Origin: Ruminococcus sp.
GTDB lineage: Bacteria; Bacillota; Clostridia; Oscillospirales; Ruminococcaceae
NCBI GenBank assembly: GCA_017519415.1
Contig: JAFWSI010000031.1
Location: 1-59,471, forward strand
Direction: 5' to 3'
DNA length: 59,471 nucleotides
The translations under genes were made by a program, and so were the position numbers. The notes beneath the pieces were generated by a model. It was not told the origin of the DNA and ran no database searches. It saw only the letters and a list, made by a program, of their open reading frames with translations. Positions 1-59,471 of this stretch are shown here, piece after piece (positions within the stretch are counted from its first letter, which is position 1; every line of letters begins with the position of its first letter).

Positions 1-182
1 TGCAGTCCATCTCCAACCCCAACAAGTATGGTCTCAGCGGTTCTGATTCACATCACATCACTGAGCAGGGCAAGGCTAATGCAGACGTTGACGGTTACCC
101 GAACGGCGTAACTTCAGCTGACGCTGCACGTATCCAGTCCTTCCTCCTTGGTAAGATCTCAACTCTTGATCCTACTAAGTAA
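1..182 (+). CDS. 3' end of a dockerin-containing secreted protein (partial)
   Basis: Only the last 59 codons are in the window, read from base 3 and ending at TAA 180-182. The fragment carries the second half of a type I dockerin: a calcium-loop segment (ADVDGYPNGVTSADAARI) followed by the helix SFLLGKI and a short tail. Dockerins bind cohesins on a scaffoldin, so the complete protein is probably an extracellular enzyme or adhesin. The catalytic part lies upstream of the window and its function cannot be read. The dockerin sequence differs from the DAVDAS type found on other genes here. Confidence 0.8.
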   Translation, partial: QSISNPNKYGLSGSDSHHITEQGKANADVDGYPNGVTSADAARIQSFLLGKISTLDPTK

Positions 183-205
183 TAACAAGTGGTAAAATAA
201 CACTA

Positions 206-238
206 AGCTGCACGGCAACAGTCGTGCAGCTTTTTTTG
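206..238 (+). terminator. Rho-independent terminator of the dockerin gene
   Basis: AGCTGCACG and CGTGCAGCT form a 9-bp stem around an 8-nt loop, followed by seven T. It sits 24 bases after the dockerin stop codon. Confidence 0.85.
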
Positions 239-440
239 TCCCTGTGTGCAAAAAGGGGTTCTCTGGGTTCATAGCGGGAGCAGGAGAGACTTCCGCTCCG
301 GACATTTTGCCGCAGTACGGAAACAGTTTACAAAAAGTTCAGAAATTGCCGAAAATGCGTTCGCAGCGGGGATTTCCGCCCGACAGCCGCCGGATATTGT
401 CCGAAAACTGTTTTTATGCGCTGCATTTTGCGAAAAATAC
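239..440. other. Intergenic stretch with no supported gene
   Basis: About 280 bases separate the terminator from yicC. Two overlapping short open frames begin at 244 and 246. Neither has a Shine-Dalgarno sequence or recognisable protein features. Apart from the yicC promoter at its 3' end I see nothing here. Confidence 0.6.
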
Positions 441-469
441 TTGCATTTCTCCTTAAATAATGGTATAAT
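441..469 (+). promoter_or_regulatory. Promoter upstream of yicC
   Basis: TTGCAT (441-446), a 17-bp spacer and TATAAT (464-469), 52 bases before the yicC start. It probably drives the long operon that begins with yicC. Confidence 0.7.
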
Positions 470-520
470 ATTAGAATAGCATATCTATGCGAAAAAATAT
501 ATAGGAAAGCAGGCGATAAG

Positions 521-1399
521 GTGCTTAGAAGTATGACAGGCTACGGAAGAGCGCAGCAGATTCTTAACGGTCGGGATATACTCGTGGAGATTCGCTCCGT
601 TAATCATAGATATTACGAATACTCGTCAAGAGTTCCGAGAACATACAGCTATATCGACGAAAAGCTCAAGGCTTTGCTGAAAACGGGCATTTCCCGCGGC
701 AAGGTGGAGGTATCTGTCACCATAAACAATATCGAGGGAAGAGATACCGAGATCGCTCTCAACAAGGGCGCTGCCGAGGGCTATGTGAACGCTCTGAGGA
801 GCGTGGCCGATGAGCTGGGTCTGGAGGACGATCTCACCCTTTCAAAGCTCATAAAGCTTCCCGATATTTTCAATATCCAGAAAACTCCCGATGACGAGGA
901 GCAGGTATGGGAGGACGTTTCAAGGGTCGCCTCCGAGGCCGTGGAAAGATTCGTGGAGATGCGCAAGGTGGAGGGCGAAAGGCTCAAGGCCGACGTCAAC
1001 GAAAAGGCCGAGGGCATTCTTGCCATGGTGGCAAAGGTGGAGGAGCTCTCTCCCCTTACTGTGGAGAATTACAGGAGCAGGCTCTACAAGAAGCTCACGG
1101 AGGTACTTGAGGGCAAGGACATAGACGAGCAGCGCGTCCTTACGGAGGCTGCCGTGTTCGCGGAAAAGATAGCCGTGGACGAGGAGACTGTCCGCCTCAG
1201 GAGCCATATCGCCCAGCTGAGAAATATGCTGGAAAGCGAGGAGGCTGTGGGCAGAAAGCTGGACTTCATCGTTCAGGAGATGAACCGCGAGGTAAATACC
1301 ATAGGCTCGAAGGCTCAGGACCTCAATATCACCAAGGTCGTGGTGGATATGAAGGCAGAGATCGAGAAGATCCGCGAGCAGATACAGAATATAGAGTGA
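521..1399 (+). CDS. yicC: YicC/YloC family endoribonuclease
   Basis: This 292-residue protein matches the usual family length. It begins LRSMTGYGRA, close to the family signature, so I take the GTG at 521 as start; an ATG four codons in would cut that signature. The C-terminal region has the conserved block GRKLDFIVQEMNREVNTIGS of the DUF1732 part. YicC proteins are reported as RNA-cleaving enzymes linked to stationary phase and small-RNA turnover; that role is from family knowledge. The gene heads the operon and lies 6 bases upstream of remA, the same arrangement as yloC-remA-gmk-rpoZ in B. subtilis. Confidence 0.9.
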   Translation: MLRSMTGYGRAQQILNGRDILVEIRSVNHRYYEYSSRVPRTYSYIDEKLKALLKTGISRGKVEVSVTINNIEGRDTEIALNKGAAEGYVNALRSVADELGLEDDLTLSKLIKLPDIFNIQKTPDDEEQVWEDVSRVASEAVERFVEMRKVEGERLKADVNEKAEGILAMVAKVEELSPLTVENYRSRLYKKLTEVLEGKDIDEQRVLTEAAVFAEKIAVDEETVRLRSHIAQLRNMLESEEAVGRKLDFIVQEMNREVNTIGSKAQDLNITKVVVDMKAEIEKIREQIQNIE

Positions 1400-1405
1400 C
1401 GCCCT

Positions 1406-1663
1406 ATGAAGCTTATAAATATCGGTTACGGAAATATGGTGTCGGCGGAGAGGATAGTTACCATCGTCAGCCCCGAATCAGCGCCCATAAAGCGCCTTGT
1501 TCAGGAGGCGCGCGACGAGGGAAGAGCTATTGACGCCACCTACGGAAGAAAAACAAGAGCCGTGATGATAATGGACAGCGGCCATGTGATACTGTCCTCC
1601 CTCATCACAGAGACTCTTGCAGCAAGAATAAACGGATCCGGAGGAGCTGAAAGCGATGAATAA
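1406..1663 (+). CDS. remA: RemA-like extracellular matrix regulator (DUF370)
   Basis: An 85-residue protein with the conserved DUF370 features INIGYGNMV and [13 protein letters not shown]-like [13 protein letters not shown]. In B. subtilis RemA is a DNA-binding activator of biofilm matrix and osmoprotection genes that forms ring-like oligomers. It sits between yicC and gmk, its standard Firmicute position. The stop overlaps the gmk start by 8 bases, suggesting coupled translation. In this genus the targets may differ, since the matrix operons known from Bacillus may be absent. Confidence 0.88.
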
Positions 1664-2261
1664 AGGACGTCTTATAGTTTTTTCCGCACCCTCGGGCTGC
1701 GGAAAGGGTACGATGCTGGCGGAGATACTTAAGGACGAGCGCTTCGCCCTGTCGGTATCCGCTACCACGAGAGCTCCCCGTGAGGGCGAGCAGGACGGAG
1801 TGAATTATCACTTCCTTGCCCGCGAGGACTTCGAGCAGCGTATTTCCAACGGAAAATTCATAGAATATGCCGAATACTGCCAGAACCTTTACGGCACCCT
1901 TGTCAGCGAGGTGGACGGCAGACTGGAGCAGGGACTCAACGTTATCCTCGAGATAGAGCCTCAGGGCGCTATGAAGATACGTGAGAAGCGTCCCGACGCA
2001 GTTTTTGTATTCATTGTCCCGCCCTCCGTGAGCGAGCTCAGACGCAGGCTCAAAAAGCGCGGCACCGAGACCGACGAGGTCATAGAGGAGCGCGTTTCAA
2101 AGGCTGCATGGGAGCTTTCACAGGCGGAAAAATACGATTATATCATTGTCAATGACGCCCTTGAGGACGCGGTGAGCGATTTCTTCGCGGTGATACGTGC
2201 GGAACAGCTTAAAACGGACTTCATGGGGAATATTATAGAAGAGGTGCTTAAAAATGCTTAG
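1656..2261 (+). CDS. gmk: Guanylate kinase
   Basis: Guanylate kinase (GMP + ATP to GDP + ADP) in purine nucleotide metabolism, cytosolic. The 201-residue length is typical. The P-loop [10 protein letters not shown] lies at residues 10-19 with K17. The GMP-binding region shows [19 protein letters not shown], and the lid region [13 protein letters not shown] is present. The start overlaps remA by 8 bases and the end overlaps rpoZ by 8 bases, so these genes are tightly coupled. An SD-like GGAGG precedes the ATG. Confidence 0.96.
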
Positions 2262-2463
2262 ACCCGCAGTTAATCAGATCATCACAAAGAACGAGAGCTG
2301 CTACTCCCTCGTTATCGCTGTTGCGAAGCGTGCAAGACAGATCTCGGAGGAGCTTTACGAGAACGGCGAGACCCTCGAGGAGAAGCCCGTAAAGACTGCT
2401 GTTGAGGAGCTTGCAAGCGGCAAGTGCAAGATAGTGAGCGCAGCTCCCGCAGCAAGCGAATAA
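2254..2463 (+). CDS. rpoZ: RNA polymerase omega subunit
   Basis: A 69-residue omega subunit, which helps assemble and stabilise core RNA polymerase. It starts MLRPAVNQI and carries the typical central segment YSLVIAVAKRARQI; the conserved helix binds the beta-prime subunit. It overlaps gmk upstream and shares one base with the priA start downstream (TAATG). Length and neighbourhood match other Firmicutes. Confidence 0.9.
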   Translation: MLRPAVNQIITKNESCYSLVIAVAKRARQISEELYENGETLEEKPVKTAVEELASGKCKIVSAAPAASE

Positions 2464-4937
2464 TGTCCCTCATTGCGGAGACCGCAGTAAGCGGGACAGC
2501 CTATTCCTTTGATATGCTGTTCAGCTATGCTGTTCCCGAAAGGCTTGCGGCGAGGATCGCCTGCGGCTGCCGGGTGCTGGTCCCCTTCGGCAGGGGCAAC
2601 AAGCGCAGGATAGGTGTGGTCATGAAGCTGTCTGGGGGCGATGCGGCGGGACTGAAGTCCCTTGTATCCCTTGTGGATGAGGAGCCCGTAATATCTGATG
2701 AGCTCCTGAAGCTCGCGCTGTATATGCGGGAGAATACCTTCTGCACCTATTTCGACGCGGTAAAGACAATGCTCCCGCCCGCTATGAGTGTGAGCGCAAA
2801 AGAGACATTCAGGCTTGTTAAGAATTTCACGGATACGGAGTCCCTTACCCCCGCAGCGGCTGCCCTTCTTCAGGAACTGTCCGTTACGGAAGGGAACAGG
2901 GAAGGGAACAGGGAAGGAAACAGGGAGCTTAACGAGCTCATCGAAAAGCATATCATCGAAAACGGCAGGCGGCTGCCCGACGAGCTCTGCGATGCGGGAG
3001 CCCTTGACTCGGACAACGTGTTCAGGCAGGCTGTAGGCGACGCGGCTGTCAGGATGTTGCGCCTTTCGGACAGGTATATCAACGATCCATCGGATTTCAG
3101 GCTCACTCCCAAGCAGAGGCAGGTTGCGGACTTCCTTTCGGAGACCGGAGCTGCGGCAGTAAGGGAGGCTGCATATATGTGCGGCGTTACGGAATCCGTG
3201 ATAAAGCGCCTTTGCGCAAACGGTGCGGCCGAGGAATACGAGGCGGAGCTGCTGCGCAGGGTGGAGGACCTTTCGGACGAAAGGGTAAGTCCCGCTGATA
3301 TAGTCCTTTCCGCAGAACAGCAGAGGGCACGGGACGCGGTATATGAGCAGCTTGTGTCGGGGAGACCCGCGGTGTTCCTCCTTCACGGAGTAACGGGAAG
3401 CGGAAAGACCTCCGTCTTTGAAAAGCTCATATACGACACGGTGGAAATGGGGCGGCAGGCTATGCTGCTCATTCCCGAGATAGGACTCACACCGCAGATA
3501 CTGAAGCGGTTCAGGTCTCTGTTCGGAGAGAGGGTGGCTGTTATCCACAGCGGTCTTTCCCTTGGCCAGAGACTCGATGAATACAAGAGGATAAAGCGCG
3601 GGGACGCGGACATCGTCATCGGTACGAGAAGCGCCGTTTTCGCCCCGCTGAGCAATATAGGACTCATCATCATAGATGAGGAGGGCGAGCGCTCCTATAA
3701 GTCGGACAGCTCTCCGAGATATTACGCTCACGACATTGCCAAGCAGCGCTGCGGGTATCACGGCTCCGCACTTCTCCTTGCTTCGGCAACGCCTTCCATA
3801 GAGAGCTACTACCTCGCCGAAAGGGGAGCGTACAGACTTCTCGAGATGAAGGAGCGGTACAGGAATGCGCCTCTGCCCGAGGTCAGCATGATAGATATGA
3901 ATATTGAGCGCGAGGCGGGGAACCGTACGGAGTTCAGCCGCAGACTGGCGGAGGAGATAAGCCTGAACCTGAAAAACGGCGAGCAGTCCATACTGCTGCT
4001 GAACAGGAGAGGCTATCACACCATCATAAGCTGCTGCGACTGCTATCAGCCCGTGTACTGCCCCAAATGCTCCGTTCCGCTGACCTACCACAAGAAAAAC
4101 AACAAGCTGATGTGCCATTACTGCGGCTATGTCAGCGACCCCGTGGAAAGCTGCCCGCAGTGCGGCTCGAAGCACCTGAAGAACATGGGCTTCGGCACGC
4201 AGAAGCTGGAGGAGGAGCTCTCGGCGTTCTTCCCGACGGCAAGGGTGCTCCGCATGGACGCGGATACCACCTTCTCGCGGTACTCCTACGAAAAGAGCTT
4301 CACGGACTTCCGCGACGGGAAATACGACATAATGATAGGTACTCAGATGATAGGCAAGGGACTGGATTTCCCCAACGTTACGCTGGTGGGAGTCATGTCT
4401 GTGGACAAGGCGCTGTATGCGGGGGATTTCCGCAGCTATGAGCGCACCTTCTCCCTCATCACTCAGGTGGTGGGAAGGGGCGGACGGGGCGGCAGCCGCG
4501 GCAGAGCCGTGCTCCAGACCTTTATCCCCGAGCACTATATAATGAATCTTGCGGCGGCTCAGGACTACAAGGGCTTCTACAACGAGGAGATAGCGATCCG
4601 CCGTGCAATGATATTCCCGCCCGTATGCGATATGTGCATATTCTGCTTCTCGGCCGATGAGGAGATCACCGCAAGGCTGGGTGCGGAGGCGGTCATAGGC
4701 CTTATGAACGGGAGACTGAAGGAGCTTCAGCCTGCTACTCCCGTGCGTGTGCTGGGACCGGTCCGCTGCTCCTACGGCAGGATAAACGGCAGGTACCGCT
4801 ACAGGATAATAATGAAATGCAAGAACAATGCCGGTATGAGGAGCTTTATAAGCGGTATCCTCACTCAGTCGGCAAAGCTCAAGGAAATGAAAGACGTCGC
4901 CCTTTATGCCGATATGAACGGCGATGTGGGCGTATAA
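2463..4937 (+). CDS. priA: Primosomal replication restart helicase PriA
   Basis: PriA recognises stalled forks and reloads the replicative helicase. I place the start at ATG 2463 (MSLIAETAVSG, 824 residues), overlapping the rpoZ stop by one base; an upstream in-frame ATG at 2424 lies inside rpoZ. The Walker A motif GVTGSGKT has its Lys at residue 315. Cys pairs for two zinc sites follow (CCDC, CPKC, CHYC, CPQC), then the helicase motif IGTQMIGKGLDFPNVTLVG and VVGRGGRG. Two oddities: motif II reads DEEG at 405-408 where the family has DEEH, and residues near 143-154 are a triple EGNR repeat encoded by a 12-nt tandem repeat. Confidence 0.95.
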   Translation: MSLIAETAVSGTAYSFDMLFSYAVPERLAARIACGCRVLVPFGRGNKRRIGVVMKLSGGDAAGLKSLVSLVDEEPVISDELLKLALYMRENTFCTYFDAVKTMLPPAMSVSAKETFRLVKNFTDTESLTPAAAALLQELSVTEGNREGNREGNRELNELIEKHIIENGRRLPDELCDAGALDSDNVFRQAVGDAAVRMLRLSDRYINDPSDFRLTPKQRQVADFLSETGAAAVREAAYMCGVTESVIKRLCANGAAEEYEAELLRRVEDLSDERVSPADIVLSAEQQRARDAVYEQLVSGRPAVFLLHGVTGSGKTSVFEKLIYDTVEMGRQAMLLIPEIGLTPQILKRFRSLFGERVAVIHSGLSLGQRLDEYKRIKRGDADIVIGTRSAVFAPLSNIGLIIIDEEGERSYKSDSSPRYYAHDIAKQRCGYHGSALLLASATPSIESYYLAERGAYRLLEMKERYRNAPLPEVSMIDMNIEREAGNRTEFSRRLAEEISLNLKNGEQSILLLNRRGYHTIISCCDCYQPVYCPKCSVPLTYHKKNNKLMCHYCGYVSDPVESCPQCGSKHLKNMGFGTQKLEEELSAFFPTARVLRMDADTTFSRYSYEKSFTDFRDGKYDIMIGTQMIGKGLDFPNVTLVGVMSVDKALYAGDFRSYERTFSLITQVVGRGGRGGSRGRAVLQTFIPEHYIMNLAAAQDYKGFYNEEIAIRRAMIFPPVCDMCIFCFSADEEITARLGAEAVIGLMNGRLKELQPATPVRVLGPVRCSYGRINGRYRYRIIMKCKNNAGMRSFISGILTQSAKLKEMKDVALYADMNGDVGV

Positions 4938-4956
4938 CGGAAAAGGATAGATAAAT

Positions 4957-5424
4957 ATGGCACTCAGAAGGATTTTAACGGATAAGGACGAAATGCTCCA
5001 CAAGGTCTGCAAGCCCGTGGAGAAATTCGACGAAAAGCTCGCGCTTCTCCTTGACGATATGCACGATACCCTCAACAAGGCTGAGGGAGTAGGCCTTGCG
5101 GCTCCTCAGATAGGCGTATGCCGCAGGATATTCATCATGCATCTCGAGGACGGCGTCATCGAGGCGATAAACCCCGAGGTAACAAAGAAAACAGGTAAGC
5201 AGAGAGTACAGGAGGGCTGCCTTTCATGCCCGAATGTGTGGGGTTACGTTACCCGTCCCATGAGCTGTCATCTGAAGGCTCAGGACAGGAACGGCAACTG
5301 GTTCGAGCGGGATTTCACAGAGCTGGGCGCTCAGTGCACCTGCCATGAGAACGACCACCTGGACGGTCATGTGTTCACCGAGATAGTTGAGGAGTTCTTC
5401 GTACCCGAGGAGAATAAGCAATGA
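4957..5424 (+). CDS. def: Peptide deformylase
   Basis: Removes the N-formyl group from nascent proteins; a metal-dependent cytosolic enzyme of 155 residues. All three signature motifs are visible: GVGLAAPQIG (44-53), EGCLS (87-90 region) and HENDH (130-134). C88, H130 and H134 should bind the metal and E131 is the catalytic acid. It follows priA by 19 bases and overlaps fmt by four bases (ATGA). The def-fmt pair is functionally matched: fmt formylates initiator tRNA and def reverses the mark. Confidence 0.97.
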   Translation: MALRRILTDKDEMLHKVCKPVEKFDEKLALLLDDMHDTLNKAEGVGLAAPQIGVCRRIFIMHLEDGVIEAINPEVTKKTGKQRVQEGCLSCPNVWGYVTRPMSCHLKAQDRNGNWFERDFTELGAQCTCHENDHLDGHVFTEIVEEFFVPEENKQ

Positions 5425-6350
5425 AGACAGTATTTATGGGCACTCCCGAGTTTGCGGTACCCTGTCTGCGCACCCTTGCGGAGAGCGGACATGAGGTGGC
5501 TGCGGTATTCACTCAGCCCGACAAGCCCAAGGGCAGGGGCTATAAAATGATACCCACTCCCGTAAAGGCTGCGGCGGAGGAATACGGGATACCCGTTTAT
5601 CAGCCTCTGTCCCTGAGAAAGGGCGAGGACGCAGAGGAGTCAATGAGGATACTCCGCGATACAGCTCCCGAGCTGATAGTAGTAACGGCCTACGGACAGA
5701 TACTCCCAAAGGAGATACTGGAGCTGCCGAAATACGGCTGTATCAATATCCACGCTTCGCTCCTGCCGAAGTACAGGGGAGCGGCTCCCATAAACTGGGT
5801 GCTTCTCAACGGCGAAAAGGAAACGGGCGTTACCTCCATGCAGATGAGCGAGGGACTTGACACAGGCGATATGCTCATAAAGAGAGCTACGGAAATAGGC
5901 GAGAATGAGACCTATGAGGAGCTCTATGCAAGGCTTTCCGCTATGGGCGGCGAAGTTCTTGCGGAGACTATAGAAGCTATCGGAAAGGGCGCGTTAAAGC
6001 CCGTGGTGCAGGACGATAGCCTGAGCTGCTATTCTCCCATGATACGCAAGGAGATGAGCGCTCTCGACTTCTCAAAGTCTGCGGCGGAGGTACACAACAC
6101 TATACGCGGCGTTACGGGCTTTGCAATGCTCGGCGGCAAGCGGATAAAGGTGTTCAGGTCCGAGATAGCTGAGGGCGTGTATGACGGAGCCGTAAACGGC
6201 GCCGTTGTGGATACAAAGAGGTTTGCGGTAAAATGCGGGGACGGACGTGCGGTAGTTTTCCGCGAGGTCCAGCCCGAGGGCAAAAAACGTATGTCTACAG
6301 AGGATTTCCTCAGGGGCAGGAAGCTCGCTGAGGGAGAGATCCTCGGATAA
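5421..6350 (+). CDS. fmt: Methionyl-tRNA formyltransferase
   Basis: Transfers a formyl group from 10-formyl-tetrahydrofolate to Met-tRNAfMet for translation initiation. It is 309 residues, a normal length. The N-terminal Rossmann domain starts MKTVFMGTPEFA. The conserved catalytic region INIHASLLPKYRGAAPINW gives N109 and H111, and EGLDTGD gives D147, equivalent to N106, H108 and D144 in E. coli. The start overlaps the def stop in ATGA. Confidence 0.97.
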   Translation: MKTVFMGTPEFAVPCLRTLAESGHEVAAVFTQPDKPKGRGYKMIPTPVKAAAEEYGIPVYQPLSLRKGEDAEESMRILRDTAPELIVVTAYGQILPKEILELPKYGCINIHASLLPKYRGAAPINWVLLNGEKETGVTSMQMSEGLDTGDMLIKRATEIGENETYEELYARLSAMGGEVLAETIEAIGKGALKPVVQDDSLSCYSPMIRKEMSALDFSKSAAEVHNTIRGVTGFAMLGGKRIKVFRSEIAEGVYDGAVNGAVVDTKRFAVKCGDGRAVVFREVQPEGKKRMSTEDFLRGRKLAEGEILG

Positions 6351-6360
6351 GGAGAAAGCT

Positions 6361-7125
6361 ATGTATACAATGAGTTTATTTATGACACTTGCAAGATACT
6401 ATTCTGATTACGGTTATTACGGCACCCGTTCCACAAGCGACCATATAGGAATATATATCGTTCTGTACCTTGCCGTTATTATAATCCCGCTGATCGCGCA
6501 GATCAATGTTTCTTCCACCTTCAAGAAGTACAGCAAGATCGGCAATTCAAGAGGCCTCACGGCAGATCAGGTGGCAAGGCAGATACTCGATTCCAACGGA
6601 CTTCACTATGTTGAAATAGAGCATATCAAGGGCAATCTCAGCGATCACTTCGATCCCAGGACAAATGTGGTAAGACTTTCCGATTCGGTTTACGGCCAGA
6701 CCTCCGTGGCAGCTATCGGAGTTGCGGCTCACGAGTGCGGCCATGCCTGTCAGCACGCCGAGAGCTACGGCCCCATTCTTCTCAGAAGCAAGCTGGTGCC
6801 CGTGACAAATATCTGCTCACATCTCTGGTATATAGTTCTTATCATAGGCTGTGTGCTCAGCGCATTTACCATAGGTACAGCCCTTATCTACGTTTCTATC
6901 GCAATGTTCGCGGCAGTAGTCATATTCCAGACAGTTACTCTTCCTGTAGAGTTCGATGCCAGCAACAGAGCGCTCAAGACTCTGGCAAACGACGGCATAC
7001 TCGAGCCGAGTGAGGTTCCTCACGCAGGCAAGGTACTCAAGGCAGCTGCTCTCACATATGTTGCAAGTCTTCTTGCATCAGTGCTTCAGCTTTTCAGGCT
7101 CCTGCTCTCCACCAGAAGAAGATAA
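6361..7125 (+). CDS. YugP-type membrane zinc metallopeptidase
   Basis: A 254-residue membrane protein with a zinc-protease motif HECGH at 124-128 (H124, E125, H128), matching the neutral zinc metallopeptidase family typified by YugP. A hydrophobic segment at about 31-48 precedes the catalytic domain, and strongly hydrophobic segments follow at about 155-190 and near the C-terminus. A good SD (GGAGAAAG) precedes ATG 6361. The stop overlaps the rsmB start by one base. The substrate is unknown; family members are thought to act on membrane or cell-surface proteins. It is an insertion relative to the B. subtilis order, where fmt is followed by rsmB. Confidence 0.82.
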   Translation: MYTMSLFMTLARYYSDYGYYGTRSTSDHIGIYIVLYLAVIIIPLIAQINVSSTFKKYSKIGNSRGLTADQVARQILDSNGLHYVEIEHIKGNLSDHFDPRTNVVRLSDSVYGQTSVAAIGVAAHECGHACQHAESYGPILLRSKLVPVTNICSHLWYIVLIIGCVLSAFTIGTALIYVSIAMFAAVVIFQTVTLPVEFDASNRALKTLANDGILEPSEVPHAGKVLKAAALTYVASLLASVLQLFRLLLSTRRR

Positions 7126-8417
7126 TGACGGATCCCCGTTATCTTGCGGTAAAGCTTCTCGACAAGACCTTTTCGGGCGGAAGCTATTCCAATTTGCAGC
7201 TGGACAGCGGTCTGAAGAATTCAGACCTGGACGACAGGGGAAAGAAGCTCTGCTCTGCCATATACTACGGAGTCATAGAGCGGAAGCTCACCCTCGACCA
7301 TATCATCGGCGGGCTCAGCTCCCGTCCCATAGATAAGCTGGACAGCATAGTGCTGAATATACTTCGCTGCGGCGTGTACCAGACAATGTACATGGACAGC
7401 GTCCCCGACAACGCGGCTGTGAACGAGAGCGTTACACTTACAAAGAAATTCCGCAAGGCAAGCGCTTCGGGCATGGTGAACGCGGTGCTGAGGAGCTTTA
7501 TCCGCGGCGGCAAGGAGATAAAGCTCCCGAAAGAGGCAGTAAAGGCGGCTTCCGTGAAGTATTCCGCGCCTGTAGAGCTTGTAAAGAGCCTTACGGACGA
7601 TTACGGCAGAGAGGCTGCTGAATGCTTTCTTGCTGCTTCTCTTGAAAAAAGTGTAACATATCTCCGCCGCAATCCGATAAGATGTACAGAGGAAGAATTT
7701 CTTGCTGCACTGGGCGGGATAAAGGCGGAAAAGCTTGCGGACTGCTGCTATACGGCGGAAAGCGGCGACGTAACGGCGACGGAAGCCTTTAAAAAAGGGT
7801 ATTTCCACGTTCAGGGGCTTGCCTCCCAGCTCTGCTGTCAGGCGCTGGCCCCTGCGGAGGAGGACAGAGTCCTCGATATATGCGCAGCTCCGGGAGGAAA
7901 GACCTTCACAATGGCGGAGCTGATGAACGGCAGGGGCGAGATATACGCCTTCGACCTTCACGAAAAGCGGGCGGAGCTTATCCGCAGGGGCGCCGAAAGG
8001 CTCGGCCTCACCAATATAAAGGCGGCAGCGGGGGACGCGGCGAAGTTCGACCCCGATATGCCGGAATTCACGAAGATACTCTGCGACGTCCCCTGCTCGG
8101 GACTGGGAGTAATCGGCAGCAAGCCCGAGATAAAGTACAAGAGCATTGCGGACTTTACAGGGCTTCCCGATATACAGTACAAAATAGTGCGCAACGCGCT
8201 GAATTACCTTAAAGCGGGCGGCACTCTGGTCTATTCCACCTGTACGGTGAGAAGGGCAGAGAACGAGGAGGTCTGCGAAAGACTTCTCCGCGACTGTTCG
8301 GAGCTTGAAGCAGCAGAGCTCCCGCAGCTAATGGGGGAAAGCTTCGGCACTATGGCGACGCTTATGCCTCCTAAATTCGGAAGCGGCTTCTTTATTGCAA
8401 AATTCAGGAAAAAGTAA
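7125..8417 (+). CDS. rsmB: 16S rRNA (cytosine-967-C5)-methyltransferase
   Basis: Methylates C967 of 16S rRNA with S-adenosylmethionine. The 430 residues comprise an N-terminal NusB-like RNA-binding domain and a C-terminal Rossmann methyltransferase. Visible motifs are the SAM-binding DICAAPGGKT (about residue 250), the catalytic DVPCSGLGVIGSKPEI (about 320) and the second Cys in YSTCTV (about 369). Two catalytic cysteines are expected for the m5C RNA methyltransferase class. It overlaps the metallopeptidase gene by one base and precedes rlmN by 9 bases, as in Bacillus. Confidence 0.94.
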   Translation: MTDPRYLAVKLLDKTFSGGSYSNLQLDSGLKNSDLDDRGKKLCSAIYYGVIERKLTLDHIIGGLSSRPIDKLDSIVLNILRCGVYQTMYMDSVPDNAAVNESVTLTKKFRKASASGMVNAVLRSFIRGGKEIKLPKEAVKAASVKYSAPVELVKSLTDDYGREAAECFLAASLEKSVTYLRRNPIRCTEEEFLAALGGIKAEKLADCCYTAESGDVTATEAFKKGYFHVQGLASQLCCQALAPAEEDRVLDICAAPGGKTFTMAELMNGRGEIYAFDLHEKRAELIRRGAERLGLTNIKAAAGDAAKFDPDMPEFTKILCDVPCSGLGVIGSKPEIKYKSIADFTGLPDIQYKIVRNALNYLKAGGTLVYSTCTVRRAENEEVCERLLRDCSELEAAELPQLMGESFGTMATLMPPKFGSGFFIAKFRKK

Positions 8418-8426
8418 GGTGATAAA

Positions 8427-9485
8427 TTGGAAAAAGTAGATATTCTCAGTCTTGATCTTGACGAACTTACGGAAGCCCTCGTTGCTCTGGGAGAGAAGAA
8501 ATTCCGCGCAAAGCAGATATTTCAGTGGCTTCACGTCAGAAGAGTCTTTGATTTCGACCAAATGACTGATATATCTGTCCAATTGCGCACTGTCCTGAAA
8601 GAAAAATTTTGTATAAATAGACTATTTGTACAGAAAAAGCTTGAATCTGCCATAGATAATACGGTAAAATATCTTTATAGGCTTTCTGACGGCAATTTTG
8701 TCGAGACCGTGCTCATGGAATACAGCTACGGATACAGCATCTGCGTGTCAACTCAGGTGGGCTGCAAAATGGGCTGTAATTTCTGCGCCTCGGCCATTGC
8801 GGGCTACGTCAGGGATCTTGCCGCCTCGGAAATACTCATGCAGATCTACGAGGCTGAACGCGATTCCGGGAAAAAGGTCTCGGGTATCGTTCTCATGGGG
8901 ATCGGCGAGCCTCTTGACAATTTCGGCAGCGTCATGAAGTTTCTCGGACTCGTATCCCACAAGGACGGAAACGATATGAGCCTCAGGCACGTATCCCTTT
9001 CCACCTGCGGCATAGTGCCGCGCATCTATGAGCTGGCGGATAAAAAGCTTCAGCTCACGCTCTGTATTTCGCTGCACTGTGCAGACGACGAGGGCAGGAG
9101 CGCTATCATGCCCGTGAACAGAAAGTACGGTCTTGCAAGTCTCATTGAGGCGTGCAGATACTATATAGATAAGACGGGACGGCGCGTCACCTTTGAGTAC
9201 GCCGTTATCGACGATGTGAACAGCTCCGCGGCGGACGCCGATAAGCTGGCAAGGCTTCTGCGGGGAATGAACTGCCATGTTAACCTTATACCCGTCAATA
9301 AGGTGAGGGAACGCAATTACCACACGGTCCGCTCCGGCGTTGCGGAGTTCGCAAAGCAGCTGGGCAGACTGGGTATAAACGCTACCGTGAGAAGGACTCT
9401 CGGCAGCGATATAGAAGCGGCGTGCGGTCAGCTGAGACGCGACGCCGCCGAACAGAACGAAAAGAACGGGGGTGCGGATACTTGA
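8427..9485 (+). CDS. rlmN: Dual-specificity 23S rRNA/tRNA adenine-C2 methyltransferase RlmN
   Basis: Radical SAM enzyme that methylates A2503 of 23S rRNA and A37 of some tRNAs. The CX3CX2C cluster motif CKMGCNFC supplies C113, C117 and C120. The C-terminal TLGSDIEAACGQL contains the conserved Cys that carries the methyl intermediate. The 352 residues are typical. The start is TTG 8427, preceded by AAGGTGA; no suitable ATG lies nearby. The stop overlaps the start of the phosphatase gene. Confidence 0.95.
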   Translation: MEKVDILSLDLDELTEALVALGEKKFRAKQIFQWLHVRRVFDFDQMTDISVQLRTVLKEKFCINRLFVQKKLESAIDNTVKYLYRLSDGNFVETVLMEYSYGYSICVSTQVGCKMGCNFCASAIAGYVRDLAASEILMQIYEAERDSGKKVSGIVLMGIGEPLDNFGSVMKFLGLVSHKDGNDMSLRHVSLSTCGIVPRIYELADKKLQLTLCISLHCADDEGRSAIMPVNRKYGLASLIEACRYYIDKTGRRVTFEYAVIDDVNSSAADADKLARLLRGMNCHVNLIPVNKVRERNYHTVRSGVAEFAKQLGRLGINATVRRTLGSDIEAACGQLRRDAAEQNEKNGGADT

Positions 9486-10207
9486 GATTTCGCTTCGGCA
9501 CGGATATAGGTCTCAGGCGCGAGGAAAACCAGGACGCGGTGAGATGCGAATATTTCGGCCACAATGTGCTTGCTGTGGTGTGCGACGGCATGGGAGGCGA
9601 AAGAGCGGGAAAGGAAGCCAGCGAGCTGGCCATAGAAGAATTCTTTCAGCGCTTTTCGGCCGACTATAAGGAGAGCCTCAGCGACGAAGAGATCCGCAAG
9701 CTCCTTATCTCCTCGATCTCGGCTGCCAATTCCGTGATATATACGCGGGCAAGGTTCGATTTCAGGAACTTCGGCATGGGTACTACCTGTGTGGCAGCCT
9801 TTGTCAACAAAAAAACTGCCTTCATTGCCAATGTCGGCGACAGCAGAGCCTATCTGATAACCGACACGGGACTTATCAAGATCACTACAGACCACAATGT
9901 CGCTTCGGTGCTTTACGAACAGGGAAAGATCACCGAGGAGGAAATGGAGGTACACCCTCAGAAGCATATGCTCGTCCGTGCGGTCGGCGTCGAAAAGACG
10001 GTGCTCACAGATACGTTTATGCTGGATTATGAGGATAAGATCAGTCTGCTGCTGTGCTCGGACGGCCTTTCGGGATATTGCAGCGACGATGAGATATACA
10101 GCGTCATTCTCAACTCGGATTTTGATGGCGTTGCAGACCAACTGATCAAATTAGCGCTCAGCAAGGGCGGCCGCGATAATGTTACCGTCGCGGTAATTTC
10201 TGACTAA
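9482..10207 (+). CDS. stp: PP2C-type Ser/Thr protein phosphatase (PrpC/Stp)
   Basis: Metal-dependent phosphatase that counteracts PrkC. I choose TTG 9482 (241 residues, LRFRFGTDIG), preceded by GGGGGTG and overlapping the rlmN stop (TTGA); the open frame extends upstream into rlmN, but that extension is not family-like. Motifs run in order: REENQDA with D18, VCDGMGG with D35 and G36, GTTCVAA, NVGDSRAYL, CSDGLSGY and GGRDNVTVAVI. All metal-binding aspartates appear intact. The gene is 16 bases upstream of prkC, the universal Firmicute pair controlling cell-wall and sporulation or germination signalling. Confidence 0.95.
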   Translation: MRFRFGTDIGLRREENQDAVRCEYFGHNVLAVVCDGMGGERAGKEASELAIEEFFQRFSADYKESLSDEEIRKLLISSISAANSVIYTRARFDFRNFGMGTTCVAAFVNKKTAFIANVGDSRAYLITDTGLIKITTDHNVASVLYEQGKITEEEMEVHPQKHMLVRAVGVEKTVLTDTFMLDYEDKISLLLCSDGLSGYCSDDEIYSVILNSDFDGVADQLIKLALSKGGRDNVTVAVISD

Positions 10208-10223
10208 CGCAGGAGGAAAGGAA

Positions 10224-12623
10224 ATGGATAAGAATATTGGCAAAAAGCTCGATGGAAGATATGAGATAACCGAGCTTATCGGCGTCGGAGGAATGGCTGA
10301 GGTCTACAAGGGCGTCGATGTTATCGACAACAAAACGGTTGCCATTAAGATACTGAAGAAGGAATACGCGGAGAACGAGGAGTTCCTGCGCCGCTTCAGG
10401 AACGAGTCCAAGGCGATAGCTGTTCTCTCCCACCCGAATATCGTAAAGATATACGATGTGGGCTTTTCCGAGAAGATACAGTACATCGTCATGGAGTATA
10501 TCGACGGTATCACTCTGAAGGAGTATATCGAGGACGAAAAGGTCCTCTCATGGAAGGATACGGTGCATTTCGTGATCCAGATCCTCCGCGCTCTCCAGCA
10601 TGCTCATGACAAGGGAATAGTTCACCGCGACATCAAGCCCCAGAATATAATGATGTTCACGGACGGCACTATCAAGGTCATGGACTTCGGCATTGCCAAG
10701 TTTGCCCGTGAGGAGGGAAAGACAGCTACCGATCAGGCCATCGGCAGCGTTCACTATATCAGCCCCGAGCAGGCAAGCGGAAACGTTACAGACGCCAAGA
10801 GCGATATTTACTCCATGGGCGCTATGATGTATGAGATGCTCACGGGAAGAAAGCCATTTGACAGCGATAACCCCGTTGCTATCGCAGTTATGCATATGCA
10901 TGACATACCCGAGCGTCCGAGAGCTATAAATCCAGATATTCCCGACGGTCTTGAGGAGATCGTGCTCAGAGCCATGGAAAAGGCTCCCGAGGACAGATAC
11001 CAGACCACCGCCGAGATGATAAGTGATATAGAGGCCTTCAAGGCCGATCCCCATATCTCCTTCGGCTACTATGCCGAGGAGGCAGACGAGCCCAACGACG
11101 AGCTTCTTGACGCTTCCGCAGGTACGGAGGTAGAGTCCGAGAGCCGTCAGGAGGTGGCAAGCGCTTATGCTGCAAGGGCAGGAAGAGTAGCTGCTATGGC
11201 AGGCGCGGGCGCAGGTGCGGGAGCAGGAATGTCGTCAGGCTCCGCAGGCGATCTCTCACAGAGATACGATGACGCTTACGCAGAGGACAACAGCGGCTAC
11301 GGCTATGACGACGATGACGAGTACGATGACGACGATGAAGAGGAGGAGCGCTCCTCACTGGTAGTTCCCGTTCTTACCGCTATCGTGGTGGTTGTTATCA
11401 TAGTTGCGGTAATATTCGTTGCAACTATCCTCAGCAGCCTTCTCAAGAACAATATCGGCAAGAACGACAAGTCCATGCCCGACCTCTACGGCAAGGATTA
11501 CAATCAGGCAGTTGCCGAATACAGCGGCGCTATCAGATTCGAGGTCGACGGCGAGGAGTACAACGAGGCCGACGAGAACACTATCATCAAGCAGAGCATA
11601 GAGCCCGGTGACATTTTCCGCAAGGGCGACGTATGCAAGGTAACTCTCAGCAAGGGCATGGAGTCTGTAGAAGTTCCCCATGTTGTGAATATCAACTCCG
11701 AGCTGGCAAAGATGCAGCTCACGGAGAGAGACCTTGAATGCAAGGTAATAATGCAGTCCGACGCGAAGATAAATCCCGGATATGTAATAAAATCAGAGCC
11801 TGAGGAGGGCACCTCCGTTCACAAGCATTCAACGGTAGTCCTCTATGTAAGTATGGGCGCAAACGCAGAGCAGATAGTCGTTGAGGACTTCATCGGAAAG
11901 ACTGCCGACGACGCCGTTCTTATCGCAGGCTACAGAAACCTCAAGGTAGAGACAGTTCCCACACCTTCCTACGAGAAGGAGGGCATAGTAGTAGATCAGG
12001 AGCCCAAGAAGAATACCAAGGTAGACTCAGGCTCGAAGCTGGTGCTCTATGTCAGCGACGGTACGGTGCCTGACGGAAAGGTGGATATTACCATTCCTCT
12101 GCCCGCAGACGCAAAGGGACGCTTCTGCATCGACTTTATCCTCACAGACGAGAGGAACCACACAACGACTCAGTCTTCACCCACTATCCTCTGCCCCGAA
12201 ATGGGAAGCATTCCCATGACTATCGAGGGCTCGGGACAGAACGTACAGGTAAAGGCTCTTATCACAAATCTTTCCACCAATGCAAGAACTACACTCGGAA
12301 CCTATAACTTCAACTTTGCTACTGGCAAGTATACTGCAAATTCCGAGGACATCTACGGAGCATTCAACGCTATCGGAGGCTTCGAGGTAGTAACCGAGCC
12401 GCCTACGACCGAGGCTCCCAAGACCACTACCGAGACCACCACAAAGAGCGACCATATCGAGGGCGTCAACGGATTTGTCCGCGACGGTGTATGGTACTAC
12501 TATACAGACGCTGATGGTATACTCGGCACATGGGTAAACGGCGTATGGGTATTCTATGAGCCCGGTGTAAATGGCAAGTGGGTCAACAATGGCGGAGACA
12601 ACGTTTGGGAATGGGCTTCATAA
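10224..12623 (+). CDS. prkC: PASTA-domain Ser/Thr protein kinase PrkC/StkP with unusual C-terminal extension
   Basis: A 799-residue membrane kinase. The kinase domain spans about 11-275 (GVGGMAEVYKG loop, K42, HRDIKPQN 134-141, DFG 154-156, SPEQ 180-183). A Gly/Ala-rich then very acidic juxtamembrane linker (about 325-375) leads to a membrane helix at 379-407. Outside are three PASTA repeats (about 418-478, 482-546, 550-614), which in relatives bind muropeptides or lipid II. The tail is unusual: a beta-rich segment (about 618-720), a Thr/Pro-rich linker (725-741), then aromatic repeats (GVWYYYTDADGILGTW, GVWVFYEPGVNGKW) like cell-wall or choline-binding repeats. SD AGGAGG precedes ATG 10224. 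It is paired with stp upstream. Confidence 0.95.
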   Translation: MDKNIGKKLDGRYEITELIGVGGMAEVYKGVDVIDNKTVAIKILKKEYAENEEFLRRFRNESKAIAVLSHPNIVKIYDVGFSEKIQYIVMEYIDGITLKEYIEDEKVLSWKDTVHFVIQILRALQHAHDKGIVHRDIKPQNIMMFTDGTIKVMDFGIAKFAREEGKTATDQAIGSVHYISPEQASGNVTDAKSDIYSMGAMMYEMLTGRKPFDSDNPVAIAVMHMHDIPERPRAINPDIPDGLEEIVLRAMEKAPEDRYQTTAEMISDIEAFKADPHISFGYYAEEADEPNDELLDASAGTEVESESRQEVASAYAARAGRVAAMAGAGAGAGAGMSSGSAGDLSQRYDDAYAEDNSGYGYDDDDEYDDDDEEEERSSLVVPVLTAIVVVVIIVAVIFVATILSSLLKNNIGKNDKSMPDLYGKDYNQAVAEYSGAIRFEVDGEEYNEADENTIIKQSIEPGDIFRKGDVCKVTLSKGMESVEVPHVVNINSELAKMQLTERDLECKVIMQSDAKINPGYVIKSEPEEGTSVHKHSTVVLYVSMGANAEQIVVEDFIGKTADDAVLIAGYRNLKVETVPTPSYEKEGIVVDQEPKKNTKVDSGSKLVLYVSDGTVPDGKVDITIPLPADAKGRFCIDFILTDERNHTTTQSSPTILCPEMGSIPMTIEGSGQNVQVKALITNLSTNARTTLGTYNFNFATGKYTANSEDIYGAFNAIGGFEVVTEPPTTEAPKTTTETTTKSDHIEGVNGFVRDGVWYYYTDADGILGTWVNGVWVFYEPGVNGKWVNNGGDNVWEWAS

Positions 12624-13495
12624 ACAATGAGCAAAGCGGAATAATAATAAAGTGCTTAGGGGGACTCTACACGGTAGAGTCCCCTGACAGTATATGCGAG
12701 TGCAAGGCAAGGGGAGTTTTCCGCAACAGGGGGATAAGTCCCTGCGTGGGCGACCGCGTCACCGTTGAGGACGGCGTGATAATGGAGATCGCTCCGCGAA
12801 AAAACTGTATAATAAGACCTCCTCTTGCAAATCTCGATCAGCTCATATTCATAGTCTCCACCTGCGAGCCGGCCCCGAATTACCTGCTGCTGGACAAGTT
12901 CATAGCCATAGCAGAGTACAAGGGCATTGCTCCCGTGGTGGTGATAACCAAGACCGATCTCGGCGACAGCCGCCCCATACATGAGATATACGGCGGTATA
13001 GGTATAGACGTTGCCGAGGTGGATTATAAGGACGGGACCTCCGTGGAAAGAGTAAGAGAGCTGCTCCGCGGCAGGATAAGCGCCTTTACGGGCAATTCGG
13101 GTGCGGGCAAGTCCACTCTCCTCAACGCTGTGGACCCCACGCTGAATATAGCCACAGGCGAGATCAGCCGCAAGCTGGGCAGAGGCCGACACACTACCCG
13201 CCACGCGGAGCTGTACAGGCTCAGCGGCGGAGGTTACATAGCAGATACCCCGGGCTTTTCCACATTTGAGACAAACAGATACGACATTATCCGCAAGGAG
13301 GAGCTGGCAGGCTGCTTCAGGGAGTTTGAGGGACTGACGGATAAATGCCGTTTCAGGGACTGTGCGCACCTGTGCGAAAAGGGCTGCGCAGTTGTAGCCG
13401 CCGTGGAGGAGGGAAAGATCTCCCGCAGCCGCCACGAAAGCTATAAAACTATGTATGAAGAAGCGAAACAGCTGAAGGAGTGGGAATTAAAATGA
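12611..13495 (+). CDS. rsgA: Ribosome small-subunit-dependent GTPase RsgA
   Basis: Circularly permuted GTPase that assists late 30S assembly. I take ATG 12611 (294 residues, MGFINNEQSG), overlapping the end of prkC by 13 bases; an in-frame ATG at 12578 would add 11 unlike residues. The order of GTPase motifs is permuted as expected: G4 TKTD, then G1 GNSGAGKST, then G3 DTPGFS. A C-terminal zinc site follows (CRFRDCAHLCEKGC). In B. subtilis rsgA (yloQ) is followed by rpe; here rpe is missing and thiN follows directly, overlapping by four bases. Confidence 0.95.
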   Translation: MGFINNEQSGIIIKCLGGLYTVESPDSICECKARGVFRNRGISPCVGDRVTVEDGVIMEIAPRKNCIIRPPLANLDQLIFIVSTCEPAPNYLLLDKFIAIAEYKGIAPVVVITKTDLGDSRPIHEIYGGIGIDVAEVDYKDGTSVERVRELLRGRISAFTGNSGAGKSTLLNAVDPTLNIATGEISRKLGRGRHTTRHAELYRLSGGGYIADTPGFSTFETNRYDIIRKEELAGCFREFEGLTDKCRFRDCAHLCEKGCAVVAAVEEGKISRSRHESYKTMYEEAKQLKEWELK

Positions 13496-14136
13496 GAAAA
13501 TGTGCCATAATTGCAGGCGGGGATATGACAGAAAAGGGCGTAGCCGTTTTCAAGGCTCACCGCAGGGAATACGAATACATCATATGTGCGGACAGCGGTT
13601 ACCGCCATGCCGAAAAGCTTGGCATAGTTCCCGATCTGATCGCGGGAGACTTTGATTCCTATACCGACGGGCTGCCCGAGGGAGTGGAGATAATGGCAAG
13701 TATCCCCGAAAAGGACGATACCGATACCATTATGGCGGTAAAAAAGGCAATGGAAATGGGATATACCCAGATAAGCCTTTACGGAGCCCTCGGCGGGAGC
13801 CGCTTCGAGCATACGATAGCCAATATACAGACTATGATATATGCCTTTCAGCAGGGCTGCAACCTCTGCATCTTCGATGAGAGCATACTCATGATACAGG
13901 GTGCGGACGACGGAGATGTCATATACAGGCACCCTGATGGCAGTGACCTTTTCATGTCGGTCTTTGCTCTTACGGAGAGCGTGGGCATAGAGCGTCTCAG
14001 CGGAGTAAAGTACCCGCTGGAGAATTACCGCATGGTGCAGTCCTTCCCCATAGGGGTCAGCAACGAGATAACCGACAGCTCTGCAAGACTCAGGATAAAG
14101 GACGGTCTTGCACTGATAGTCCTCACCGAGAAGTAA
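13492..14136 (+). CDS. thiN: Thiamine pyrophosphokinase
   Basis: Converts thiamine plus ATP to thiamine pyrophosphate. The start is ATG 13492 (MRKCAIIAGG, 214 residues), overlapping rsgA (ATGA) with SD AAGGAG nearby. Motifs: DSGYRHAEKLGIVPDLIAGD, the conserved KDDTDTIMAV metal and nucleotide region, and GALGGSRFEHTIANI. The transketolase genes at 41916-43704 would use the cofactor it makes. Its position upstream of spoVM copies the B. subtilis order. Confidence 0.94.
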   Translation: MRKCAIIAGGDMTEKGVAVFKAHRREYEYIICADSGYRHAEKLGIVPDLIAGDFDSYTDGLPEGVEIMASIPEKDDTDTIMAVKKAMEMGYTQISLYGALGGSRFEHTIANIQTMIYAFQQGCNLCIFDESILMIQGADDGDVIYRHPDGSDLFMSVFALTESVGIERLSGVKYPLENYRMVQSFPIGVSNEITDSSARLRIKDGLALIVLTEK

Positions 14137-14161
14137 CAAAAGCTCCTCTGATGAATATAAT
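14133..14161 (+). promoter_or_regulatory. Promoter upstream of spoVM
   Basis: GTAACA (14133-14138, overlapping the thiN stop), 17 bp, TATAAT (14156-14161). The -35 is weak (4 of 6). The -10 and everything downstream to about 14230 match the region at 51471-51549. Confidence 0.6.
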
Positions 14162-14235
14162 GTAATGTGTACTCGATAACCGCTGTCAGGCGGCTATTGC
14201 CCCGGACCCTGTCCGGGGAGCGCAAATTCCTTATG
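14162..14235 (+). repeat. Structured leader element, copy A (before spoVM)
   Basis: The transcribed leader holds hairpin 1 (CCGCT-GTCA-GGCGG, 14180-14193) and hairpin 2 (CCCCGGAC-CCT-GTCCGGGG, 14200-14218). From the -10 box to 14200 it aligns without gaps to copy B at 51471-51515, with 37 of 45 bases identical. Hairpin 2 differs from copy B at two pairs, both compensated. A further hairpin (TTTTGTCC/GGGCAAAA, about 14245-14263) is not conserved. It may be a regulatory RNA leader or a dispersed promoter repeat; I do not recognise a known family. Confidence 0.65.
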
Positions 14236-14311
14236 CCGGCTCATTTTGTCCTTTCGGGCAAAACAAAGTGCAGGCATTAATGCAGTATATCATCAAAGGA
14301 GGGAGCACATA

Positions 14312-14395
14312 TTGAAGATAGTAGTAATAAAGAGCCCGAGGTTCATCTCGGGACTGCTGAGAGCCATATTCGGCATAAAAAAGGAAGAGCAATAA
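14312..14395 (+). CDS. spoVM: SpoVM-like sporulation peptide
   Basis: A 27-codon gene with a very strong SD (AAAGGAGGG) 8 bases before TTG 14312. The peptide (MKIVVIKSPRF-ISGLLRAIFG-IKKEEQ) aligns end to end with B. subtilis SpoVM: I6, K7, P9, F11, G14, R17, A18 and G21 coincide. SpoVM is an amphipathic helix that senses the convex forespore membrane, anchors SpoIVA and is needed for coat assembly. Position supports the call: in Bacillus spoVM lies just after thiN, as here. It implies the organism, or a recent ancestor, makes endospores. Confidence 0.87.
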   Translation: MKIVVIKSPRFISGLLRAIFGIKKEEQ

Positions 14396-14397
14396 TT

Positions 14398-14430
14398 AAA
14401 GGGCTGACGTAAGTCAGCCCTTTATTTTAT
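14398..14430 (+). terminator. Bidirectional terminator after spoVM
   Basis: AAAGGGCTGAC / GTCAGCCCTTT around GTAA, then TATTTTAT. It closes the spoVM transcript and, read the other way, the minus-strand operon ending at 14427. Confidence 0.85.
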
Positions 14431-15548
14431 GAATGTCTTGCGTTTATATCCTTGTTGCGGTTGAAGTAGTTGCCCACAGCCTCGCTTCCGCACAGCAGGA
14501 AGAAGCATACCACCGTACAGCCCAGCGTTACTGCGTAGAGCACGCCTGCAAGAGCCAAGCTGCCCTTGTGCTGCGGCACCATCACAAGTCCCGGGAAGAG
14601 CTGTATTATTCCGAACAGCAGCAGGCCGAGAGTTGCCAGTGATTTGAATGCGCCGATACCTGCGATGAGCAGGAGGCACAGGAAGCCTACGGCGGCTGCG
14701 ATATATACTGCGGAATTCTCAATGAAGCTGCTGAAGCCCTCGAGACCGTTCTTGTATTCCAGTCCCAGCTTGCCTGTATAGAGCAGGAAGAAGGTAACTG
14801 CGGCGACAAGACCGAGAAGCGCAATGACTATAGTGACCTTGAAGCCCTTTGCGGCGCTTTCCTGCCTTGCCTGTTCCTTGAGCTCAAGCATCATGCGGAG
14901 ACTCTCCTTGGGATCCTTCTGCTCGGATACCAGCTGTGAGGACACTGCCTTTTTGGCTGCCTCAGCCTTGGCTCTTTCAAGGTCCTCGTCCACATATTTC
15001 GGCTGATACTTGGGAGGCTCCGGCTCGTCGTCAAGTATGGGAGCCGTCAGGGGCTCTGCGGGAGCCTTGGGTTCCTCCTTCTTCGGAGGCGGAGTGTAGA
15101 TGTCCTCGTCAAGTACGGGAGCGGTCACTTCCACGGGGGGAGCCACAGCGCCCAGCTGCGTTCTTCTCATGTCGATGATCTGACGCTGCTTGTCTGCGGG
15201 GAGAGCGTCAAAGCGTTCCCTGAGCTCGGCGTCGAGTCCGTTTATTATATCATCGTCTGTGAGTATTTTCTTTTCGTGAGTGTAGGCAGCGGCCGCGTCG
15301 TCAAGAACGGGTGCGGATACTCCCGTGGGAGCGCCCTTTTTCTCTTTGCCCTGACCGTAGCTGCTCATATCGTCGAGCACGGGAGCAGATACTCCCGTAG
15401 GGCCGTCCTTCTTTGAGGAGGGAGCAACGTATCCGAAGTCGTCAAGGACCGGAGCGGATACTCCTGTGGGGCCTTCGTTCTTCTGTGCCTTGGGAGTATA
15501 GTCTATCTCCTCCGGCAGACCGCCCGGGATATTGTTTTCATCGTACAT
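14427..15548 (-). CDS. Membrane protein with five repeated SAPVLDD-type motifs
   Basis: Not a family I recognise. Start ATG 15548 is preceded by GAGGTGA; an in-frame GTG at 15557 is part of that SD. The 373-residue protein has a soluble N-terminal half with three copies of TGVSAPVLDD (from about residue 28 to 85) and two variants, VTAPVLDED and LTAPILDDE, spaced by charged, Pro-rich linkers. A coiled-coil-like charged segment follows (about 190-235). The C-terminal part has four hydrophobic segments and a short tail. The repeats look like short linear binding motifs facing the cytoplasm, since no signal peptide precedes them. It is the last gene of a minus-strand cluster with two dockerin proteins. 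Confidence 0.75.
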   Translation of the reverse strand: MYDENNIPGGLPEEIDYTPKAQKNEGPTGVSAPVLDDFGYVAPSSKKDGPTGVSAPVLDDMSSYGQGKEKKGAPTGVSAPVLDDAAAAYTHEKKILTDDDIINGLDAELRERFDALPADKQRQIIDMRRTQLGAVAPPVEVTAPVLDEDIYTPPPKKEEPKAPAEPLTAPILDDEPEPPKYQPKYVDEDLERAKAEAAKKAVSSQLVSEQKDPKESLRMMLELKEQARQESAAKGFKVTIVIALLGLVAAVTFFLLYTGKLGLEYKNGLEGFSSFIENSAVYIAAAVGFLCLLLIAGIGAFKSLATLGLLLFGIIQLFPGLVMVPQHKGSLALAGVLYAVTLGCTVVCFFLLCGSEAVGNYFNRNKDINARHS

Positions 15549-15574
15549 ATTTATCACCTCATGATCAGAATTTA

Positions 15575-16723
15575 TTAACTAACTGACAGTCTTGCGTATT
15601 CGGCAAGTACGGCGGAAGCGTCGACTGCGTCGATGATCCCGTCCTTCCTTACATCTGCGCAGGCCTTCTGCGAGCTGCTGAATGTGCTTTGTCCTCCGCT
15701 GGAAACGCGGGCGTATTCGGAAAGTATCATCGAAGCGTCTACTGCGTCGACAAAGCCGTTTCCGTCTACATCTCCCCATGAATAGGAGACCTGTTTGTAA
15801 GCGGTATCCGAAACAGGGTACGCGGCCTTGAAGCCGTCGGACTCATAATCGGGGAAAACGAGGCCGTTGCTGTTGTAGGCCACATGGGTATTGACGGAAT
15901 TCTCGTCGAAGTCACGCCTGCCCTTCATGAAGAAGGCTGAGGAGCCCTTTCCGAGGTTGATGTCCCATGTGGGATCGCAGAGATAGTATCTGCCGTCGGC
16001 CTGTACTATCATCCATACATGATTGTGGTCGTCGGAGGCCACTGCCTCCGCAAGGGACATTCCCGGCTTGAGGGACACGCCTGCGATTATGCGGGCGTTC
16101 ACTCCCGATTCCAGAAGTAGCTTATACATGAGCTGGGTGATGCCCTGACAGACGGCGCTGCTGCCGACAGCCGCACCGTAGGCCGAGAAGACCAGCGGGT
16201 CCGTGAAATCCTTTGAATAGGTCACGCTGTTTGTGATATGATCGTATATCCTTCTGATCTTTTCGTAATCGGTCTGACCGTCCAGGGCAAGCTTTGAAAG
16301 TATCTCGCTCGCCTTTTTATCCACGGCCTTTTCCTGCTCGGCAGTGGTATAGTACTGCATACTGAAGGAGACCTCGCGTCCTGTTGATTTTACGCTGTAG
16401 TTCTTTACCGCAAAGCGGAGGTAGTCTCCCTCGGAGCCCGAGCCTGTCTCCTCAAAGGCGTCGTACAGGAGCTGCTGCAGGAGCTGCTGCTTTTCCTCCT
16501 TCGTTACCTTTAGATTTTCGGGAAGCATGATGGAGAATTCAGTCACGCGGTTTCTGAAATAACTTCTTATCTCAGCAGCGGTCTTTTCGTCAACATAAGC
16601 CGAGACCGTATCCTGAAGTCCGGGATAGCGGACCGAAGCGGCTGAAGCTGCCGGCTGGACTGTCGCTCCCGACAGCAATACTATCGCTGCGGCGGCAGAC
16701 AGCAGCCTTGAGGGAAATCTCAT
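15575..16723 (-). CDS. Secreted transglutaminase-like protein with C-terminal dockerin
   Basis: A 382-residue secreted protein. Start ATG 16723 is 7 bases after AAGGAGG; a second ATG at 16729 touches the SD. Residues 1-29 form a signal peptide ending near PAASA. The transglutaminase-like fold covers about 150-265 with an apparent Cys-His-Asp triad: C192 (SSAVCQG), H235 (HNHVWMI) and D250 (DPTWD). Residues 316-382 are a dockerin with two calcium loops (GDVDGNGFVDAVDAS and ADVRKDGIIDAVDAS). It may crosslink or cleave proteins or peptidoglycan at the cell surface, docked on a scaffoldin; the substrate is unknown. It lies 20 bases after its paralogue and 26 bases before the SAPVLDD gene. Confidence 0.85.
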   Translation of the reverse strand: MRFPSRLLSAAAAIVLLSGATVQPAASAASVRYPGLQDTVSAYVDEKTAAEIRSYFRNRVTEFSIMLPENLKVTKEEKQQLLQQLLYDAFEETGSGSEGDYLRFAVKNYSVKSTGREVSFSMQYYTTAEQEKAVDKKASEILSKLALDGQTDYEKIRRIYDHITNSVTYSKDFTDPLVFSAYGAAVGSSAVCQGITQLMYKLLLESGVNARIIAGVSLKPGMSLAEAVASDDHNHVWMIVQADGRYYLCDPTWDINLGKGSSAFFMKGRRDFDENSVNTHVAYNSNGLVFPDYESDGFKAAYPVSDTAYKQVSYSWGDVDGNGFVDAVDASMILSEYARVSSGGQSTFSSSQKACADVRKDGIIDAVDASAVLAEYARLSVS

Positions 16724-16743
16724 TTCCATGCCTCCTTACCTTG

Positions 16744-17958
16744 TTATTTTCTTATGAAACTCTCTATATTCTTGGGCGATACGCCTTCGCCGAGGGTGGA
16801 AAGGTATGCGTAGTAGGAAAGTACGGAGGAGGCGTCAACGGCGTCTATCAGTGAGTTGCCGTCAATATCCGCCGCCCATTTCTGAAGATCGCTGAAGGTG
16901 CTCATGCCGTTTTCCGATGAGAGCTGCGCATATTCCGCGAGTATGGACGAAGCGTCAACGGAATCGACTATGCCGTCGCCGTTCACATCGCCGAGCTTCA
17001 GCACGGGAGAAGAGGGATCGAAGGCGGTATCTGCAAAGGCGTACCGCTTCCTGAGCTCCTCCATCATCTCTCCGTCGTAGATGTGTTCGTGATGATACTC
17101 GGAGTCCTCGGGCACTTCGCTGTCAAGGTCGTTATAGCCCTTGAGGAAGAATCTGTGCCTGTCGCTGCCGCCCAGCTTGCTGTCCCATACGGGATCGAGG
17201 AAATAGTTCTTTCCGTTCAGCTTTACTATTACCAGAGCATGGTAGCTCATTTCTTCTCCGAATTCTATGTTTGTAACATATGCGCTTGCGTCGTAGCCGA
17301 ACTCGCCGAGCAGTCTTATGAGCAGCTGTGCATATCCCGTGGAGGTAGAGAAGCCGTTCAGGAGAGCGTATGCAGCGGAGCTTCTGGAAATGTCCATTTC
17401 ATCTACGAAGAGCTTGATATTCGAGGTCATATAGTCATAAATTTTCTTTATCTTTTCCATGTCGGAGGTATCGGAAAGCTGGAATGACCTCAGACTGGTC
17501 AGCAGCTCCTGGAATATGGGCTCTGCTTTTTCCTCTGATTCAAGAGAGGAGGAATAATTGACCTGCAAGGTATATTCCACACCCGTATCGATCCTGTGAC
17601 TGTTTGAAACGTAGCTTGCAGCGACTAACAGCAGATAATCGCCTTCTTTTGGGTCGCCGGTGTGCTCGAACACCTTTTCGCGGACCTTACTGAATGCCTC
17701 ATAGTCGTCAATACCCGAATCCGATGGAAAGATCACCTTGATGGCGGGATTGCGGAGCTTTATCTGCTCCCTGATGTACAGAGCTGCCTCGTCAATGGTA
17801 GAGCAGACTCTGCCTTCGATCTCGTCAAAGTTCACAATTTCCGCAGTAACTGAGCGGTCCTGACGGAGAGCCGTCACTGCTGCATAGGCGGGAGAGACTG
17901 CTCCGAAGCATATGGTGAGCGCTGCTGCCGCCGCAATTATCTTGCCTGTCATTTTCAT
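16744..17958 (-). CDS. Secreted transglutaminase-fold protein with Cys-to-Ser change and dockerin
   Basis: A paralogue of the gene downstream, 404 residues. A signal peptide (1-27, ending AYAA) precedes the fold. The segment STSTGYAQLLIRLLGEFG aligns to AVCQGITQLMYKLLLESG of the paralogue, placing Ser206 (TCC) where the catalytic Cys192 (TGC) sits. H240 (SYHALVI) and D255 (DPVWD) are kept. The dockerin (about 322-385) has the GDVNGDGIVDSVDAS and ADIDGNSLIDAVDAS loops. It is probably a non-catalytic surface-binding protein or a Ser-dependent variant. SD AGGGGGT precedes ATG 17958. It is 66 bases downstream of purA and may share its transcript. Confidence 0.85.
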   Translation of the reverse strand: MKMTGKIIAAAAALTICFGAVSPAYAAVTALRQDRSVTAEIVNFDEIEGRVCSTIDEAALYIREQIKLRNPAIKVIFPSDSGIDDYEAFSKVREKVFEHTGDPKEGDYLLLVAASYVSNSHRIDTGVEYTLQVNYSSSLESEEKAEPIFQELLTSLRSFQLSDTSDMEKIKKIYDYMTSNIKLFVDEMDISRSSAAYALLNGFSTSTGYAQLLIRLLGEFGYDASAYVTNIEFGEEMSYHALVIVKLNGKNYFLDPVWDSKLGGSDRHRFFLKGYNDLDSEVPEDSEYHHEHIYDGEMMEELRKRYAFADTAFDPSSPVLKLGDVNGDGIVDSVDASSILAEYAQLSSENGMSTFSDLQKWAADIDGNSLIDAVDASSVLSYYAYLSTLGEGVSPKNIESFIRK

Positions 17959-17988
17959 AAATGTTACCCCCTGATGATTATTTAAGAG

Positions 17989-18012
17989 AACAGCCGCCTG
18001 AGCGGCCGTCCT
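17989..18012 (-). terminator. Possible weak terminator after purA
   Basis: On the minus strand GGCCGC-TCA-GGCGGCT forms a GC-rich stem followed by TGTTCTCTT. The U-tract is poor, so read-through into the transglutaminase genes is likely. Confidence 0.35.
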
Positions 18013-18024
18013 CAGATTTTATTA

Positions 18025-19302
18025 TTATCTCTCAAGTATCTGCGCTCTGTCGGGACCGATGCCCACCATGCTCACATGGCAGCCCACCAGCTCTTCGAGA
18101 CGGGCGATGTAGCTTTTGCAGTTTGCGGGAAGCTCGTCGAAGCTCCTGCATTTTGAGATGTCCTCACTGAAGCCGGGGAACTCCTCATAAATAGGCTCGC
18201 AGCCCTCGAGCTCCTCCAGCGTGGGCGGGAATTCCTTGATAATGCTGCCGTCGGGCTTCTTGTAAGCCACGCACATTCTGAGTGTGTCTATGTTTGCGAG
18301 AGTGTCCAGCTTGTTTATGGCAAGGCTGTCGAGACCGTTCACTCTTACGGAGTGGCGTACGATAACTGCGTCGAACCAGCCTGTTCTTCTGGGTCTGCCC
18401 GTTGTGGTGCCGAACTCGCCGCCCACATTCCTGATCTGATCGCCGATAGCGTCGTCAAGCTCTGTGGGGAATGGTCCCTTGCCCACACGGGTGGTATAGG
18501 CCTTTGCAACACCGATGATATTGGTTATTACCTTCGGACCTACGCCTGTGCCTACGCACACGCCTGCGGAGAGAGGGTGCGAGGAGGTAACGTAGGGGTA
18601 TGTACCGAAGTCGATGTCAAGGAGAGTGGCCTGAGCTCCCTCGAACATTATGGTCTTGCCTGCCTTGTGAGCCTCAAAGGTGATGACGGAAACGTCGTCC
18701 ATATATGGGAGAAGGCGTCTGCCGTATTCTGTGTACTCCTTTGTGACAGCGTCAAGGTCGAAGGCCTCGCCGCCGTACACCTTGGTGATTATCTCGTTCT
18801 TGAGCCTGCCTGTGGACTGTATCTTCTCAGCCAGCACCTCGGGGTGAACGAGATCGTACATACGGATGCCGCAGCGCTCGTACTTATCCATGTATGTGGG
18901 GCCTATGCCTCTCTTGGTGGTACCGATGTCCTTTCCGCCGCGGAAGGCCTCCGAGAGTCCGTCGAGAGCGATATGCCACGGCATAACGATCTGTGCGCGG
19001 GGGTCTACCTTGAGGTGGCCCTCTGTCTTTATACCTCTTGATTCAAGGTTATCCAGCTCGCCGATGAAATCCTTGGGGTCGAGAACCACTCCCGCACCGA
19101 TAAGGTTGAGCGCATTCGGGTAAAGGATACCCGACGGTACGAGATGGAGCTTGTATACCTCGCCGTTGTTTACTACAGTGTGTCCTGCATTGTTACCGCC
19201 CTGTGAGCGGACAACAACGTCTGCGCGGGAAGCAAGGATGTCGATTATCTTGCCCTTTCCTTCGTCTCCCCACTGAGTTCCGACAACAATATTTGCAGGC
19301 AT
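18025..19302 (-). CDS. purA: Adenylosuccinate synthetase
   Basis: First committed step of AMP synthesis: IMP + Asp + GTP to adenylosuccinate. The start is ATG 19302 (MPANIVVGTQWGDEGKGK, 425 residues), preceded by AAGAGGA; an upstream in-frame ATG at 19320 would add six unlike residues. The GDEGKGK GTP loop is at residues 12-18. Later motifs include GRGIGPTY-like KRGIGPTYMDK, EGAQATLLDIDFGTYP and TGRPRRTGWFD. A clear promoter precedes it. Confidence 0.97.
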   Translation of the reverse strand: MPANIVVGTQWGDEGKGKIIDILASRADVVVRSQGGNNAGHTVVNNGEVYKLHLVPSGILYPNALNLIGAGVVLDPKDFIGELDNLESRGIKTEGHLKVDPRAQIVMPWHIALDGLSEAFRGGKDIGTTKRGIGPTYMDKYERCGIRMYDLVHPEVLAEKIQSTGRLKNEIITKVYGGEAFDLDAVTKEYTEYGRRLLPYMDDVSVITFEAHKAGKTIMFEGAQATLLDIDFGTYPYVTSSHPLSAGVCVGTGVGPKVITNIIGVAKAYTTRVGKGPFPTELDDAIGDQIRNVGGEFGTTTGRPRRTGWFDAVIVRHSVRVNGLDSLAINKLDTLANIDTLRMCVAYKKPDGSIIKEFPPTLEELEGCEPIYEEFPGFSEDISKCRSFDELPANCKSYIARLEELVGCHVSMVGIGPDRAQILER

Positions 19303-19376
19303 TTGTTTTCCTCTTTTCATAAAAATTATTTGTGCGGGCGGTGCCTTTTACCGCCGTATATGCACACTTACATCTT

Positions 19377-19405
19377 ATTATATCATAAAAGGCGCCGCAT
19401 TGCAA
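19377..19405 (-). promoter_or_regulatory. Promoter of purA
   Basis: On the minus strand TTGCAA (19405-19400), 17 bp, TATAAT (19382-19377), about 75 bases before the purA start. Confidence 0.7.
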
Positions 19406-19414
19406 TAGATATGC

Positions 19415-19453
19415 TTTAAAAATAAAGAAGCGGGAACAATTAACTGTTCCCGC
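19415..19453 (-). terminator. Terminator of the metallo-beta-lactamase lipoprotein gene
   Basis: GCGGGAACA / TGTTCCCGC stem around ATTAAC, just after the stop at 19461. The minus-strand read continues into CTTCTTTATTTTT. It also insulates the purA promoter. Confidence 0.75.
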
Positions 19454-19460
19454 CGGGTTT

Positions 19461-20312
19461 TTACAAAGCGTTCCCTCTTGAGGGGGATATTTTTATGCTG
19501 CTGCCGTCGCTTACAGCGGTAATATCGCCGTTGAAGCAGGTGGCGTAGGTGGTTATCTTCCTGTCGGTCAGCGCCTTTTGGGTCTTTGAAGCAAATTCGT
19601 TGGAGGAGGTGCACACTATTGCACACTTGGGCTTTACTGCGTCGAGGAAATCAGCGATATTGTCAAGCTTTCTGCCGTGATACGGCACCTTCAGCAGAGT
19701 ACATTCGCCTATGTCCATTATCTCGTCGAGGCGCTGCTCCATGGCGTCGCCCGTGAAGAGAAGTGTATTCTTGTGGTGGACGGCCTTGGTGACCAGCGAG
19801 AAATCGTTCTCGTCGTCATCGCCGTAGAAGTCCTTTTTTGACGGGTAAACGGTAAAATCCACATCATCGAGAGTAAAGGAAACATTTTCTTTCAGGCGTG
19901 TGAGCTCCAGATTGCGTTCCTCGGCTACCTTGCAGAACTTGTCATACTCGTCTATGGGGCTGTGATAGTCAGGGATAAGTACATTGTCTATCTCAAAGGA
20001 ATTGACAACCTTTGCGGCACCGCCCACATGGTCCCTGTCAAAGTGGGTGATTATGAGATAATCTATCTTTGTTCTGCCGCTTTCCTTGAGATGATTGGCG
20101 ATCTTCTTGCCGTCGCCCTTTTCGCCGCAGTCTATGACCACTGTTGAATTTTCCGACTCTATGACCATGGCATCAGCCTTCTTTACGTCAAAGAAGGTGA
20201 CCTTGAGCTCCTTGGAGCTGACAGGCTCCTGTTTCCCGCTGCATGAGCAGAGCGGTGATACGGCAAGGATTGATGAGAGCAGCAGAACTGCGAGTTTTTT
20301 TATATGTTTCAT
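19461..20312 (-). CDS. Secreted lipoprotein with ComEC-type metallo-beta-lactamase fold
   Basis: A 283-residue protein; start ATG 20312 after AAGGGG. The N-terminus is a lipoprotein signal ending SPLCSC, so it should be anchored outside the membrane. The body is a metallo-beta-lactamase fold like the C-terminal domain of ComEC: VTFFDVKKADAMVIES, VIDCGEKGDG, ITHFDRDHVGG (the HxHxDH-type metal motif in HFDRDH form), FTGDA and KVPYHG. Such stand-alone domains are thought to be extracellular phosphodiesterases or nucleases; the substrate is unproven here. It is a single gene with its own promoter and terminator. Confidence 0.85.
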   Translation of the reverse strand: MKHIKKLAVLLLSSILAVSPLCSCSGKQEPVSSKELKVTFFDVKKADAMVIESENSTVVIDCGEKGDGKKIANHLKESGRTKIDYLIITHFDRDHVGGAAKVVNSFEIDNVLIPDYHSPIDEYDKFCKVAEERNLELTRLKENVSFTLDDVDFTVYPSKKDFYGDDDENDFSLVTKAVHHKNTLLFTGDAMEQRLDEIMDIGECTLLKVPYHGRKLDNIADFLDAVKPKCAIVCTSSNEFASKTQKALTDRKITTYATCFNGDITAVSDGSSIKISPSRGNAL

Positions 20313-20361
20313 TTTCAATTACCCCTTTCGCGCGGTGTTGGATCACACCTTTACAACTAAC

Positions 20362-20367
20362 ATTATA
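20362..20367 (-). promoter_or_regulatory. -10 element of the lipoprotein gene
   Basis: TATAAT on the minus strand (GGTATAATG), 50 bases before the start. No convincing -35 lies at the right spacing; the upstream region is an A/T-rich tract that may act as an UP element. Confidence 0.45.
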
Positions 20368-20423
20368 CCACAAAAACTTAAAAAATGATTGAAAAAAACA
20401 AAAAATAGTTTTAGAAATATATA

Positions 20424-20452
20424 TTGACATATAACGGCAAATATGTTATTAT
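20424..20452 (+). promoter_or_regulatory. Promoter of the double-dockerin gene
   Basis: Consensus TTGACA (20424-20429), 17 bp, TATTAT (20447-20452). It is divergent from the lipoprotein promoter. Confidence 0.75.
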
Positions 20453-20521
20453 GTACAAGCATGATTTTTGACGAACAGCAATCAGACATCATGACACTTA
20501 AATTTTTAGGAGGAATTCACA

Positions 20522-20992
20522 ATGAAACTCAGAAAGATCACAGCACTTCTTGCAGCATCTGTTATGACAGTATGCGCAGCAACAGCGGCAACAGCTTCCG
20601 CTGCGGACTGTATATTCGTCAAGAGGATCAGAGGAGATGTCAACTTCGACAAAAGGATCGACAGCAAGGATCTTGACGCTGTAAAAATTCACATCAGGCG
20701 CAATTGCCTTAAAGGCGACAGCTTCTGCGCTGCGGACGTCAACTGGGACGGCAAGGTCGACAGCAAGGACGTCAAGGCTCTTGAGGCACACATAAAGGGC
20801 AAAAAGAAGATCCACACAGGTGATGCCAACACCACCAATTATATTGAGTTCTTCGACGTCACAGCTGTTATGGACTACATAATAGGTCAGAAGCCCCTTA
20901 ACAACACGCAGAGATATGCAGCCGATGTCAACGGCGACAATTTAGTCGATATTGAAGATTATCTGATGATCAGAGATTATTATTTCTCATAA
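20522..20992 (+). CDS. Secreted protein consisting only of dockerin-like repeats
   Basis: A 156-residue protein with a strong SD (TAGGAGGAA). Residues 1-28 are a signal peptide (ending TASAA). The rest is four EF-hand-like dockerin half-repeats in two pairs: GDVNFDKRIDSKDLDAV with ADVNWDGKVDSKDVKAL, then GDANTTNYIEFFDVTAV with ADVNGDNLVDIEDYLMI. The third loop lacks some calcium ligands (NTTNYIE). There is no catalytic or anchoring domain. It might act as an adaptor or competitor for cohesins, or a calcium-binding surface protein. It has its own promoter and terminator. Confidence 0.8.
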   Translation: MKLRKITALLAASVMTVCAATAATASAADCIFVKRIRGDVNFDKRIDSKDLDAVKIHIRRNCLKGDSFCAADVNWDGKVDSKDVKALEAHIKGKKKIHTGDANTTNYIEFFDVTAVMDYIIGQKPLNNTQRYAADVNGDNLVDIEDYLMIRDYYFS

Positions 20993-21000
20993 TACGGGAT

Positions 21001-21029
21001 ACTCCTTTCGCAAGAAAGGAGTTTTTTTA
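21001..21029 (+). terminator. Terminator of the double-dockerin gene
   Basis: ACTCCTTTC-GCAA-GAAAGGAGT followed by seven T. Confidence 0.9.
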
Positions 21030-21055
21030 TACCGTTAGCTTCAGTAAATCCGCAC

Positions 21056-21084
21056 TTGAAAAGTATATTGAAATATGGTATAAT
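21056..21084 (+). promoter_or_regulatory. Promoter of the miaB cluster
   Basis: TTGAAA (21056-21061), 17 bp, TATAAT (21079-21084). The transcript should begin near 21091, which favours TTG 21126 over TTG 21102 as the miaB start. Confidence 0.75.
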
Positions 21085-21125
21085 TATTTATTACAGGATT
21101 TTTGGAGAAGGCGAGGTTCTGCAAA

Positions 21126-22508
21126 TTGAAGGACAATACCGCGGCTATAGGTGAAATAAAGGCCATGCTCGGCGATGCTCCGCGAAGGGCTTACGTCAGG
21201 AGCTTCGGCTGTCAGCTCAACGTTTCCGACGGAGAGAAGATAAAGGGACTGCTGCAAAAAATGGGCTACGGCTTCACCGAGGACGAGCACGAGGCCGATC
21301 TTATCATACTCAATACCTGCGCGGTGCGTGAAAGTGCGGAGGACCGCGTTTTCGGCATAGTGGGCAGCATGAAGAAGCTCAAGGAGCTCAGACCCTCCCT
21401 TATCATAGGCATAGCGGGCTGCATGACGGCTCAGAGCCATATCGCTGAGAAGATAAAGAGGTCCTATCCACAGGTGGATATAGTGCTGGGAACGTCGGCC
21501 ATAAGCGCTCTTCCGGGACTTCTTCTGAACGCACTCAGAGGCGCGGCCTTCTCGGCGGATATAAGCGAGTACGACGACTTTTCGGGGGCGGCGGAGCAGG
21601 TGCGGGAGAGCAGCTTCAAGGCTTCCGTGCCCATAATGTTCGGCTGCAACAATTTCTGCACCTACTGTATAGTGCCCTACGTCCGCGGACGGGAGCGCAG
21701 CCGCCGTCCCGGGGATATAATCTCGGAGGTGCGGCAGCTGGTGAGCAGCGGCTACAAGGAGATAATGCTTCTGGGACAGAACGTCAACTCCTACGGCAAC
21801 GATCTTGACGGAGAGATGAGCTTTCCGCAGCTCCTCCGCGAGCTGAACAGAATAGAGGGGGACTTCTGGATACGCTTCATGTCCTCTCACCCCAAGGACG
21901 CCTCAGGGGAGCTTATCGATGCCATATTTGACTGCGAAAAGGTGGCGAAGCACCTGCACCTTCCCGTTCAGAGCGGCAGCAGCTCCGTGCTTGAACGCAT
22001 GAACCGCCGATACACCGTAGAGAAGTACCTCGGCATAGTCGATGAGATACGCAGCCGCGATCCGGGTTTCTCCCTTACCACCGATCTGATAGTGGGCTTC
22101 CCCGACGAGACCGACGAGGACTTCCGTGCGACTCTTGATATAGTGAAAAAGGTGAAGTACGACAATATCTACTCCTTTATCTACTCAAAGCGCTCGGGAA
22201 CAAAGGCGGCGGAAATGCCCGACAGCACCTCAGAAGAGGAAAAGGGCAGGCGCATGAGGGAGCTCCTCGAGGTACAGCGGGAGGTCTCCACGGAGCACTA
22301 CAAACGCTTCATCGGCAGGACAATGAGAGTTCTTACGGAGGGCGTGTCAAAGAAAAAAGAGGGCTGGCTGACGGGAAAGAGCAGCGAGTTCATAATAGTG
22401 GAATTCGAGGGTGACAGCTCTCTTACAGGTCAGTTCGTTGACGTTGAGATAACCGGCGCCATGAACTGGGCAGTTACAGGAAAAATAAAGGAAGGACAAG
22501 AATTATGA
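21126..22508 (+). CDS. miaB: tRNA-2-methylthio-N6-dimethylallyladenosine synthase MiaB
   Basis: Radical SAM methylthiotransferase that adds the 2-methylthio group to i6A37 of tRNA. I choose TTG 21126 (460 residues), with GAGG 9 bases upstream. The N-terminal UPF0004 domain supplies three cluster cysteines (FGCQLNVS with C29, NTCAVRE, AGCM). The radical SAM motif CNNFCTYC gives C174, C178 and C181. A C-terminal TRAM domain follows. The gene acts after miaA, which is further down the same cluster. The order miaB-ymcA-mutS-mutL-miaA-hfq matches B. subtilis. Confidence 0.96.
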   Translation: MKDNTAAIGEIKAMLGDAPRRAYVRSFGCQLNVSDGEKIKGLLQKMGYGFTEDEHEADLIILNTCAVRESAEDRVFGIVGSMKKLKELRPSLIIGIAGCMTAQSHIAEKIKRSYPQVDIVLGTSAISALPGLLLNALRGAAFSADISEYDDFSGAAEQVRESSFKASVPIMFGCNNFCTYCIVPYVRGRERSRRPGDIISEVRQLVSSGYKEIMLLGQNVNSYGNDLDGEMSFPQLLRELNRIEGDFWIRFMSSHPKDASGELIDAIFDCEKVAKHLHLPVQSGSSSVLERMNRRYTVEKYLGIVDEIRSRDPGFSLTTDLIVGFPDETDEDFRATLDIVKKVKYDNIYSFIYSKRSGTKAAEMPDSTSEEEKGRRMRELLEVQREVSTEHYKRFIGRTMRVLTEGVSKKKEGWLTGKSSEFIIVEFEGDSSLTGQFVDVEITGAMNWAVTGKIKEGQEL

Positions 22509-23272
22509 AAAAGATCATTGCATTATCATGTATGACAGCAGTCCTGCTTGCAGGCTGCGGAAGAACAGGGCAGAGCAGCTCTGATACATCAAAGGCAACG
22601 GAGTCGGCGACCACTGCCGCACAGACCACGGCTGCCGATACTACCGCTGAGGACACAACGGCAGAGGAGACAACTGCCGCGGTGACCGATCCTCCGGCCA
22701 CGACGCATGATGCAAATGTGTCCGCAGGGGGTATTATGGATATGTATCCTGCTATCTATCAGGGATTTATAAGAGACGAATTTGAAAGGACCTCCGGGGA
22801 AAACAACGGTATTGCAAGTATAGAATTCGGCTTCCGCGACCTTGATGCAGACGGCATACCCGAGCTCATCTTCAAGCGCGGCACCTGCGAGGCTGATTTT
22901 GCAATAAACATATATACTCTCGACAGCGAGGGTGAGATAAAGGATCTCGGACTTATCGGCGGAGGTCATACAGTATTCGGCTACGATGAGAACTCAGCAG
23001 ATCTGGTTATCATATGGGGACATATGGGCGCAGGCAGTTTAGAATACTTCAAAATGGAGAACGGAGCTGTGGTGAAGGCGCAGGATTCCTATGATTTCGA
23101 TCTCGGACAGGACAACAGCTATGAAGATGTCCTCAGGGAAAAGGGCGTAAGGCACATGGAATACGTTTCCGCCTACAAGTCAGGGCTTGACGGCGAGGTA
23201 AAGTCATGGTTCTATCACGCCGACGGCACCGCAGAGGAGTTCGACGGGCTTTATCTCGATTATATGGGCTGA
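22505..23272 (+). CDS. Lipoprotein with Thr-rich linker and a beta-repeat-like domain
   Basis: A 255-residue protein overlapping the miaB stop by four bases (ATGA). The signal ends LLAGC, a lipobox. Residues 22-75 form a Ser/Thr/Ala-rich linker with repeated TTA/DTTAE units. The C-terminal domain has FGFRDLDADGIPELIF, a DxDGxxEL motif common in secreted Ruminococcus lipoproteins of unknown function. It is an insertion between miaB and ymcA relative to Bacillus. The function is unknown; the anchor and linker suggest display at the cell surface. Confidence 0.8.
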   Translation: MKKIIALSCMTAVLLAGCGRTGQSSSDTSKATESATTAAQTTAADTTAEDTTAEETTAAVTDPPATTHDANVSAGGIMDMYPAIYQGFIRDEFERTSGENNGIASIEFGFRDLDADGIPELIFKRGTCEADFAINIYTLDSEGEIKDLGLIGGGHTVFGYDENSADLVIIWGHMGAGSLEYFKMENGAVVKAQDSYDFDLGQDNSYEDVLREKGVRHMEYVSAYKSGLDGEVKSWFYHADGTAEEFDGLYLDYMG

Positions 23273-23379
23273 GTCCGGATATGGCAGTGAAGACGCGGCG
23301 TTCTATCCGCTTCGCAGGAAAGAATACAAAGCCGGTGTCCTTTACCCGACTGCGGTGAGGAGAACAGGAACAGACCGTA

Positions 23380-23405
23380 TTCCTTCCCGCCCGGGCGGGG
23401 AGGAA
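23380..23405. repeat. 26-bp near-perfect palindrome before the YlbF-like gene
   Basis: The core CCCGCCCGGGCGGG is perfect, and the flanks TTCCTT / GAGGAA extend it to 26 bases. No U-tract follows, so it is not a typical terminator. It lies in the 161-base gap between the lipoprotein gene and the YlbF-like gene. Confidence 0.6.
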
Positions 23406-23433
23406 TGAAAAAATAAACAAGGAGAATATTTAC

Positions 23434-23841
23434 ATGGATATAATGGAAATGACAAGAGAGCTGGGAAAGGCTCTCCAGCAGGACGACAGGTTCATAGCCT
23501 ATATGCTTGCAAAGCAGGCAAACGATGAGGATCAGGAGCTCCAGGAGGAGATCGACCGCTTCGAGAAGCTCCGCATAGAGCTGGGCACAGCCATGAGCAG
23601 CGAAGAGCCCGACTCCGATAAGATAAAAGATCTTGATACCGAGATGAAGTCGCTCTATCAGAAGATAATGAAAAATCCCAAGATGCTGGTATTCGCGGGA
23701 GCACAGCAGGCTCTTGAGAAGCTTGTATCCAATATGCAGCAGATAATAAGTATGTGTGCAAACGGCGAGGACCCCGATACCTGTCAGATACCCGAGACGA
23801 GCTGCACGGGAAGCTGCGCTACCTGCGGCGGCTGCCACTGA
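23434..23841 (+). CDS. YlbF/YmcA family regulator with Cys-rich tail
   Basis: A 135-residue, largely helical protein of the YlbF/YmcA family (DUF964). In B. subtilis YmcA, YlbF and YaaT form the Ric complex, which carries iron-sulfur clusters and affects RNase Y-dependent mRNA maturation, sporulation, biofilm and competence. The C-terminal tail CTGSCATCGGC has four cysteines spaced C-x3-C-x2-C-x2-C, suitable for a metal or Fe-S cluster. It lies downstream of miaB as ymcA does in Bacillus. I leave the symbol blank because YmcA and YlbF cannot be told apart by eye. Confidence 0.8.
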   Translation: MDIMEMTRELGKALQQDDRFIAYMLAKQANDEDQELQEEIDRFEKLRIELGTAMSSEEPDSDKIKDLDTEMKSLYQKIMKNPKMLVFAGAQQALEKLVSNMQQIISMCANGEDPDTCQIPETSCTGSCATCGGCH

Positions 23842-23844
23842 TAT

Positions 23845-24338
23845 ATGTCATACAGTGATAATATCGCGGCAGCAAATGAAGCACTTAACACTTCGTTCGT
23901 CGAGCGCCCGAGAAGTATTTTCGCTCTTGGACCTTCAAGGGCTGATGCGGGGGCGCTGATCTTTGTGTGTATCGTTGCCCTGCTGTTTGCAGGAAGGTAC
24001 ATAATTGTATGGTTGAGCGGTCATGCGATAGATCCGCTGCTGCTTGGCATGAGTATATTTATAGCGGTATTTTCGGCAGTTTTTCTTGCGTTGTCACCCC
24101 TGTTTTTCAGATCGGCTGCCGAGGTAAAGGACGACATCATAAAGGTCAGAAAATAGAGTATCATGCCTCCGAGATACGGGAGATACGCTGTGAAAAGCAG
24201 TCCCTCAGGCTCGTATCGGAAAGCAGTACCGTTTTGAAGCTGAGCATGGGCTGTGACAACAGCGACGAGTTCATATGCTGGGCGAGATACTATCATATAC
24301 CGATAACGGACAATAAAAAACAAGATAAAAGGAGCTAA
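23845..24338 (+). pseudogene. Small membrane protein interrupted by a frameshift at an A-run
   Basis: ATG 23845 opens a 103-residue frame with two hydrophobic segments (about 36-57 and 63-90), ending in TAG 24154-24156. The -1 frame immediately continues (IEYHASEIREIRC ... ICWARYYHIPI) to TGA/TAA near 24338 with no start of its own. Joined at AAAA 24150-24153 the product is about 164 residues: two membrane helices and a PH-like soluble tail. One extra A would restore a single frame. Alternatively the ribosome may slip on A-AAA before TAG. It occupies the slot held by cotE in Bacillus. The protein is not recognised. Confidence 0.6.
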
Positions 24339-24342
24339 GCCA

Positions 24343-26961
24343 ATGGAAATCGACAGAAGTAAAATATCCCCCATGATGCAGCAGTACTTCGAGGTCAAGG
24401 ACAAGTACAAGGACTGTATCCTCTTCTTCCGTCTCGGCGACTTCTACGAGATGTTCTTCGACGACGCAGTGGTAGTTTCCAAGGCGCTGGAGCTGACCCT
24501 CACCGGCAGGGACTGCGGACTTGAGGAAAGGGCTCCCATGTGCGGAGTACCCTATCATGCGGCGGATATGTACATAAAAAGGCTCATAGACATGGGCTTC
24601 AAGGTGGCTGTCTGCGAGCAGCTCACCGATCCTGCCGAGACCAAGGGAATTGTTGTCCGGGATGTTATCCGCGTGGTAACTCCGGGTACGCTGACGGAGA
24701 GCAGTATGCTGGACGACGGCAGCAACAACTACATATGCAGTATATACTACGACGAGGAGAACAAAACCTGCGGCGTGGCGTCTGCCGATCTTTCCACGGG
24801 CAAGGCGGCTCTCAGCTTCTTTGAGGGCAAGGAGCTTGAAGCCGACGTTATAAACGAGCTCTCACGCTGTCAGCCTGCGGAGATAATCTTCCCGCAGAAC
24901 TTCCTCTCGCTGAAAAACGTTGCGGATTTTGTAAAGGTAAGGCTCACCTGTGCGGTGACACTCCGCGACACCATATGCTTCACCCCTTCCGCACGCAGGG
25001 ACATGGCTGCGGCGGTATTCGGAGTCAGGTCCGTAGCGGAGCTGGGCATAAGCGAGGACGGTGCGGACTGCGCGGCGGTCTGCGGCCTTTTCGACTACAT
25101 AAACGACACCCAGAAGACCTCGGTATCCCGCTTTACTTCCATAGAGCTCCTCAGCGGCGAGCAGTTCATGGGACTTGATCTCAATGCAAGGCGCAACCTT
25201 GAACTCACGGAGACTCTCCGCAGCAAGGAGAAAAAGGGCTCTCTGTTATGGGTGCTGGACTCCACGAAGACCTCCATGGGACGCAGGCTTCTGAAAAACT
25301 GGATAGAGCAGCCCCTTAAAAGTCCCGCAAGGATAATCGAGCGTCTTGACGCTGTGGAGGCTCTCTACCGCAGGAGCGTTGTGCTCTCTGACCTCACGGC
25401 TCTCCTTGACAAGGTATACGATCTGGAGCGCCTTATGACCAAGGTCATGTACAAGAGCGCAAATCCCCGCGACCTGAAGTCTCTTTCCGCTACGGCGCAG
25501 CAGCTTCCCCTCATAAAGCAGGAGCTGGAAAAGCTCTCGGATTCAAAGCTCCTTGCACAGTATAACAGCGACATATCCACTCTCGACGAGCTGGTGAACC
25601 TTGTGGAGAACGCCATCATGGACGAGCCGCCCATATCCGTCAAGGACGGCGGCGTTATCAAGGAGGGCTTCAACAAGGAGCTTGACGAGCTCCGCCATAT
25701 TATGAACAACGGCAGGAGCATAATCGACGGGATAGAGCAGAAGGAAAAGGAGTCCACGGGCATAAAGACACTGAAAATAGGCTTCAACCGTGTTTTCGGC
25801 TATTATCTTGAGGTAACGCGCTCCTATTACGACCTTATCCCCGAGGGCTGGATACGCAAGCAGACCCTTGCCAATGCCGAGCGCTTCATCACCGAGGAGC
25901 TGAAAAACGCTGAAAACGCCATACTCGGCGCCAAGGACAAGGCTCTCTCCCTTGAAGCCGATATTTTCGCAGAGGTACGCGATTTCCTTGCCACAAAGCT
26001 TGAAGCCGTACAGAAAACGGCCTCCGCAGTTGCGGCTGTGGACGTGCTGTGCTCATTTGCGGACGTGGCTCTCCGAAATCAGTACGTAAAGCCGGATATA
26101 GCCATTGACGGTGCTATCGACATCAAGGCGGGACGTCACCCCGTTGTGGAGCTCATGCTCACAGAGGAGATGTTCGTGCCCAACGACCTGCACATCGACA
26201 ACAAGTCCGACCGTATGTCCATAATCACGGGACCCAATATGTCGGGTAAATCCACATATATGCGTCAGGCTGCCCTTATAGTCCTCATGGCGCAGATAGG
26301 CAGCTTCGTGCCTGCGGACAGTGCAAAAATATCCGTGGTGGACAAGATATTCACCCGTGTGGGAGCCTCCGACGACCTTACCGCGGGACAGTCCACCTTC
26401 ATGGTGGAGATGAGCGAGGTCTCGGACATACTCAAAAACGCCACACCCAACAGTCTTGTGATACTTGACGAGGTGGGGCGCGGCACCTCCACCTTTGACG
26501 GGGTCAGCATAGCCCGTGCAGTCGCGGAATACATATGCAGCTCAAAGAAGCTGGGCTGCAAGACCCTTTTTGCCACTCACTACCATGAGCTCATAGGACT
26601 TGAGGACGAGCTTGAGGGCGTGAAGAACTACAGCATAGCCGTAAACAAGCACGGCGGAACCATACGCTTCCTGCGCAAGATAGTTCGCGGCGGCGTGGAC
26701 GAGAGCTACGGCGTGGACGTAGCGAAGCTGGCGGGACTTCCCCCGAAGGTGGTCGCAAGAGCAAGAGAGCTTCTTGAGGAAATGGAACGGCAGCACGGGG
26801 CGGAGCGCCCTGCGGCAGTCCGTGAGGAGTCGGGACAGATAAGCTTCGGCAGTCTCGGACGGGAGGCGGCGCTGGAAATGCTTGAAAAGACCAATATCGA
26901 CGAGCTTACGGACAGCGAGTGCCGCGAGCTCCTCAGCGATATGCTGAAAGCTATTCAGTAG
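24343..26961 (+). CDS. mutS: DNA mismatch repair protein MutS
   Basis: Recognises mismatches and small loops and starts repair with MutL. The 872 residues are typical. The N-terminal mismatch-binding motif is in FRLGDFYEMFFDDA (the FxE element in FYE). The C-terminal ABC-type ATPase has Walker A GPNMSGKST (about 630-638), the DEVGRGTSTFDG Walker B/signature region and the THYHEL switch. It starts 4 bases after the preceding broken gene, with SD AAAGGAG. mutL follows after one hypothetical gene. Confidence 0.98.
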   Translation: MEIDRSKISPMMQQYFEVKDKYKDCILFFRLGDFYEMFFDDAVVVSKALELTLTGRDCGLEERAPMCGVPYHAADMYIKRLIDMGFKVAVCEQLTDPAETKGIVVRDVIRVVTPGTLTESSMLDDGSNNYICSIYYDEENKTCGVASADLSTGKAALSFFEGKELEADVINELSRCQPAEIIFPQNFLSLKNVADFVKVRLTCAVTLRDTICFTPSARRDMAAAVFGVRSVAELGISEDGADCAAVCGLFDYINDTQKTSVSRFTSIELLSGEQFMGLDLNARRNLELTETLRSKEKKGSLLWVLDSTKTSMGRRLLKNWIEQPLKSPARIIERLDAVEALYRRSVVLSDLTALLDKVYDLERLMTKVMYKSANPRDLKSLSATAQQLPLIKQELEKLSDSKLLAQYNSDISTLDELVNLVENAIMDEPPISVKDGGVIKEGFNKELDELRHIMNNGRSIIDGIEQKEKESTGIKTLKIGFNRVFGYYLEVTRSYYDLIPEGWIRKQTLANAERFITEELKNAENAILGAKDKALSLEADIFAEVRDFLATKLEAVQKTASAVAAVDVLCSFADVALRNQYVKPDIAIDGAIDIKAGRHPVVELMLTEEMFVPNDLHIDNKSDRMSIITGPNMSGKSTYMRQAALIVLMAQIGSFVPADSAKISVVDKIFTRVGASDDLTAGQSTFMVEMSEVSDILKNATPNSLVILDEVGRGTSTFDGVSIARAVAEYICSSKKLGCKTLFATHYHELIGLEDELEGVKNYSIAVNKHGGTIRFLRKIVRGGVDESYGVDVAKLAGLPPKVVARARELLEEMERQHGAERPAAVREESGQISFGSLGREAALEMLEKTNIDELTDSECRELLSDMLKAIQ

Positions 26962-27109
26962 GGAACGCCGTCCTCGGCGTTCCGGGCCCTTAGTCGTTAG
27001 CCCTTAGGGAGCGGCCGAGCCCATGAACGGGATTCCAAAGGGACTTTGTTCCTTTGGCGGGTTTGGGCAGAGCCCAAATATCTAAGGCGCTTCGCAAAGG
27101 CGTTCCCTA
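26959..27109. repeat. MITE-like element with 11-bp terminal inverted repeats after mutS
   Basis: TAGGGAACGCC (26959-26969) and GGCGTTCCCTA (27099-27109) bound a 151-bp segment; the left end contains the mutS stop codon. Inside are hairpins GGAACGCC/GGCGTTCC, CCAAAGG/CCTTTGG and TTTGGGC/GCCCAAA. It holds no ORF. The motif CCATGAACGGGAT inside recurs at 53541. The 80 bases after it are plain intergenic DNA with short ATTATGAATT repeats. Confidence 0.55.
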
Positions 27110-27198
27110 AAATATACATTATGCAGCGGTGGCATTTCACCGCCTGCAAATATAAAATTATGTATTATGAATTATGAATTGAAACAGAGGTGCAAATC

Positions 27199-27819
27199 AT
27201 GCCTGCATATTTTTCAATGATAATGGAATTCAACCGCGGCGAGCTGGATTTCGACAATATGAAGGAGCTCAGCCATTACCTGAAATACGCGGGGCTCGAG
27301 TTCAGGGACGGCGCATGGAACGCCGCAAAGGAGAGCCTTGACGAGATAATGGACTGGAACCAGAAAAAGCTTGAGGAGGATTTCGTTCTCGGCTATGACG
27401 AGGACGCTTCCAACGACTACAAGCAGATGCATTTCAGCTACGGCGGCTTTTCGGAGGTGCGCGGCTTCATTATGAACGAGGAGCCCATACGGGGTGAATT
27501 CACCTTTACACTCCTTATACCCCAGGATGAGGTACACATAAGCGAGCACACCTACAAAAAAGAGGCTGTGGAGAAGCTGAAAGCCCTTGCCACCATACTG
27601 TGGATACTCCCGAAGACCCGTACCCTTCAGACGGAGCTGGAGCTGTGCGAGGGTATCTCTCCCGAGATCGACATAAGGGGCGGAGCGCTGCCTGCCGCTT
27701 ATCCCTTTGCCATAGTGTCCGAAAAGCAGTTCGGGAATATGGACACGTCAAAATATACTGCCGAGCACATAAACGCAGGCGGAGTAATACTCATGCCCAA
27801 CTGGGTAAAGCTGGTCTGA
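27199..27819 (+). CDS. Hypothetical soluble protein between mutS and mutL
   Basis: I do not recognise this 206-residue protein. ATG 27199 follows AGAGGTG closely; an in-frame GTG at 27190 is part of that SD. It has no signal peptide or membrane segment. The N-terminal half is helical and acidic (MKELSHYLKYAGLEF, WNAAKESLDEIMDWNQK) and the C-terminal half is mixed, ending GGVILMPNWVKLV. Its place between mutS and mutL, 29 bases before mutL, suggests co-transcription but not necessarily a repair role. Confidence 0.7.
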   Translation: MPAYFSMIMEFNRGELDFDNMKELSHYLKYAGLEFRDGAWNAAKESLDEIMDWNQKKLEEDFVLGYDEDASNDYKQMHFSYGGFSEVRGFIMNEEPIRGEFTFTLLIPQDEVHISEHTYKKEAVEKLKALATILWILPKTRTLQTELELCEGISPEIDIRGGALPAAYPFAIVSEKQFGNMDTSKYTAEHINAGGVILMPNWVKLV

Positions 27820-27848
27820 GCTGAGTCTAATCGGAAAGGAAGTAAGCA

Positions 27849-29870
27849 ATGCCCCCTATCAACGTCCTAAGTAAGGAAATATCAGAGCTGATCGCCGCGG
27901 GAGAGGTCATAGAGCGGCCCTCCTCGGTAATAAAGGAGCTGGTGGAGAACTCCATAGATTCGGGAGCGACACACATAACCGTGGAGATAAAGAACGGCGG
28001 CACTACATATATGCGGGTCACGGACGACGGCTGCGGAATGTCATTTGACGACGTGCCGAAGGCCTTTCTTCGTCATGCCACAAGCAAGATAAGCGCCAAG
28101 GAGGATCTGGACAATATAATCACTCTCGGCTTCCGCGGTGAAGCCCTTGCCTCCGTTGCGGCAGTTGCCCGCGTGGAGATAATGACAAAGCAGAAGGACG
28201 AGCTCTACGGCACCCTGTACAATATCGAGGGAAGCGCAGAGAAGTCCCACGAGAAGAGCGGCTGCCCCGACGGTACCACGGTGATAATCCGCGACCTGTT
28301 CTACAATGTCCCCGCAAGGCGGAAGTTCATGAAAAAGGACGTTACCGAGGGCAACGCAGTCAGCAATATCCTACAGAAGATAACCATGTCCCACCCCGGC
28401 ATTTCCTTCCGCTTTATCCGGGATAACCGCACGGAGTTCAATTCCAGCGGCGACGGAGAGCTGTTCTCCGCCATATATGCGGTCTATGGACGGGACTTCG
28501 CCCGCGACCTCATACCCGTGGATTACGAATACGAGGGAGTACACGTTGGGGGATTCGTCATAAAGCCCCTGTACTCAAAGACCAACAGGGCGTTCCAGAA
28601 CTTCTTCGTGAACGGCAGATACGTCCGTTCAAGGCTCTGCTCGGCAGCCCCCGAGAACGCCTACACCAACATGATAATGACGGGAAAATTCCCTGCCTGC
28701 GTGCTCCTCATCGATCTGCCCCCCAGCACTATGGACGTAAATATCCACCCTACCAAAGCTGAGGTGCGCTTCACCAACGAGAAATCCGTGTCCGACGCGG
28801 TTTACTTCGCCGTGAAGAACGCCATGATGAAGGACGGTCTTATATACGAATTCGAGCTCAAGCCCCATGCGGACTGGACGAAGGCTGCTCCCGAGCAGGG
28901 GGAGCTGAAACAGCAGGAGTTCATGTTCACTCCTGTTGACAAGATAGAGGAGACCGAGCAGAAGCTTGCAGAGACAACCAAGCCTGTATATGAAGCTCCC
29001 GCACCTGTGTACACAGCTCCGAAGCCTACAGTTGAGGAAGCTCCCGTAACTGCTGATATTACGCCGAGCCCTGCCTATGACCAGCCGGTACAGGCGGCAG
29101 CTCCCGTGTATGAAAGGGAAGCTGAGACTGCTCCCGTACAGGAGCAGACACAGGAGCCGATAAAAGCTTCCGGAGCTGTCCCGGAGCCGCCGAAGGCTGT
29201 GGAGGGCTTCAGCTATATCACACAGCAGTCCTTTGCGGCAGCTCCCGCGCCGAAGCCTGCGGAGCCCGAAGCTCCCAAGGAGTCGGTATGGACGGAAAAG
29301 CCGAAGATCCGCGTTATCGGCGAGGCCTTCGGACTTTACGTAGTCGCGGAAGTGGGCGACGATACCATGATAATGATAGACAAGCACGCCGCACATGAGC
29401 GCATAATATTTGAGCGCCTGAAAAGCCGCAACTGTAAGCAGTACAGCCAGCAGCTCCTTACGGGAGTAAAGGTGCTGCTCACAGCCGACGAATTCAGCGC
29501 CCTTGAAACAAATCAGGAGCTTCTTGTGGATCTGGGCTTTGCCTTTGACTTCTCGGAGAAGCCCTGCGTGGTGGCAACAGCTGTACCCACCTTCATCATG
29601 GAGCTTGACATGGAGGAGATAATTTCCGAGATAGCAAACAATCTCCGTATGTACAGCCACGATCCCCAGTCCCATATGCTGGACGATATGCTCCACACAG
29701 TTGCCTGCAAATCGGCAATCAAGGGCAATGACAAGAACGACATCGCGGAGCTCCAGTCTCTTGCGGAGCAGGTCTACTTTGACGAGAGGATACGCCATTG
29801 TCCTCATGGCAGACCCGTGATGTTCACCATGACCAAGAGCAATATCTCACATCAATTCAAAAGAACCTAA
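27849..29870 (+). CDS. mutL: DNA mismatch repair protein MutL
   Basis: A 673-residue MutL of the nicking type. The N-terminal GHKL ATPase has ELIAAGEVIERPSSVIKEL, DDGCGM, FLRHATSK and LGFRGEALAS; VNIHPTKAEVRF follows. A Pro/Ala/Glu-rich linker with repeated AP-V-Y units spans about 345-475. The C-terminal endonuclease domain shows DKHAAHERIIFE from D511 (family DQHA(x2)E(x4)E, here with Lys for Gln), ACKSAIKGND and CPHGRP, which bind metal. SD GGAAAGGAAG precedes the ATG. Confidence 0.97.
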   Translation: MPPINVLSKEISELIAAGEVIERPSSVIKELVENSIDSGATHITVEIKNGGTTYMRVTDDGCGMSFDDVPKAFLRHATSKISAKEDLDNIITLGFRGEALASVAAVARVEIMTKQKDELYGTLYNIEGSAEKSHEKSGCPDGTTVIIRDLFYNVPARRKFMKKDVTEGNAVSNILQKITMSHPGISFRFIRDNRTEFNSSGDGELFSAIYAVYGRDFARDLIPVDYEYEGVHVGGFVIKPLYSKTNRAFQNFFVNGRYVRSRLCSAAPENAYTNMIMTGKFPACVLLIDLPPSTMDVNIHPTKAEVRFTNEKSVSDAVYFAVKNAMMKDGLIYEFELKPHADWTKAAPEQGELKQQEFMFTPVDKIEETEQKLAETTKPVYEAPAPVYTAPKPTVEEAPVTADITPSPAYDQPVQAAAPVYEREAETAPVQEQTQEPIKASGAVPEPPKAVEGFSYITQQSFAAAPAPKPAEPEAPKESVWTEKPKIRVIGEAFGLYVVAEVGDDTMIMIDKHAAHERIIFERLKSRNCKQYSQQLLTGVKVLLTADEFSALETNQELLVDLGFAFDFSEKPCVVATAVPTFIMELDMEEIISEIANNLRMYSHDPQSHMLDDMLHTVACKSAIKGNDKNDIAELQSLAEQVYFDERIRHCPHGRPVMFTMTKSNISHQFKRT

Positions 29871-29881
29871 GGAGAAACAAG

Positions 29882-30454
29882 ATGATGAGGTATATCAGAA
29901 GGTCTTTTCAATTTCTCCTGATAATTGGTGTTTGTTTGTTAGTTGTCATGTTTTTTGTGCAGAGAAGATTTGTAATAAAAGGCTTTTCAAATCTGTATAT
30001 TTTATTCGGAATAATAATATCAGCAGCAGGAGCTTTGGCCGTTAATACGCTTGAACGTTTTTCAGAGAGAAAAATACTTGTGGGTGTATACAGCGTTATT
30101 ATTGTTGTTTCGGGTTTATTCATATGTTTCGTAGCAAATGGGATAAGCAGAAATCTGTGTGAAAACGAGAAGTTCTATTCTCTTTCAGTTACTGGCTATT
30201 CGGAAGTAAAAAGGATAGTTTTGTATGAATATAATGCCCTGATGGAGAATCGTGGGTGTTTGTGTATAAAAGTCAATGATCACATATACAAGAAAATCCC
30301 CGATACATTATATCGTGTTGATTCAGGATACTCACTTTCAAAACCTGATAGTCTTATACTAAAGTATAATTCAGAAAGCAAAACATTGAATATGAAATAT
30401 AAAATGAATGAAAAAAGTGAATATATTGAAAAAGTAGTTTTTATTGATGATTGA
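29882..30454 (+). CDS. Small membrane protein of unknown function
   Basis: A 190-residue protein starting at ATG 29882 (a second ATG follows directly), 11 bases after mutL with SD AAGGAGA. Three hydrophobic segments lie in the first half (about residues 10-27, 38-55 and 67-88), followed by a soluble domain of about 100 residues. Base composition is clearly more A/T-rich than mutL or miaA, with many ATA, TTT and AAA codons. The gene and its neighbour interrupt the usual mutL-miaA order, which suggests acquisition. I do not recognise the family. Confidence 0.7.
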   Translation: MMRYIRRSFQFLLIIGVCLLVVMFFVQRRFVIKGFSNLYILFGIIISAAGALAVNTLERFSERKILVGVYSVIIVVSGLFICFVANGISRNLCENEKFYSLSVTGYSEVKRIVLYEYNALMENRGCLCIKVNDHIYKKIPDTLYRVDSGYSLSKPDSLILKYNSESKTLNMKYKMNEKSEYIEKVVFIDD

Positions 30455-30479
30455 AACAGTATTTATATGAGCATAGGGT

Positions 30480-31154
30480 ATGAAACGAGCAGTAAAAGTA
30501 TTTATCGCAGTATATATAGCAGTATTTATTGCACTTTTTGTATTCCTTGTTGTATGCTTCGGCAGCTGTATCGGCAGGGGAAACAGTGACATATATCATT
30601 TAGAGTTTGAACTGGAAAACGTTCCTGAGGGTACAGTCTTTGTGGATATACTTGCGAAAGGCAATTGGGAAAAGCAGCGACGGGCAGATGTTGATAATGA
30701 ACACTTACTTGGCATCGACCGTAACTGCGAAATTGTAAGATATGACAAGGACGGCTATAAAAGCTTGATGTTCAATACTGAAATTTTTTATGAGGGAGAC
30801 AAGATCGACACTGCGGAATCTCATAATCATCTGTGCTATGGAGGCTATGGAATGGAAATATTCAAAAACCTTCCATATGTAAAGATAGCTTACTGCGATA
30901 AGGACGGAAATATTCTCGGTATTACTGAGGAAAAGAAGGTCATGCCGGCGTATCTCAGGCGAGTCCGGTATGAGTTTTATGCAGACGGAGAAAAGCTTAG
31001 TTACAGGCGGATAACACAGCACATTTATTTTCAGATATGGCTGCTTCTGTTATTTATGCTGATACTTGGAGCGGTTATTTTAATGCGTATGCCGCGCCCG
31101 GAAAACACAGAGCACATACAGTCGGGAGAAGTTGATAATGAACGAAAAGAATAA
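30480..31154 (+). CDS. Membrane-anchored protein of unknown function
   Basis: A 224-residue protein with an N-terminal helix (about 5-30), an extracytoplasmic domain of about 150 residues and a C-terminal helix (about 183-205) with a charged tail. The external domain includes LEFELENVPEGTVFVDIL and KIAYCDKDGNILGITEE, a beta-rich pattern. Like the preceding gene it is A/T-rich. Its end overlaps the start of miaA by 17 bases. The SD is weak (ATAGGGTATG). The function is unknown. Confidence 0.7.
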   Translation: MKRAVKVFIAVYIAVFIALFVFLVVCFGSCIGRGNSDIYHLEFELENVPEGTVFVDILAKGNWEKQRRADVDNEHLLGIDRNCEIVRYDKDGYKSLMFNTEIFYEGDKIDTAESHNHLCYGGYGMEIFKNLPYVKIAYCDKDGNILGITEEKKVMPAYLRRVRYEFYADGEKLSYRRITQHIYFQIWLLLLFMLILGAVILMRMPRPENTEHIQSGEVDNERKE

Positions 31155-32091
31155 CAAGCCCTTTGTGCTGGCTGTAGTCGGTCCGACGGCGTCGGGCAAG
31201 ACCCGGCTGGGCGTTGAGCTTGCGAAGATCTGCGGCGGAGAGGTCATCTCCGCCGATTCCATGCAGATATACAAGGGCATGGACATAGCCTCGGCAAAGC
31301 CGACGGAAGAAGAAAAACAGGGGATACCCCACCACCTCATGGGTATCCTTGACAGGGACGCGAGCTTCAGCGCCGCAGACTATGTGAGCCTTGCCAACGA
31401 GAAGATACGGGAGGTGCTCTCCCGCGGAAAGCTCCCCATAATCGTGGGAGGTACGGGGCTTTACATCGACTCCCTTCTTGAAAATGTGAAATTCTCAGAA
31501 GGCGGCAGCGATGAGGCCTACCGTGAGGAGCTCTACGCCTTTGCCCGCGAAAAGGGCAATGAGGCTCTCCACGCCCGTCTTGCGGAGCTCGACCCCGCGG
31601 CAGCAGAGGGCATACACCCAAACAACCTTGTACGCGTAGTCCGCGCACTTGAGGTCTGTCACGTTACGGGACGGCGGTTCAGCGACCTGAAAAAGGAGAG
31701 CCGTCTTGTGGAAAGTCCGTATGATTCCCTGATAATAGGGCTGAATTACGAAAACAGGCAGACACTTTACGACCGCATAGATATGCGGGTGGACGAAATG
31801 GTAAAGGCGGGGCTCGTTGAAGAAGCCTGTCAGCTCTGGCAGGAGAGCGGCATGAAGACCGCCGCCAACGCCATAGGCTACAAGGAACTCATACCTTACT
31901 TCGAGGGAAGGGCGGAGCTCAGCGACTGTATCGACATTATAAAACAGGAAACGCGCCGTTATGCCAAGCGCCAACTGACGTGGTTCCGCAAAAACGCCCG
32001 TATCGAGTGGCTGTTTTTGGACAGATTTAATAAAAATAATGAAATATTAGAAAAATGCAAAAAAACTATAGCCAAATACTTGGAAATGTGA
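31138..32091 (+). CDS. miaA: tRNA dimethylallyltransferase
   Basis: Adds the dimethylallyl group to A37 of tRNAs reading UNN codons, making the substrate of MiaB. The start is ATG 31138 (317 residues) with GGGAGAA 8 bases upstream; a TTG at 31132 is less likely. The P-loop GPTASGKT, SADSMQIYKGMDI, GGTGLYIDSLL and the C-terminal ETRRYAKRQLTWFR are typical. A promoter element for hfq overlaps its stop codon. Confidence 0.96.
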   Translation: MNEKNNKPFVLAVVGPTASGKTRLGVELAKICGGEVISADSMQIYKGMDIASAKPTEEEKQGIPHHLMGILDRDASFSAADYVSLANEKIREVLSRGKLPIIVGGTGLYIDSLLENVKFSEGGSDEAYREELYAFAREKGNEALHARLAELDPAAAEGIHPNNLVRVVRALEVCHVTGRRFSDLKKESRLVESPYDSLIIGLNYENRQTLYDRIDMRVDEMVKAGLVEEACQLWQESGMKTAANAIGYKELIPYFEGRAELSDCIDIIKQETRRYAKRQLTWFRKNARIEWLFLDRFNKNNEILEKCKKTIAKYLEM

Positions 32092-32097
32092 TATAAT
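32089..32097 (+). promoter_or_regulatory. Extended -10 promoter for hfq
   Basis: TG-A-TATAAT, with TG and A forming the miaA stop codon and TATAAT at 32092-32097. No -35 match is at the right distance. It would give hfq an own transcript with an 80-nt leader. Confidence 0.5.
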
Positions 32098-32185
32098 GTA
32101 CTGTGTGTATTTCTATGCGGCATTTTTGACAAAAGATTTTACGCAAAGATTTCTTCACACAAACAAATAAAAAAGGAGAATGTGT

Positions 32186-32425
32186 ATGAACAAAACTATC
32201 AATCTGCAGGACGTGTTCCTTAATCAGTGCAGAAAAGACAAGATCATGGTAACGATCATACTCACAAACGGCTTCCAGTTCAAGGGAATGGTAAGAGGCT
32301 TTGACAGCTACGTTGCTATCTTCGACTGTGAAGGAAAGCAGCAGCTGGTATACAAGCACGCTATCTCAACTATCATCCCCGCAAGATCGGTTTCGATACT
32401 TGACGCTTCCGAAAAGAACGACTAA
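32186..32425 (+). CDS. hfq: RNA chaperone Hfq
   Basis: A 79-residue Sm-like protein that forms hexamers and binds U-rich and A-rich RNA. I use ATG 32186 ([17 protein letters not shown]) with AGGAG 7 bases upstream; ATG 32180 abuts the SD. The Sm1 motif [20 protein letters not shown] and the Sm2 motif YKHAISTI are clear. The miaA-hfq order is conserved widely. Confidence 0.95.
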
Positions 32426-32436
32426 GGGTGGTCTGA

Positions 32437-33696
32437 ATGCGATTTTCCAGATCGGAAGGCAGCTTCATGGTAAAGCTCCTGAGGAACTTTTCCCTTGTGC
32501 TGCTTCTGATAGTGTTTGTCAGCATAGTCTATAACTTCCGCAACAGGGAGAGTGATACGGTCTCCGCGCTTATGGCCTCGGCTGTCTCCTCAAAGGAGTA
32601 CAAGGGGGTTTTCATAAGGGACGAGGAGATACTCCTCTACAGCGGAGTGGGCACCCTGAGCTACAATGTCTCGGACGGCGGCAAGGTGGGCAGCGGCATG
32701 ATAATCGCCGAGGCCTATTCCGCGGACGAGCAGCTCAGCATAAAGCACCAGAAGGCTAAGCTGGAAAAGGAACTGAATATCCTTGAAAAAATACAGAATC
32801 CCGGAACTCTTGAATCCGCTCAGCCCGCAGCCCTCTCAAAGAGTATAGACGAGAATTACAGAAGTCTTGTATATTGCAGGGATATGGGCGATTATTCCGG
32901 GCTCGAGGACGTAAAGGACGAGCTGCTGGTACAGCTCAGTACCTACCAGATCATTACCGACGAGGTACAGGGCTTTGCACAGAAAATATCCGACATCAAG
33001 GCGGAGATCGCCAAGCTGGACGCACAGACGGCCCTCCCGAAGGAAATGATCCCCGCGCCCCGTTCCGCTTATTTCGCAAGCTACTGCGACGGCTATGAGG
33101 ACAAGCTCAATACCAAGGAGCTGGACAAGCTCACCGTCACTATGCTGGAGGAGGTCACGGACAGAAAGTCCACGGCTCCCAACGTTGTGGGCAAGCTCAT
33201 CGACGGCTACGGCTGGTATCTTGCGGTAGTTGCCGACAACTCCAAGAAGGAGTACTCCATTGGCGAGCGCGTGAGACTCAGATTCGATTCCTCGGCGGAC
33301 AGCTATCCTGCCGAGATAACCGATATACGCGACGAGAGCCGGAACAAGAGCATTCTCGTGATCTTCTGCGACAAGTTCAATTACGAGCTCGTGCAGCACA
33401 GAGCCGAAAAGGTGGAGCTCATCAAGGGTGAGTACACAGGACTGAGAGTGCCGCGGGAGGCTATAAGATTTGCGGACGTTGCCGAGACCTTTGAGGACGA
33501 GAGCGGCAACGTGACCGAAAAGACGCTGAGACGCAAGGGCGTATATATACGCAAGGGCGAACAGGTGCTCTTCAAGAAGATAGAGGTCATCTACGAGGGA
33601 AGCGATTACGTTCTCTCAAAAAGCAGCAGCGACCCCGAATATCTTGCGCTTTACGACGATATTATGACCGAGGGGGTCGATAATGATGACAAGTAG
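32437..33696 (+). CDS. HlyD-like membrane protein of the sepF cluster
   Basis: A 419-residue protein, 11 bases after hfq. One membrane helix lies at about 13-32, then an extracytoplasmic region. The segments FIRDEEILLYSGVGTLSYNV and GGKVGSGMIIAEAYS resemble the biotinyl-lipoyl-like hairpin of HlyD/membrane-fusion proteins, followed by a helical part (about 95-200) and a beta domain. Its partner exporter is not nearby. Its place just before yggS-sepF is common in Clostridia, hinting at a role near the division site; this is inference. It overlaps yggS by 14 bases. Confidence 0.72.
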   Translation: MRFSRSEGSFMVKLLRNFSLVLLLIVFVSIVYNFRNRESDTVSALMASAVSSKEYKGVFIRDEEILLYSGVGTLSYNVSDGGKVGSGMIIAEAYSADEQLSIKHQKAKLEKELNILEKIQNPGTLESAQPAALSKSIDENYRSLVYCRDMGDYSGLEDVKDELLVQLSTYQIITDEVQGFAQKISDIKAEIAKLDAQTALPKEMIPAPRSAYFASYCDGYEDKLNTKELDKLTVTMLEEVTDRKSTAPNVVGKLIDGYGWYLAVVADNSKKEYSIGERVRLRFDSSADSYPAEITDIRDESRNKSILVIFCDKFNYELVQHRAEKVELIKGEYTGLRVPREAIRFADVAETFEDESGNVTEKTLRRKGVYIRKGEQVLFKKIEVIYEGSDYVLSKSSSDPEYLALYDDIMTEGVDNDDK

Positions 33697-34381
33697 TGAC
33701 GATCTCGCTTATATCGACGAGAACCTGCACATAATAAAGGAAAGGATCGCCGAAGCAAAGGCAAAGTACCGCAGTCCCGGCGAGGACGTGCGTATAATGG
33801 CGGTCACAAAGACCGTGGCTCCCGAGGCTGTCAATCATGCCGTGGAGCTGGGGCTGGATCTTCTCGGTGAGAACAGGGTACAGGAGTACCTCTCAAAGGC
33901 GGAGCTCTACGACAGGTCCGCAGAGGTCCAGTTCATAGGTCATTTACAGACTAATAAAGTAAAATACATCATAAATTCGGTAAGCATGATACAGTCCGTG
34001 GACAGCCTCAGGCTGGGACAGGAGATAAGCCGCCTTGCTGTGAAGAACGGCAGGACTATGGATATACTCTGCGAGGTGAATATCGGCGGAGAGGAGTCCA
34101 AGAGCGGCATTGCTCCGGAGGGGCTGAGAGAGCTTATCGCACAGCTTTCAGAGCTGGAGGGCCTTGAAATAAGAGGACTGATGACCATACCTCCTCCGGG
34201 AGACAGCGATTTCTTCCTCGGCCGCATGAAGGAGCTCTACGACAGCATCTCGGCGGAGTATCCCCGCATGGATACCCTGTCTATGGGAATGACCCACGAC
34301 TACGCCGAGGCCGTAAGGTACGGCTCCACTCTCGTGCGCATAGGCACAGGGCTTTTCGGCGCAAGAAACTATACAAGGTAA
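33683..34381 (+). CDS. yggS: YggS-family PLP homeostasis protein
   Basis: A 232-residue pyridoxal-phosphate-binding protein of the YggS/PLPBP family, involved in vitamin B6 and amino acid homeostasis. The PLP Lys lies in VRIMAVTKT; GENRVQEYLSKAE, FIGHLQTNKVKYI, SMGMTHDYAEAVRYGST and VRIGTGLFGAR are all typical. It starts at ATG 33683 inside the preceding gene. The yggS-sepF-ylmH-divIVA order matches the Firmicute ylm cluster. Confidence 0.94.
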   Translation: MMTSSDDLAYIDENLHIIKERIAEAKAKYRSPGEDVRIMAVTKTVAPEAVNHAVELGLDLLGENRVQEYLSKAELYDRSAEVQFIGHLQTNKVKYIINSVSMIQSVDSLRLGQEISRLAVKNGRTMDILCEVNIGGEESKSGIAPEGLRELIAQLSELEGLEIRGLMTIPPPGDSDFFLGRMKELYDSISAEYPRMDTLSMGMTHDYAEAVRYGSTLVRIGTGLFGARNYTR

Positions 34382-34405
34382 CTCACAGCAGATGCTGATG
34401 ATCAA

Positions 34406-34471
34406 CACGGGATACTCCGCATTGATCCTGTGAAGAGATATAAAAAAATAACAAATAATGCGGAGAAGGAG
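34406..34471 (+). promoter_or_regulatory. Alternative RNA hairpins before sepF
   Basis: CACGGGAT (34406-34413) pairs with ATCCTGTG (34425-34432), leaving an 11-nt loop. The loop bases CTCCGCATT (34415-34423) are a perfect 9-bp complement of AATGCGGAG (34457-34465), which abuts the sepF SD (AAGGAG 34466-34471). The two pairings could form a pseudoknot or compete. Confidence 0.45.
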
Positions 34472-34478
34472 TATTAAG

Positions 34479-34949
34479 ATGAAACTTTTTGACGGTATTA
34501 AGGATTTTTTCTTTGCTGCTGACGATGACGATTTTGACGCTGACGTTCCTGTTCGCCACGAGCGTGAGCGCGGAGGCTTCCAGCCCTCAGACCAGGACGA
34601 CGCTCCCGTGAACGAGGGAAATATCGGCGGCCTCGGCAGAAGAAACAAGGTAGTTAATATACAGACCACCGCGCAGCTTCAGGTTGTACTCGTAAAGCCC
34701 TCTGCTTTCACGGACGCAAAGCAGATCGCAGACCACCTCATCGCCAAGAAAACAGTAGTTCTCAATCTTGAGACAGCTTCTCCCGAAAACAAGAGAAGGA
34801 TCATCGACTTCCTCGTAGGCGTTGCTTATGCAAACGGCGGAAGCCTCAAGCCTGTTGCGAACCTCACATATATCATTACTCCTTATAATGTGGGCTTCAT
34901 CGGCGAGGATCTCGTCGGCGAACTGGAGAACAACGGCGTATTCATCTGA
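34479..34949 (+). CDS. sepF: Cell division protein SepF
   Basis: Membrane-tethering and bundling partner of FtsZ. The start is ATG 34479 (MKLFDGIKDFF, 156 residues) with AAGGAG 7 bases upstream; ATG 34458 in frame lies before the SD. The amphipathic N-terminal helix, an acidic linker, and the conserved core (VVLVKPSAFTDAKQIADHL, VVLNLE, RRIIDFLVGVAYANGG) are present. The stop overlaps the ylmH start. Confidence 0.93.
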   Translation: MKLFDGIKDFFFAADDDDFDADVPVRHERERGGFQPSDQDDAPVNEGNIGGLGRRNKVVNIQTTAQLQVVLVKPSAFTDAKQIADHLIAKKTVVLNLETASPENKRRIIDFLVGVAYANGGSLKPVANLTYIITPYNVGFIGEDLVGELENNGVFI

Positions 34950-35707
34950 TGTACGGTCAGTCCGACAAGCTTTTTGCCGCAAGACTGGCGGATATGGTAT
35001 CGCTCTGCGAAAGGGACGGCGCCTGTCAGTATTCGTACTTCCTTGACGAGAGACAATGCGCTGAGGCGGAGCAATGGTGCGCACACAATACGGGTGCGCT
35101 CAGATACAGATTATGGGGCGGATATGAGAACGCAAGACGCAGGATGCTTGCAGTCTATCCCGATTACTTTGAGGACTGTGCGGAAAGCGGATACCCCCTT
35201 GTGTGCCTGACCTTCTCTTACCGTAAGGAGGACAAGCTCACTCACAGGGATTTTTTGGGCTCCTTTATGGGTATGCAGCTCAAAAGGGAGGTCATAGGAG
35301 ATATTGTGGTATCCGAAGGCCTTACGCAGGTCTTTGTTACCGATGTCGCAGCAAGACTTATATGCAGCTCTGCCGCAAGGATAGGCAGGACCGGTGTGAA
35401 GATAGCCGACGACAAGCCCTTTGAGCTGGAAAATGCTCAGGAATTTCAGGATATAAGCGGAACGGTGGCGTCGCTGAGGCTTGACTGTGTAGTCGGGCTG
35501 GCGGCAAGGCTGAGCCGCGAAAAGGCGGCCGTGCTGATACGCACGGACAGGGTGGAGATCAATCATCTGCCTGCTGCCTCTGTGTCTCAGGAGCTCAGGG
35601 AGGGAGACATACTCTCTGTGAGAGGCACGGGAAGATTCATACTTTCCGGTATTAACGGCTCGACGAAAAAGGGTCGCATACACATAAATCTGCGAAAATA
35701 TATTTAG
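34949..35707 (+). CDS. ylmH: YlmH-like S4-domain RNA-binding protein
   Basis: A 252-residue protein of the YlmH family; relatives bind RNA or ribosomes and are linked to ribosome quality control and cell division. The N-terminal half has FLDERQCAEAE and LTFSYRKEDKLTHRDFLGS, a family signature. The central part has RREVIGDI-like KREVIGDIVVSEG. The C-terminal S4 fold (about 180-240) includes RLDCVVGLAARLSREKA and LREGDILSVRGTGRF. It starts on the sepF stop (TGATG) and ends 12 bases before divIVA. Confidence 0.9.
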   Translation: MYGQSDKLFAARLADMVSLCERDGACQYSYFLDERQCAEAEQWCAHNTGALRYRLWGGYENARRRMLAVYPDYFEDCAESGYPLVCLTFSYRKEDKLTHRDFLGSFMGMQLKREVIGDIVVSEGLTQVFVTDVAARLICSSAARIGRTGVKIADDKPFELENAQEFQDISGTVASLRLDCVVGLAARLSREKAAVLIRTDRVEINHLPAASVSQELREGDILSVRGTGRFILSGINGSTKKGRIHINLRKYI

Positions 35708-35719
35708 AGGTGAAATGAA

Positions 35720-36283
35720 ATGATAACTTCAAAGGACGTAAGAAATAAGAGATTTGAAAAAGCAGCCTTCGGCTACAAGCAGGAGGAGATCGACGAGTTC
35801 CTCTCACAGCTCGAGGCAGAGCTGGACGAAATGGAGCGCGAGCGCGCAGAGGCCAACAGCAAGATACAGGTGCTTGCCGATAAGGTAAGAGAGTATATGA
35901 GAGACGAGGACGCTCTCAAGGACGCTCTTCTCGGCGCCCAGAAGCAGGGCCATCAGGTGCTCAGCGAGGCCAACGAGAAGGCAGAGCAGATCATAGCAGA
36001 GGCACAGAAGAAGGCTGACGCTCTCGAGGACGAGGCTGTCCGCCAGCACGCCGAGGCTATGGAGAAGAACCGCGAGGAGATCGCAAAGGAGAAGGAAGCT
36101 CTCATCGAGGCTCAGCAGCAGGTCGCAGACTTCAAGAAGAGCCTCTTCGATATGTACAAGAGCCATTTAGAGCTCATCTCATCTATGCCCGATACCTTTG
36201 ACGAGCCCGAGGAGGAGACTGCCGACGAGGCTCAGACAGCCGAGGAGATCGCAGCGGCGGTTGCGGCAGAGGTCGAGGAATAA
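35720..36283 (+). CDS. divIVA: Cell-division initiation protein DivIVA
   Basis: A coiled-coil protein of 187 residues that binds curved membrane at poles and septa. The N-terminal lipid-binding domain is typical (SKDVRNKRFEKAAFGYKQEE, IDEFLSQLE). A long coiled coil follows from about 30 to 155. The acidic Ala-rich tail (EEETADEAQTAEEIAAAVAA) is family-variable. The SD GAGGTGAAATG is clear. It is the last division gene before ileS, as in B. subtilis. Confidence 0.93.
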   Translation: MITSKDVRNKRFEKAAFGYKQEEIDEFLSQLEAELDEMERERAEANSKIQVLADKVREYMRDEDALKDALLGAQKQGHQVLSEANEKAEQIIAEAQKKADALEDEAVRQHAEAMEKNREEIAKEKEALIEAQQQVADFKKSLFDMYKSHLELISSMPDTFDEPEEETADEAQTAEEIAAAVAAEVEE

Positions 36284-36309
36284 TCAAGAATCAATAAGAT
36301 CGAAAGGAG

Positions 36310-36337
36310 GATCCCTCAAGCCTTTACCGGAGGGATC
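36310..36337 (+). promoter_or_regulatory. Hairpin over the ileS ribosome binding site
   Basis: GATCCCTC (36310-36317) pairs perfectly with GAGGGATC (36330-36337) around a 12-nt loop, burying the GGAGGG SD that precedes ATG 36345. A free AAAGGAGG lies directly upstream (36303-36310). I looked for a T-box (AGGGTGGNACCGCG) and found none. Confidence 0.45.
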
Positions 36338-36344
36338 GTATGAT

Positions 36345-39122
36345 ATGGCACAGGATTATAACAGTACGCTTAATTTACCGCAGACAGAATTTCCCATGCG
36401 CGGAAATCTGCCTAAGAGAGAGCCCGAAACTCTAAAAAAATGGGAGGATGAAAGGCTCTATTACAAGATGATAGAGAAGAACAAGGGCAAGCCCTCTTAT
36501 ATACTTCATGACGGACCGCCTTACGCAAACGGCGAGATACACCTTGGTACAGCCATTAACAAGACCCTCAAGGACTTTATCGTGAAGTACAAGAATATGA
36601 GCGGATTCTGCTCACCCTATGTCCCGGGCTGGGATACTCACGGACTTCCTATCGAGCTGAAGGCCATGAAGGCTATCGGCGTTGAGAACGGCGCTATCCC
36701 TGCGGTAGATCTCAGAAAGCACTGCCATGATTTTGCTCTTACCCATGTAAAGAACCAGATGAACCAGTTCAAGAGACTGGGAAGTCTCGGCGATTACGAC
36801 TATCCCTACCTTACTCTCCGCCCCGAGTACGAGGCAAGACAGGTGGAGGTATTCGGCGCAATGGCTAAGAAGGGCTATATGTACAAGGGACTCAAGCCTG
36901 TTTACTGGTGCCCCGACTGCAATACGGCTCTTGCAGAGGCTGAGATAGAGTACTCCAACGATCCCTGCTATTCCATATATGTAAAGTTCAACGTTACCGA
37001 CGACAAGGGCATATTCACCGGTCTCGGCCTTGATCTTTCAAAGGTATTCTTCGTTATCTGGACAACTACTACATGGACTATCCCGGGCAACCTTGCCATA
37101 TGTCTCGGTCCCGAGTACAACTACACCCTCGTTCACGTAGGCGACGAGTACTACGTAATGGCCGAGGAGCTCGTAAGGACGACTATGGAGACTGCGGGTA
37201 TCACCGAGTATACCACAGACCATATCTTCACGGGCGCAGAGCTTGAGGGCATGAAGACAAAGCACCCCCTCTACGACCGTCCGTCACCGATAATCGTCGG
37301 CGACCACGTTACTCTTGAAAGCGGTACGGGCTGCGTACATACTGCTCCCGGCTACGGCGTCGAGGACTTCGAGGTGTGCAAGAACTATGACGATATAGGC
37401 ATAATCGTATGCGTTGACTCAAAGGGTAAGCAGACCGCAGAGGCAGGCGAATTCGAGGGCATGGACACGGATCAGGCCAACAAGGCTATCGCCGCAAGGC
37501 TCACAGAGCTGGGCGCTATGCTGGCTACACAGAAGATCGTCCACCAGTATCCTCACTGCTGGAGATGCAACAGCCCTATCATATACAGAGCTACAGAGCA
37601 GTGGTTCTGCTCCGTGAACGGCTTCAAGGACGAGGCTATAAATGCTATCGAGTCCGTAAAGTGGATACCCGAGTGGGGCGAGGACAGGATAAAGGGCATG
37701 GTGCGCGACAGAAGCGACTGGTGTATATCCCGTCAGAGAACATGGGGCGTTCCGATACCCGTTATCTACTGTAAGGACTGCGGCAAGCCCATTTATAATG
37801 ACGAAACTATCTCCGCTATCGCAGAGCTCTTCCGCAAGGAGGGCGCCGACGCATGGTGGATAAGAGATACAAAGGAATTCATCCCCGCAAGCGTCAAGTG
37901 CGAATGCGGCTGCGGTGAGTTCACAAAGGAATACGACATCATGGACGTATGGTTCGACAGCGGCGTATCACATACTGCTGTCATGGAAGGCAAGGACTTC
38001 CCGAGCCTCACATGGCCTGCCGACCTCTATCTCGAAGGCGCAGACCAGTACAGAGGCTGGTTCCAGTCGTCGCTCCTCACATCTGTCGTATACAAGGGCT
38101 GTGCTCCCTACAAGGCTGTCTGCACCCACGGCTGGGTAGTTGACGGCGAGGGCAAGGCTATGCACAAGTCCCTCGGAAACGGTATCGACCCAAGCGAGAT
38201 AACAGACCAGTACGGTGCCGATATACTCCGTCTGTGGGCAGCTTCCTCGGACTACCACAGCGACATCCGTATCTCAAAGCCGATCCTCGGACAGCTTTCC
38301 GACGCCTACAAGAAGATCAGGAATACTGCCCGTTTCATACTTGGCAACCTGGGCAACGGCGCAGGCTTCGATCCCGACAGGGACAGCGTCAGCGACGATC
38401 AGCTCACAGAGCTGGACAAGTGGGCTCTCATGAAGCTGGATAACCTTATCGACATCATGAAGAAGGGCTATGAGGCATTCGATTTCCATATCGCACTCCA
38501 CGCTCTTCATAACTTCTGCGTAATAGATATGTCCAACTTCTACCTTGACATCATCAAGGACAGACTTTACTGCGAGAAGGAGGATTCCGTTCTCCGACGC
38601 GCAGCTCAGACGGCGATGTACCGTATCATCAGTGCGATGACAAGACTTGCCGCACCTATCATTTCGTTCACGGCCGAGGAGATCTGGCAGTTCATGCCCC
38701 ATTCGGCAGACGACGACAGAGAGAGCGTATTCCTCAATCAGATGCCCGAAAAGAGTGGCATAGAATTTACCGCGGACTTCACGGACAAGTGGGAATTCAT
38801 CTACAATACCCGCCTCGGAGCAAACAAGGCTCTTGAGGAGGCTCGTAACGAAAAGACCATAGGAAAGTCTCTCGAGGCCAAGATCATCATAAAGAGCTCT
38901 GACGCCGATTACGACAGATATGTCTCGCTGGCCGACCAGCTCAGGGATATTCTCATCGTTTCGGGCGTTGAGGTGGAGAAGTCCGGCGGAGAGACCGTAT
39001 TCGAGGTGGCAAAGGCCGAGGGCGAAAAGTGCGAGCGCTGCTGGTGCTTCAGCAAGTACGTAGGTACAAATCACGATCACCCCACACTCTGCGAGAGATG
39101 TGCGGTCGCTATCGAACCATAA
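36345..39122 (+). CDS. ileS: Isoleucyl-tRNA synthetase
   Basis: Charges tRNA-Ile and edits mischarged valine. The start is ATG 36345 (MAQDYNSTLNLPQTEFPMRG, 925 residues); the frame stays open upstream into divIVA but is not family-like. The HIGH motif region is HDGPPYANGEIHLGTAINK and the KMSKS equivalent is KAMHKSLGNG. The editing domain contains TTTWTIPGNLA and GTGCVHTAPG. The C-terminal zinc-binding CERCW ... CERCA is present. The hairpin on its SD may limit translation. Confidence 0.97.
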   Translation: MAQDYNSTLNLPQTEFPMRGNLPKREPETLKKWEDERLYYKMIEKNKGKPSYILHDGPPYANGEIHLGTAINKTLKDFIVKYKNMSGFCSPYVPGWDTHGLPIELKAMKAIGVENGAIPAVDLRKHCHDFALTHVKNQMNQFKRLGSLGDYDYPYLTLRPEYEARQVEVFGAMAKKGYMYKGLKPVYWCPDCNTALAEAEIEYSNDPCYSIYVKFNVTDDKGIFTGLGLDLSKVFFVIWTTTTWTIPGNLAICLGPEYNYTLVHVGDEYYVMAEELVRTTMETAGITEYTTDHIFTGAELEGMKTKHPLYDRPSPIIVGDHVTLESGTGCVHTAPGYGVEDFEVCKNYDDIGIIVCVDSKGKQTAEAGEFEGMDTDQANKAIAARLTELGAMLATQKIVHQYPHCWRCNSPIIYRATEQWFCSVNGFKDEAINAIESVKWIPEWGEDRIKGMVRDRSDWCISRQRTWGVPIPVIYCKDCGKPIYNDETISAIAELFRKEGADAWWIRDTKEFIPASVKCECGCGEFTKEYDIMDVWFDSGVSHTAVMEGKDFPSLTWPADLYLEGADQYRGWFQSSLLTSVVYKGCAPYKAVCTHGWVVDGEGKAMHKSLGNGIDPSEITDQYGADILRLWAASSDYHSDIRISKPILGQLSDAYKKIRNTARFILGNLGNGAGFDPDRDSVSDDQLTELDKWALMKLDNLIDIMKKGYEAFDFHIALHALHNFCVIDMSNFYLDIIKDRLYCEKEDSVLRRAAQTAMYRIISAMTRLAAPIISFTAEEIWQFMPHSADDDRESVFLNQMPEKSGIEFTADFTDKWEFIYNTRLGANKALEEARNEKTIGKSLEAKIIIKSSDADYDRYVSLADQLRDILIVSGVEVEKSGGETVFEVAKAEGEKCERCWCFSKYVGTNHDHPTLCERCAVAIEP

Positions 39123-39131
39123 ATCTTCTGT

Positions 39132-39160
39132 CAGCCTGCTGTCACAATGGCAGCAGGCTG
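39132..39160 (+). terminator. Stem-loop between ileS and lspA
   Basis: CAGCCTGCTG and CAGCAGGCTG form a 10-bp stem, followed only by TATTATT. It is a weak terminator or RNA processing site. An in-frame ATG for lspA (39147) lies in the loop, which argues against it as the start. Confidence 0.5.
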
Positions 39161-39182
39161 TATTATTGAAAGGACAGATCAA

Positions 39183-39692
39183 TTGGCTATATTTCTTGTG
39201 GTGCTGATCGTACTCCTTGTGGGAGCGGATCAGCTGGTGAAATACTGGGCGATAACCGAGCTCAGACCCGTCGGCAGCATGGACTTTATCAGTATCGGCG
39301 GCCATAAGGTCATGGACCTGACCTACCTTGAGAACAGAGGCGCTATTTTTGGCAGCATGGCGGGACAGCGCTGGTTCCTTGTGGGCTTTACGGGCATCGT
39401 CATAGCAGTCGGTATATTCCTGCTTTTCAGGCTTTATAAGCGTTCAGGATTTCTCGGTGTTGCCATAGCGATGTTCATCGCGGGCGGTATCGGAAACCTG
39501 ATAGACCGCATACGCTTCGCTTACGTGGTGGATATGTTCGAGGTAAAGCTCTTTCACTTTGCCATATTCAACGTAGCGGATATATGCGTGACGGTGGCTT
39601 TTGTTATGCTGCTGATATATGCTGTTTTCATAGAGCCGAGGGCTGAAAAGGCAAAGAAGGCCGGGGCGGCAAAGGCGGCGGAAAATGAATGA
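39183..39692 (+). CDS. lspA: Lipoprotein signal peptidase (SPase II)
   Basis: Cleaves signal peptides of prolipoproteins such as those at 19461 and 22505. The start is TTG 39183 with GAAAGGA upstream (169 residues). Four membrane helices are apparent. Catalytic aspartates lie in GNLIDRIRFAYVVD (D117) and FNVAD (D133). The conserved TYLENRGAIFG segment is near residue 47. The C-terminal tail is Lys/Ala-rich. It overlaps rluD by 8 bases. Confidence 0.95.
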   Translation: MAIFLVVLIVLLVGADQLVKYWAITELRPVGSMDFISIGGHKVMDLTYLENRGAIFGSMAGQRWFLVGFTGIVIAVGIFLLFRLYKRSGFLGVAIAMFIAGGIGNLIDRIRFAYVVDMFEVKLFHFAIFNVADICVTVAFVMLLIYAVFIEPRAEKAKKAGAAKAAENE

Positions 39693-40599
39693 ACAGGAAG
39701 TGCTCACAGTTTCTGCCGGGGACGCGGGAGGCCGTATCGACAGGTATATTTCGGATAATATTGCCGAGCTGACGCGTTCGGCGGTGCAGGGACTCATAGA
39801 AAAGGGCATGGTGCTTGTTAACGGCAGAGAGGTCAGCAAGAACTACAAGCTCAGAGGCGGCGAGGAGATATCAGTCGAGATACCCGAGCCCGAACCCATG
39901 GACGCGGTGCCGGAGGATATACCCCTCGATATAGTCTATGAGGACGACGACCTGCTGGTCGTAAACAAGCCTAAGGGTATGGTGGTGCACCCTGCTCACG
40001 GAAACTATACGGGTACTCTTGTGAATGCTCTCCTGCATCACTGCGGAGACAGCCTCTCGGGTATAAACGGAGTTATCCGACCGGGTATAGTCCACCGTAT
40101 CGACAAGAACACCAGCGGACTTCTCATCGTTGCCAAGAACGACAACTCTCACTTAAAGCTTGCGGAGCAGATAAAGGCTCACAGCTTTACCCGTGAGTAT
40201 GAGGCGGTAGCCTGCGGCTATTTCAAGGATACCGAGGGGACGATTGACGCCCCTATCGGACGCCATAAGACCGACCGCAAGAAGATGTGCGTCACAGCGG
40301 AAAACTCCCGCAATGCAGTCACCCATTACAGCGTGATAAAGCAGTACGGCGGCTATGCTCATGTGAGACTTCGCCTTGAAACGGGACGTACTCATCAGAT
40401 ACGCGTGCATCTCAGCTACATAGGCCACCCCGTTCTGGGAGACGATGTGTACGGAAAGCCTTACAAGGGGCTGGAGGGACAGTGTCTCCACGCAAGGAAG
40501 ATAGGCTTTGTACACCCCTCCACGGGAGAATATATGGAGTTTGACAGCGAGCTGCCGGATTACTTCGTATCTGTACTTAACAAGCTTGAAAAGATGTAG
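39685..40599 (+). CDS. rluD: RluD-type 23S rRNA pseudouridine synthase
   Basis: A 304-residue pseudouridine synthase with an N-terminal S4 domain (GRIDRYISDNIAELTRSAV) and a catalytic domain. The active-site Asp lies in HRIDKNTSGLLIVAK (HRLDKDTSG in most relatives). GRTHQIRVHL is typical. Exact target uridines cannot be deduced; the gene sits after lspA as in B. subtilis (ylyB). Confidence 0.9.
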   Translation: MNEQEVLTVSAGDAGGRIDRYISDNIAELTRSAVQGLIEKGMVLVNGREVSKNYKLRGGEEISVEIPEPEPMDAVPEDIPLDIVYEDDDLLVVNKPKGMVVHPAHGNYTGTLVNALLHHCGDSLSGINGVIRPGIVHRIDKNTSGLLIVAKNDNSHLKLAEQIKAHSFTREYEAVACGYFKDTEGTIDAPIGRHKTDRKKMCVTAENSRNAVTHYSVIKQYGGYAHVRLRLETGRTHQIRVHLSYIGHPVLGDDVYGKPYKGLEGQCLHARKIGFVHPSTGEYMEFDSELPDYFVSVLNKLEKM

Positions 40600-40610
40600 G
40601 AGGCATTTTC

Positions 40611-41432
40611 TTGTTTGAAGATATATCAAAGGTCGTACTGCTCAGCGATATGGACGGCACTCTCCTTAATTCAAGGAAAGAGATAACCGACGCCGACAGG
40701 ACCGCGATAGAACGTTTCACGGCTCTCGGAGGACGTTTTACGGTGGCTACGGGAAGGACCATACAGTCCTTCGACCAGTTCCGTAAGATACTGGAGCTGA
40801 AATACCCCATAATAATGTATAACGGAGCGGCTATCCACGACTATGTGCGGGGAGAGACACTCTACACACACCCTCTTCCTCCCGAGGCAAAGGCCTATAC
40901 GGCGGAGCTTCTGGAGCTCATGCCCGGGGCGGGCGGCGAGGTGCTCCGCACGGACGGCACCTACGTTTTCAGGAATACCGATTATCAGCAGCTCCATACT
41001 AAGCTGTGCGGTATAGTCCCGGACTATAAGGAGCTCGGCGATATAGAGGAGGGCGGCTGGCTGAAGGTGCTGTTTTCGATGGCGCCGGAGGATGTGGACC
41101 ATATGCAGATACTCGTGAATAAGCTGGGTCACAGCGGCGTGGACTATGTGAAGTCCTCGGATATATTCCTCGAGATGCTGCCTGTGGGAGTGAGCAAGGG
41201 CTCGGCTCTTGCACAGTACAGAAAGCTGCCGGGCATGGAGGACTGCACCTTTGTGTCCGTAGGCGACTTCGACAACGATATAGAGATGATAGTCGAGGCC
41301 GACGCGGGAGCCTGTCCCGCAAATGCAGAAGACTCCGTAAAGGAAAAAGCAGATATAGTGCTCACCCGTACCAACGACGAGGGAGCGGTTGCGGAGCTCG
41401 TAGAACAAATAATTGAAAGGTGTAAAAAGTAG
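40611..41432 (+). CDS. Cof-type HAD-superfamily phosphatase
   Basis: A 273-residue HAD hydrolase of the Cof subfamily. The TTG start at 40611 is preceded by TAGGAGG. Motif I is LLSDMDGTLLN, motif II is VATGRT, and motif IV is VGDFDNDIEM, where relatives have GDxxND. A C2-type cap domain lies between. It acts on an unknown phosphorylated metabolite, often a sugar phosphate or flavin in this family. Confidence 0.9.
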   Translation: MFEDISKVVLLSDMDGTLLNSRKEITDADRTAIERFTALGGRFTVATGRTIQSFDQFRKILELKYPIIMYNGAAIHDYVRGETLYTHPLPPEAKAYTAELLELMPGAGGEVLRTDGTYVFRNTDYQQLHTKLCGIVPDYKELGDIEEGGWLKVLFSMAPEDVDHMQILVNKLGHSGVDYVKSSDIFLEMLPVGVSKGSALAQYRKLPGMEDCTFVSVGDFDNDIEMIVEADAGACPANAEDSVKEKADIVLTRTNDEGAVAELVEQIIERCKK

Positions 41433-41436
41433 AACA

Positions 41437-41760
41437 ATGAAAAAGAAAGCGGCAATAAGCGTATACATCGCCGCAGTTCTCTGCGTTGTCGGACTTCTTG
41501 CGCTTCAGGTGTACAGCAGCATCAACGGCAGCGGCTCTGAGGCAAGGGCAAGCTTCACCCTCAACGACATCGCTACACTGGGACTTGCGGTATTTGCGAT
41601 ACCCATGTGGATCGCAGCACTTTACCTTATAAAGGCACTGAGGATAAAGGGTACTCTCCACGAAAGGCAGAACAAGATGATGATCTCGTTCCCGGCTGTG
41701 GTGTGTACGGGCTTTTCCATTTTCTATATAATAGTGCTGATTATGATGATATTCAGATGA
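41437..41760 (+). CDS. Small three-helix membrane protein
   Basis: A 107-residue protein, start ATG 41437, 4 bases after the HAD gene. Three hydrophobic segments (about 5-25, 42-62 and 84-106) with positive loops suggest an integral membrane protein. No family was recognised. The upstream SD is weak, so it may be translated by coupling to the HAD gene. Confidence 0.6.
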   Translation: MKKKAAISVYIAAVLCVVGLLALQVYSSINGSGSEARASFTLNDIATLGLAVFAIPMWIAALYLIKALRIKGTLHERQNKMMISFPAVVCTGFSIFYIIVLIMMIFR

Positions 41761-41778
41761 CAGTTAGCAAGAAAAGTC

Positions 41779-41807
41779 TTGCCACAAGGCGTTTTTTGCG
41801 ATATAAT
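41779..41807 (+). promoter_or_regulatory. Promoter of the transketolase genes
   Basis: TTGCCA (41779-41784), 17 bp, TATAAT (41802-41807). It gives a leader of about 100 nt containing the tandem repeat. Confidence 0.65.
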
Positions 41808-41838
41808 TATTAGAGCTGAGAACAAAGAGTTCGGTAAT

Positions 41839-41870
41839 AACTCTCAATTCTCAACTCTCAACTCTCAACT
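41839..41870. repeat. 7-bp tandem repeat (AACTCTC)
   Basis: Four and a half copies of AACTCTC (one is AATTCTC) in the transketolase leader. It is a small candidate VNTR. Confidence 0.8.
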
Positions 41871-41915
41871 TACAAATAGCGGCTTCGGCCGTCAAATAAA
41901 AACATGGAGGTCAAT

Positions 41916-42755
41916 ATGGACGCAAAGCTTAAAAAGGAATTGCAGAAAACAGCCTGCAAAGTCAGAATGGGCGTTATCGAAGGAACCTATAACGCTAAAT
42001 CGGGTCATCCCGGCGGTTCGCTCTCTATCAGCGACACACTCACATATCTCTATTTCAACAAGATGAACAATGATCCAAAGAACCCCGACGCTCCGGAGAG
42101 AGACCGTCTTGTTCTCTCAAAGGGACATACGGCTCCCGCACTCTACTCGGTGCTGGCACAGAGGGGCTATTTCTCCGTTGAGGAGCTCAAGTCTCTCCGT
42201 CATATAGGCGCTCTCCTTCAGGGTCACCCCTGTATCCATATCCCCGGCGTTGATATGTCCAGCGGTTCTCTCGGACAGGGCATCTCCGCAGCCTGCGGTA
42301 TGGCTCTTGCAGGAAAGATAGACGGCAAGTCCTATAAGGTATACACTATCCTCGGCGACGGCGAGATCGAGGAGGGTCAGGTATGGGAGGCTGCCATGTT
42401 CGCAGCTCACAAGAAGCTCTCTAACCTCGTTGCTATCGTTGACAACAACGGCCTCCAGATAGACGGACCTATCACCGAGGTATGTTCACCCGAGCCTATC
42501 ACAGATAAATTCGCAGCCTTCGGCTGGCACGTTATCACTATGGACGCCCACGACTTCGACGACATCGACAGAGCCTTCACAGAGGCTGATTCCGTAAAGG
42601 ACAAGCCTGTGGCTATAATCCAGAAGTCCACAAAGGGCAAGGGCGTTTCATTCATGGAAAATCAGGTAAGCTGGCACGGTACCGCTCCCAACAAGGATCA
42701 GTACGATCAGGCTATGGCAGAGCTTAATGCGCAGTTAAAGGAATTGGAGGACTAA
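41916..42755 (+). CDS. Transketolase, N-terminal (TPP-binding) subunit
   Basis: One half of a split transketolase, 279 residues. The start is ATG 41916, just after GGAGGT; ATG 41904 contains that SD. KSGHPGGSLS, the TPP/Mg motif GDGEIEEGQVWEAAM ending DNNGLQIDG, and WHGTAPN are typical. Transketolase moves two-carbon ketol groups in the non-oxidative pentose phosphate pathway. The C-terminal half follows 4 bases later; both must associate for activity. Confidence 0.95.
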   Translation: MDAKLKKELQKTACKVRMGVIEGTYNAKSGHPGGSLSISDTLTYLYFNKMNNDPKNPDAPERDRLVLSKGHTAPALYSVLAQRGYFSVEELKSLRHIGALLQGHPCIHIPGVDMSSGSLGQGISAACGMALAGKIDGKSYKVYTILGDGEIEEGQVWEAAMFAAHKKLSNLVAIVDNNGLQIDGPITEVCSPEPITDKFAAFGWHVITMDAHDFDDIDRAFTEADSVKDKPVAIIQKSTKGKGVSFMENQVSWHGTAPNKDQYDQAMAELNAQLKELED

Positions 42756-42759
42756 TACA

Positions 42760-43704
42760 ATGGCAGATGTTATCAAAAAGGCTACCAGAGAAAGCTACGG
42801 CGAGGCTCTCAAGGAGCTTGCCGAGGAATACAAGGACCTTATAGTTCTCGATGCAGACCTTGCTGCTGCAACAAAGACAGGTATATTCAAGAAGGCTTAT
42901 CCCGACCGCTTCTTCGACTGCGGTATCGCAGAGGCCAACATGATGGGTGTTGCGGCAGGTCTTGCTGCCTGCGGAAAGATCCCCTTCGCAAGCACCTTCG
43001 CTATGTTCGCTGCGGGCAGAGCTTTTGAGATAGTAAGAAACTCTATCGGCTACCCCCACCTCAACGTAAAGATCGGCGCTACACACGCAGGTATCTCCGT
43101 AGGTGAGGACGGCGCAACACATCAGTGCAACGAGGATATAGCTCTTATGAGAACTATACCCGGCATGACTATCATCAACCCCTGCGACGACGTTGAGGCA
43201 AAGGCTGCTGTAAAGGCTGCTCTCGACTTCAAGGGTCCTGTTTATATGCGTTTCGGCAGACTTGCTGTTCCGGTTATCAACGACGCTGCAAGCTACAAGT
43301 TCGAGCTGGGCAAGGGCGTTGTCATGAAGGACGGCAAGGACGTTACTATCGTTGCTACCGGTCTCATGGTAAACGAGGCTGTTGAAGCTGCAAAGGCTCT
43401 CGAGGCTGAGGGTATCTCCGCAAGAGTAGTTAATATCCACACTATCAAGCCTCTCGACAAGGAGCTCATCTGCAAGTGCGCTAAGGAGACAGGCCTCATC
43501 GTTACTGCTGAGGAGCACAGCGTTATCGGCGGTCTCGGTTCTGCTGTAGCAGACGCAGTTACAGAGTGCTGTCCCGTTCCCGTTGTCAAGATCGGTGTGA
43601 ACGACGAGTTCGGTCACTCGGGTCCTGCTGTTGACCTCCTCAAGGAGTTCGGTCTCTCGGCTGAGAACATCGTAAAGACTGTAAAGAAGGCACTTGGCAA
43701 GTAA
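42760..43704 (+). CDS. Transketolase, C-terminal (Pyr) subunit
   Basis: The partner half, 314 residues. It has the pyrimidine-binding domain with the catalytic Glu in FDCGIAEANMMGVAAGLA, and the C-terminal transketolase domain (VTAEEHSVIGGLGSAVADAV, INDEFG-like VNDEFGHSGP). Split transketolases of this kind are common in Clostridia and archaea. Both genes use rather T-rich, highly expressed codons (GCT, GTT). Confidence 0.95.
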   Translation: MADVIKKATRESYGEALKELAEEYKDLIVLDADLAAATKTGIFKKAYPDRFFDCGIAEANMMGVAAGLAACGKIPFASTFAMFAAGRAFEIVRNSIGYPHLNVKIGATHAGISVGEDGATHQCNEDIALMRTIPGMTIINPCDDVEAKAAVKAALDFKGPVYMRFGRLAVPVINDAASYKFELGKGVVMKDGKDVTIVATGLMVNEAVEAAKALEAEGISARVVNIHTIKPLDKELICKCAKETGLIVTAEEHSVIGGLGSAVADAVTECCPVPVVKIGVNDEFGHSGPAVDLLKEFGLSAENIVKTVKKALGK

Positions 43705-43722
43705 TATTTTCAGATTTCCATG

Positions 43723-43752
43723 CAGGGCGCACATAGGTGTGCCCTGTTTTTT
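43723..43752 (+). terminator. Terminator of the transketolase operon
   Basis: CAGGGCGCACA-TAGG-TGTGCCCTG (one mismatch) followed by TTTTTTG. Confidence 0.85.
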
Positions 43753-43773
43753 GTACAGAAATAACTGCTGCTA

Positions 43774-43802
43774 TTGACAAAAAGACGATTTTGATGTATT
43801 AT
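43774..43802 (+). promoter_or_regulatory. Promoter of the DUF3592-like gene
   Basis: TTGACA (43774-43779), 17 bp, TATTAT (43797-43802). Confidence 0.75.
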
Positions 43803-43859
43803 ATAAACATATTTCAGTGCTTGCTGAATAACTTTATTTTCTTTTAGGGGGAATTTATC

Positions 43860-44504
43860 ATGAAAAAAATGTCAATAGGTGTACCGATATTTGTGGGCTT
43901 TCTGCTCATACTGCTGTTGCCGGCAACGCTTATCTTCGCTGCGAAGAACGCCATGACGCCGCCTGACGGTGGAGTCCTTACGGACTGCGTCGTTACGGAC
44001 TATGTGAAAATGGGCAGTCACGTAAGCGCAAACGTTGATTACGTCAACAGTCAGGGAAAGACTATAAACGCCAGTATCACAAATGGAGTAGGCAGCAAAT
44101 CCACATATGTGGGCGCACATTATCAGTGCTATGTCTATGAGAACAATCCCTTCGAGGTGTACAGAAAGCCCGACAAGATAGGACTTATCGCACTGTACGG
44201 CGGCGCAGCCGCATCGGCACTGGTCGGCCTTGTACTTGTAGGCGTGCTTTTGAAGAAGAGAAGCAAACAGGGCTTCCTTATAAAGAACGGTCAGCAGGCT
44301 CAGGCCACCATAACCAATGTGGTGGTAAAGGAGGATAACAGCGGCTTCACCAAGTATATCTGCGATTACAGCTTTACCGACAGCCGCGGTCAGATGCAGA
44401 CCGGCAAGCATACGTTCATGAATCAGAGGGTTGGCATAGGAAATACCTTCCCTGTGCTCTATGCGGAAAAGGGCGGACAAATGGTCTCGGATATTGTCGA
44501 GTAA
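43860..44504 (+). CDS. DUF3592-like two-helix membrane protein
   Basis: A 214-residue protein with helices at about 6-29 and 105-130 and two similar beta-rich domains, one outside (GGVLTDCVVTDYVKMGSHVS) and one after the second helix (AQATITNVVVKEDNSGF). The repeated V/AxATITxxV...Y...Y.F pattern suggests the DUF3592 fold. SD TAGGGGG precedes the ATG. It is a single gene with its own promoter and terminator; the function is unknown. Confidence 0.7.
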   Translation: MKKMSIGVPIFVGFLLILLLPATLIFAAKNAMTPPDGGVLTDCVVTDYVKMGSHVSANVDYVNSQGKTINASITNGVGSKSTYVGAHYQCYVYENNPFEVYRKPDKIGLIALYGGAAASALVGLVLVGVLLKKRSKQGFLIKNGQQAQATITNVVVKEDNSGFTKYICDYSFTDSRGQMQTGKHTFMNQRVGIGNTFPVLYAEKGGQMVSDIVE

Positions 44505-44531
44505 AAAGGGCGGCCTTGAGCCGCCTTTTAC
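44505..44531 (+). terminator. Terminator of the DUF3592-like gene
   Basis: GGCGGC-CTTGA-GCCGCC with flanking AAA/TTTT. The next 160 bases to the rplJ promoter hold no gene. Confidence 0.75.
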
Positions 44532-44688
44532 ATGCCCCTCTGCAATAGGGTGAAAAAACGGGCTGAATCAACCCGGAATGGTTGTATATCGCAGAAAGTT
44601 TAAAAAAAATTCACATTTAACCCCCGCAGGATTTCGGTCCACGGAACACTTTTCTGCAATAAAAAACAGTTTTTCTTGCAGAAAACCC

Positions 44689-44717
44689 TTGACAAACGGG
44701 ATTATATGTGATATAAT
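44689..44717 (+). promoter_or_regulatory. Strong promoter of rplJ-rplL
   Basis: Perfect consensus TTGACA (44689-44694), 17 bp, extended TG-A-TATAAT (44712-44717). Confidence 0.9.
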
Positions 44718-44727
44718 AATCAAGCTG

Positions 44728-44850
44728 TGAAAAAACAGTATCGTATTCTAAAGACAGCTGGCAGAGCTCCGCGCTCAGTAAGTCCCGCCGAGGAATAGCA
44801 ATTGATAGAATTATCATTGTCCATTCTGCGCTGTCGGAATGGGCTTTTTT
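44728..44850 (+). ncRNA. Ribosomal protein L10 leader with attenuator
   Basis: The leader contains AAAGACAGCTGGCAGAG and AAGTCCCGCCGAGGAA, which match the conserved L10-binding core of the Firmicute L10 leader. It ends in a terminator-like hairpin, CCATTC (44821-44826) with GAATGG (44837-44842), followed by six T. L10, or the L10/L12 complex, is expected to bind its own leader and reduce expression. Confidence 0.85.
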
Positions 44851-44900
44851 ATTGCTCTCTCTGAATACGATGAAAATTCATTCGGAGGTGAATACACACT

Positions 44901-45416
44901 ATGCCAAGCAATGCTGTACTCGAAGCAAAGAAGGCTAAGGTCGAGAAGCTCACCGAGATCATCAAGAACTCCGTATCAGGCGTTCTCGTTGACTACAAGG
45001 GTATCAACGTAGAAGAGGATACCAAGCTCAGAAAGGAGCTCCGTGAGGCCGGCGTACACTACTTTGTAGAGAAGAACACAATGCTTCTCCGCGCTTTCAA
45101 GGAATGCGGTATCGAGGGCTTTGAAGAGGCTCTCAACGGCACGACTGCTCTCGCTGTTTCCAACGACGATCAGACTGCTCCCGCAAGAATCCTCGGCAAG
45201 TTCGCTGAGAAGGCAGGCGACGACAAGTTCAATCTCAAGGCAGGCTACATCGAGGGTGAGGTCTATGACCAGGCAGGAGTTATCGCTCTTTCCAAGATCC
45301 CTTCAAAGGAAACCCTTCTTGCTCAGCTCGTTGGCTCTCTGCAGGGTCCCCTTCAGAAGCTGGCAGCTACACTCAACGCTGTTGCAGACAAGAAGAAGGA
45401 AGAAGAGGCTGCATAA
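44901..45416 (+). CDS. rplJ: 50S ribosomal protein L10
   Basis: A 171-residue L10, the base of the ribosomal stalk that carries L7/L12 dimers. The N-terminal region has SGVLVDYKGINVEEDTKLRK and the middle KNTMLLRAFKE; the C-terminal helix binds L12. The SD is GGAGGTG. Regulated by the upstream leader and co-transcribed with rplL. Confidence 0.97.
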   Translation: MPSNAVLEAKKAKVEKLTEIIKNSVSGVLVDYKGINVEEDTKLRKELREAGVHYFVEKNTMLLRAFKECGIEGFEEALNGTTALAVSNDDQTAPARILGKFAEKAGDDKFNLKAGYIEGEVYDQAGVIALSKIPSKETLLAQLVGSLQGPLQKLAATLNAVADKKKEEEAA

Positions 45417-45514
45417 TTGCCGCTTAGTTCCTGAAATCACATTTGCGGAGAAAGGCTCCGCAGCTTAAATCAATCGCCCACAGGGCAAATATTATTAAAA
45501 AGGAGATTATTATC

Positions 45515-45889
45515 ATGGCTTCTGAGAAGATCACAAAATTTGTTGAAGATATCAAGACTCTTTCCGTTCTTGAGCTTTCCGAGCTCGTAGACGCTATCCA
45601 GGAGGAATTCGGCGTAACAGCTGCTATCGCTGCAGCTCCTGCTGCTGGCGGTGCTGCTGGCGGCGGTGCTGCTGCTAAGACAGAGTTCGACGTAATCCTT
45701 GCTTCCTTCGGTGACGCTAAGATGGCTGTTATCAAGGTTGCTAAGGAGGTTCTCGGTCTTGGCCTTAAGGAGGCTAAGGAAGTAGTTGAGGCTGCTCCTA
45801 AGGCTATCAAGGAAGGCGTTTCCGAGGCTGAGGCTAACGAGCTCAAGGCTAAGTTTGAAGAGGCCGGCGCTACAATCGAGATCAAGTAA
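45515..45889 (+). CDS. rplL: 50S ribosomal protein L7/L12
   Basis: A 124-residue stalk protein; the start is ATG 45515 after AAAAGGAG. The N-terminal dimerisation part is [20 protein letters not shown], followed by an Ala/Gly-rich hinge, then the factor-binding domain ([31 protein letters not shown]). An upstream in-frame ATG at 45443 lies in the rplJ-rplL gap and is not family-like. Confidence 0.97.
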
Positions 45890-45906
45890 TCTTAATTGCG
45901 AGCTTA

Positions 45907-45941
45907 AAAGGACCGTACCTGCGGGTACGGTCCTTTTTTTA
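45907..45941 (+). terminator. Terminator of rplJ-rplL
   Basis: AAAGGACCGTACC and GGTACGGTCCTTT around a short loop, followed by T-rich sequence. Confidence 0.93.
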
Positions 45942-46011
45942 TCCTCTTTGTATCATGTTACAATAATCGGGAAGCCCGTTTGTAGAAAATGTGGAATTTA
46001 GACAAGAAATG

Positions 46012-46040
46012 TTGATTATTTAACTTCTTTGTGCTATGAT
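46012..46040 (+). promoter_or_regulatory. Promoter of the CAP-dockerin gene
   Basis: TTGATT (46012-46017), 17 bp, TATGAT (46035-46040). Confidence 0.6.
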
Positions 46041-46081
46041 AAAGTTATCCTCAAACTCATTATTTATAAAGGAGTGATATT

Positions 46082-46828
46082 ATGAAAAAGCTATTGACTT
46101 CCGTTTTAACGGCAGCCCTCACCCTCTCGGCTCTGACATCAATGACAGGCGTTTCCGCTGTTGTGAACTTTCCCGATATTCGCGGAGTCATAGTGACAGC
46201 CTCGGAGCTGTCCCTTGATGTGTATGCGGAGCAAGTAGCTCAGCTTGTGAATGAACGGAGAGCGCAGAACGGCGTCGCACCTCTCAAGGTACTCCCGCTT
46301 CTGAACAAGGCTGCTAATATCCGTGCCAAGGAAATAGTGAGTAACTTCGATCATGTGCGGCCAAACGGCAAGCGCGGTTATACAGCCATAGAGGACGCAG
46401 GACTCAAATGGAACGCCTGTGCGGAGAATATCGCTGCGGGCTATCCTACTCCCGAAGCTGTGGTACAGGGCTGGATGGATTCTGCGGGGCACAGGAAGAA
46501 TATGCTCAACCCGAATTATCAGTACATAGGCGTGGGAGTATGCTATTCGGGAGGCTATTATTACTGGACTCAGCTTTTCCTCGGCTCCTCCAGTGAGTAT
46601 ACCGACGCTGCTCTGCCAAAGATATACGGCGATATAAACGGTGATAATATGATAGACGCCGTTGACGCTTCCTTTGCGCTTTCCGATTACGCTCTTGCTT
46701 CGTCGGGAAAGGCTACGAAAATGGACAGCAATCAGAAGAAGCTGGCTGACCTTAACGGCGACGGCTACGTTGACGCTGTGGACGCTTCCATAATACTCAA
46801 TATTTATGCAAAGAACTCTACAAAATAG
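46082..46828 (+). CDS. Secreted CAP-domain protein with C-terminal dockerin
   Basis: A 248-residue protein. A signal peptide (1-26) is followed by a CAP/SCP domain of the YkwD type (about 48-165): LVNERRAQNGVAPLKV, FDHVRPNGKR, AENIAAGY, WMDSAGHRKNML and YIGVGV. The pair of His residues (FDHV, GHRKN) and Glu (AEN) that usually line the CAP cavity are present. The dockerin (about 178-245) has GDINGDNMIDAVDAS and ADLNGDGYVDAVDAS loops, close to those of the two transglutaminase-like proteins. Role unknown; CAP proteins often bind lipids or have surface functions. Confidence 0.9.
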   Translation: MKKLLTSVLTAALTLSALTSMTGVSAVVNFPDIRGVIVTASELSLDVYAEQVAQLVNERRAQNGVAPLKVLPLLNKAANIRAKEIVSNFDHVRPNGKRGYTAIEDAGLKWNACAENIAAGYPTPEAVVQGWMDSAGHRKNMLNPNYQYIGVGVCYSGGYYYWTQLFLGSSSEYTDAALPKIYGDINGDNMIDAVDASFALSDYALASSGKATKMDSNQKKLADLNGDGYVDAVDASIILNIYAKNSTK

Positions 46829-46843
46829 CATATAAAAAATCAG

Positions 46844-46878
46844 ACCGCACTCCGGAGGATACCGAAGTGCGGTTTTTT
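46844..46878 (+). terminator. Terminator of the CAP-dockerin gene
   Basis: ACCGCACT-C-CGG and CCG-A-AGTGCGGT stem followed by six T. Read from the other strand it also closes the pyruvate formate-lyase operon. Confidence 0.85.
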
Positions 46879-46898
46879 ATGTCTGTACGGATACGAGC

Positions 46899-47138
46899 TC
46901 AGAGACTCGAATGGAAGGTACGGGAAATAACGTCGTCCTGCTGCTCCTTGGTGAGCTTTACGAAGTTTACCGCGTAGCCCGATACCCTTACGGTGAGCTG
47001 AGGGTACTTCTCGGGGTGAGCCTGAGCGTCAAGGAGAGTTTCACGGGTGAAAACGTTTACGTTGAGGTGGTGTCCGCCCTTTTCCACGTAGCCGTCAAGT
47101 AATTCAATGAGGTTGTCTACCTGTTTCTGGTTATCCAT
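46899..47138 (-). CDS. Stand-alone glycyl-radical domain of pyruvate formate-lyase
   Basis: A 79-residue protein, start ATG 47138 after GGGAGGA. It corresponds to the C-terminal end of [23 protein letters not shown] (24-43), [17 protein letters not shown] with the radical Gly54 in RVSGYAV, and [14 protein letters not shown]. In E. coli the same segment is fused to the enzyme; GrcA (YfiD) is a spare part of 127 residues with its own N-terminal region. Here the catalytic gene upstream ends before this domain, so this product should be required, not a spare. It is the third gene of the operon, 136 bases after the 72-residue ORF. The gene symbol is left blank because it is not a GrcA orthologue in length or N-terminus. 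Confidence 0.9.
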
Positions 47139-47150
47139 AATTATCCTCCC

Positions 47151-47198
47151 TGCAGCGTGACGCTGCACCCTATCCGCGTTGCCGCTTGCTTCGCTCGC
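47151..47198 (-). repeat. Dispersed repeat, copy 1 (in the pfl operon)
   Basis: On the minus strand: GAGCGA, then GCGGCAACGCGG, AGGGTGCAGCGTCAC and CTGCA. The 35-base core matches the plus-strand copy at 53646-53680 at 32 positions. It contains the palindrome TGCAGCGT-ACGCTGCA and abuts the SD of the glycyl-radical gene. Confidence 0.7.
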
Positions 47199-47274
47199 TA
47201 ACATTTTATTTAGCTGCTGCTTGTATATCGCTTACGGTGGTTTGATAGGGAAATACGGTTTATGCTTATGATGA

Positions 47275-47493
47275 TTAAAATTCGTCGTCCTCGGGTTCAA
47301 GCTCCGTGGGCTGACAGCAGGCACCCTTTCTGCCCGGGCAGTCGGTGCTCTTCACAGTGCTGACCCTGAGTCCGGAGCCGCTGTCGTCGGCGACTATATC
47401 CACATGGCCGCTGCCCTGTTCCATGAGCCTGTCGATAAGGTCGGCAAGCTCTGCGGGGTCGGAGGGAGCGGTAAGCTTATCGGGATCTGTCAT
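47275..47493 (-). CDS. 72-residue Cys-containing protein within the split pfl operon
   Basis: Start ATG 47493 lies one base after the pflB stop with AGAGGAGA overlapping the end of pflB, so translation is coupled. The protein is acidic. Residues 16-33 (LADLIDRLMEQGSGHVDI) weakly resemble the start of the glycyl-radical subunit ([19 protein letters not shown]). A Cys group, DCPGRKGACC (C52, C59, C60), follows. There is no RVSGYAV motif. I do not recognise a family. It might be a degenerate copy of the domain, an assembly factor, or an unrelated insertion. Confidence 0.65.
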   Translation of the reverse strand: MTDPDKLTAPSDPAELADLIDRLMEQGSGHVDIVADDSGSGLRVSTVKSTDCPGRKGACCQPTELEPEDDEF

Positions 47494-47494
47494 A

Positions 47495-49597
47495 TCATTC
47501 TCCTCTGAGACTGTCAAGATCAAGGTCTCCCGCGAATATCTCCATGTCCTTGCCGAGTGCGTCCGGGATAACGGAGAAGGTATTGGAGATACCGTCCTGT
47601 GCATATCTGAATGGCAGCTTTGCAACAGACGAGAGCGAAGCTACTGCACCGTGAGTGTCCCTGCCGTGCATGGGATTTGCTCCGGGAGCAAGGGGCTCGC
47701 CCTGCTTGCGTCCGTCGGGGGTGTTGCCTGTCTTCTTTCCGTATACCACGTTTGAGGTGATGGTGAGGATAGACATTGTCGGCACGCTGTCGCGGTAGGT
47801 GTGGTGCTTCCTTATGCAGTCCATAAATCTGCGGACTACTTCAACTGCAAGCTGGTCAACTCTGTCATCGTTGTTGCCGTATTTCGGGAAGTCTCCCTCT
47901 ATCTCATAGTCAACTACCACGTTCCTTGCAATGCCTGTAACATTGCCTGCCCTGTCCTTTATCTCGATGTCCCTGCGGACAGGCTTAACCTTTGCGTATT
48001 TTATAGCCGAGAGAGAGTCTGCCACTACGGAAAGTCCTGCGATACCCGTTGCAAAGTAGCGCTTTACGTCCCTGTCGTGGAGTGCCATCTGCAATCTCTC
48101 GTAGCTGTACTTGTCGTGCATATAGTGGATAACGTTGAGGGTGTTTACATAAAGTCCTGCCAGCCACTCCATCATATCCATGTACTTCTGCCATACATCG
48201 CCGAAGTCGAGGTACTCCGTGTCAACAGGTCTGTACTTTGGGCCTACCTGAAGTCCGAGACGCTCGTCCACGCCGCCGTTTATTGCATAGAGCAGACACT
48301 TTGCAAGGTTTGCCCTTGCGCCGAAGAACTGCATTTCCTTGCCTACCACCATAGATGATACGCAGCAGGCGATAGCGTAGTCGTCCCCGTGTACCACTCT
48401 CATCATGTCGTCGTTCTCGTACTGGATTGATGAGGTCTTTATGGAGATCTTTGCGCAGTATTCCTTGAACTTCCTCGGCAGCTTCCTTGACCAGAGCACC
48501 GTCATGTTGGGCTCGGGAGCAGTTCCAAGGTTCTCCAGTGTGTGGAGATAGCGGAAGCTGTTCTTTGTAACGAGGGGGTGGCCGTCAACGTCCACGCCGC
48601 CTATGGATTCGGTTATCCATGTGGGGTCTCCCGAAAAGAGCTCGTTGTACTCGGGAGTACGTGCGAACTTGACTATACGGAGCTTCATTATGAAGTGGTC
48701 GATGAGCTCCTGCGCCTCCTCCTCGGTGAGGATACCGCGGTCAAGATCGCGCTGTATATATATATCGAGGAAGGTGGAGGTGCGTCCGAGGGACATGGCT
48801 GCGCCGTTCTGCTCCTTGACTGCTGCAAGGTAGCCGAAGTAGAGCCACTGTATGGCTTCCTTTGCGTTTGCGGCGGGCTTTGATATATCGAAGCCGTATA
48901 TGCTGCCCAGTTCCCTGAGATCCTCGAGAGCGCGTACCTGCTCTGCAAGCTCCTCACGGAGTCGGATATTCTTTGAGGTCATTCTCACCAGGGAGGTATC
49001 TATCTGATGCTTTTTATCCTTTATGAGCCTGTCGATACCGTAGAGGGCAACGCGGCGGTAATCGCCTATGATACGTCCTCTGCCGTAGGCGTCGGGAAGT
49101 CCCGTCAGTATGGCGGAGTGACGTGCAAGTCTCATTTCGGGAGTGTATGCGTCGAATACGCCCTGATTATGAGTCTTTCTGTATTTCGTGAATATCTCCA
49201 CGACCTTGGGATCCACCTCATAGCCGTATTCCTTGCAGGCCTGCTGAGCCATACGGATACCGCCGAAAGGCTGTAATGCGCGTTTGAAGGGCTTGTCTGT
49301 CTGGAGACCTACGATCTTTTCAAGCTCCCTGTCGATGTAGCCTGCACCGTGGGAGGTTATGGTGGAGATGATCTCCGTGTCCATGTCCAGGACTCCGCCT
49401 GCCTCACGCTCCTGCCTTGAAAGCTCCATCACCTGTTCCCAGAGCTTCCTTGTAGCCTCGGTGGGGCCTGCCAAAAAGCTTTCGTCGCCTTCGTAAAGAG
49501 TATAGTTCTTTTTTATGAAGTCCCTGACGTTCACGGAAGAAGAGCTCCAGCGGCCTTCATTGAAGCCGTCCCATTCATTTGCCCATGAATTGACCAT
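47495..49597 (-). CDS. pflB: Pyruvate formate-lyase catalytic subunit lacking the glycyl-radical domain
   Basis: Converts pyruvate and CoA to acetyl-CoA and formate under anaerobic conditions. It is 700 residues (typical PFL is about 750-760). The active-site pair C411-C412 lies in [50 protein letters not shown] and [15 protein letters not shown] are typical. It stops after [18 protein letters not shown], where E. coli PFL continues through the glycyl-radical segment. That segment is encoded separately at 46899-47138. The stop is followed by different sequence rather than a frameshifted continuation. No activating enzyme (pflA) is in the window. SD AAAGGAG. Confidence 0.93.
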
Positions 49598-49632
49598 AGC
49601 ACATTACTCCTTTGACATTTTTTCCTAAGGTA

Positions 49633-49661
49633 ATATTACCACGTTGCGTCGATTATGTCAA
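49633..49661 (-). promoter_or_regulatory. Promoter of the pfl operon
   Basis: On the minus strand TTGACA (49661-49656), 17 bp, TAATAT (49638-49633). Confidence 0.7.
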
Positions 49662-49750
49662 TCTTTCTGTCAGCCTGAAACCGCGCAAAAACGGCTGTTT
49701 TCGTTTTATCAGATTACTAATCCGGAGCTTTTGGGGAGATGTCTCCTGAA

Positions 49751-49856
49751 GCCCCTGCGAAGAATAGGAACATTCGGCACGCTCCTGAATAACGGGTATA
49801 AAAATTGTGTGAACTTTCACGGCTTATTTGTGCATTAGATAGAACTTCGCAGGGGC
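49751..49856. repeat. Inverted repeat in the pflB-AI-2E gap
   Basis: GCCCCTGCGAAG (49751-49762) and CTTCGCAGGGGC (49845-49856) are perfect inverted copies 82 bases apart. The rest of the 487-base gap has a GGCGGATA/TATCCGCC hairpin (49854-49871) and A/T-rich tandem-like sequence (50056-50090). Two short open frames here (49644 and 49805) lack SD sequences and protein features; I see no gene. Confidence 0.55.
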
Positions 49857-50084
49857 GGATAATATCCGCCCGAGCCTTTAGCCATCAGCCTTTAGCTGTT
49901 AGCTTAGGATTATTCTTCCTCGTTGTATATTATAGTCATCGCCTGGTTTATCTTGCAGGCGGCAATTTTCCTCATGGACTTTGCGATAAAAGCCCTCTTT
50001 CGCCTGACTGCCGGCGGCAGCCCCTGCATTTCTGCTTTTTACTCTCTATTTTCCAATCACTAATTACTAATTACTACTCACTAC

Positions 50085-51302
50085 TTACTTTTTCCTTCTG
50101 ACCTTTGCGGGCTTTACCGGTTTGGCAGGCTTTCCCTGTCTGACCGCCTTTTTCGTACCCTCATCATCGGGGGGAGCTATGCCCATTTCCGCTTCCTTTG
50201 CCTCTATTTTGCAGAAGGAGAGCTTATACAGGGTGGCAGCAAGGGGAACTCCGAGGATCATGCCGAATACCCCGAAGAGGCCGCCGCCTACGGTAACGGC
50301 TGCAAGAGTCCATATACTGGGCAGACCTACGCTGGAGCCGACTACCTTGGGGTAGATGATGTTGCCCTCAAGCTGCTGGAGTATTATCAGGAATATAACG
50401 AATATCAGCGCTTTCATGGGGTCAACGGTGAGGATTATGAACGCGCTTATGCCTGCGCCGAGGAAGGCTCCGACAATGGGTATGAATGCGGTCACGCCCA
50501 CGAGGGTGCCCGACATGGCGGCATAGGGGAGACGCAGTATCTTCATGCCGATAAAGCAGAGAGTTCCGAGGATTATCGCCTCGATGAACTGTCCCACCAG
50601 GAAGCTCTGGAAGATGTCGTTGGCGGTGTGGAAAACGTGGCTGAACTTCCTGTTGAAGCTGTCGCTGAACCATAGGCGCCTTATGCGGTTGGCGTCGCGG
50701 GTGAGTTTATCCTTGCGGAGAAGAAGGTATATGGCAAATATGATCCCGAGTACAAGGTTGGTGACCGCCGAGGTGAGCCCTCCTATTATTCCCACAGCGG
50801 AGCTGAGTATTCCCGCAAGTCCGGAGGTGAGGAGCTTTGAGGCCTTTTCCGCTATTTTTGCCCAGTCGAATTCGACAGAGCCGATCTGCTCCTGTATCTC
50901 GGGGTACTCCTTGAGCTTGCTGAGTATGAAGTCCCTCGACTTTGTGAAGGCGGGCGGTATCTCGTCGTACAGAACTCCGAAGGCGGAGGCTATCTCGGGT
51001 ATGACGATGTACATTATGAGTATTATCACCGCTATTGTTATGGCGAATGAGCATATAAGGCTCACGGGACGCCTTGTGAGCGTGACTGCCCGTGAATCGC
51101 TCTTCGGGAAGTAGTGCTTCTCGAAGAATTTCATGATTATATTGAATATATAGGCTATTATGCAGCCCGTTACCATTGGCTTCAGCGCCGAGAGCACCAG
51201 CGAGACAAAAGCCGTGAGCACTGAAAAATTCTGACATATCACACATACTGCGACTGCCAGGAATGCAATGAATAAATATCTTCTGATCTCTTTCTTTTCC
51301 AT
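50085..51302 (-). CDS. AI-2E family transporter (membrane permease)
   Basis: A 405-residue integral membrane protein of the PerM/AI-2E family. The start is ATG 51302 (MEKKEIRRYLF); the TTG at 51329 would add nine unlike residues. Seven to eight helices are visible, including FSVLTAFVSLVLSALKPMVTG and the family region LPYAAMSGTLVGVTAFIPIVG. The C-terminal tail is Lys/Pro-rich (KPAKPVKPAKVRRKK). Members have been linked to AI-2 export or Na+/H+ exchange; the substrate here is not known. Confidence 0.88.
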   Translation of the reverse strand: MEKKEIRRYLFIAFLAVAVCVICQNFSVLTAFVSLVLSALKPMVTGCIIAYIFNIIMKFFEKHYFPKSDSRAVTLTRRPVSLICSFAITIAVIILIMYIVIPEIASAFGVLYDEIPPAFTKSRDFILSKLKEYPEIQEQIGSVEFDWAKIAEKASKLLTSGLAGILSSAVGIIGGLTSAVTNLVLGIIFAIYLLLRKDKLTRDANRIRRLWFSDSFNRKFSHVFHTANDIFQSFLVGQFIEAIILGTLCFIGMKILRLPYAAMSGTLVGVTAFIPIVGAFLGAGISAFIILTVDPMKALIFVIFLIILQQLEGNIIYPKVVGSSVGLPSIWTLAAVTVGGGLFGVFGMILGVPLAATLYKLSFCKIEAKEAEMGIAPPDDEGTKKAVRQGKPAKPVKPAKVRRKK

Positions 51303-51447
51303 AGTATGCCTTTGCGGCAGACCCTCCAATCATATATCATTCTTTTATTATACATTATATGTCTGCTTATGTCACGGCAGAAAATGTTAAATTTATGTGA
51401 ACATTTGCCGGGGATTTTTCCTGTGTACGGCTGTACGTATTATGCTC

Positions 51448-51476
51448 TTGACCTGACGGTACTTTCATGGTATAAT
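51448..51476 (+). promoter_or_regulatory. Promoter of the vWA-PP2C operon
   Basis: TTGACC (51448-51453), 17 bp, TATAAT (51471-51476). The -10 and downstream leader are shared with the spoVM promoter. Confidence 0.75.
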
Positions 51477-51549
51477 ATAATGTGAATTCAAAAACCGCCG
51501 TCAGGCGGTCATTGCCCTGAACTCTGTTCAGGGGGCGAAGATTCTTTTA
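51477..51549 (+). repeat. Structured leader element, copy B (before the vWA gene)
   Basis: Hairpin 1 is ACCGCC-GTCA-GGCGGT (51494-51509) and hairpin 2 is CCCTGAAC-TCT-GTTCAGGG (51515-51533). In hairpin 2, T518-A530 and A520-T528 replace C-G and G-C pairs of copy A. A third hairpin (TTTTCATGCC/GGCATGAAAA, about 51563-51587) is specific to this copy. The leader is about 165 nt long. Confidence 0.65.
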
Positions 51550-51647
51550 TTATAATACAAGAGTTTTCATGCCGTAAGCGGCATGAAAAGCCAAGGATCA
51601 CAGCATATTCCTACATGATAATATATTATTGAACGGAGGTCAAAGTA

Positions 51648-52385
51648 ATGCCGGGTTTAGACGATTACGCTCCCGCTGTCAGAAAGGTGATGACGCTCTT
51701 TTACGTCATAGACACATCGGGAAGCATGCAGGGAAGCAAGATAGGACAGGTGGAATCAGCTCTTGAGGAGGTAATGCAGACGCTTCAGGAGATCAGCGAC
51801 GAGAGCGATGACGCCGAGATAAAGATAGCTGTACTGGAATTTTCAACAGGCGCCTCGTGGGTAACTCCCGAGCCTGTTTCACCCGAGGGATACCGCTTCA
51901 AGACCTTTGAAGCCTGCGGCGTTACCGATCTCGGTGCCGCCTGCAAGGAGCTTGACAAGAAGCTCTCGAGAAATGAGTTCCTTCAGACTGCCGCAGGCGC
52001 ATATCCGCCTGTAATACTTCTTTTCAGTGACGGCGGCCCTACGGATAACTGGGAGAGCGGCCTTGAAGCTCTCAAGAAGAACAACTGGTACAAGCGCTCC
52101 ATAAAGATAGCTTTCGCTATCGGCGACGATGCGGACAGGGACGTGCTGGCACGCTTCTCGGGAAGCTCCGAGACTGTCCTCGACGTCAAGAACAAGGATC
52201 AGCTCCGCCTTATGATCGAAAAGGCAAGCGTTATAACCAGCGTTTTTGCAAGCCATTCAAGCACTGTTGACAGCGATACCGATCCTGTGGAGATCTCGAA
52301 GAAGCTGGCTGAGGATGTTCAGACCCAGACAAACGAGGCTCTCAGCGACGACAATACTGCCGATTGGGACGAAGCGGACTGGTAA
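51648..52385 (+). CDS. von Willebrand factor A domain protein (TerY-like)
   Basis: A 245-residue cytosolic protein with one vWA domain. The MIDAS motif is DTSGSM at 22-27; the Thr and Asp of the second and third loops lie in CGVTDLGAA and LLFSDGGPTDNW. The pattern is close to TerY-type proteins of tellurite-resistance-like stress systems, in which TerY, a PP2C phosphatase and a kinase form a set. SD GAACGGAGG. The PP2C gene follows after 9 bases. No kinase lies next to it. Confidence 0.88.
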   Translation: MPGLDDYAPAVRKVMTLFYVIDTSGSMQGSKIGQVESALEEVMQTLQEISDESDDAEIKIAVLEFSTGASWVTPEPVSPEGYRFKTFEACGVTDLGAACKELDKKLSRNEFLQTAAGAYPPVILLFSDGGPTDNWESGLEALKKNNWYKRSIKIAFAIGDDADRDVLARFSGSSETVLDVKNKDQLRLMIEKASVITSVFASHSSTVDSDTDPVEISKKLAEDVQTQTNEALSDDNTADWDEADW

Positions 52386-52394
52386 GGAGAGCGT

Positions 52395-53489
52395 ATGGAG
52401 AGATTAACTTCATTTGCTCAGTCCTGCATAGGCGCTTCTCACCTCAGCCGCGGTCTGGTCTGTCAGGACAGCTCCTTTGCTGCCGACTATGAGGACTACT
52501 CCTTTGCGGCAGCTGCCGACGGCCACGGAAGTCCCTGCTATCTGCGCACGGACAGAGGTTCGCGGTTCGCCGTGGAGTGCGCTTCCGAATGCGTAAGGGA
52601 GTTCCTTGAGGGACTGGAGAACGCAGAGGAGATACTTGCGGACCCGCGTCAGCGTGAGGGGCTCTTCAATCAGCTCTGGCGCAGTATCGTCGGACGCTGG
52701 CACGAAATGGCCGAGCAGGATTTCCTGAACGTGCCCTTTACGGAGGAGGAGTACGCCGCCATACCCGAGAAGTTCGCCCACTACCGTCAGAGGTACGAAA
52801 GGGGAGAATACCTCGGCGCATACGGCACGACTCTGCTCTTTGCCGTAGTGACTGAGAATTACGCTTTCGGAGCTCAGATAGGCGACGGAAAGTGCGTTGT
52901 GATAGACGGGGACAGCAACGTGTTCGCTCCCATACCCGAGGATCCGCGCTGCTTTGAGAACGTTACAACTTCAATGTGTCAGGAGGACGCGGCGCTTTCG
53001 GCAAGATTCTTCTATCTGCCCAGAGGGCTTATGCCTGCGGCGGTATTTCTCTGCTCGGACGGCGTTGAGAATTCCTACTGGAATGAGGAGCAGCTCTTCG
53101 GCTTTTTCCGCGGACTTGCCCTTACCATGCTGGACAACGGCTTTGAGGAGGGTCTGTGTCAGCTTGCGGACTTCCTGCCTGCCATGACAAAGAAGGGCAG
53201 CGGCGACGATGTGACCTGCTCGGGAATAATCGACCTGAAGAAGCTTTACTCGTGCTCGGACGGCATACGCGAGGATCTTGCGGCGGCAGCTCCCATAGTT
53301 GAGGAGCCTGTGCCCGAGGACGTTGTATACGACGACGAGGCGAGCCAGCAGGTGGTGACGGACGTTGTTCCTGCTGCCGGGGAGCCCGCTGATGAGATTC
53401 CCGCGGAGGAGACTGCCGATGAAGCTCCTGCGGAGGAGACAGAGGCCGGCGCTACCGACGGTCCGGAGGAACTGAGTAATAAAGAATAA
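52395..53489 (+). CDS. PP2C-like phosphatase with acidic tail, partner of the vWA gene
   Basis: A 364-residue protein of the divergent PP2C type that accompanies TerY-like vWA proteins. The metal motif ADGHGSPCY has D42; GAYGTTLLFAV, GAQIGDGKCVV, LCSDGVENS and GSGDDVTCSG follow. The last 75 residues are an acidic, Pro/Ala/Glu-rich extension with EIPAEETADEAPAEETEA repeats. With the vWA gene it forms an operon under the leader-B promoter. Its target kinase or substrate is not local. Confidence 0.88.
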   Translation: MERLTSFAQSCIGASHLSRGLVCQDSSFAADYEDYSFAAAADGHGSPCYLRTDRGSRFAVECASECVREFLEGLENAEEILADPRQREGLFNQLWRSIVGRWHEMAEQDFLNVPFTEEEYAAIPEKFAHYRQRYERGEYLGAYGTTLLFAVVTENYAFGAQIGDGKCVVIDGDSNVFAPIPEDPRCFENVTTSMCQEDAALSARFFYLPRGLMPAAVFLCSDGVENSYWNEEQLFGFFRGLALTMLDNGFEEGLCQLADFLPAMTKKGSGDDVTCSGIIDLKKLYSCSDGIREDLAAAAPIVEEPVPEDVVYDDEASQQVVTDVVPAAGEPADEIPAEETADEAPAEETEAGATDGPEELSNKE

Positions 53490-53491
53490 GC

Positions 53492-53516
53492 AGGGCTGCC
53501 TTCAGGCAGCCCTTTC
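53492..53516 (+). terminator. Terminator of the vWA-PP2C operon
   Basis: AGGGCTGCC-TTCA-GGCAGCCCT followed by a short T-tract (TTCAGCTT). Confidence 0.65.
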
Positions 53517-53540
53517 AGCTTGTCGGAAAAGTCTTTTTAT

Positions 53541-53585
53541 CCATGAACGGGATCCCGGAGGATCGCAGCCTCTTCGGATTCCGTT
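53541..53585. repeat. Imperfect hairpin with a motif shared with the mutS element
   Basis: TGAACGGGATCCCGGAGG and CCTCTTCGGATTCCGTTCA pair imperfectly. The leading CCATGAACGGGAT also occurs at 27021-27033 inside the element after mutS. Confidence 0.5.
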
Positions 53586-53631
53586 CAAATTGTGCTGTAA
53601 GCGATGTACAATTAACAGTTTTTATGATCGT

Positions 53632-53680
53632 GAGCGAGTTTACGGGCGGCAACGCGGCAAGGGTGCAGCGTCACACTGCA
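53632..53680 (+). repeat. Dispersed repeat, copy 2 (before putP)
   Basis: GAGCGA followed by the 35-base core GCGGCAACGCGG..AGGGTGCAGCGTCAC.CTGCA, matching the minus-strand copy at 47151-47185 at 32 of 35 core positions. It lies just upstream of the putP promoter. Confidence 0.7.
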
Positions 53681-53696
53681 AATTTTGCATTTTATA

Positions 53697-53725
53697 TTGA
53701 CTAAAATAAAAACTTGTAGTATAAT
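53697..53725 (+). promoter_or_regulatory. Promoter of putP
   Basis: TTGACT (53697-53702), 17 bp, TATAAT (53720-53725). Confidence 0.8.
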
Positions 53726-53769
53726 AAAAATTAGTTATTATCCCTAAAAATAAAACAAAGGAGTAAACC

Positions 53770-55308
53770 ATGAACACAACTGAGATCATCATTCTCGGAA
53801 CGATAATCGCCTACCTTGTTTTAATGGTACTTGTGGGCTTTATCTTTTCCAGGAAAAACGAAAACGTCGGAGATTTCTATCTCGGCGGACGTAAGCTGGG
53901 AACCCTCGTTACTGCCATGAGCGCTGAGGCTTCCGATATGAGCAGCTGGCTGCTGTTGGGACTTCCCGGCGTCGCATACCTAACAGGCGGTGCCGAGGCA
54001 GGCTGGACCGCTATCGGTCTTGCCATAGGCACGTACCTCAACTGGCTCTTCGTGGCAAAGCGCCTGAGAGTTTACAGTCAGCGCTGCGGAGCTATCACCA
54101 TTCCCGATTTCTTCTCGGAGCGCTATAAGGACAGGAGCAGACTGCTCATGGGAGTATCTGCGCTTATAATCCTTATTTTCTTCGTGCCCTACACGGCTTC
54201 GGGCTTCTCTGCCTGCGGAAAGCTGTTCAATTCCCTCTTTGGCTGGGATTATCATGTTGCTATGATAGTCAGCGCCATAATCATCATTTCCTATACCTGC
54301 ACCGGCGGCTTCCTTGCGGCAAGCACCACCGACCTTATCCAGAGTATAGTTATGACTGTCGCCCTTATCAGTATCGTACTGTTCGGTATCAACAGCGCAG
54401 GCGGCGTTGATAATATCGTGGACAATGCGGAGTCCATGGCGGGCTATTTCTCACTGAGACATATACATAACGTGGAGACAGGCGGCGCGGACAAGTATAC
54501 CGTACTTACCATAGCGTCCATACTTGCATGGGGCCTCGGCTACTTCGGTATGCCTCATATCCTCCTCCGCTTCATGGCTATAAAGGACAAGAACAAGATA
54601 AAGCATTCAAGAAGGATAGCCTCCGTATGGGTGGTAATATCCATGGCTGTAGCCATTTTCATCGGCTTTATCGGCAATTACCTTTCACATGTCGGCAAGA
54701 TAGATACTCTCGTGGGAAGCGATTCCGAAAGAGTGGTAATAAGGATAGCTCAGTACATGAGCGAGCATCATGCGGGACTTGCAGTTATCGCGGGACTTGT
54801 TTTCGCTGGCATACTTGCCTGTACCATGTCCACCTCCGACTCACAGCTCCTTGCAGCTTCGTCCTCAATGTCCGAGAATATCCTCAAGGGCGTATTCAAT
54901 GTAAAGATGAGCGATAAGGTATCCATGATAGTTGCGAGAGGAGTCCTCCTCGTTATCGCAGCTCTCAGCATCATACTTGCATGGGATCAGAACAGCTCTG
55001 TATTCAGGGTAGTATCCTTTGCATGGGCGGGCTTCGGAGCCACCTTCGGTCCAGTAATGCTGACGGCGCTTTTCTGGAAGCGTTCCAACAGGTGGGGCGC
55101 TATCGCGGGAATGGTAGTCGGCGCGGTAATGGTATTCGTATGGAAGTTCGTTATCGCAAAGCAGGGCGGTATATTTGCTATATATGAGCTCCTCCCCGCA
55201 TTCCTCTGCGCACTTGCGGCTATCATAATAGTTTCCCTCGTGACTAAGGCTCCGGAAAAGGAGATAACCGAGGAATATGACGCTGTAAAAGCAGAGCTTC
55301 ACGCATAA
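53770..55308 (+). CDS. putP: Sodium/proline symporter
   Basis: A 512-residue sodium:solute symporter with about 13 membrane helices. The family signature segments FYLGGRKLGTLVTAMSAEAS, DMSSWLLLGLPG, VPYTASGFSACGKLF and CTMSTSDSQLLAASSSM match PutP. It should take up proline with Na+. SD AAAGGAG precedes the ATG, and it has its own promoter and terminator. Confidence 0.93.
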   Translation: MNTTEIIILGTIIAYLVLMVLVGFIFSRKNENVGDFYLGGRKLGTLVTAMSAEASDMSSWLLLGLPGVAYLTGGAEAGWTAIGLAIGTYLNWLFVAKRLRVYSQRCGAITIPDFFSERYKDRSRLLMGVSALIILIFFVPYTASGFSACGKLFNSLFGWDYHVAMIVSAIIIISYTCTGGFLAASTTDLIQSIVMTVALISIVLFGINSAGGVDNIVDNAESMAGYFSLRHIHNVETGGADKYTVLTIASILAWGLGYFGMPHILLRFMAIKDKNKIKHSRRIASVWVVISMAVAIFIGFIGNYLSHVGKIDTLVGSDSERVVIRIAQYMSEHHAGLAVIAGLVFAGILACTMSTSDSQLLAASSSMSENILKGVFNVKMSDKVSMIVARGVLLVIAALSIILAWDQNSSVFRVVSFAWAGFGATFGPVMLTALFWKRSNRWGAIAGMVVGAVMVFVWKFVIAKQGGIFAIYELLPAFLCALAAIIIVSLVTKAPEKEITEEYDAVKAELHA

Positions 55309-55318
55309 AAACCTTTAT

Positions 55319-55346
55319 GAGCTGCCTTCGGGCAGCTCTTTTTTTG
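55319..55346 (+). terminator. Terminator of putP
   Basis: AGCTGCC-TTCG-GGCAGCT then C and seven T. Confidence 0.92.
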
Positions 55347-55365
55347 CCTGCTAACAAAAAGCCTC

Positions 55366-55394
55366 TTGACATTACAGAACAAATGTTCTATAAT
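55366..55394 (+). promoter_or_regulatory. Consensus promoter of the small sigma-like operon
   Basis: TTGACA (55366-55371), 17 bp, TATAAT (55389-55394). A LexA-type palindrome occupies the spacer and touches the -10. Confidence 0.85.
55376..55389. promoter_or_regulatory. LexA-type operator 1
   Basis: AGAACAAATGTTCT: near-perfect palindrome with core GAAC-N4-GTTC (55377-55388), like the Gram-positive LexA/DinR box CGAACnnnnGTTCG. Its location in the promoter spacer suits repression. Confidence 0.6.
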
Positions 55395-55410
55395 AAAGAT
55401 ACAAGGAATG

Positions 55411-55422
55411 GAACGAAAGTTC
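55411..55422. promoter_or_regulatory. LexA-type operator 2
   Basis: GAACGAAAGTTC, a second GAAC-N4-GTTC site 34 bases after the first, just downstream of the likely transcription start. Confidence 0.55.
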
Positions 55423-55473
55423 TCAAAGCTATCTTATTCGTGCTTCTTTATTTGTATTTAAGGTGGCAAAATC

Positions 55474-55704
55474 ATGAAAGATCTTATCAACAGCTATACC
55501 TACAGCCGTCAGCTGGTAAAACAGCGTATCTCAGAGCTTTCAGCGCTGCGGAGCTCTCTCGTGAAAAGAGGTGAGTCCGCAAGGGCAAAGGCGCTGGATC
55601 TCGACAGGCGTATCAGTCTGCTATATGAGGAACACGGGGAGTTACAGGCGGTGATCGCCTATCTCAGCTCTTACAGAAGGGGTGAGGGAATTGGCAAGAC
55701 GTGA
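55474..55704 (+). CDS. Small helical protein paired with a sigma-region-4 protein
   Basis: A 76-residue, highly charged helical protein (SRQLVKQRISELSALRSSL, LDLDRRISLLYEEHGELQAV). It has no signal or membrane segment. The helices suggest a coiled coil. It overlaps the next gene by 14 bases and is under the LexA-type promoter. It is not a recognised family; partner or regulator of the next protein is plausible. Confidence 0.65.
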   Translation: MKDLINSYTYSRQLVKQRISELSALRSSLVKRGESARAKALDLDRRISLLYEEHGELQAVIAYLSSYRRGEGIGKT

Positions 55705-55987
55705 GACCTACTCCGATTCCTTTACCGGTGAGGCGGATAAAAGGATCCGCCTTATCCTCGGCGAAGGCGGCGATACCGAAAAGGGGAGATCGCTGCGGCG
55801 CATTCTGTTAAATGTTATTAAAAATGAGCTCACCCCGAGACAAAAGGAGATAATTGTGCTATACTATTTCAAGGATATGGATATACCGAATATCAGCAGC
55901 AGGCTCGGAGTCACCTCTCAGGCGGTCTCAAAGGTCATGTGCCGTGCCCGTCTGAGGATATTCCATGTGCTTCAATACTATTTCTGA
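55691..55987 (+). CDS. Sigma-70 region 4-like helix-turn-helix protein
   Basis: A 98-residue protein; I choose TTG 55691 because the GTG at 55682 lies against its SD. The C-terminal half is a region-4 helix-turn-helix: LTPRQKEIIVLYYFKDMDI, NISSRLGVTSQAVSKVM and CRARLRIFHVL. No region 2 is present, so it cannot be a full sigma factor; it may act like the small HTH proteins of phage or competence systems. It lies 6 bases before the decarboxylase gene. Confidence 0.78.
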   Translation: MARRETYSDSFTGEADKRIRLILGEGGDTEKGRSLRRILLNVIKNELTPRQKEIIVLYYFKDMDIPNISSRLGVTSQAVSKVMCRARLRIFHVLQYYF

Positions 55988-55993
55988 GGTGGT

Positions 55994-57328
55994 ATGATGG
56001 AAACTCCGATATATGACTTTCTTGAGAGCTATGCATCGTCCGGCATCCTGCGGGCTCATATGCCCGGACATAAAGGGAGAGCTCTCTACGGATTGCCCGG
56101 ACAGCTGTTCAGGCTGGATATAACCGAGATAAAAGGGGCCGACAGCCTTTTTGAGGCCGACGGTATCATAGCCCGCAGCGAACGGAATACCGCGAGGCTA
56201 TACGGCAGCGCTGCTTCCGCGTTTTCGGCGGGGGGCTCCACACTTTGCATACAGGCCATGCTCGCTCTTATGAAGCAGGAGGGACGCCGTGTTATAGCTG
56301 TAAGAAACGTTCACCGCGCCTTTCTGAACGCAGCCGCTCTCCTTGACCTCGATGTGCAGTGGATACTTCCGCAGTACAGCGGCGGCATACTTACGGGAGA
56401 GCTTCGGCTCACGGACGTGGAAGCGGCTCTTGCTTCGGGGGGAGAGCCTGCGTGCGTGTATGTCACTTCTCCCGATTATACAGGCAGAATGGCGGATATT
56501 GCCGCTCTGTCGGAGCTGTGTTGCAGATACGGAGCAAGACTTCTGGTGGACAACGCTCACGGAGCTCATCTTGCGTTTCTTGAGGAGAATATGCACCCTA
56601 TCGCTCTCGGAGCAGATATGTGCTGCGACTCTGCCCATAAAATGCTGCCCGCTCTTACTGGTGCGGCGGTGCTGCATACCTCCCGTGAGGAGTACGCGCC
56701 TAAACTGAAACAGGCCATGAGCCTGTTCGGTTCAACAAGTCCGTCTTATCTTGTAATGGCTTCAATCGATCTTTGCAACAGATACATCGCAGAAAGGATA
56801 CGCAGTGATATTTCCGTGCTTCTTCCCGTGCTGAGAAGTCTCAGGGAGGAACTGAGCAGCGAGCTCGTTTTTGCTCAGGGAGATCCCTTCCATATCACCG
56901 TAATGGCTGCCGAAAGCGGCTTTGACGGCAGGGAGCTTGCGGAGCTCCTGCGCGTAAACGGCGTGGAATGTGAGTATGCGGACAGCGAGCTGCTGGTCCT
57001 GCTGATGTCGCCGCACATGACGGCTGAGGATGTGGCAGGGCTTCGCGCCGCGCTCCTGAGCGCGGTGTCGGGAGCTTCCCGCAGCAAGAGATCAAGGCCT
57101 GCGTTTGAGATGAAGCTCCCGACTATGGCCTGCGCCATACGCGAAGCCGCATTTGCTCCGGCCGAGGAGATAGACGTTGAAAAATCAGAGGGACGGATAT
57201 GCGCTTCCGTGAAGGTGCCCTGTCCGCCTGCCGTGCCTATAGCAGTCAGCGGAGAGATAATAGACCGCAGCTGCGTGGAGATGTTCCGCGCCTACGGCAT
57301 AAAAACCGTGCTGGTGGTCAGAAAGTGA
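55994..57328 (+). CDS. Orn/Lys/Arg decarboxylase family PLP enzyme
   Basis: A 444-residue fold-type I PLP enzyme. The N-terminal HMPGHKG and ITEIKGADSLF, the cofactor-binding STLCIQAML, DNAHGAHL and the PLP Lys216 in DSAHKMLPALTG are typical of the short (SpeA/YaaO-like) Firmicute members. It probably decarboxylates lysine or arginine for polyamine synthesis, but the substrate cannot be read. The SD GAGGTGG precedes ATG 55994. It follows the LexA-type operon directly and may be co-transcribed. Confidence 0.9.
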   Translation: MMETPIYDFLESYASSGILRAHMPGHKGRALYGLPGQLFRLDITEIKGADSLFEADGIIARSERNTARLYGSAASAFSAGGSTLCIQAMLALMKQEGRRVIAVRNVHRAFLNAAALLDLDVQWILPQYSGGILTGELRLTDVEAALASGGEPACVYVTSPDYTGRMADIAALSELCCRYGARLLVDNAHGAHLAFLEENMHPIALGADMCCDSAHKMLPALTGAAVLHTSREEYAPKLKQAMSLFGSTSPSYLVMASIDLCNRYIAERIRSDISVLLPVLRSLREELSSELVFAQGDPFHITVMAAESGFDGRELAELLRVNGVECEYADSELLVLLMSPHMTAEDVAGLRAALLSAVSGASRSKRSRPAFEMKLPTMACAIREAAFAPAEEIDVEKSEGRICASVKVPCPPAVPIAVSGEIIDRSCVEMFRAYGIKTVLVVRK

Positions 57329-57337
57329 GCGGGACTA

Positions 57338-57366
57338 TTGCTTTTTTCGGATATATATGTTAAAAT
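57338..57366 (+). promoter_or_regulatory. Promoter of the DUF1292 gene
   Basis: TTGCTT (57338-57343), 17 bp, TAAAAT (57361-57366). Confidence 0.5.
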
Positions 57367-57395
57367 AAAGTATACTATATTGCGGAGGTGTAATT

Positions 57396-57704
57396 ATGAG
57401 CGATATGAACGAAAAAGACCTTGAGGAGCTCGAGGACGAGGAAATAGAGAACTATATCACGCTTACTGACGACGACGGCAACGAGGTGTCATTTGAGATC
57501 ATCGGTACGGTCGAGTATAAGGAGCATATCTATGCAGTGCTGCTGCCCTTTGATGACGAGGATGACGAGGTAGTGATACTTGAGGTGATCCCCGGAGAGA
57601 CTCCCGAGGAGGACGATTTTGTATCGGTGAACGACGACGTGCTTCTTGGCGAGGTATTCGAGGAATTCAAGAAGAACTACGACGGTGAGTATGAATTTGA
57701 ATAA
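57396..57704 (+). CDS. DUF1292 (YrzB-like) acidic protein
   Basis: A 102-residue, very acidic protein of the DUF1292 family: YITLTDDDGNEVSFEIIGTV, YAVLLPFDDEDDEVVIL and FEEFKKNYD. Role unknown; in Bacillus the relative lies in the yrrL-yrzB-yrrK region. SD GGAGGTG precedes the ATG. Confidence 0.85.
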   Translation: MSDMNEKDLEELEDEEIENYITLTDDDGNEVSFEIIGTVEYKEHIYAVLLPFDDEDDEVVILEVIPGETPEEDDFVSVNDDVLLGEVFEEFKKNYDGEYEFE

Positions 57705-57734
57705 CGGCCTCAGCGCATAGCCGATATAAAGAAT

Positions 57735-57780
57735 GAGCCATGATATTTCCCTGACTTAGGAAGTACCATGGCTCTTTTAT
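57735..57780 (+). terminator. Terminator of the DUF1292 gene
   Basis: GAGCCATG (57735-57742) and CATGGCTC (57767-57774) with further inner pairs, then TTTTATTATAT. Confidence 0.8.
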
Positions 57781-57791
57781 TATATGTGTTG

Positions 57792-57825
57792 CAAAAAAAT
57801 CGCGCTCCACAAAAGTGAAACGCGA
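57792..57825 (-). terminator. Terminator of tRNA-Leu
   Basis: On the minus strand TCGCG / CGCGA with an inner CAC/GTG pair, followed by seven T. Confidence 0.7.
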
Positions 57826-57848
57826 ACTTTTCCGCGGGATTACCCGCA

Positions 57849-57933
57849 TGGTGCGAGTAATGGGACTTGAACCCATACGTCTGTCGACACACGCCCCTCA
57901 AACGTGCCTGTCTGCCTATTCCAGCACACTCGC
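57849..57933 (-). tRNA. tRNA-Leu (anticodon GAG)
   Basis: Minus strand, 85 bases with CCA encoded. Acceptor GCGAGTG/TACTCGC, A73, then CCA. The anticodon stem CACGT/GCGTG encloses the loop TTGAGGG, giving GAG (CUU/CUC codons). A long variable arm and GGTTCAAGTCC T-loop are present, as expected for a class II tRNA. Confidence 0.95.
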
Positions 57934-57958
57934 ATTGCAGTTTCGTGACTGCTTTAAT

Positions 57959-57987
57959 ATTATATCAGAAATGAAGAAACTTGTCAA
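57959..57987 (-). promoter_or_regulatory. Promoter of tRNA-Leu
   Basis: On the minus strand TTGACA (57987-57982), 17 bp, TATAAT (57964-57959). Confidence 0.85.
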
Positions 57988-58048
57988 GCTTTTTTTGAAA
58001 AAAATTCCCGGATTCTTTTGTTAATATAAAAAATAATATGAACTTCTA

Positions 58049-58077
58049 TTGACTTTTACACCGCGTTGATGTATAAT
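58049..58077 (+). promoter_or_regulatory. Promoter of tRNA-Thr
   Basis: TTGACT (58049-58054), 17 bp, TATAAT (58072-58077). Confidence 0.85.
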
Positions 58078-58090
58078 ATTATTTGTTGGT

Positions 58091-58166
58091 GCTGATGTGG
58101 CACAGTCGGTAGCGCAACGCCTTGGTAAGGCGTAGGTCGTCGGTTCAAGTCCGATCATCAGCTCCA
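58091..58166 (+). tRNA. tRNA-Thr (anticodon GGT)
   Basis: 76 bases with CCA. Acceptor GCTGATG/CATCAGC, T73. The anticodon arm ACGCC-TTGGTAA-GGCGT gives GGT (ACC/ACU codons). The T-arm has GGTTCAAGTCC. Its 3' end adjoins the integrase remnant and may be the attachment site used by a lost island. Confidence 0.96.
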
Positions 58167-58180
58167 CGCAAATAGCGATA

Positions 58181-58220
58181 AATAGGCGTTTCTTCCATGT
58201 GAGGGAACGCTTATTTATTT
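58181..58220 (+). terminator. Terminator of tRNA-Thr
   Basis: AATAgGCGTTtC pairs with GgGAACGCtTATT, followed by TATTTAA. Confidence 0.65.
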
Positions 58221-58250
58221 AACTGAATACGCTGAGGGCACTATTGTATA

Positions 58251-58290
58251 AAAAAACAGGGACTTTCCAAATAACGGAAAGTCCTTTTTG
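58251..58290. terminator. Bidirectional terminator next to the integrase remnant
   Basis: GGACTTTCC-AAATAAC-GGAAAGTCC with T5 on the plus side and an A-run (T-run on the minus strand) at 58250-58256. It closes the integrase fragment. Confidence 0.85.
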
Positions 58291-58746
58291 TTATCCTATT
58301 TTCTGCATTTTTGGCGGTTCTTCCTGTTCATCAATGTTTTTCTTGTGAGTGAAAAGCATATCCTGTAAAATAAACGGTGCTTGTTCGTCTGCTTCTTGTA
58401 CGGCGTGGAGATATTTGTTTGTCGTTACTATATCAGCATGGCCAAGCCTTTGCTGTACGGTCTTGATATTTGCACCACCATATAACAGGAGTGTTGCCGA
58501 GCTGTGACGTAGAGCGTGGAACTTTTTATGTTCCAGACCATGACGTGCAAGAAGCTTTCTGAATTGATCAGTTGGAGTCTGAGGATTGATAATCTTGCCG
58601 TCTGCCTGAGTGAATACCCAGTCAGCGCCTTTCCAGGCAGTGCCAAGCCTTTGAGCTTCACGGCGGTTTTCTACCTGTAACATTTTTATGAGCTCAATAC
58701 AATATGAAGGAAGTGTTATAGTACGTACTTCATTATGAGTATATGC
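58291..58746 (-). pseudogene. Tyrosine recombinase (integrase) C-terminal fragment
   Basis: The remaining 150 or so codons encode the C-terminal catalytic part: HALRHSSATLLLYG (Arg and His), LGHADIVTTNKYLHAV (His and the nucleophilic Tyr). ATG 58683 would give 130 residues; the frame stays open upstream to about 58755 ([14 protein letters not shown]), which is still integrase-like. The N-terminal core-binding domain and first catalytic Arg are missing, so it is not functional. The break abuts an hsdM-like fragment on the opposite strand. It resembles integrases of integrative elements. Confidence 0.85.
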
Positions 58747-58856
58747 TGGGCAAGCTCAGCACAGCAGGTCAGAACGGTCAGTTCCGTACTCCCAAGCATA
58801 TCCGTGAGATGATGGTGGAACTTGTTGCTCCTACTCCCGATGATGTTATTTGCGAT
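58743..58856 (+). pseudogene. Fragment of a type I restriction-modification methylase (hsdM)
   Basis: About 38 codons match the start of the HsdM methylase domain: [20 protein letters not shown] and [15 protein letters not shown], normally followed by the P-A-A-G-T SAM motif. Here the next residues (KAVTRLIQG) are unrelated, so the gene is cut just at its catalytic motif. Its left edge coincides with the end of the integrase fragment. It is a relic of a mobile or defence locus. Confidence 0.75.
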
Positions 58857-59041
58857 AAAGCAGTTACGAGATTAATACAAGGAATACCGCAAAAAGGCTT
58901 GATTGCAGGGCTTTTCGCAACCAGCAGACCGAGGAGGTCTTATTTTTTGCCCTGTTGCCGGAACGCTGAAAGCCGCTGGGTGAAAAATTTAACGAACCCA
59001 ACAGGTTCGTTAAATCTTATCTGGGTTCGTTTAAATGTAGA
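58857..59041. other. Debris between hsdM and IS200 fragments
   Basis: No gene. It holds a hairpin GACC-GAGGA-GGTC followed by TTATTTTTT (about 58928-58953) and an inverted repeat TAACGAACC/GGTTCGTTA (about 58989-59012). The composition is mixed. Confidence 0.5.
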
Positions 59042-59075
59042 AAGCCGCTGAGTGGTGCATTCCACTCAGCGGCTT
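59042..59075 (+). repeat. 14-bp hairpin in IS remnant
   Basis: AAGCCGCTGAGTGG and CCACTCAGCGGCTT around TGCATT, followed by TTCTT. It looks like a terminator or transposon-end hairpin upstream of the IS200 fragment. Confidence 0.7.
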
Positions 59076-59115
59076 TTCTTGGCGCTTTAGCGTAACTAAA
59101 CCCCCAGTTCTACTG

Positions 59116-59448
59116 TGCGAACAAAAAGGAGTAGAAATAATAGAGGCAACAGCAATGACAGATCATATACATATGCTGGTAAGCATTCCGCCGTATTTAA
59201 GTATAGCACAATTCATGGGATATCTCAAGGGGAAAAGTACACTAATGATATTCGACAGACACGCAAATTTGAAGTACAAATATGGAAGTCGTCACTTCTG
59301 GTGCAGAGGATACTATGTAGATACGGTAGGACGAAATGAAAAAGTCATACGAGAATACATAAAGAATCAAACAGAAGAAGATTGCATGGCAGATCAGCTA
59401 ACATTCAAAGAGTACATTGACCCGTTTACGGGTAGTAAGAATAAGTAA
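59116..59448 (+). pseudogene. N-terminally truncated IS200-type transposase (tnpA)
   Basis: The frame TGC 59116 to the stop at 59446-59448 encodes the C-terminal two-thirds of an IS200/IS605 TnpA: EQKGVEIIEATAMTDHIHML (HUH His pair), SIPPYLSIAQFMGYLKGKS, KYGSRHFWCRGYY and the catalytic Tyr region GYYVDTVGRNEKVIREY. Full-length relatives have about 140-155 residues; the first 40 or so are missing. Directly upstream, 59098-59115 (AAACCCCCAGTTCTACTG) looks like one half of an IS left-end hairpin, so an internal deletion joined the end to the gene. ATG 59155 could start a shorter product, which lacks part of the fold. Confidence 0.85.
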
Positions 59449-59471
59449 GCAAAAAGAAACAGCCGCTTGAA

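Follow-up and report, generated by a model that had tools for sequence, protein, structure and literature searches.

The window analyzed here is a stretch of 59,471 nucleotides from a draft genome near Ruminococcus (G000, 74.9% complete). On its minus strand, from 49597 down to 46899, it carries three genes that encode, in this order, a pyruvate formate-lyase (PFL) catalytic subunit, a middle protein of 72 amino acids, and a Gly-radical subunit of 79 amino acids (Table 1). The ATG of the middle gene lies 1 base past the stop codon of the catalytic gene, and the radical gene begins with an ATG at 47138 behind the Shine-Dalgarno (SD) sequence GGGAGG, the mechanical open reading frame (ORF) at this place being 101 aa long, with its start further upstream. 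The original prediction had described the locus as two genes: its division between catalytic and radical parts stands, but the 72-aa middle gene and its Cys element had been missed.

Table 1. Features of the split PFL locus and its surroundings in the window.
Feature	Position	Strand	Evidence
PFL catalytic subunit, 700 aa, without Gly-radical loop	47495..49597	-	TIGR01255, 1109 bits (curated cut-off 994.2); PF02901, E 2e-218
Catalytic vicinal Cys C411-C412 (E. coli C418-C419 by alignment)	48362..48367	-	Invariant in 18/18 rows of the catalytic alignment
Middle protein, 72 aa	47275..47493	-	Helix/strand N-terminus as in the Gly-radical domain; C-terminal Cys element C52, C59, P62; without radical-Gly loop
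Gly-radical subunit (NCBIfam GrcA3), 79 aa	46899..47138	-	NF038360, 167.1 bits versus cut-off 158
Codon of predicted radical glycine Gly54 (RVSGYAV)	46977..46979	-	Invariant in 18/18 rows
Promoter-like site TTGACA-17-TAATAT, upstream of the catalytic gene	49633..49661	-	Consensus match only; 6 found versus 2.7 expected
Intrinsic-terminator-like hairpin, 3′ of the radical-subunit gene	46844..46873	-	12 pairs, T tail; consensus match only; 2 found versus 2.8 expected
Perfect inverted repeat GCAGCGTGACGCTGC, just upstream of the radical-gene SD	47152..47166	.	Possible mRNA hairpin; 1 exact match, 0 expected

Among the promoter-like matches on the minus strand, the one upstream of the catalytic gene is the best (10/12), and a second, weaker one (9/12) lies within the catalytic gene at 48025-47998; the counts of promoter- and terminator-like matches in the window are close to those in shuffled sequence. 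The inverted repeat has a second copy with 1 mismatch at 53665-53679 and could be a dispersed repeat. The leader of the radical gene folds only weakly better than shuffles (z -1.59), and the hairpin signal is weak. On the plus strand, positions 46082-46828 encode a putative secreted protein of CAP/SCP type, recognized by eye, with a dockerin-like repeat at the C-terminus as in cellulosome-forming ruminococci.

The catalytic chain covers positions 1-665 of the 744 of TIGR01255, and positions 662-744 are matched by the separate 79-aa protein. Likewise, only positions 2-50 of the 106 of Pfam Gly_radical (PF01228) were matched on the catalytic ORF, the Gly-radical ORF covering positions 48-106. 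The catalytic chain thereby differs from the one-chain PFL described by TIGR01255 in the absence of the radical glycine, as had been predicted for a 700-residue gene that keeps the Cys411-Cys412 pair and lacks the region around this residue. The chain ends 21 residues after the point where the conserved ALGK begins (residue 674 in E. coli, Met included). In most split catalytic subunits, ALGK is followed by an acidic stretch that, by eye, commonly reads [VI]F.GD[LI][DE] and is not found in the full-length PFL linkers compared.

The second part of the same claim, a radical region encoded by a separate 79-residue gene with its own SD, also holds, given the start codon and SD described above and a score beyond the GrcA3 cut-off. 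Mean column identity in the radical-subunit alignment is 84% over 18 rows. The small family is already named, being listed in NCBIfam as the "autonomous glycyl radical cofactor" GrcA3. The pflA gene of the window genome is located elsewhere than the PFL genes (C22:108884-109573; 302 bits versus a cut-off of 231.75), and of the 99 loci with enough sequence, 61 have a pflA-like motif no more than 1.5 kb downstream from the radical gene. At one locus (L175), the catalytic and radical-subunit genes are separated by a pflA-like gene, and the Cys element is absent.

A profile scan with the radical-subunit alignment, covering one genome per species for 84,980 species, returned at least 587 confirmed relatives, and the best 80 were taken further. 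In 80 of these 80 best named loci (of at least 587), a short frame of its own encodes the radical domain, a figure that gives no estimate of frequency because the query was built from split-type sequences and the ranking favors split forms. The best 80 include the isolates Ruminococcus albus KH2T6, R. bicirculans 80/3, Lancefieldella rimae ATCC 49626, Olsenella uli, and O. phocaeensis, as well as metagenome-assembled genomes labeled Lachnospiraceae, Gastranaerophilales, Spirochaetales, and Acholeplasmatales. Even sampling of the order to which the window belongs gave 21 of 345 genomes above the GrcA3 cut-off; the open frames measure 81-152 aa in every one of the 21, and the sub-cut-off matches listed were mostly in frames of at least 740 aa, with some shorter (e.g., 79, 313, 480, and 562 aa). 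The TIGR01255 cut-off was passed by 89 of 299 genomes in a sample of the phylum, where the matches over the cut-off stop near position 665 in G000 and G752 and run to 740-744 in the others. The split PFL is thus a minority form in the phylum sample. The G752 locus, whose sequences were used in none of the profile models, shows the order catalytic gene, middle gene, radical-subunit gene, and a pflA-like gene (named by eye).

These distributions bear on whether the two chains are really separate. A sequencing error, one of the ways in which the original prediction could have failed, is excluded, since the same gene separation is found in relatives, namely, in the 80 best named loci and in G752. 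More generally, sequencing or assembly error, recoding, or frameshifting that leaves the chains joined would fit the adjacency of the genes, and the catalytic and radical genes do share a frame in some relatives. We nonetheless regard this explanation as negligible: the frames are separate in all 80 best named loci, the catalytic and radical frames of the window differ, with 2459 bases between their starts and a whole gene in between, and eight genomes hold a second radical gene on another contig.

Selection on the locus was evaluated by computing dN/dS against four close relatives. The catalytic gene gave ratios of 0.04-0.05 (dS 1.1-2.3) and the middle gene, which evolves faster than its partners, 0.11-0.20 (dS 1.5-2.2, near saturation), both sets of ratios being rough because of the high dS. 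For the radical gene, values of 0.017 and 0.019 were obtained in two pairs, the synonymous sites being too diverged in the other two. These ratios suggest purifying selection on all three genes. A pseudogene reading was tested and is not supported.

The search for an intact PFL bears on what the small protein does. In the 74.9% complete genome of the window, PF01228 has no other match and TIGR01255 has no second one over the cut-off, the one extra PF02901 match being weak (18.6 bits, below the cut-off); the missing 25% could contain an intact PFL. The TIGR01255 search was extended to 59 split-bearing genomes (47 + 12, G000 included), of which 24, all among the 47, are rated at least 90% complete and the rest are less complete or unrated, genomes reached via named loci carrying no completeness rating. 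No full-length PFL was found in these 59 genomes, and no single match over the cut-off reaches beyond position 682. For pieces of the two genes that share a frame, the search sums the scores, and the sequences are separate ORFs (G530 included). Other glycyl radical enzymes in the split-bearing genomes reach at most 210 bits with TIGR01255, and three genomes (G324, G828, and G834) have the catalytic gene as fragments only.

An ordinary GrcA-type spare part, with the small gene repairing an intact PFL and the 700-aa gene a truncated paralogue, would fit the NCBIfam name "autonomous glycyl radical cofactor GrcA3", and a protein of this type from Ca. Mycoplasma girerdii is termed a replacement part in its description (PMC5476646). 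Set against the absence of any intact PFL from the 59 split-bearing genomes searched and the strong constraint on the catalytic gene, this explanation is very improbable. A full-length PFL elsewhere with decayed paralogues at this locus, a prospect that the original prediction had raised against itself, is likewise not supported in the genomes searched. The lack of a full-length PFL in the genomes searched, the separation in relatives, and the low dN/dS together make the small GrcA3 protein look like an obligate subunit and not an autonomous cofactor, in agreement with the earlier proposal that it is essential and not a GrcA-type spare.

The descent of the split was followed on trees of the catalytic sequences. 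On a first tree of 130 rows, from which a strict pattern left out eleven full-length loci and several split loci, the difference between split and full-length forms required 2 changes (shuffled mean, 30). It again required 2 (shuffled mean, 38) on a FastTree tree of 147 rows, which holds ten more full-length and seven more split rows, including three more no-tail rows, and represents 147 of 162 loci; the 15 loci outside it are the full-length L205 and others that are stand-alone radical genes or cut contigs. In the 147-row tree, the smallest clade with all 103 split rows contains just three full-length rows (L100-L102), and in an IQ-TREE tree of 45 rows, 32 split rows and L100-L102 form one clade with an SH-aLRT of 97. 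The simplest reading of these trees would be one old fission that spread across phyla, with one re-fusion in L100-L102; a split clade excluding these three rows is not rejected (p-AU 0.0625), and the trees favor re-fusion. An independent split in the no-tail lineage (L177, L183, L189, and L192) was also considered and set aside, as the trees place these rows inside the single split clade (L183 in the 130-row and 45-row trees, all four in the 147-row tree).

The middle protein has no match in Pfam or NCBIfam. In a sequence search of the PDB, its profile gave one match below 0.001, the designed protein 9ugr, the rest being weak and mostly troponin C, and the better matches cover the N-terminal helix region only. 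Its N-terminal 30 residues align with the radical subunit over 30 columns (hhalign P 93.5%; E 2.3e-7 for a single comparison), and C52, C59, and P62 do not vary across 16 rows. On account of this N-terminal likeness and these invariant residues, the middle protein looks like a modified docking part of the radical domain in which the radical loop has been swapped for a Cys element.

A counterpart of this element is found in cis, where the acidic stretch of the catalytic subunit runs on into a C-terminal paired-Cys tail, often like DCGNGACSSPTLFEGLD. Filtering the 116 split loci for catalytic and radical genes that adjoin each other left 103, the 13 dropped loci being nine stand-alone radical genes, three loci at contig edges (L165, L173, and L174), and L166, a locus with a Cys tail that the filter missed. 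Within the filtered set, 49 loci have only the cis Cys pair, 47 only the middle protein, none both, and 7 neither; two of these 7 (L122 and L138) have a middle gene in another frame. Two loci are counted twice in this set (L084/L150 and L094/L163), and the 101 distinct adjacent loci divide into 48 with the cis Cys pair, 48 with the middle protein, none with both, and 5 with neither. Because these five loci have neither form, a split PFL does not strictly depend on the Cys element.

The motif C.{1,9}C..P[TN] occurs in 34 of the 49 cis tails and in 46 of the 47 profile-found middle proteins, with the two doubled loci included in these counts and fewer than 0.1 matches expected after shuffling. 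The tail profile, moreover, scores at least 10 bits in 28 of the 47 middle proteins versus 1 of 940 shuffled sequences. The cis tails are variable in length and Cys spacing, and 15 of the 49 fall outside the full motif. On a FastTree tree with 93 labeled rows, tail and middle protein are exchanged in eight changes, and on the starred branches alone, the tail label changed at least three times. On this pattern, tail and middle protein have repeatedly taken each other's place.

Radical genes are also found apart from the three-gene arrangement. Eight genomes picked for a stand-alone radical gene all hold split PFL catalytic and radical pieces elsewhere as well, the second radical gene being on a different contig (L141, L146, L148, L154, L170, L171, L186, and L191), and G524, G530, and G531 have a second radical gene too. 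No oxygen-stress theme was seen among ten neighbor proteins of stand-alone radical genes at five loci. Crp-type regulator genes adjoin the stand-alone radical genes L148 and L191.

In the viral database IMG/VR, a short radical gene is present at 17 of the 20 best loci examined, 14 of them without a PFL catalytic piece in the stretch examined. The contigs are up to 333 kb long, and on two of them (L237 and L240, 230 and 333 kb) the stand-alone radical gene lies near nrdD and nrdG. An RNA ligase or tail-fiber attachment protein is encoded nearby at L237 and L245, and an exonuclease, a helicase, and thymidylate synthase at L233; the neighbors at L241 have no match, and neither capsid nor terminase was found among the neighbor proteins scanned at six IMG/VR loci. 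Viral-class contigs with a PFL catalytic piece near the radical gene were also observed (L236, L239, and L248); L236, where a riboflavin-transporter-like gene is next, is possibly host sequence. The stand-alone copies on viral-class contigs suggest that phages may provide their hosts with the fragile radical piece, for which Y06I of phage T4 is a known precedent.

PFL is a central fermentation enzyme, and the destruction of its radical domain by oxygen is a known weakness. Comparison of the sequences leads us to a reading that we consider highly probable, namely, that the locus encodes a heteromeric PFL made of a large subunit and a detachable radical subunit, which would be activated by PflA and could be exchanged after contact with oxygen, with a Cys element at the slot. 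The large subunit would hold the substrate site and the Cys-Cys pair, and the 79-residue subunit would contribute the Gly loop and the strand that completes the barrel. PflA would set the radical on the docked small subunit, whose loop would then come to lie beside Cys411-Cys412. Oxygen would cleave the small subunit only, and a fresh copy could be exchanged in. Across most of the lineage, a Cys element goes together with the lost tether, as a tail of the large subunit or, as in the window, on the middle protein. The sequences themselves show the split and its conservation, the lack of an intact PFL in the genomes searched, and the mutual exclusion of tail and middle protein; from them, we infer complex formation, activation in trans, exchange after oxygen damage, and the role of the Cys element. 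Repair by exchange of the radical subunit, a putative function, is plausible, and the second radical genes on other contigs and the copies on viral-class contigs agree with the idea.

Laboratory work offers parallels for such an enzyme. As reported in one study (PMC8683613), E. coli PFL 1-695 together with YfiD has wild-type activity once activated, but YfiD binding to this truncated form was undetectable by ITC and activation was 32-fold below that of cleaved PFL with YfiD; residues 696-733 were proposed by the authors as a recognition element. According to another report (PMC12338860), a PflB G734A strain makes formate when GrcA is present, which indicates that a radical provided in trans works in vivo. 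By the first of these accounts, a split PFL is able to work but seems to require help with its assembly.

The Cys element would act at the slot left empty by a departed radical subunit, where it could help to recognize this subunit and/or serve as a dithiol to shield or reduce the active-site cysteines. A role chiefly in docking or recognition, in place of E. coli PFL residues 696-733 and without redox function, is a real possibility, though somewhat short of probable: these residues are needed for YfiD binding (PMC8683613), the middle protein shows a likeness to the N-terminal portion of the radical domain, and the end PTL[FH][EDQ][GSA][LIM][DE] is shared by 27 of the 49 tails and 14 of the 47 middle proteins (0 expected). 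Against a pure docking role, the residues that never vary in the middle protein, apart from the start Met, are two Cys and one Pro, with no large surface, and five loci do without the element. Binding of a metal (Zn or Fe-S), as in other glycyl radical enzymes, would suit an element with at least two Cys, some of them in CxC, CxxC, or CC, but appears unlikely, as the spacing between successive Cys of the cis tails ranges from 0 to 6, unlike one fixed metal site, and neither Pfam nor NCBIfam gave a match for the middle protein. Other glycyl radical enzymes are known to have small subunits or Zn sites.

We also put forward, tentatively, that the element is a swinging dithiol arm, either the cis tail or the pseudo-radical-domain protein in trans, which would enter the slot and keep the catalytic Cys pair as thiols or return it to that state. 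The analogy is with class I ribonucleotide reductase, whose C-terminal CX4C tail in E. coli NrdA (ending in GCESGACKI) is a redox tail that re-reduces the active site. Like that enzyme, PFL works via active-site cysteines, and C..G[AGS]C is present in 24 of the 49 cis tails; in the split PFLs, the spacing varies, no homology with that tail is shown, and the window has CX6C on the middle protein. A dithiol arm, if true, would give a PFL with both an exchangeable radical and its own redox repair.

Neither a split PFL nor the middle protein was found described among the open-licence papers listed, which do not extend to subscription journals and bioRxiv. The original statement that no described case was known thus stands for the split PFL among these papers, but the small protein itself is already in NCBIfam. 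For the split-bearing gut and rumen anaerobes searched, the two-piece PFL is the only PFL found, and proteins annotated as GrcA3 "autonomous cofactors" are probably obligate subunits. The natural split makes the idea of exchange after damage directly testable and exposes a conserved small protein and a Cys element of putative function.

Compared with E. coli PflB, the TIGR01255 type, the PFL of the window has the same catalytic domain, Cys-Cys pair, radical loop RVSGYA, and PflA-type activase; it differs in that the radical domain of the single-chain enzyme is here a separate protein. A stand-alone radical domain is shared by GrcA/YfiD of E. coli, Y06I of phage T4, and GrcA3, and only YfiD and Y06I have been characterized so far according to PMC8683613. 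The same source describes YfiD as a spare for an intact PFL with a disordered N-terminal half, whereas the window protein is a bare domain encoded close to a truncated catalytic gene, with no intact PFL found. Truncated E. coli PFL 1-695 with YfiD (PMC8683613) is the laboratory counterpart of the natural split; it binds and is activated poorly, and most natural versions differ from it by adding a Cys tail or a middle protein.
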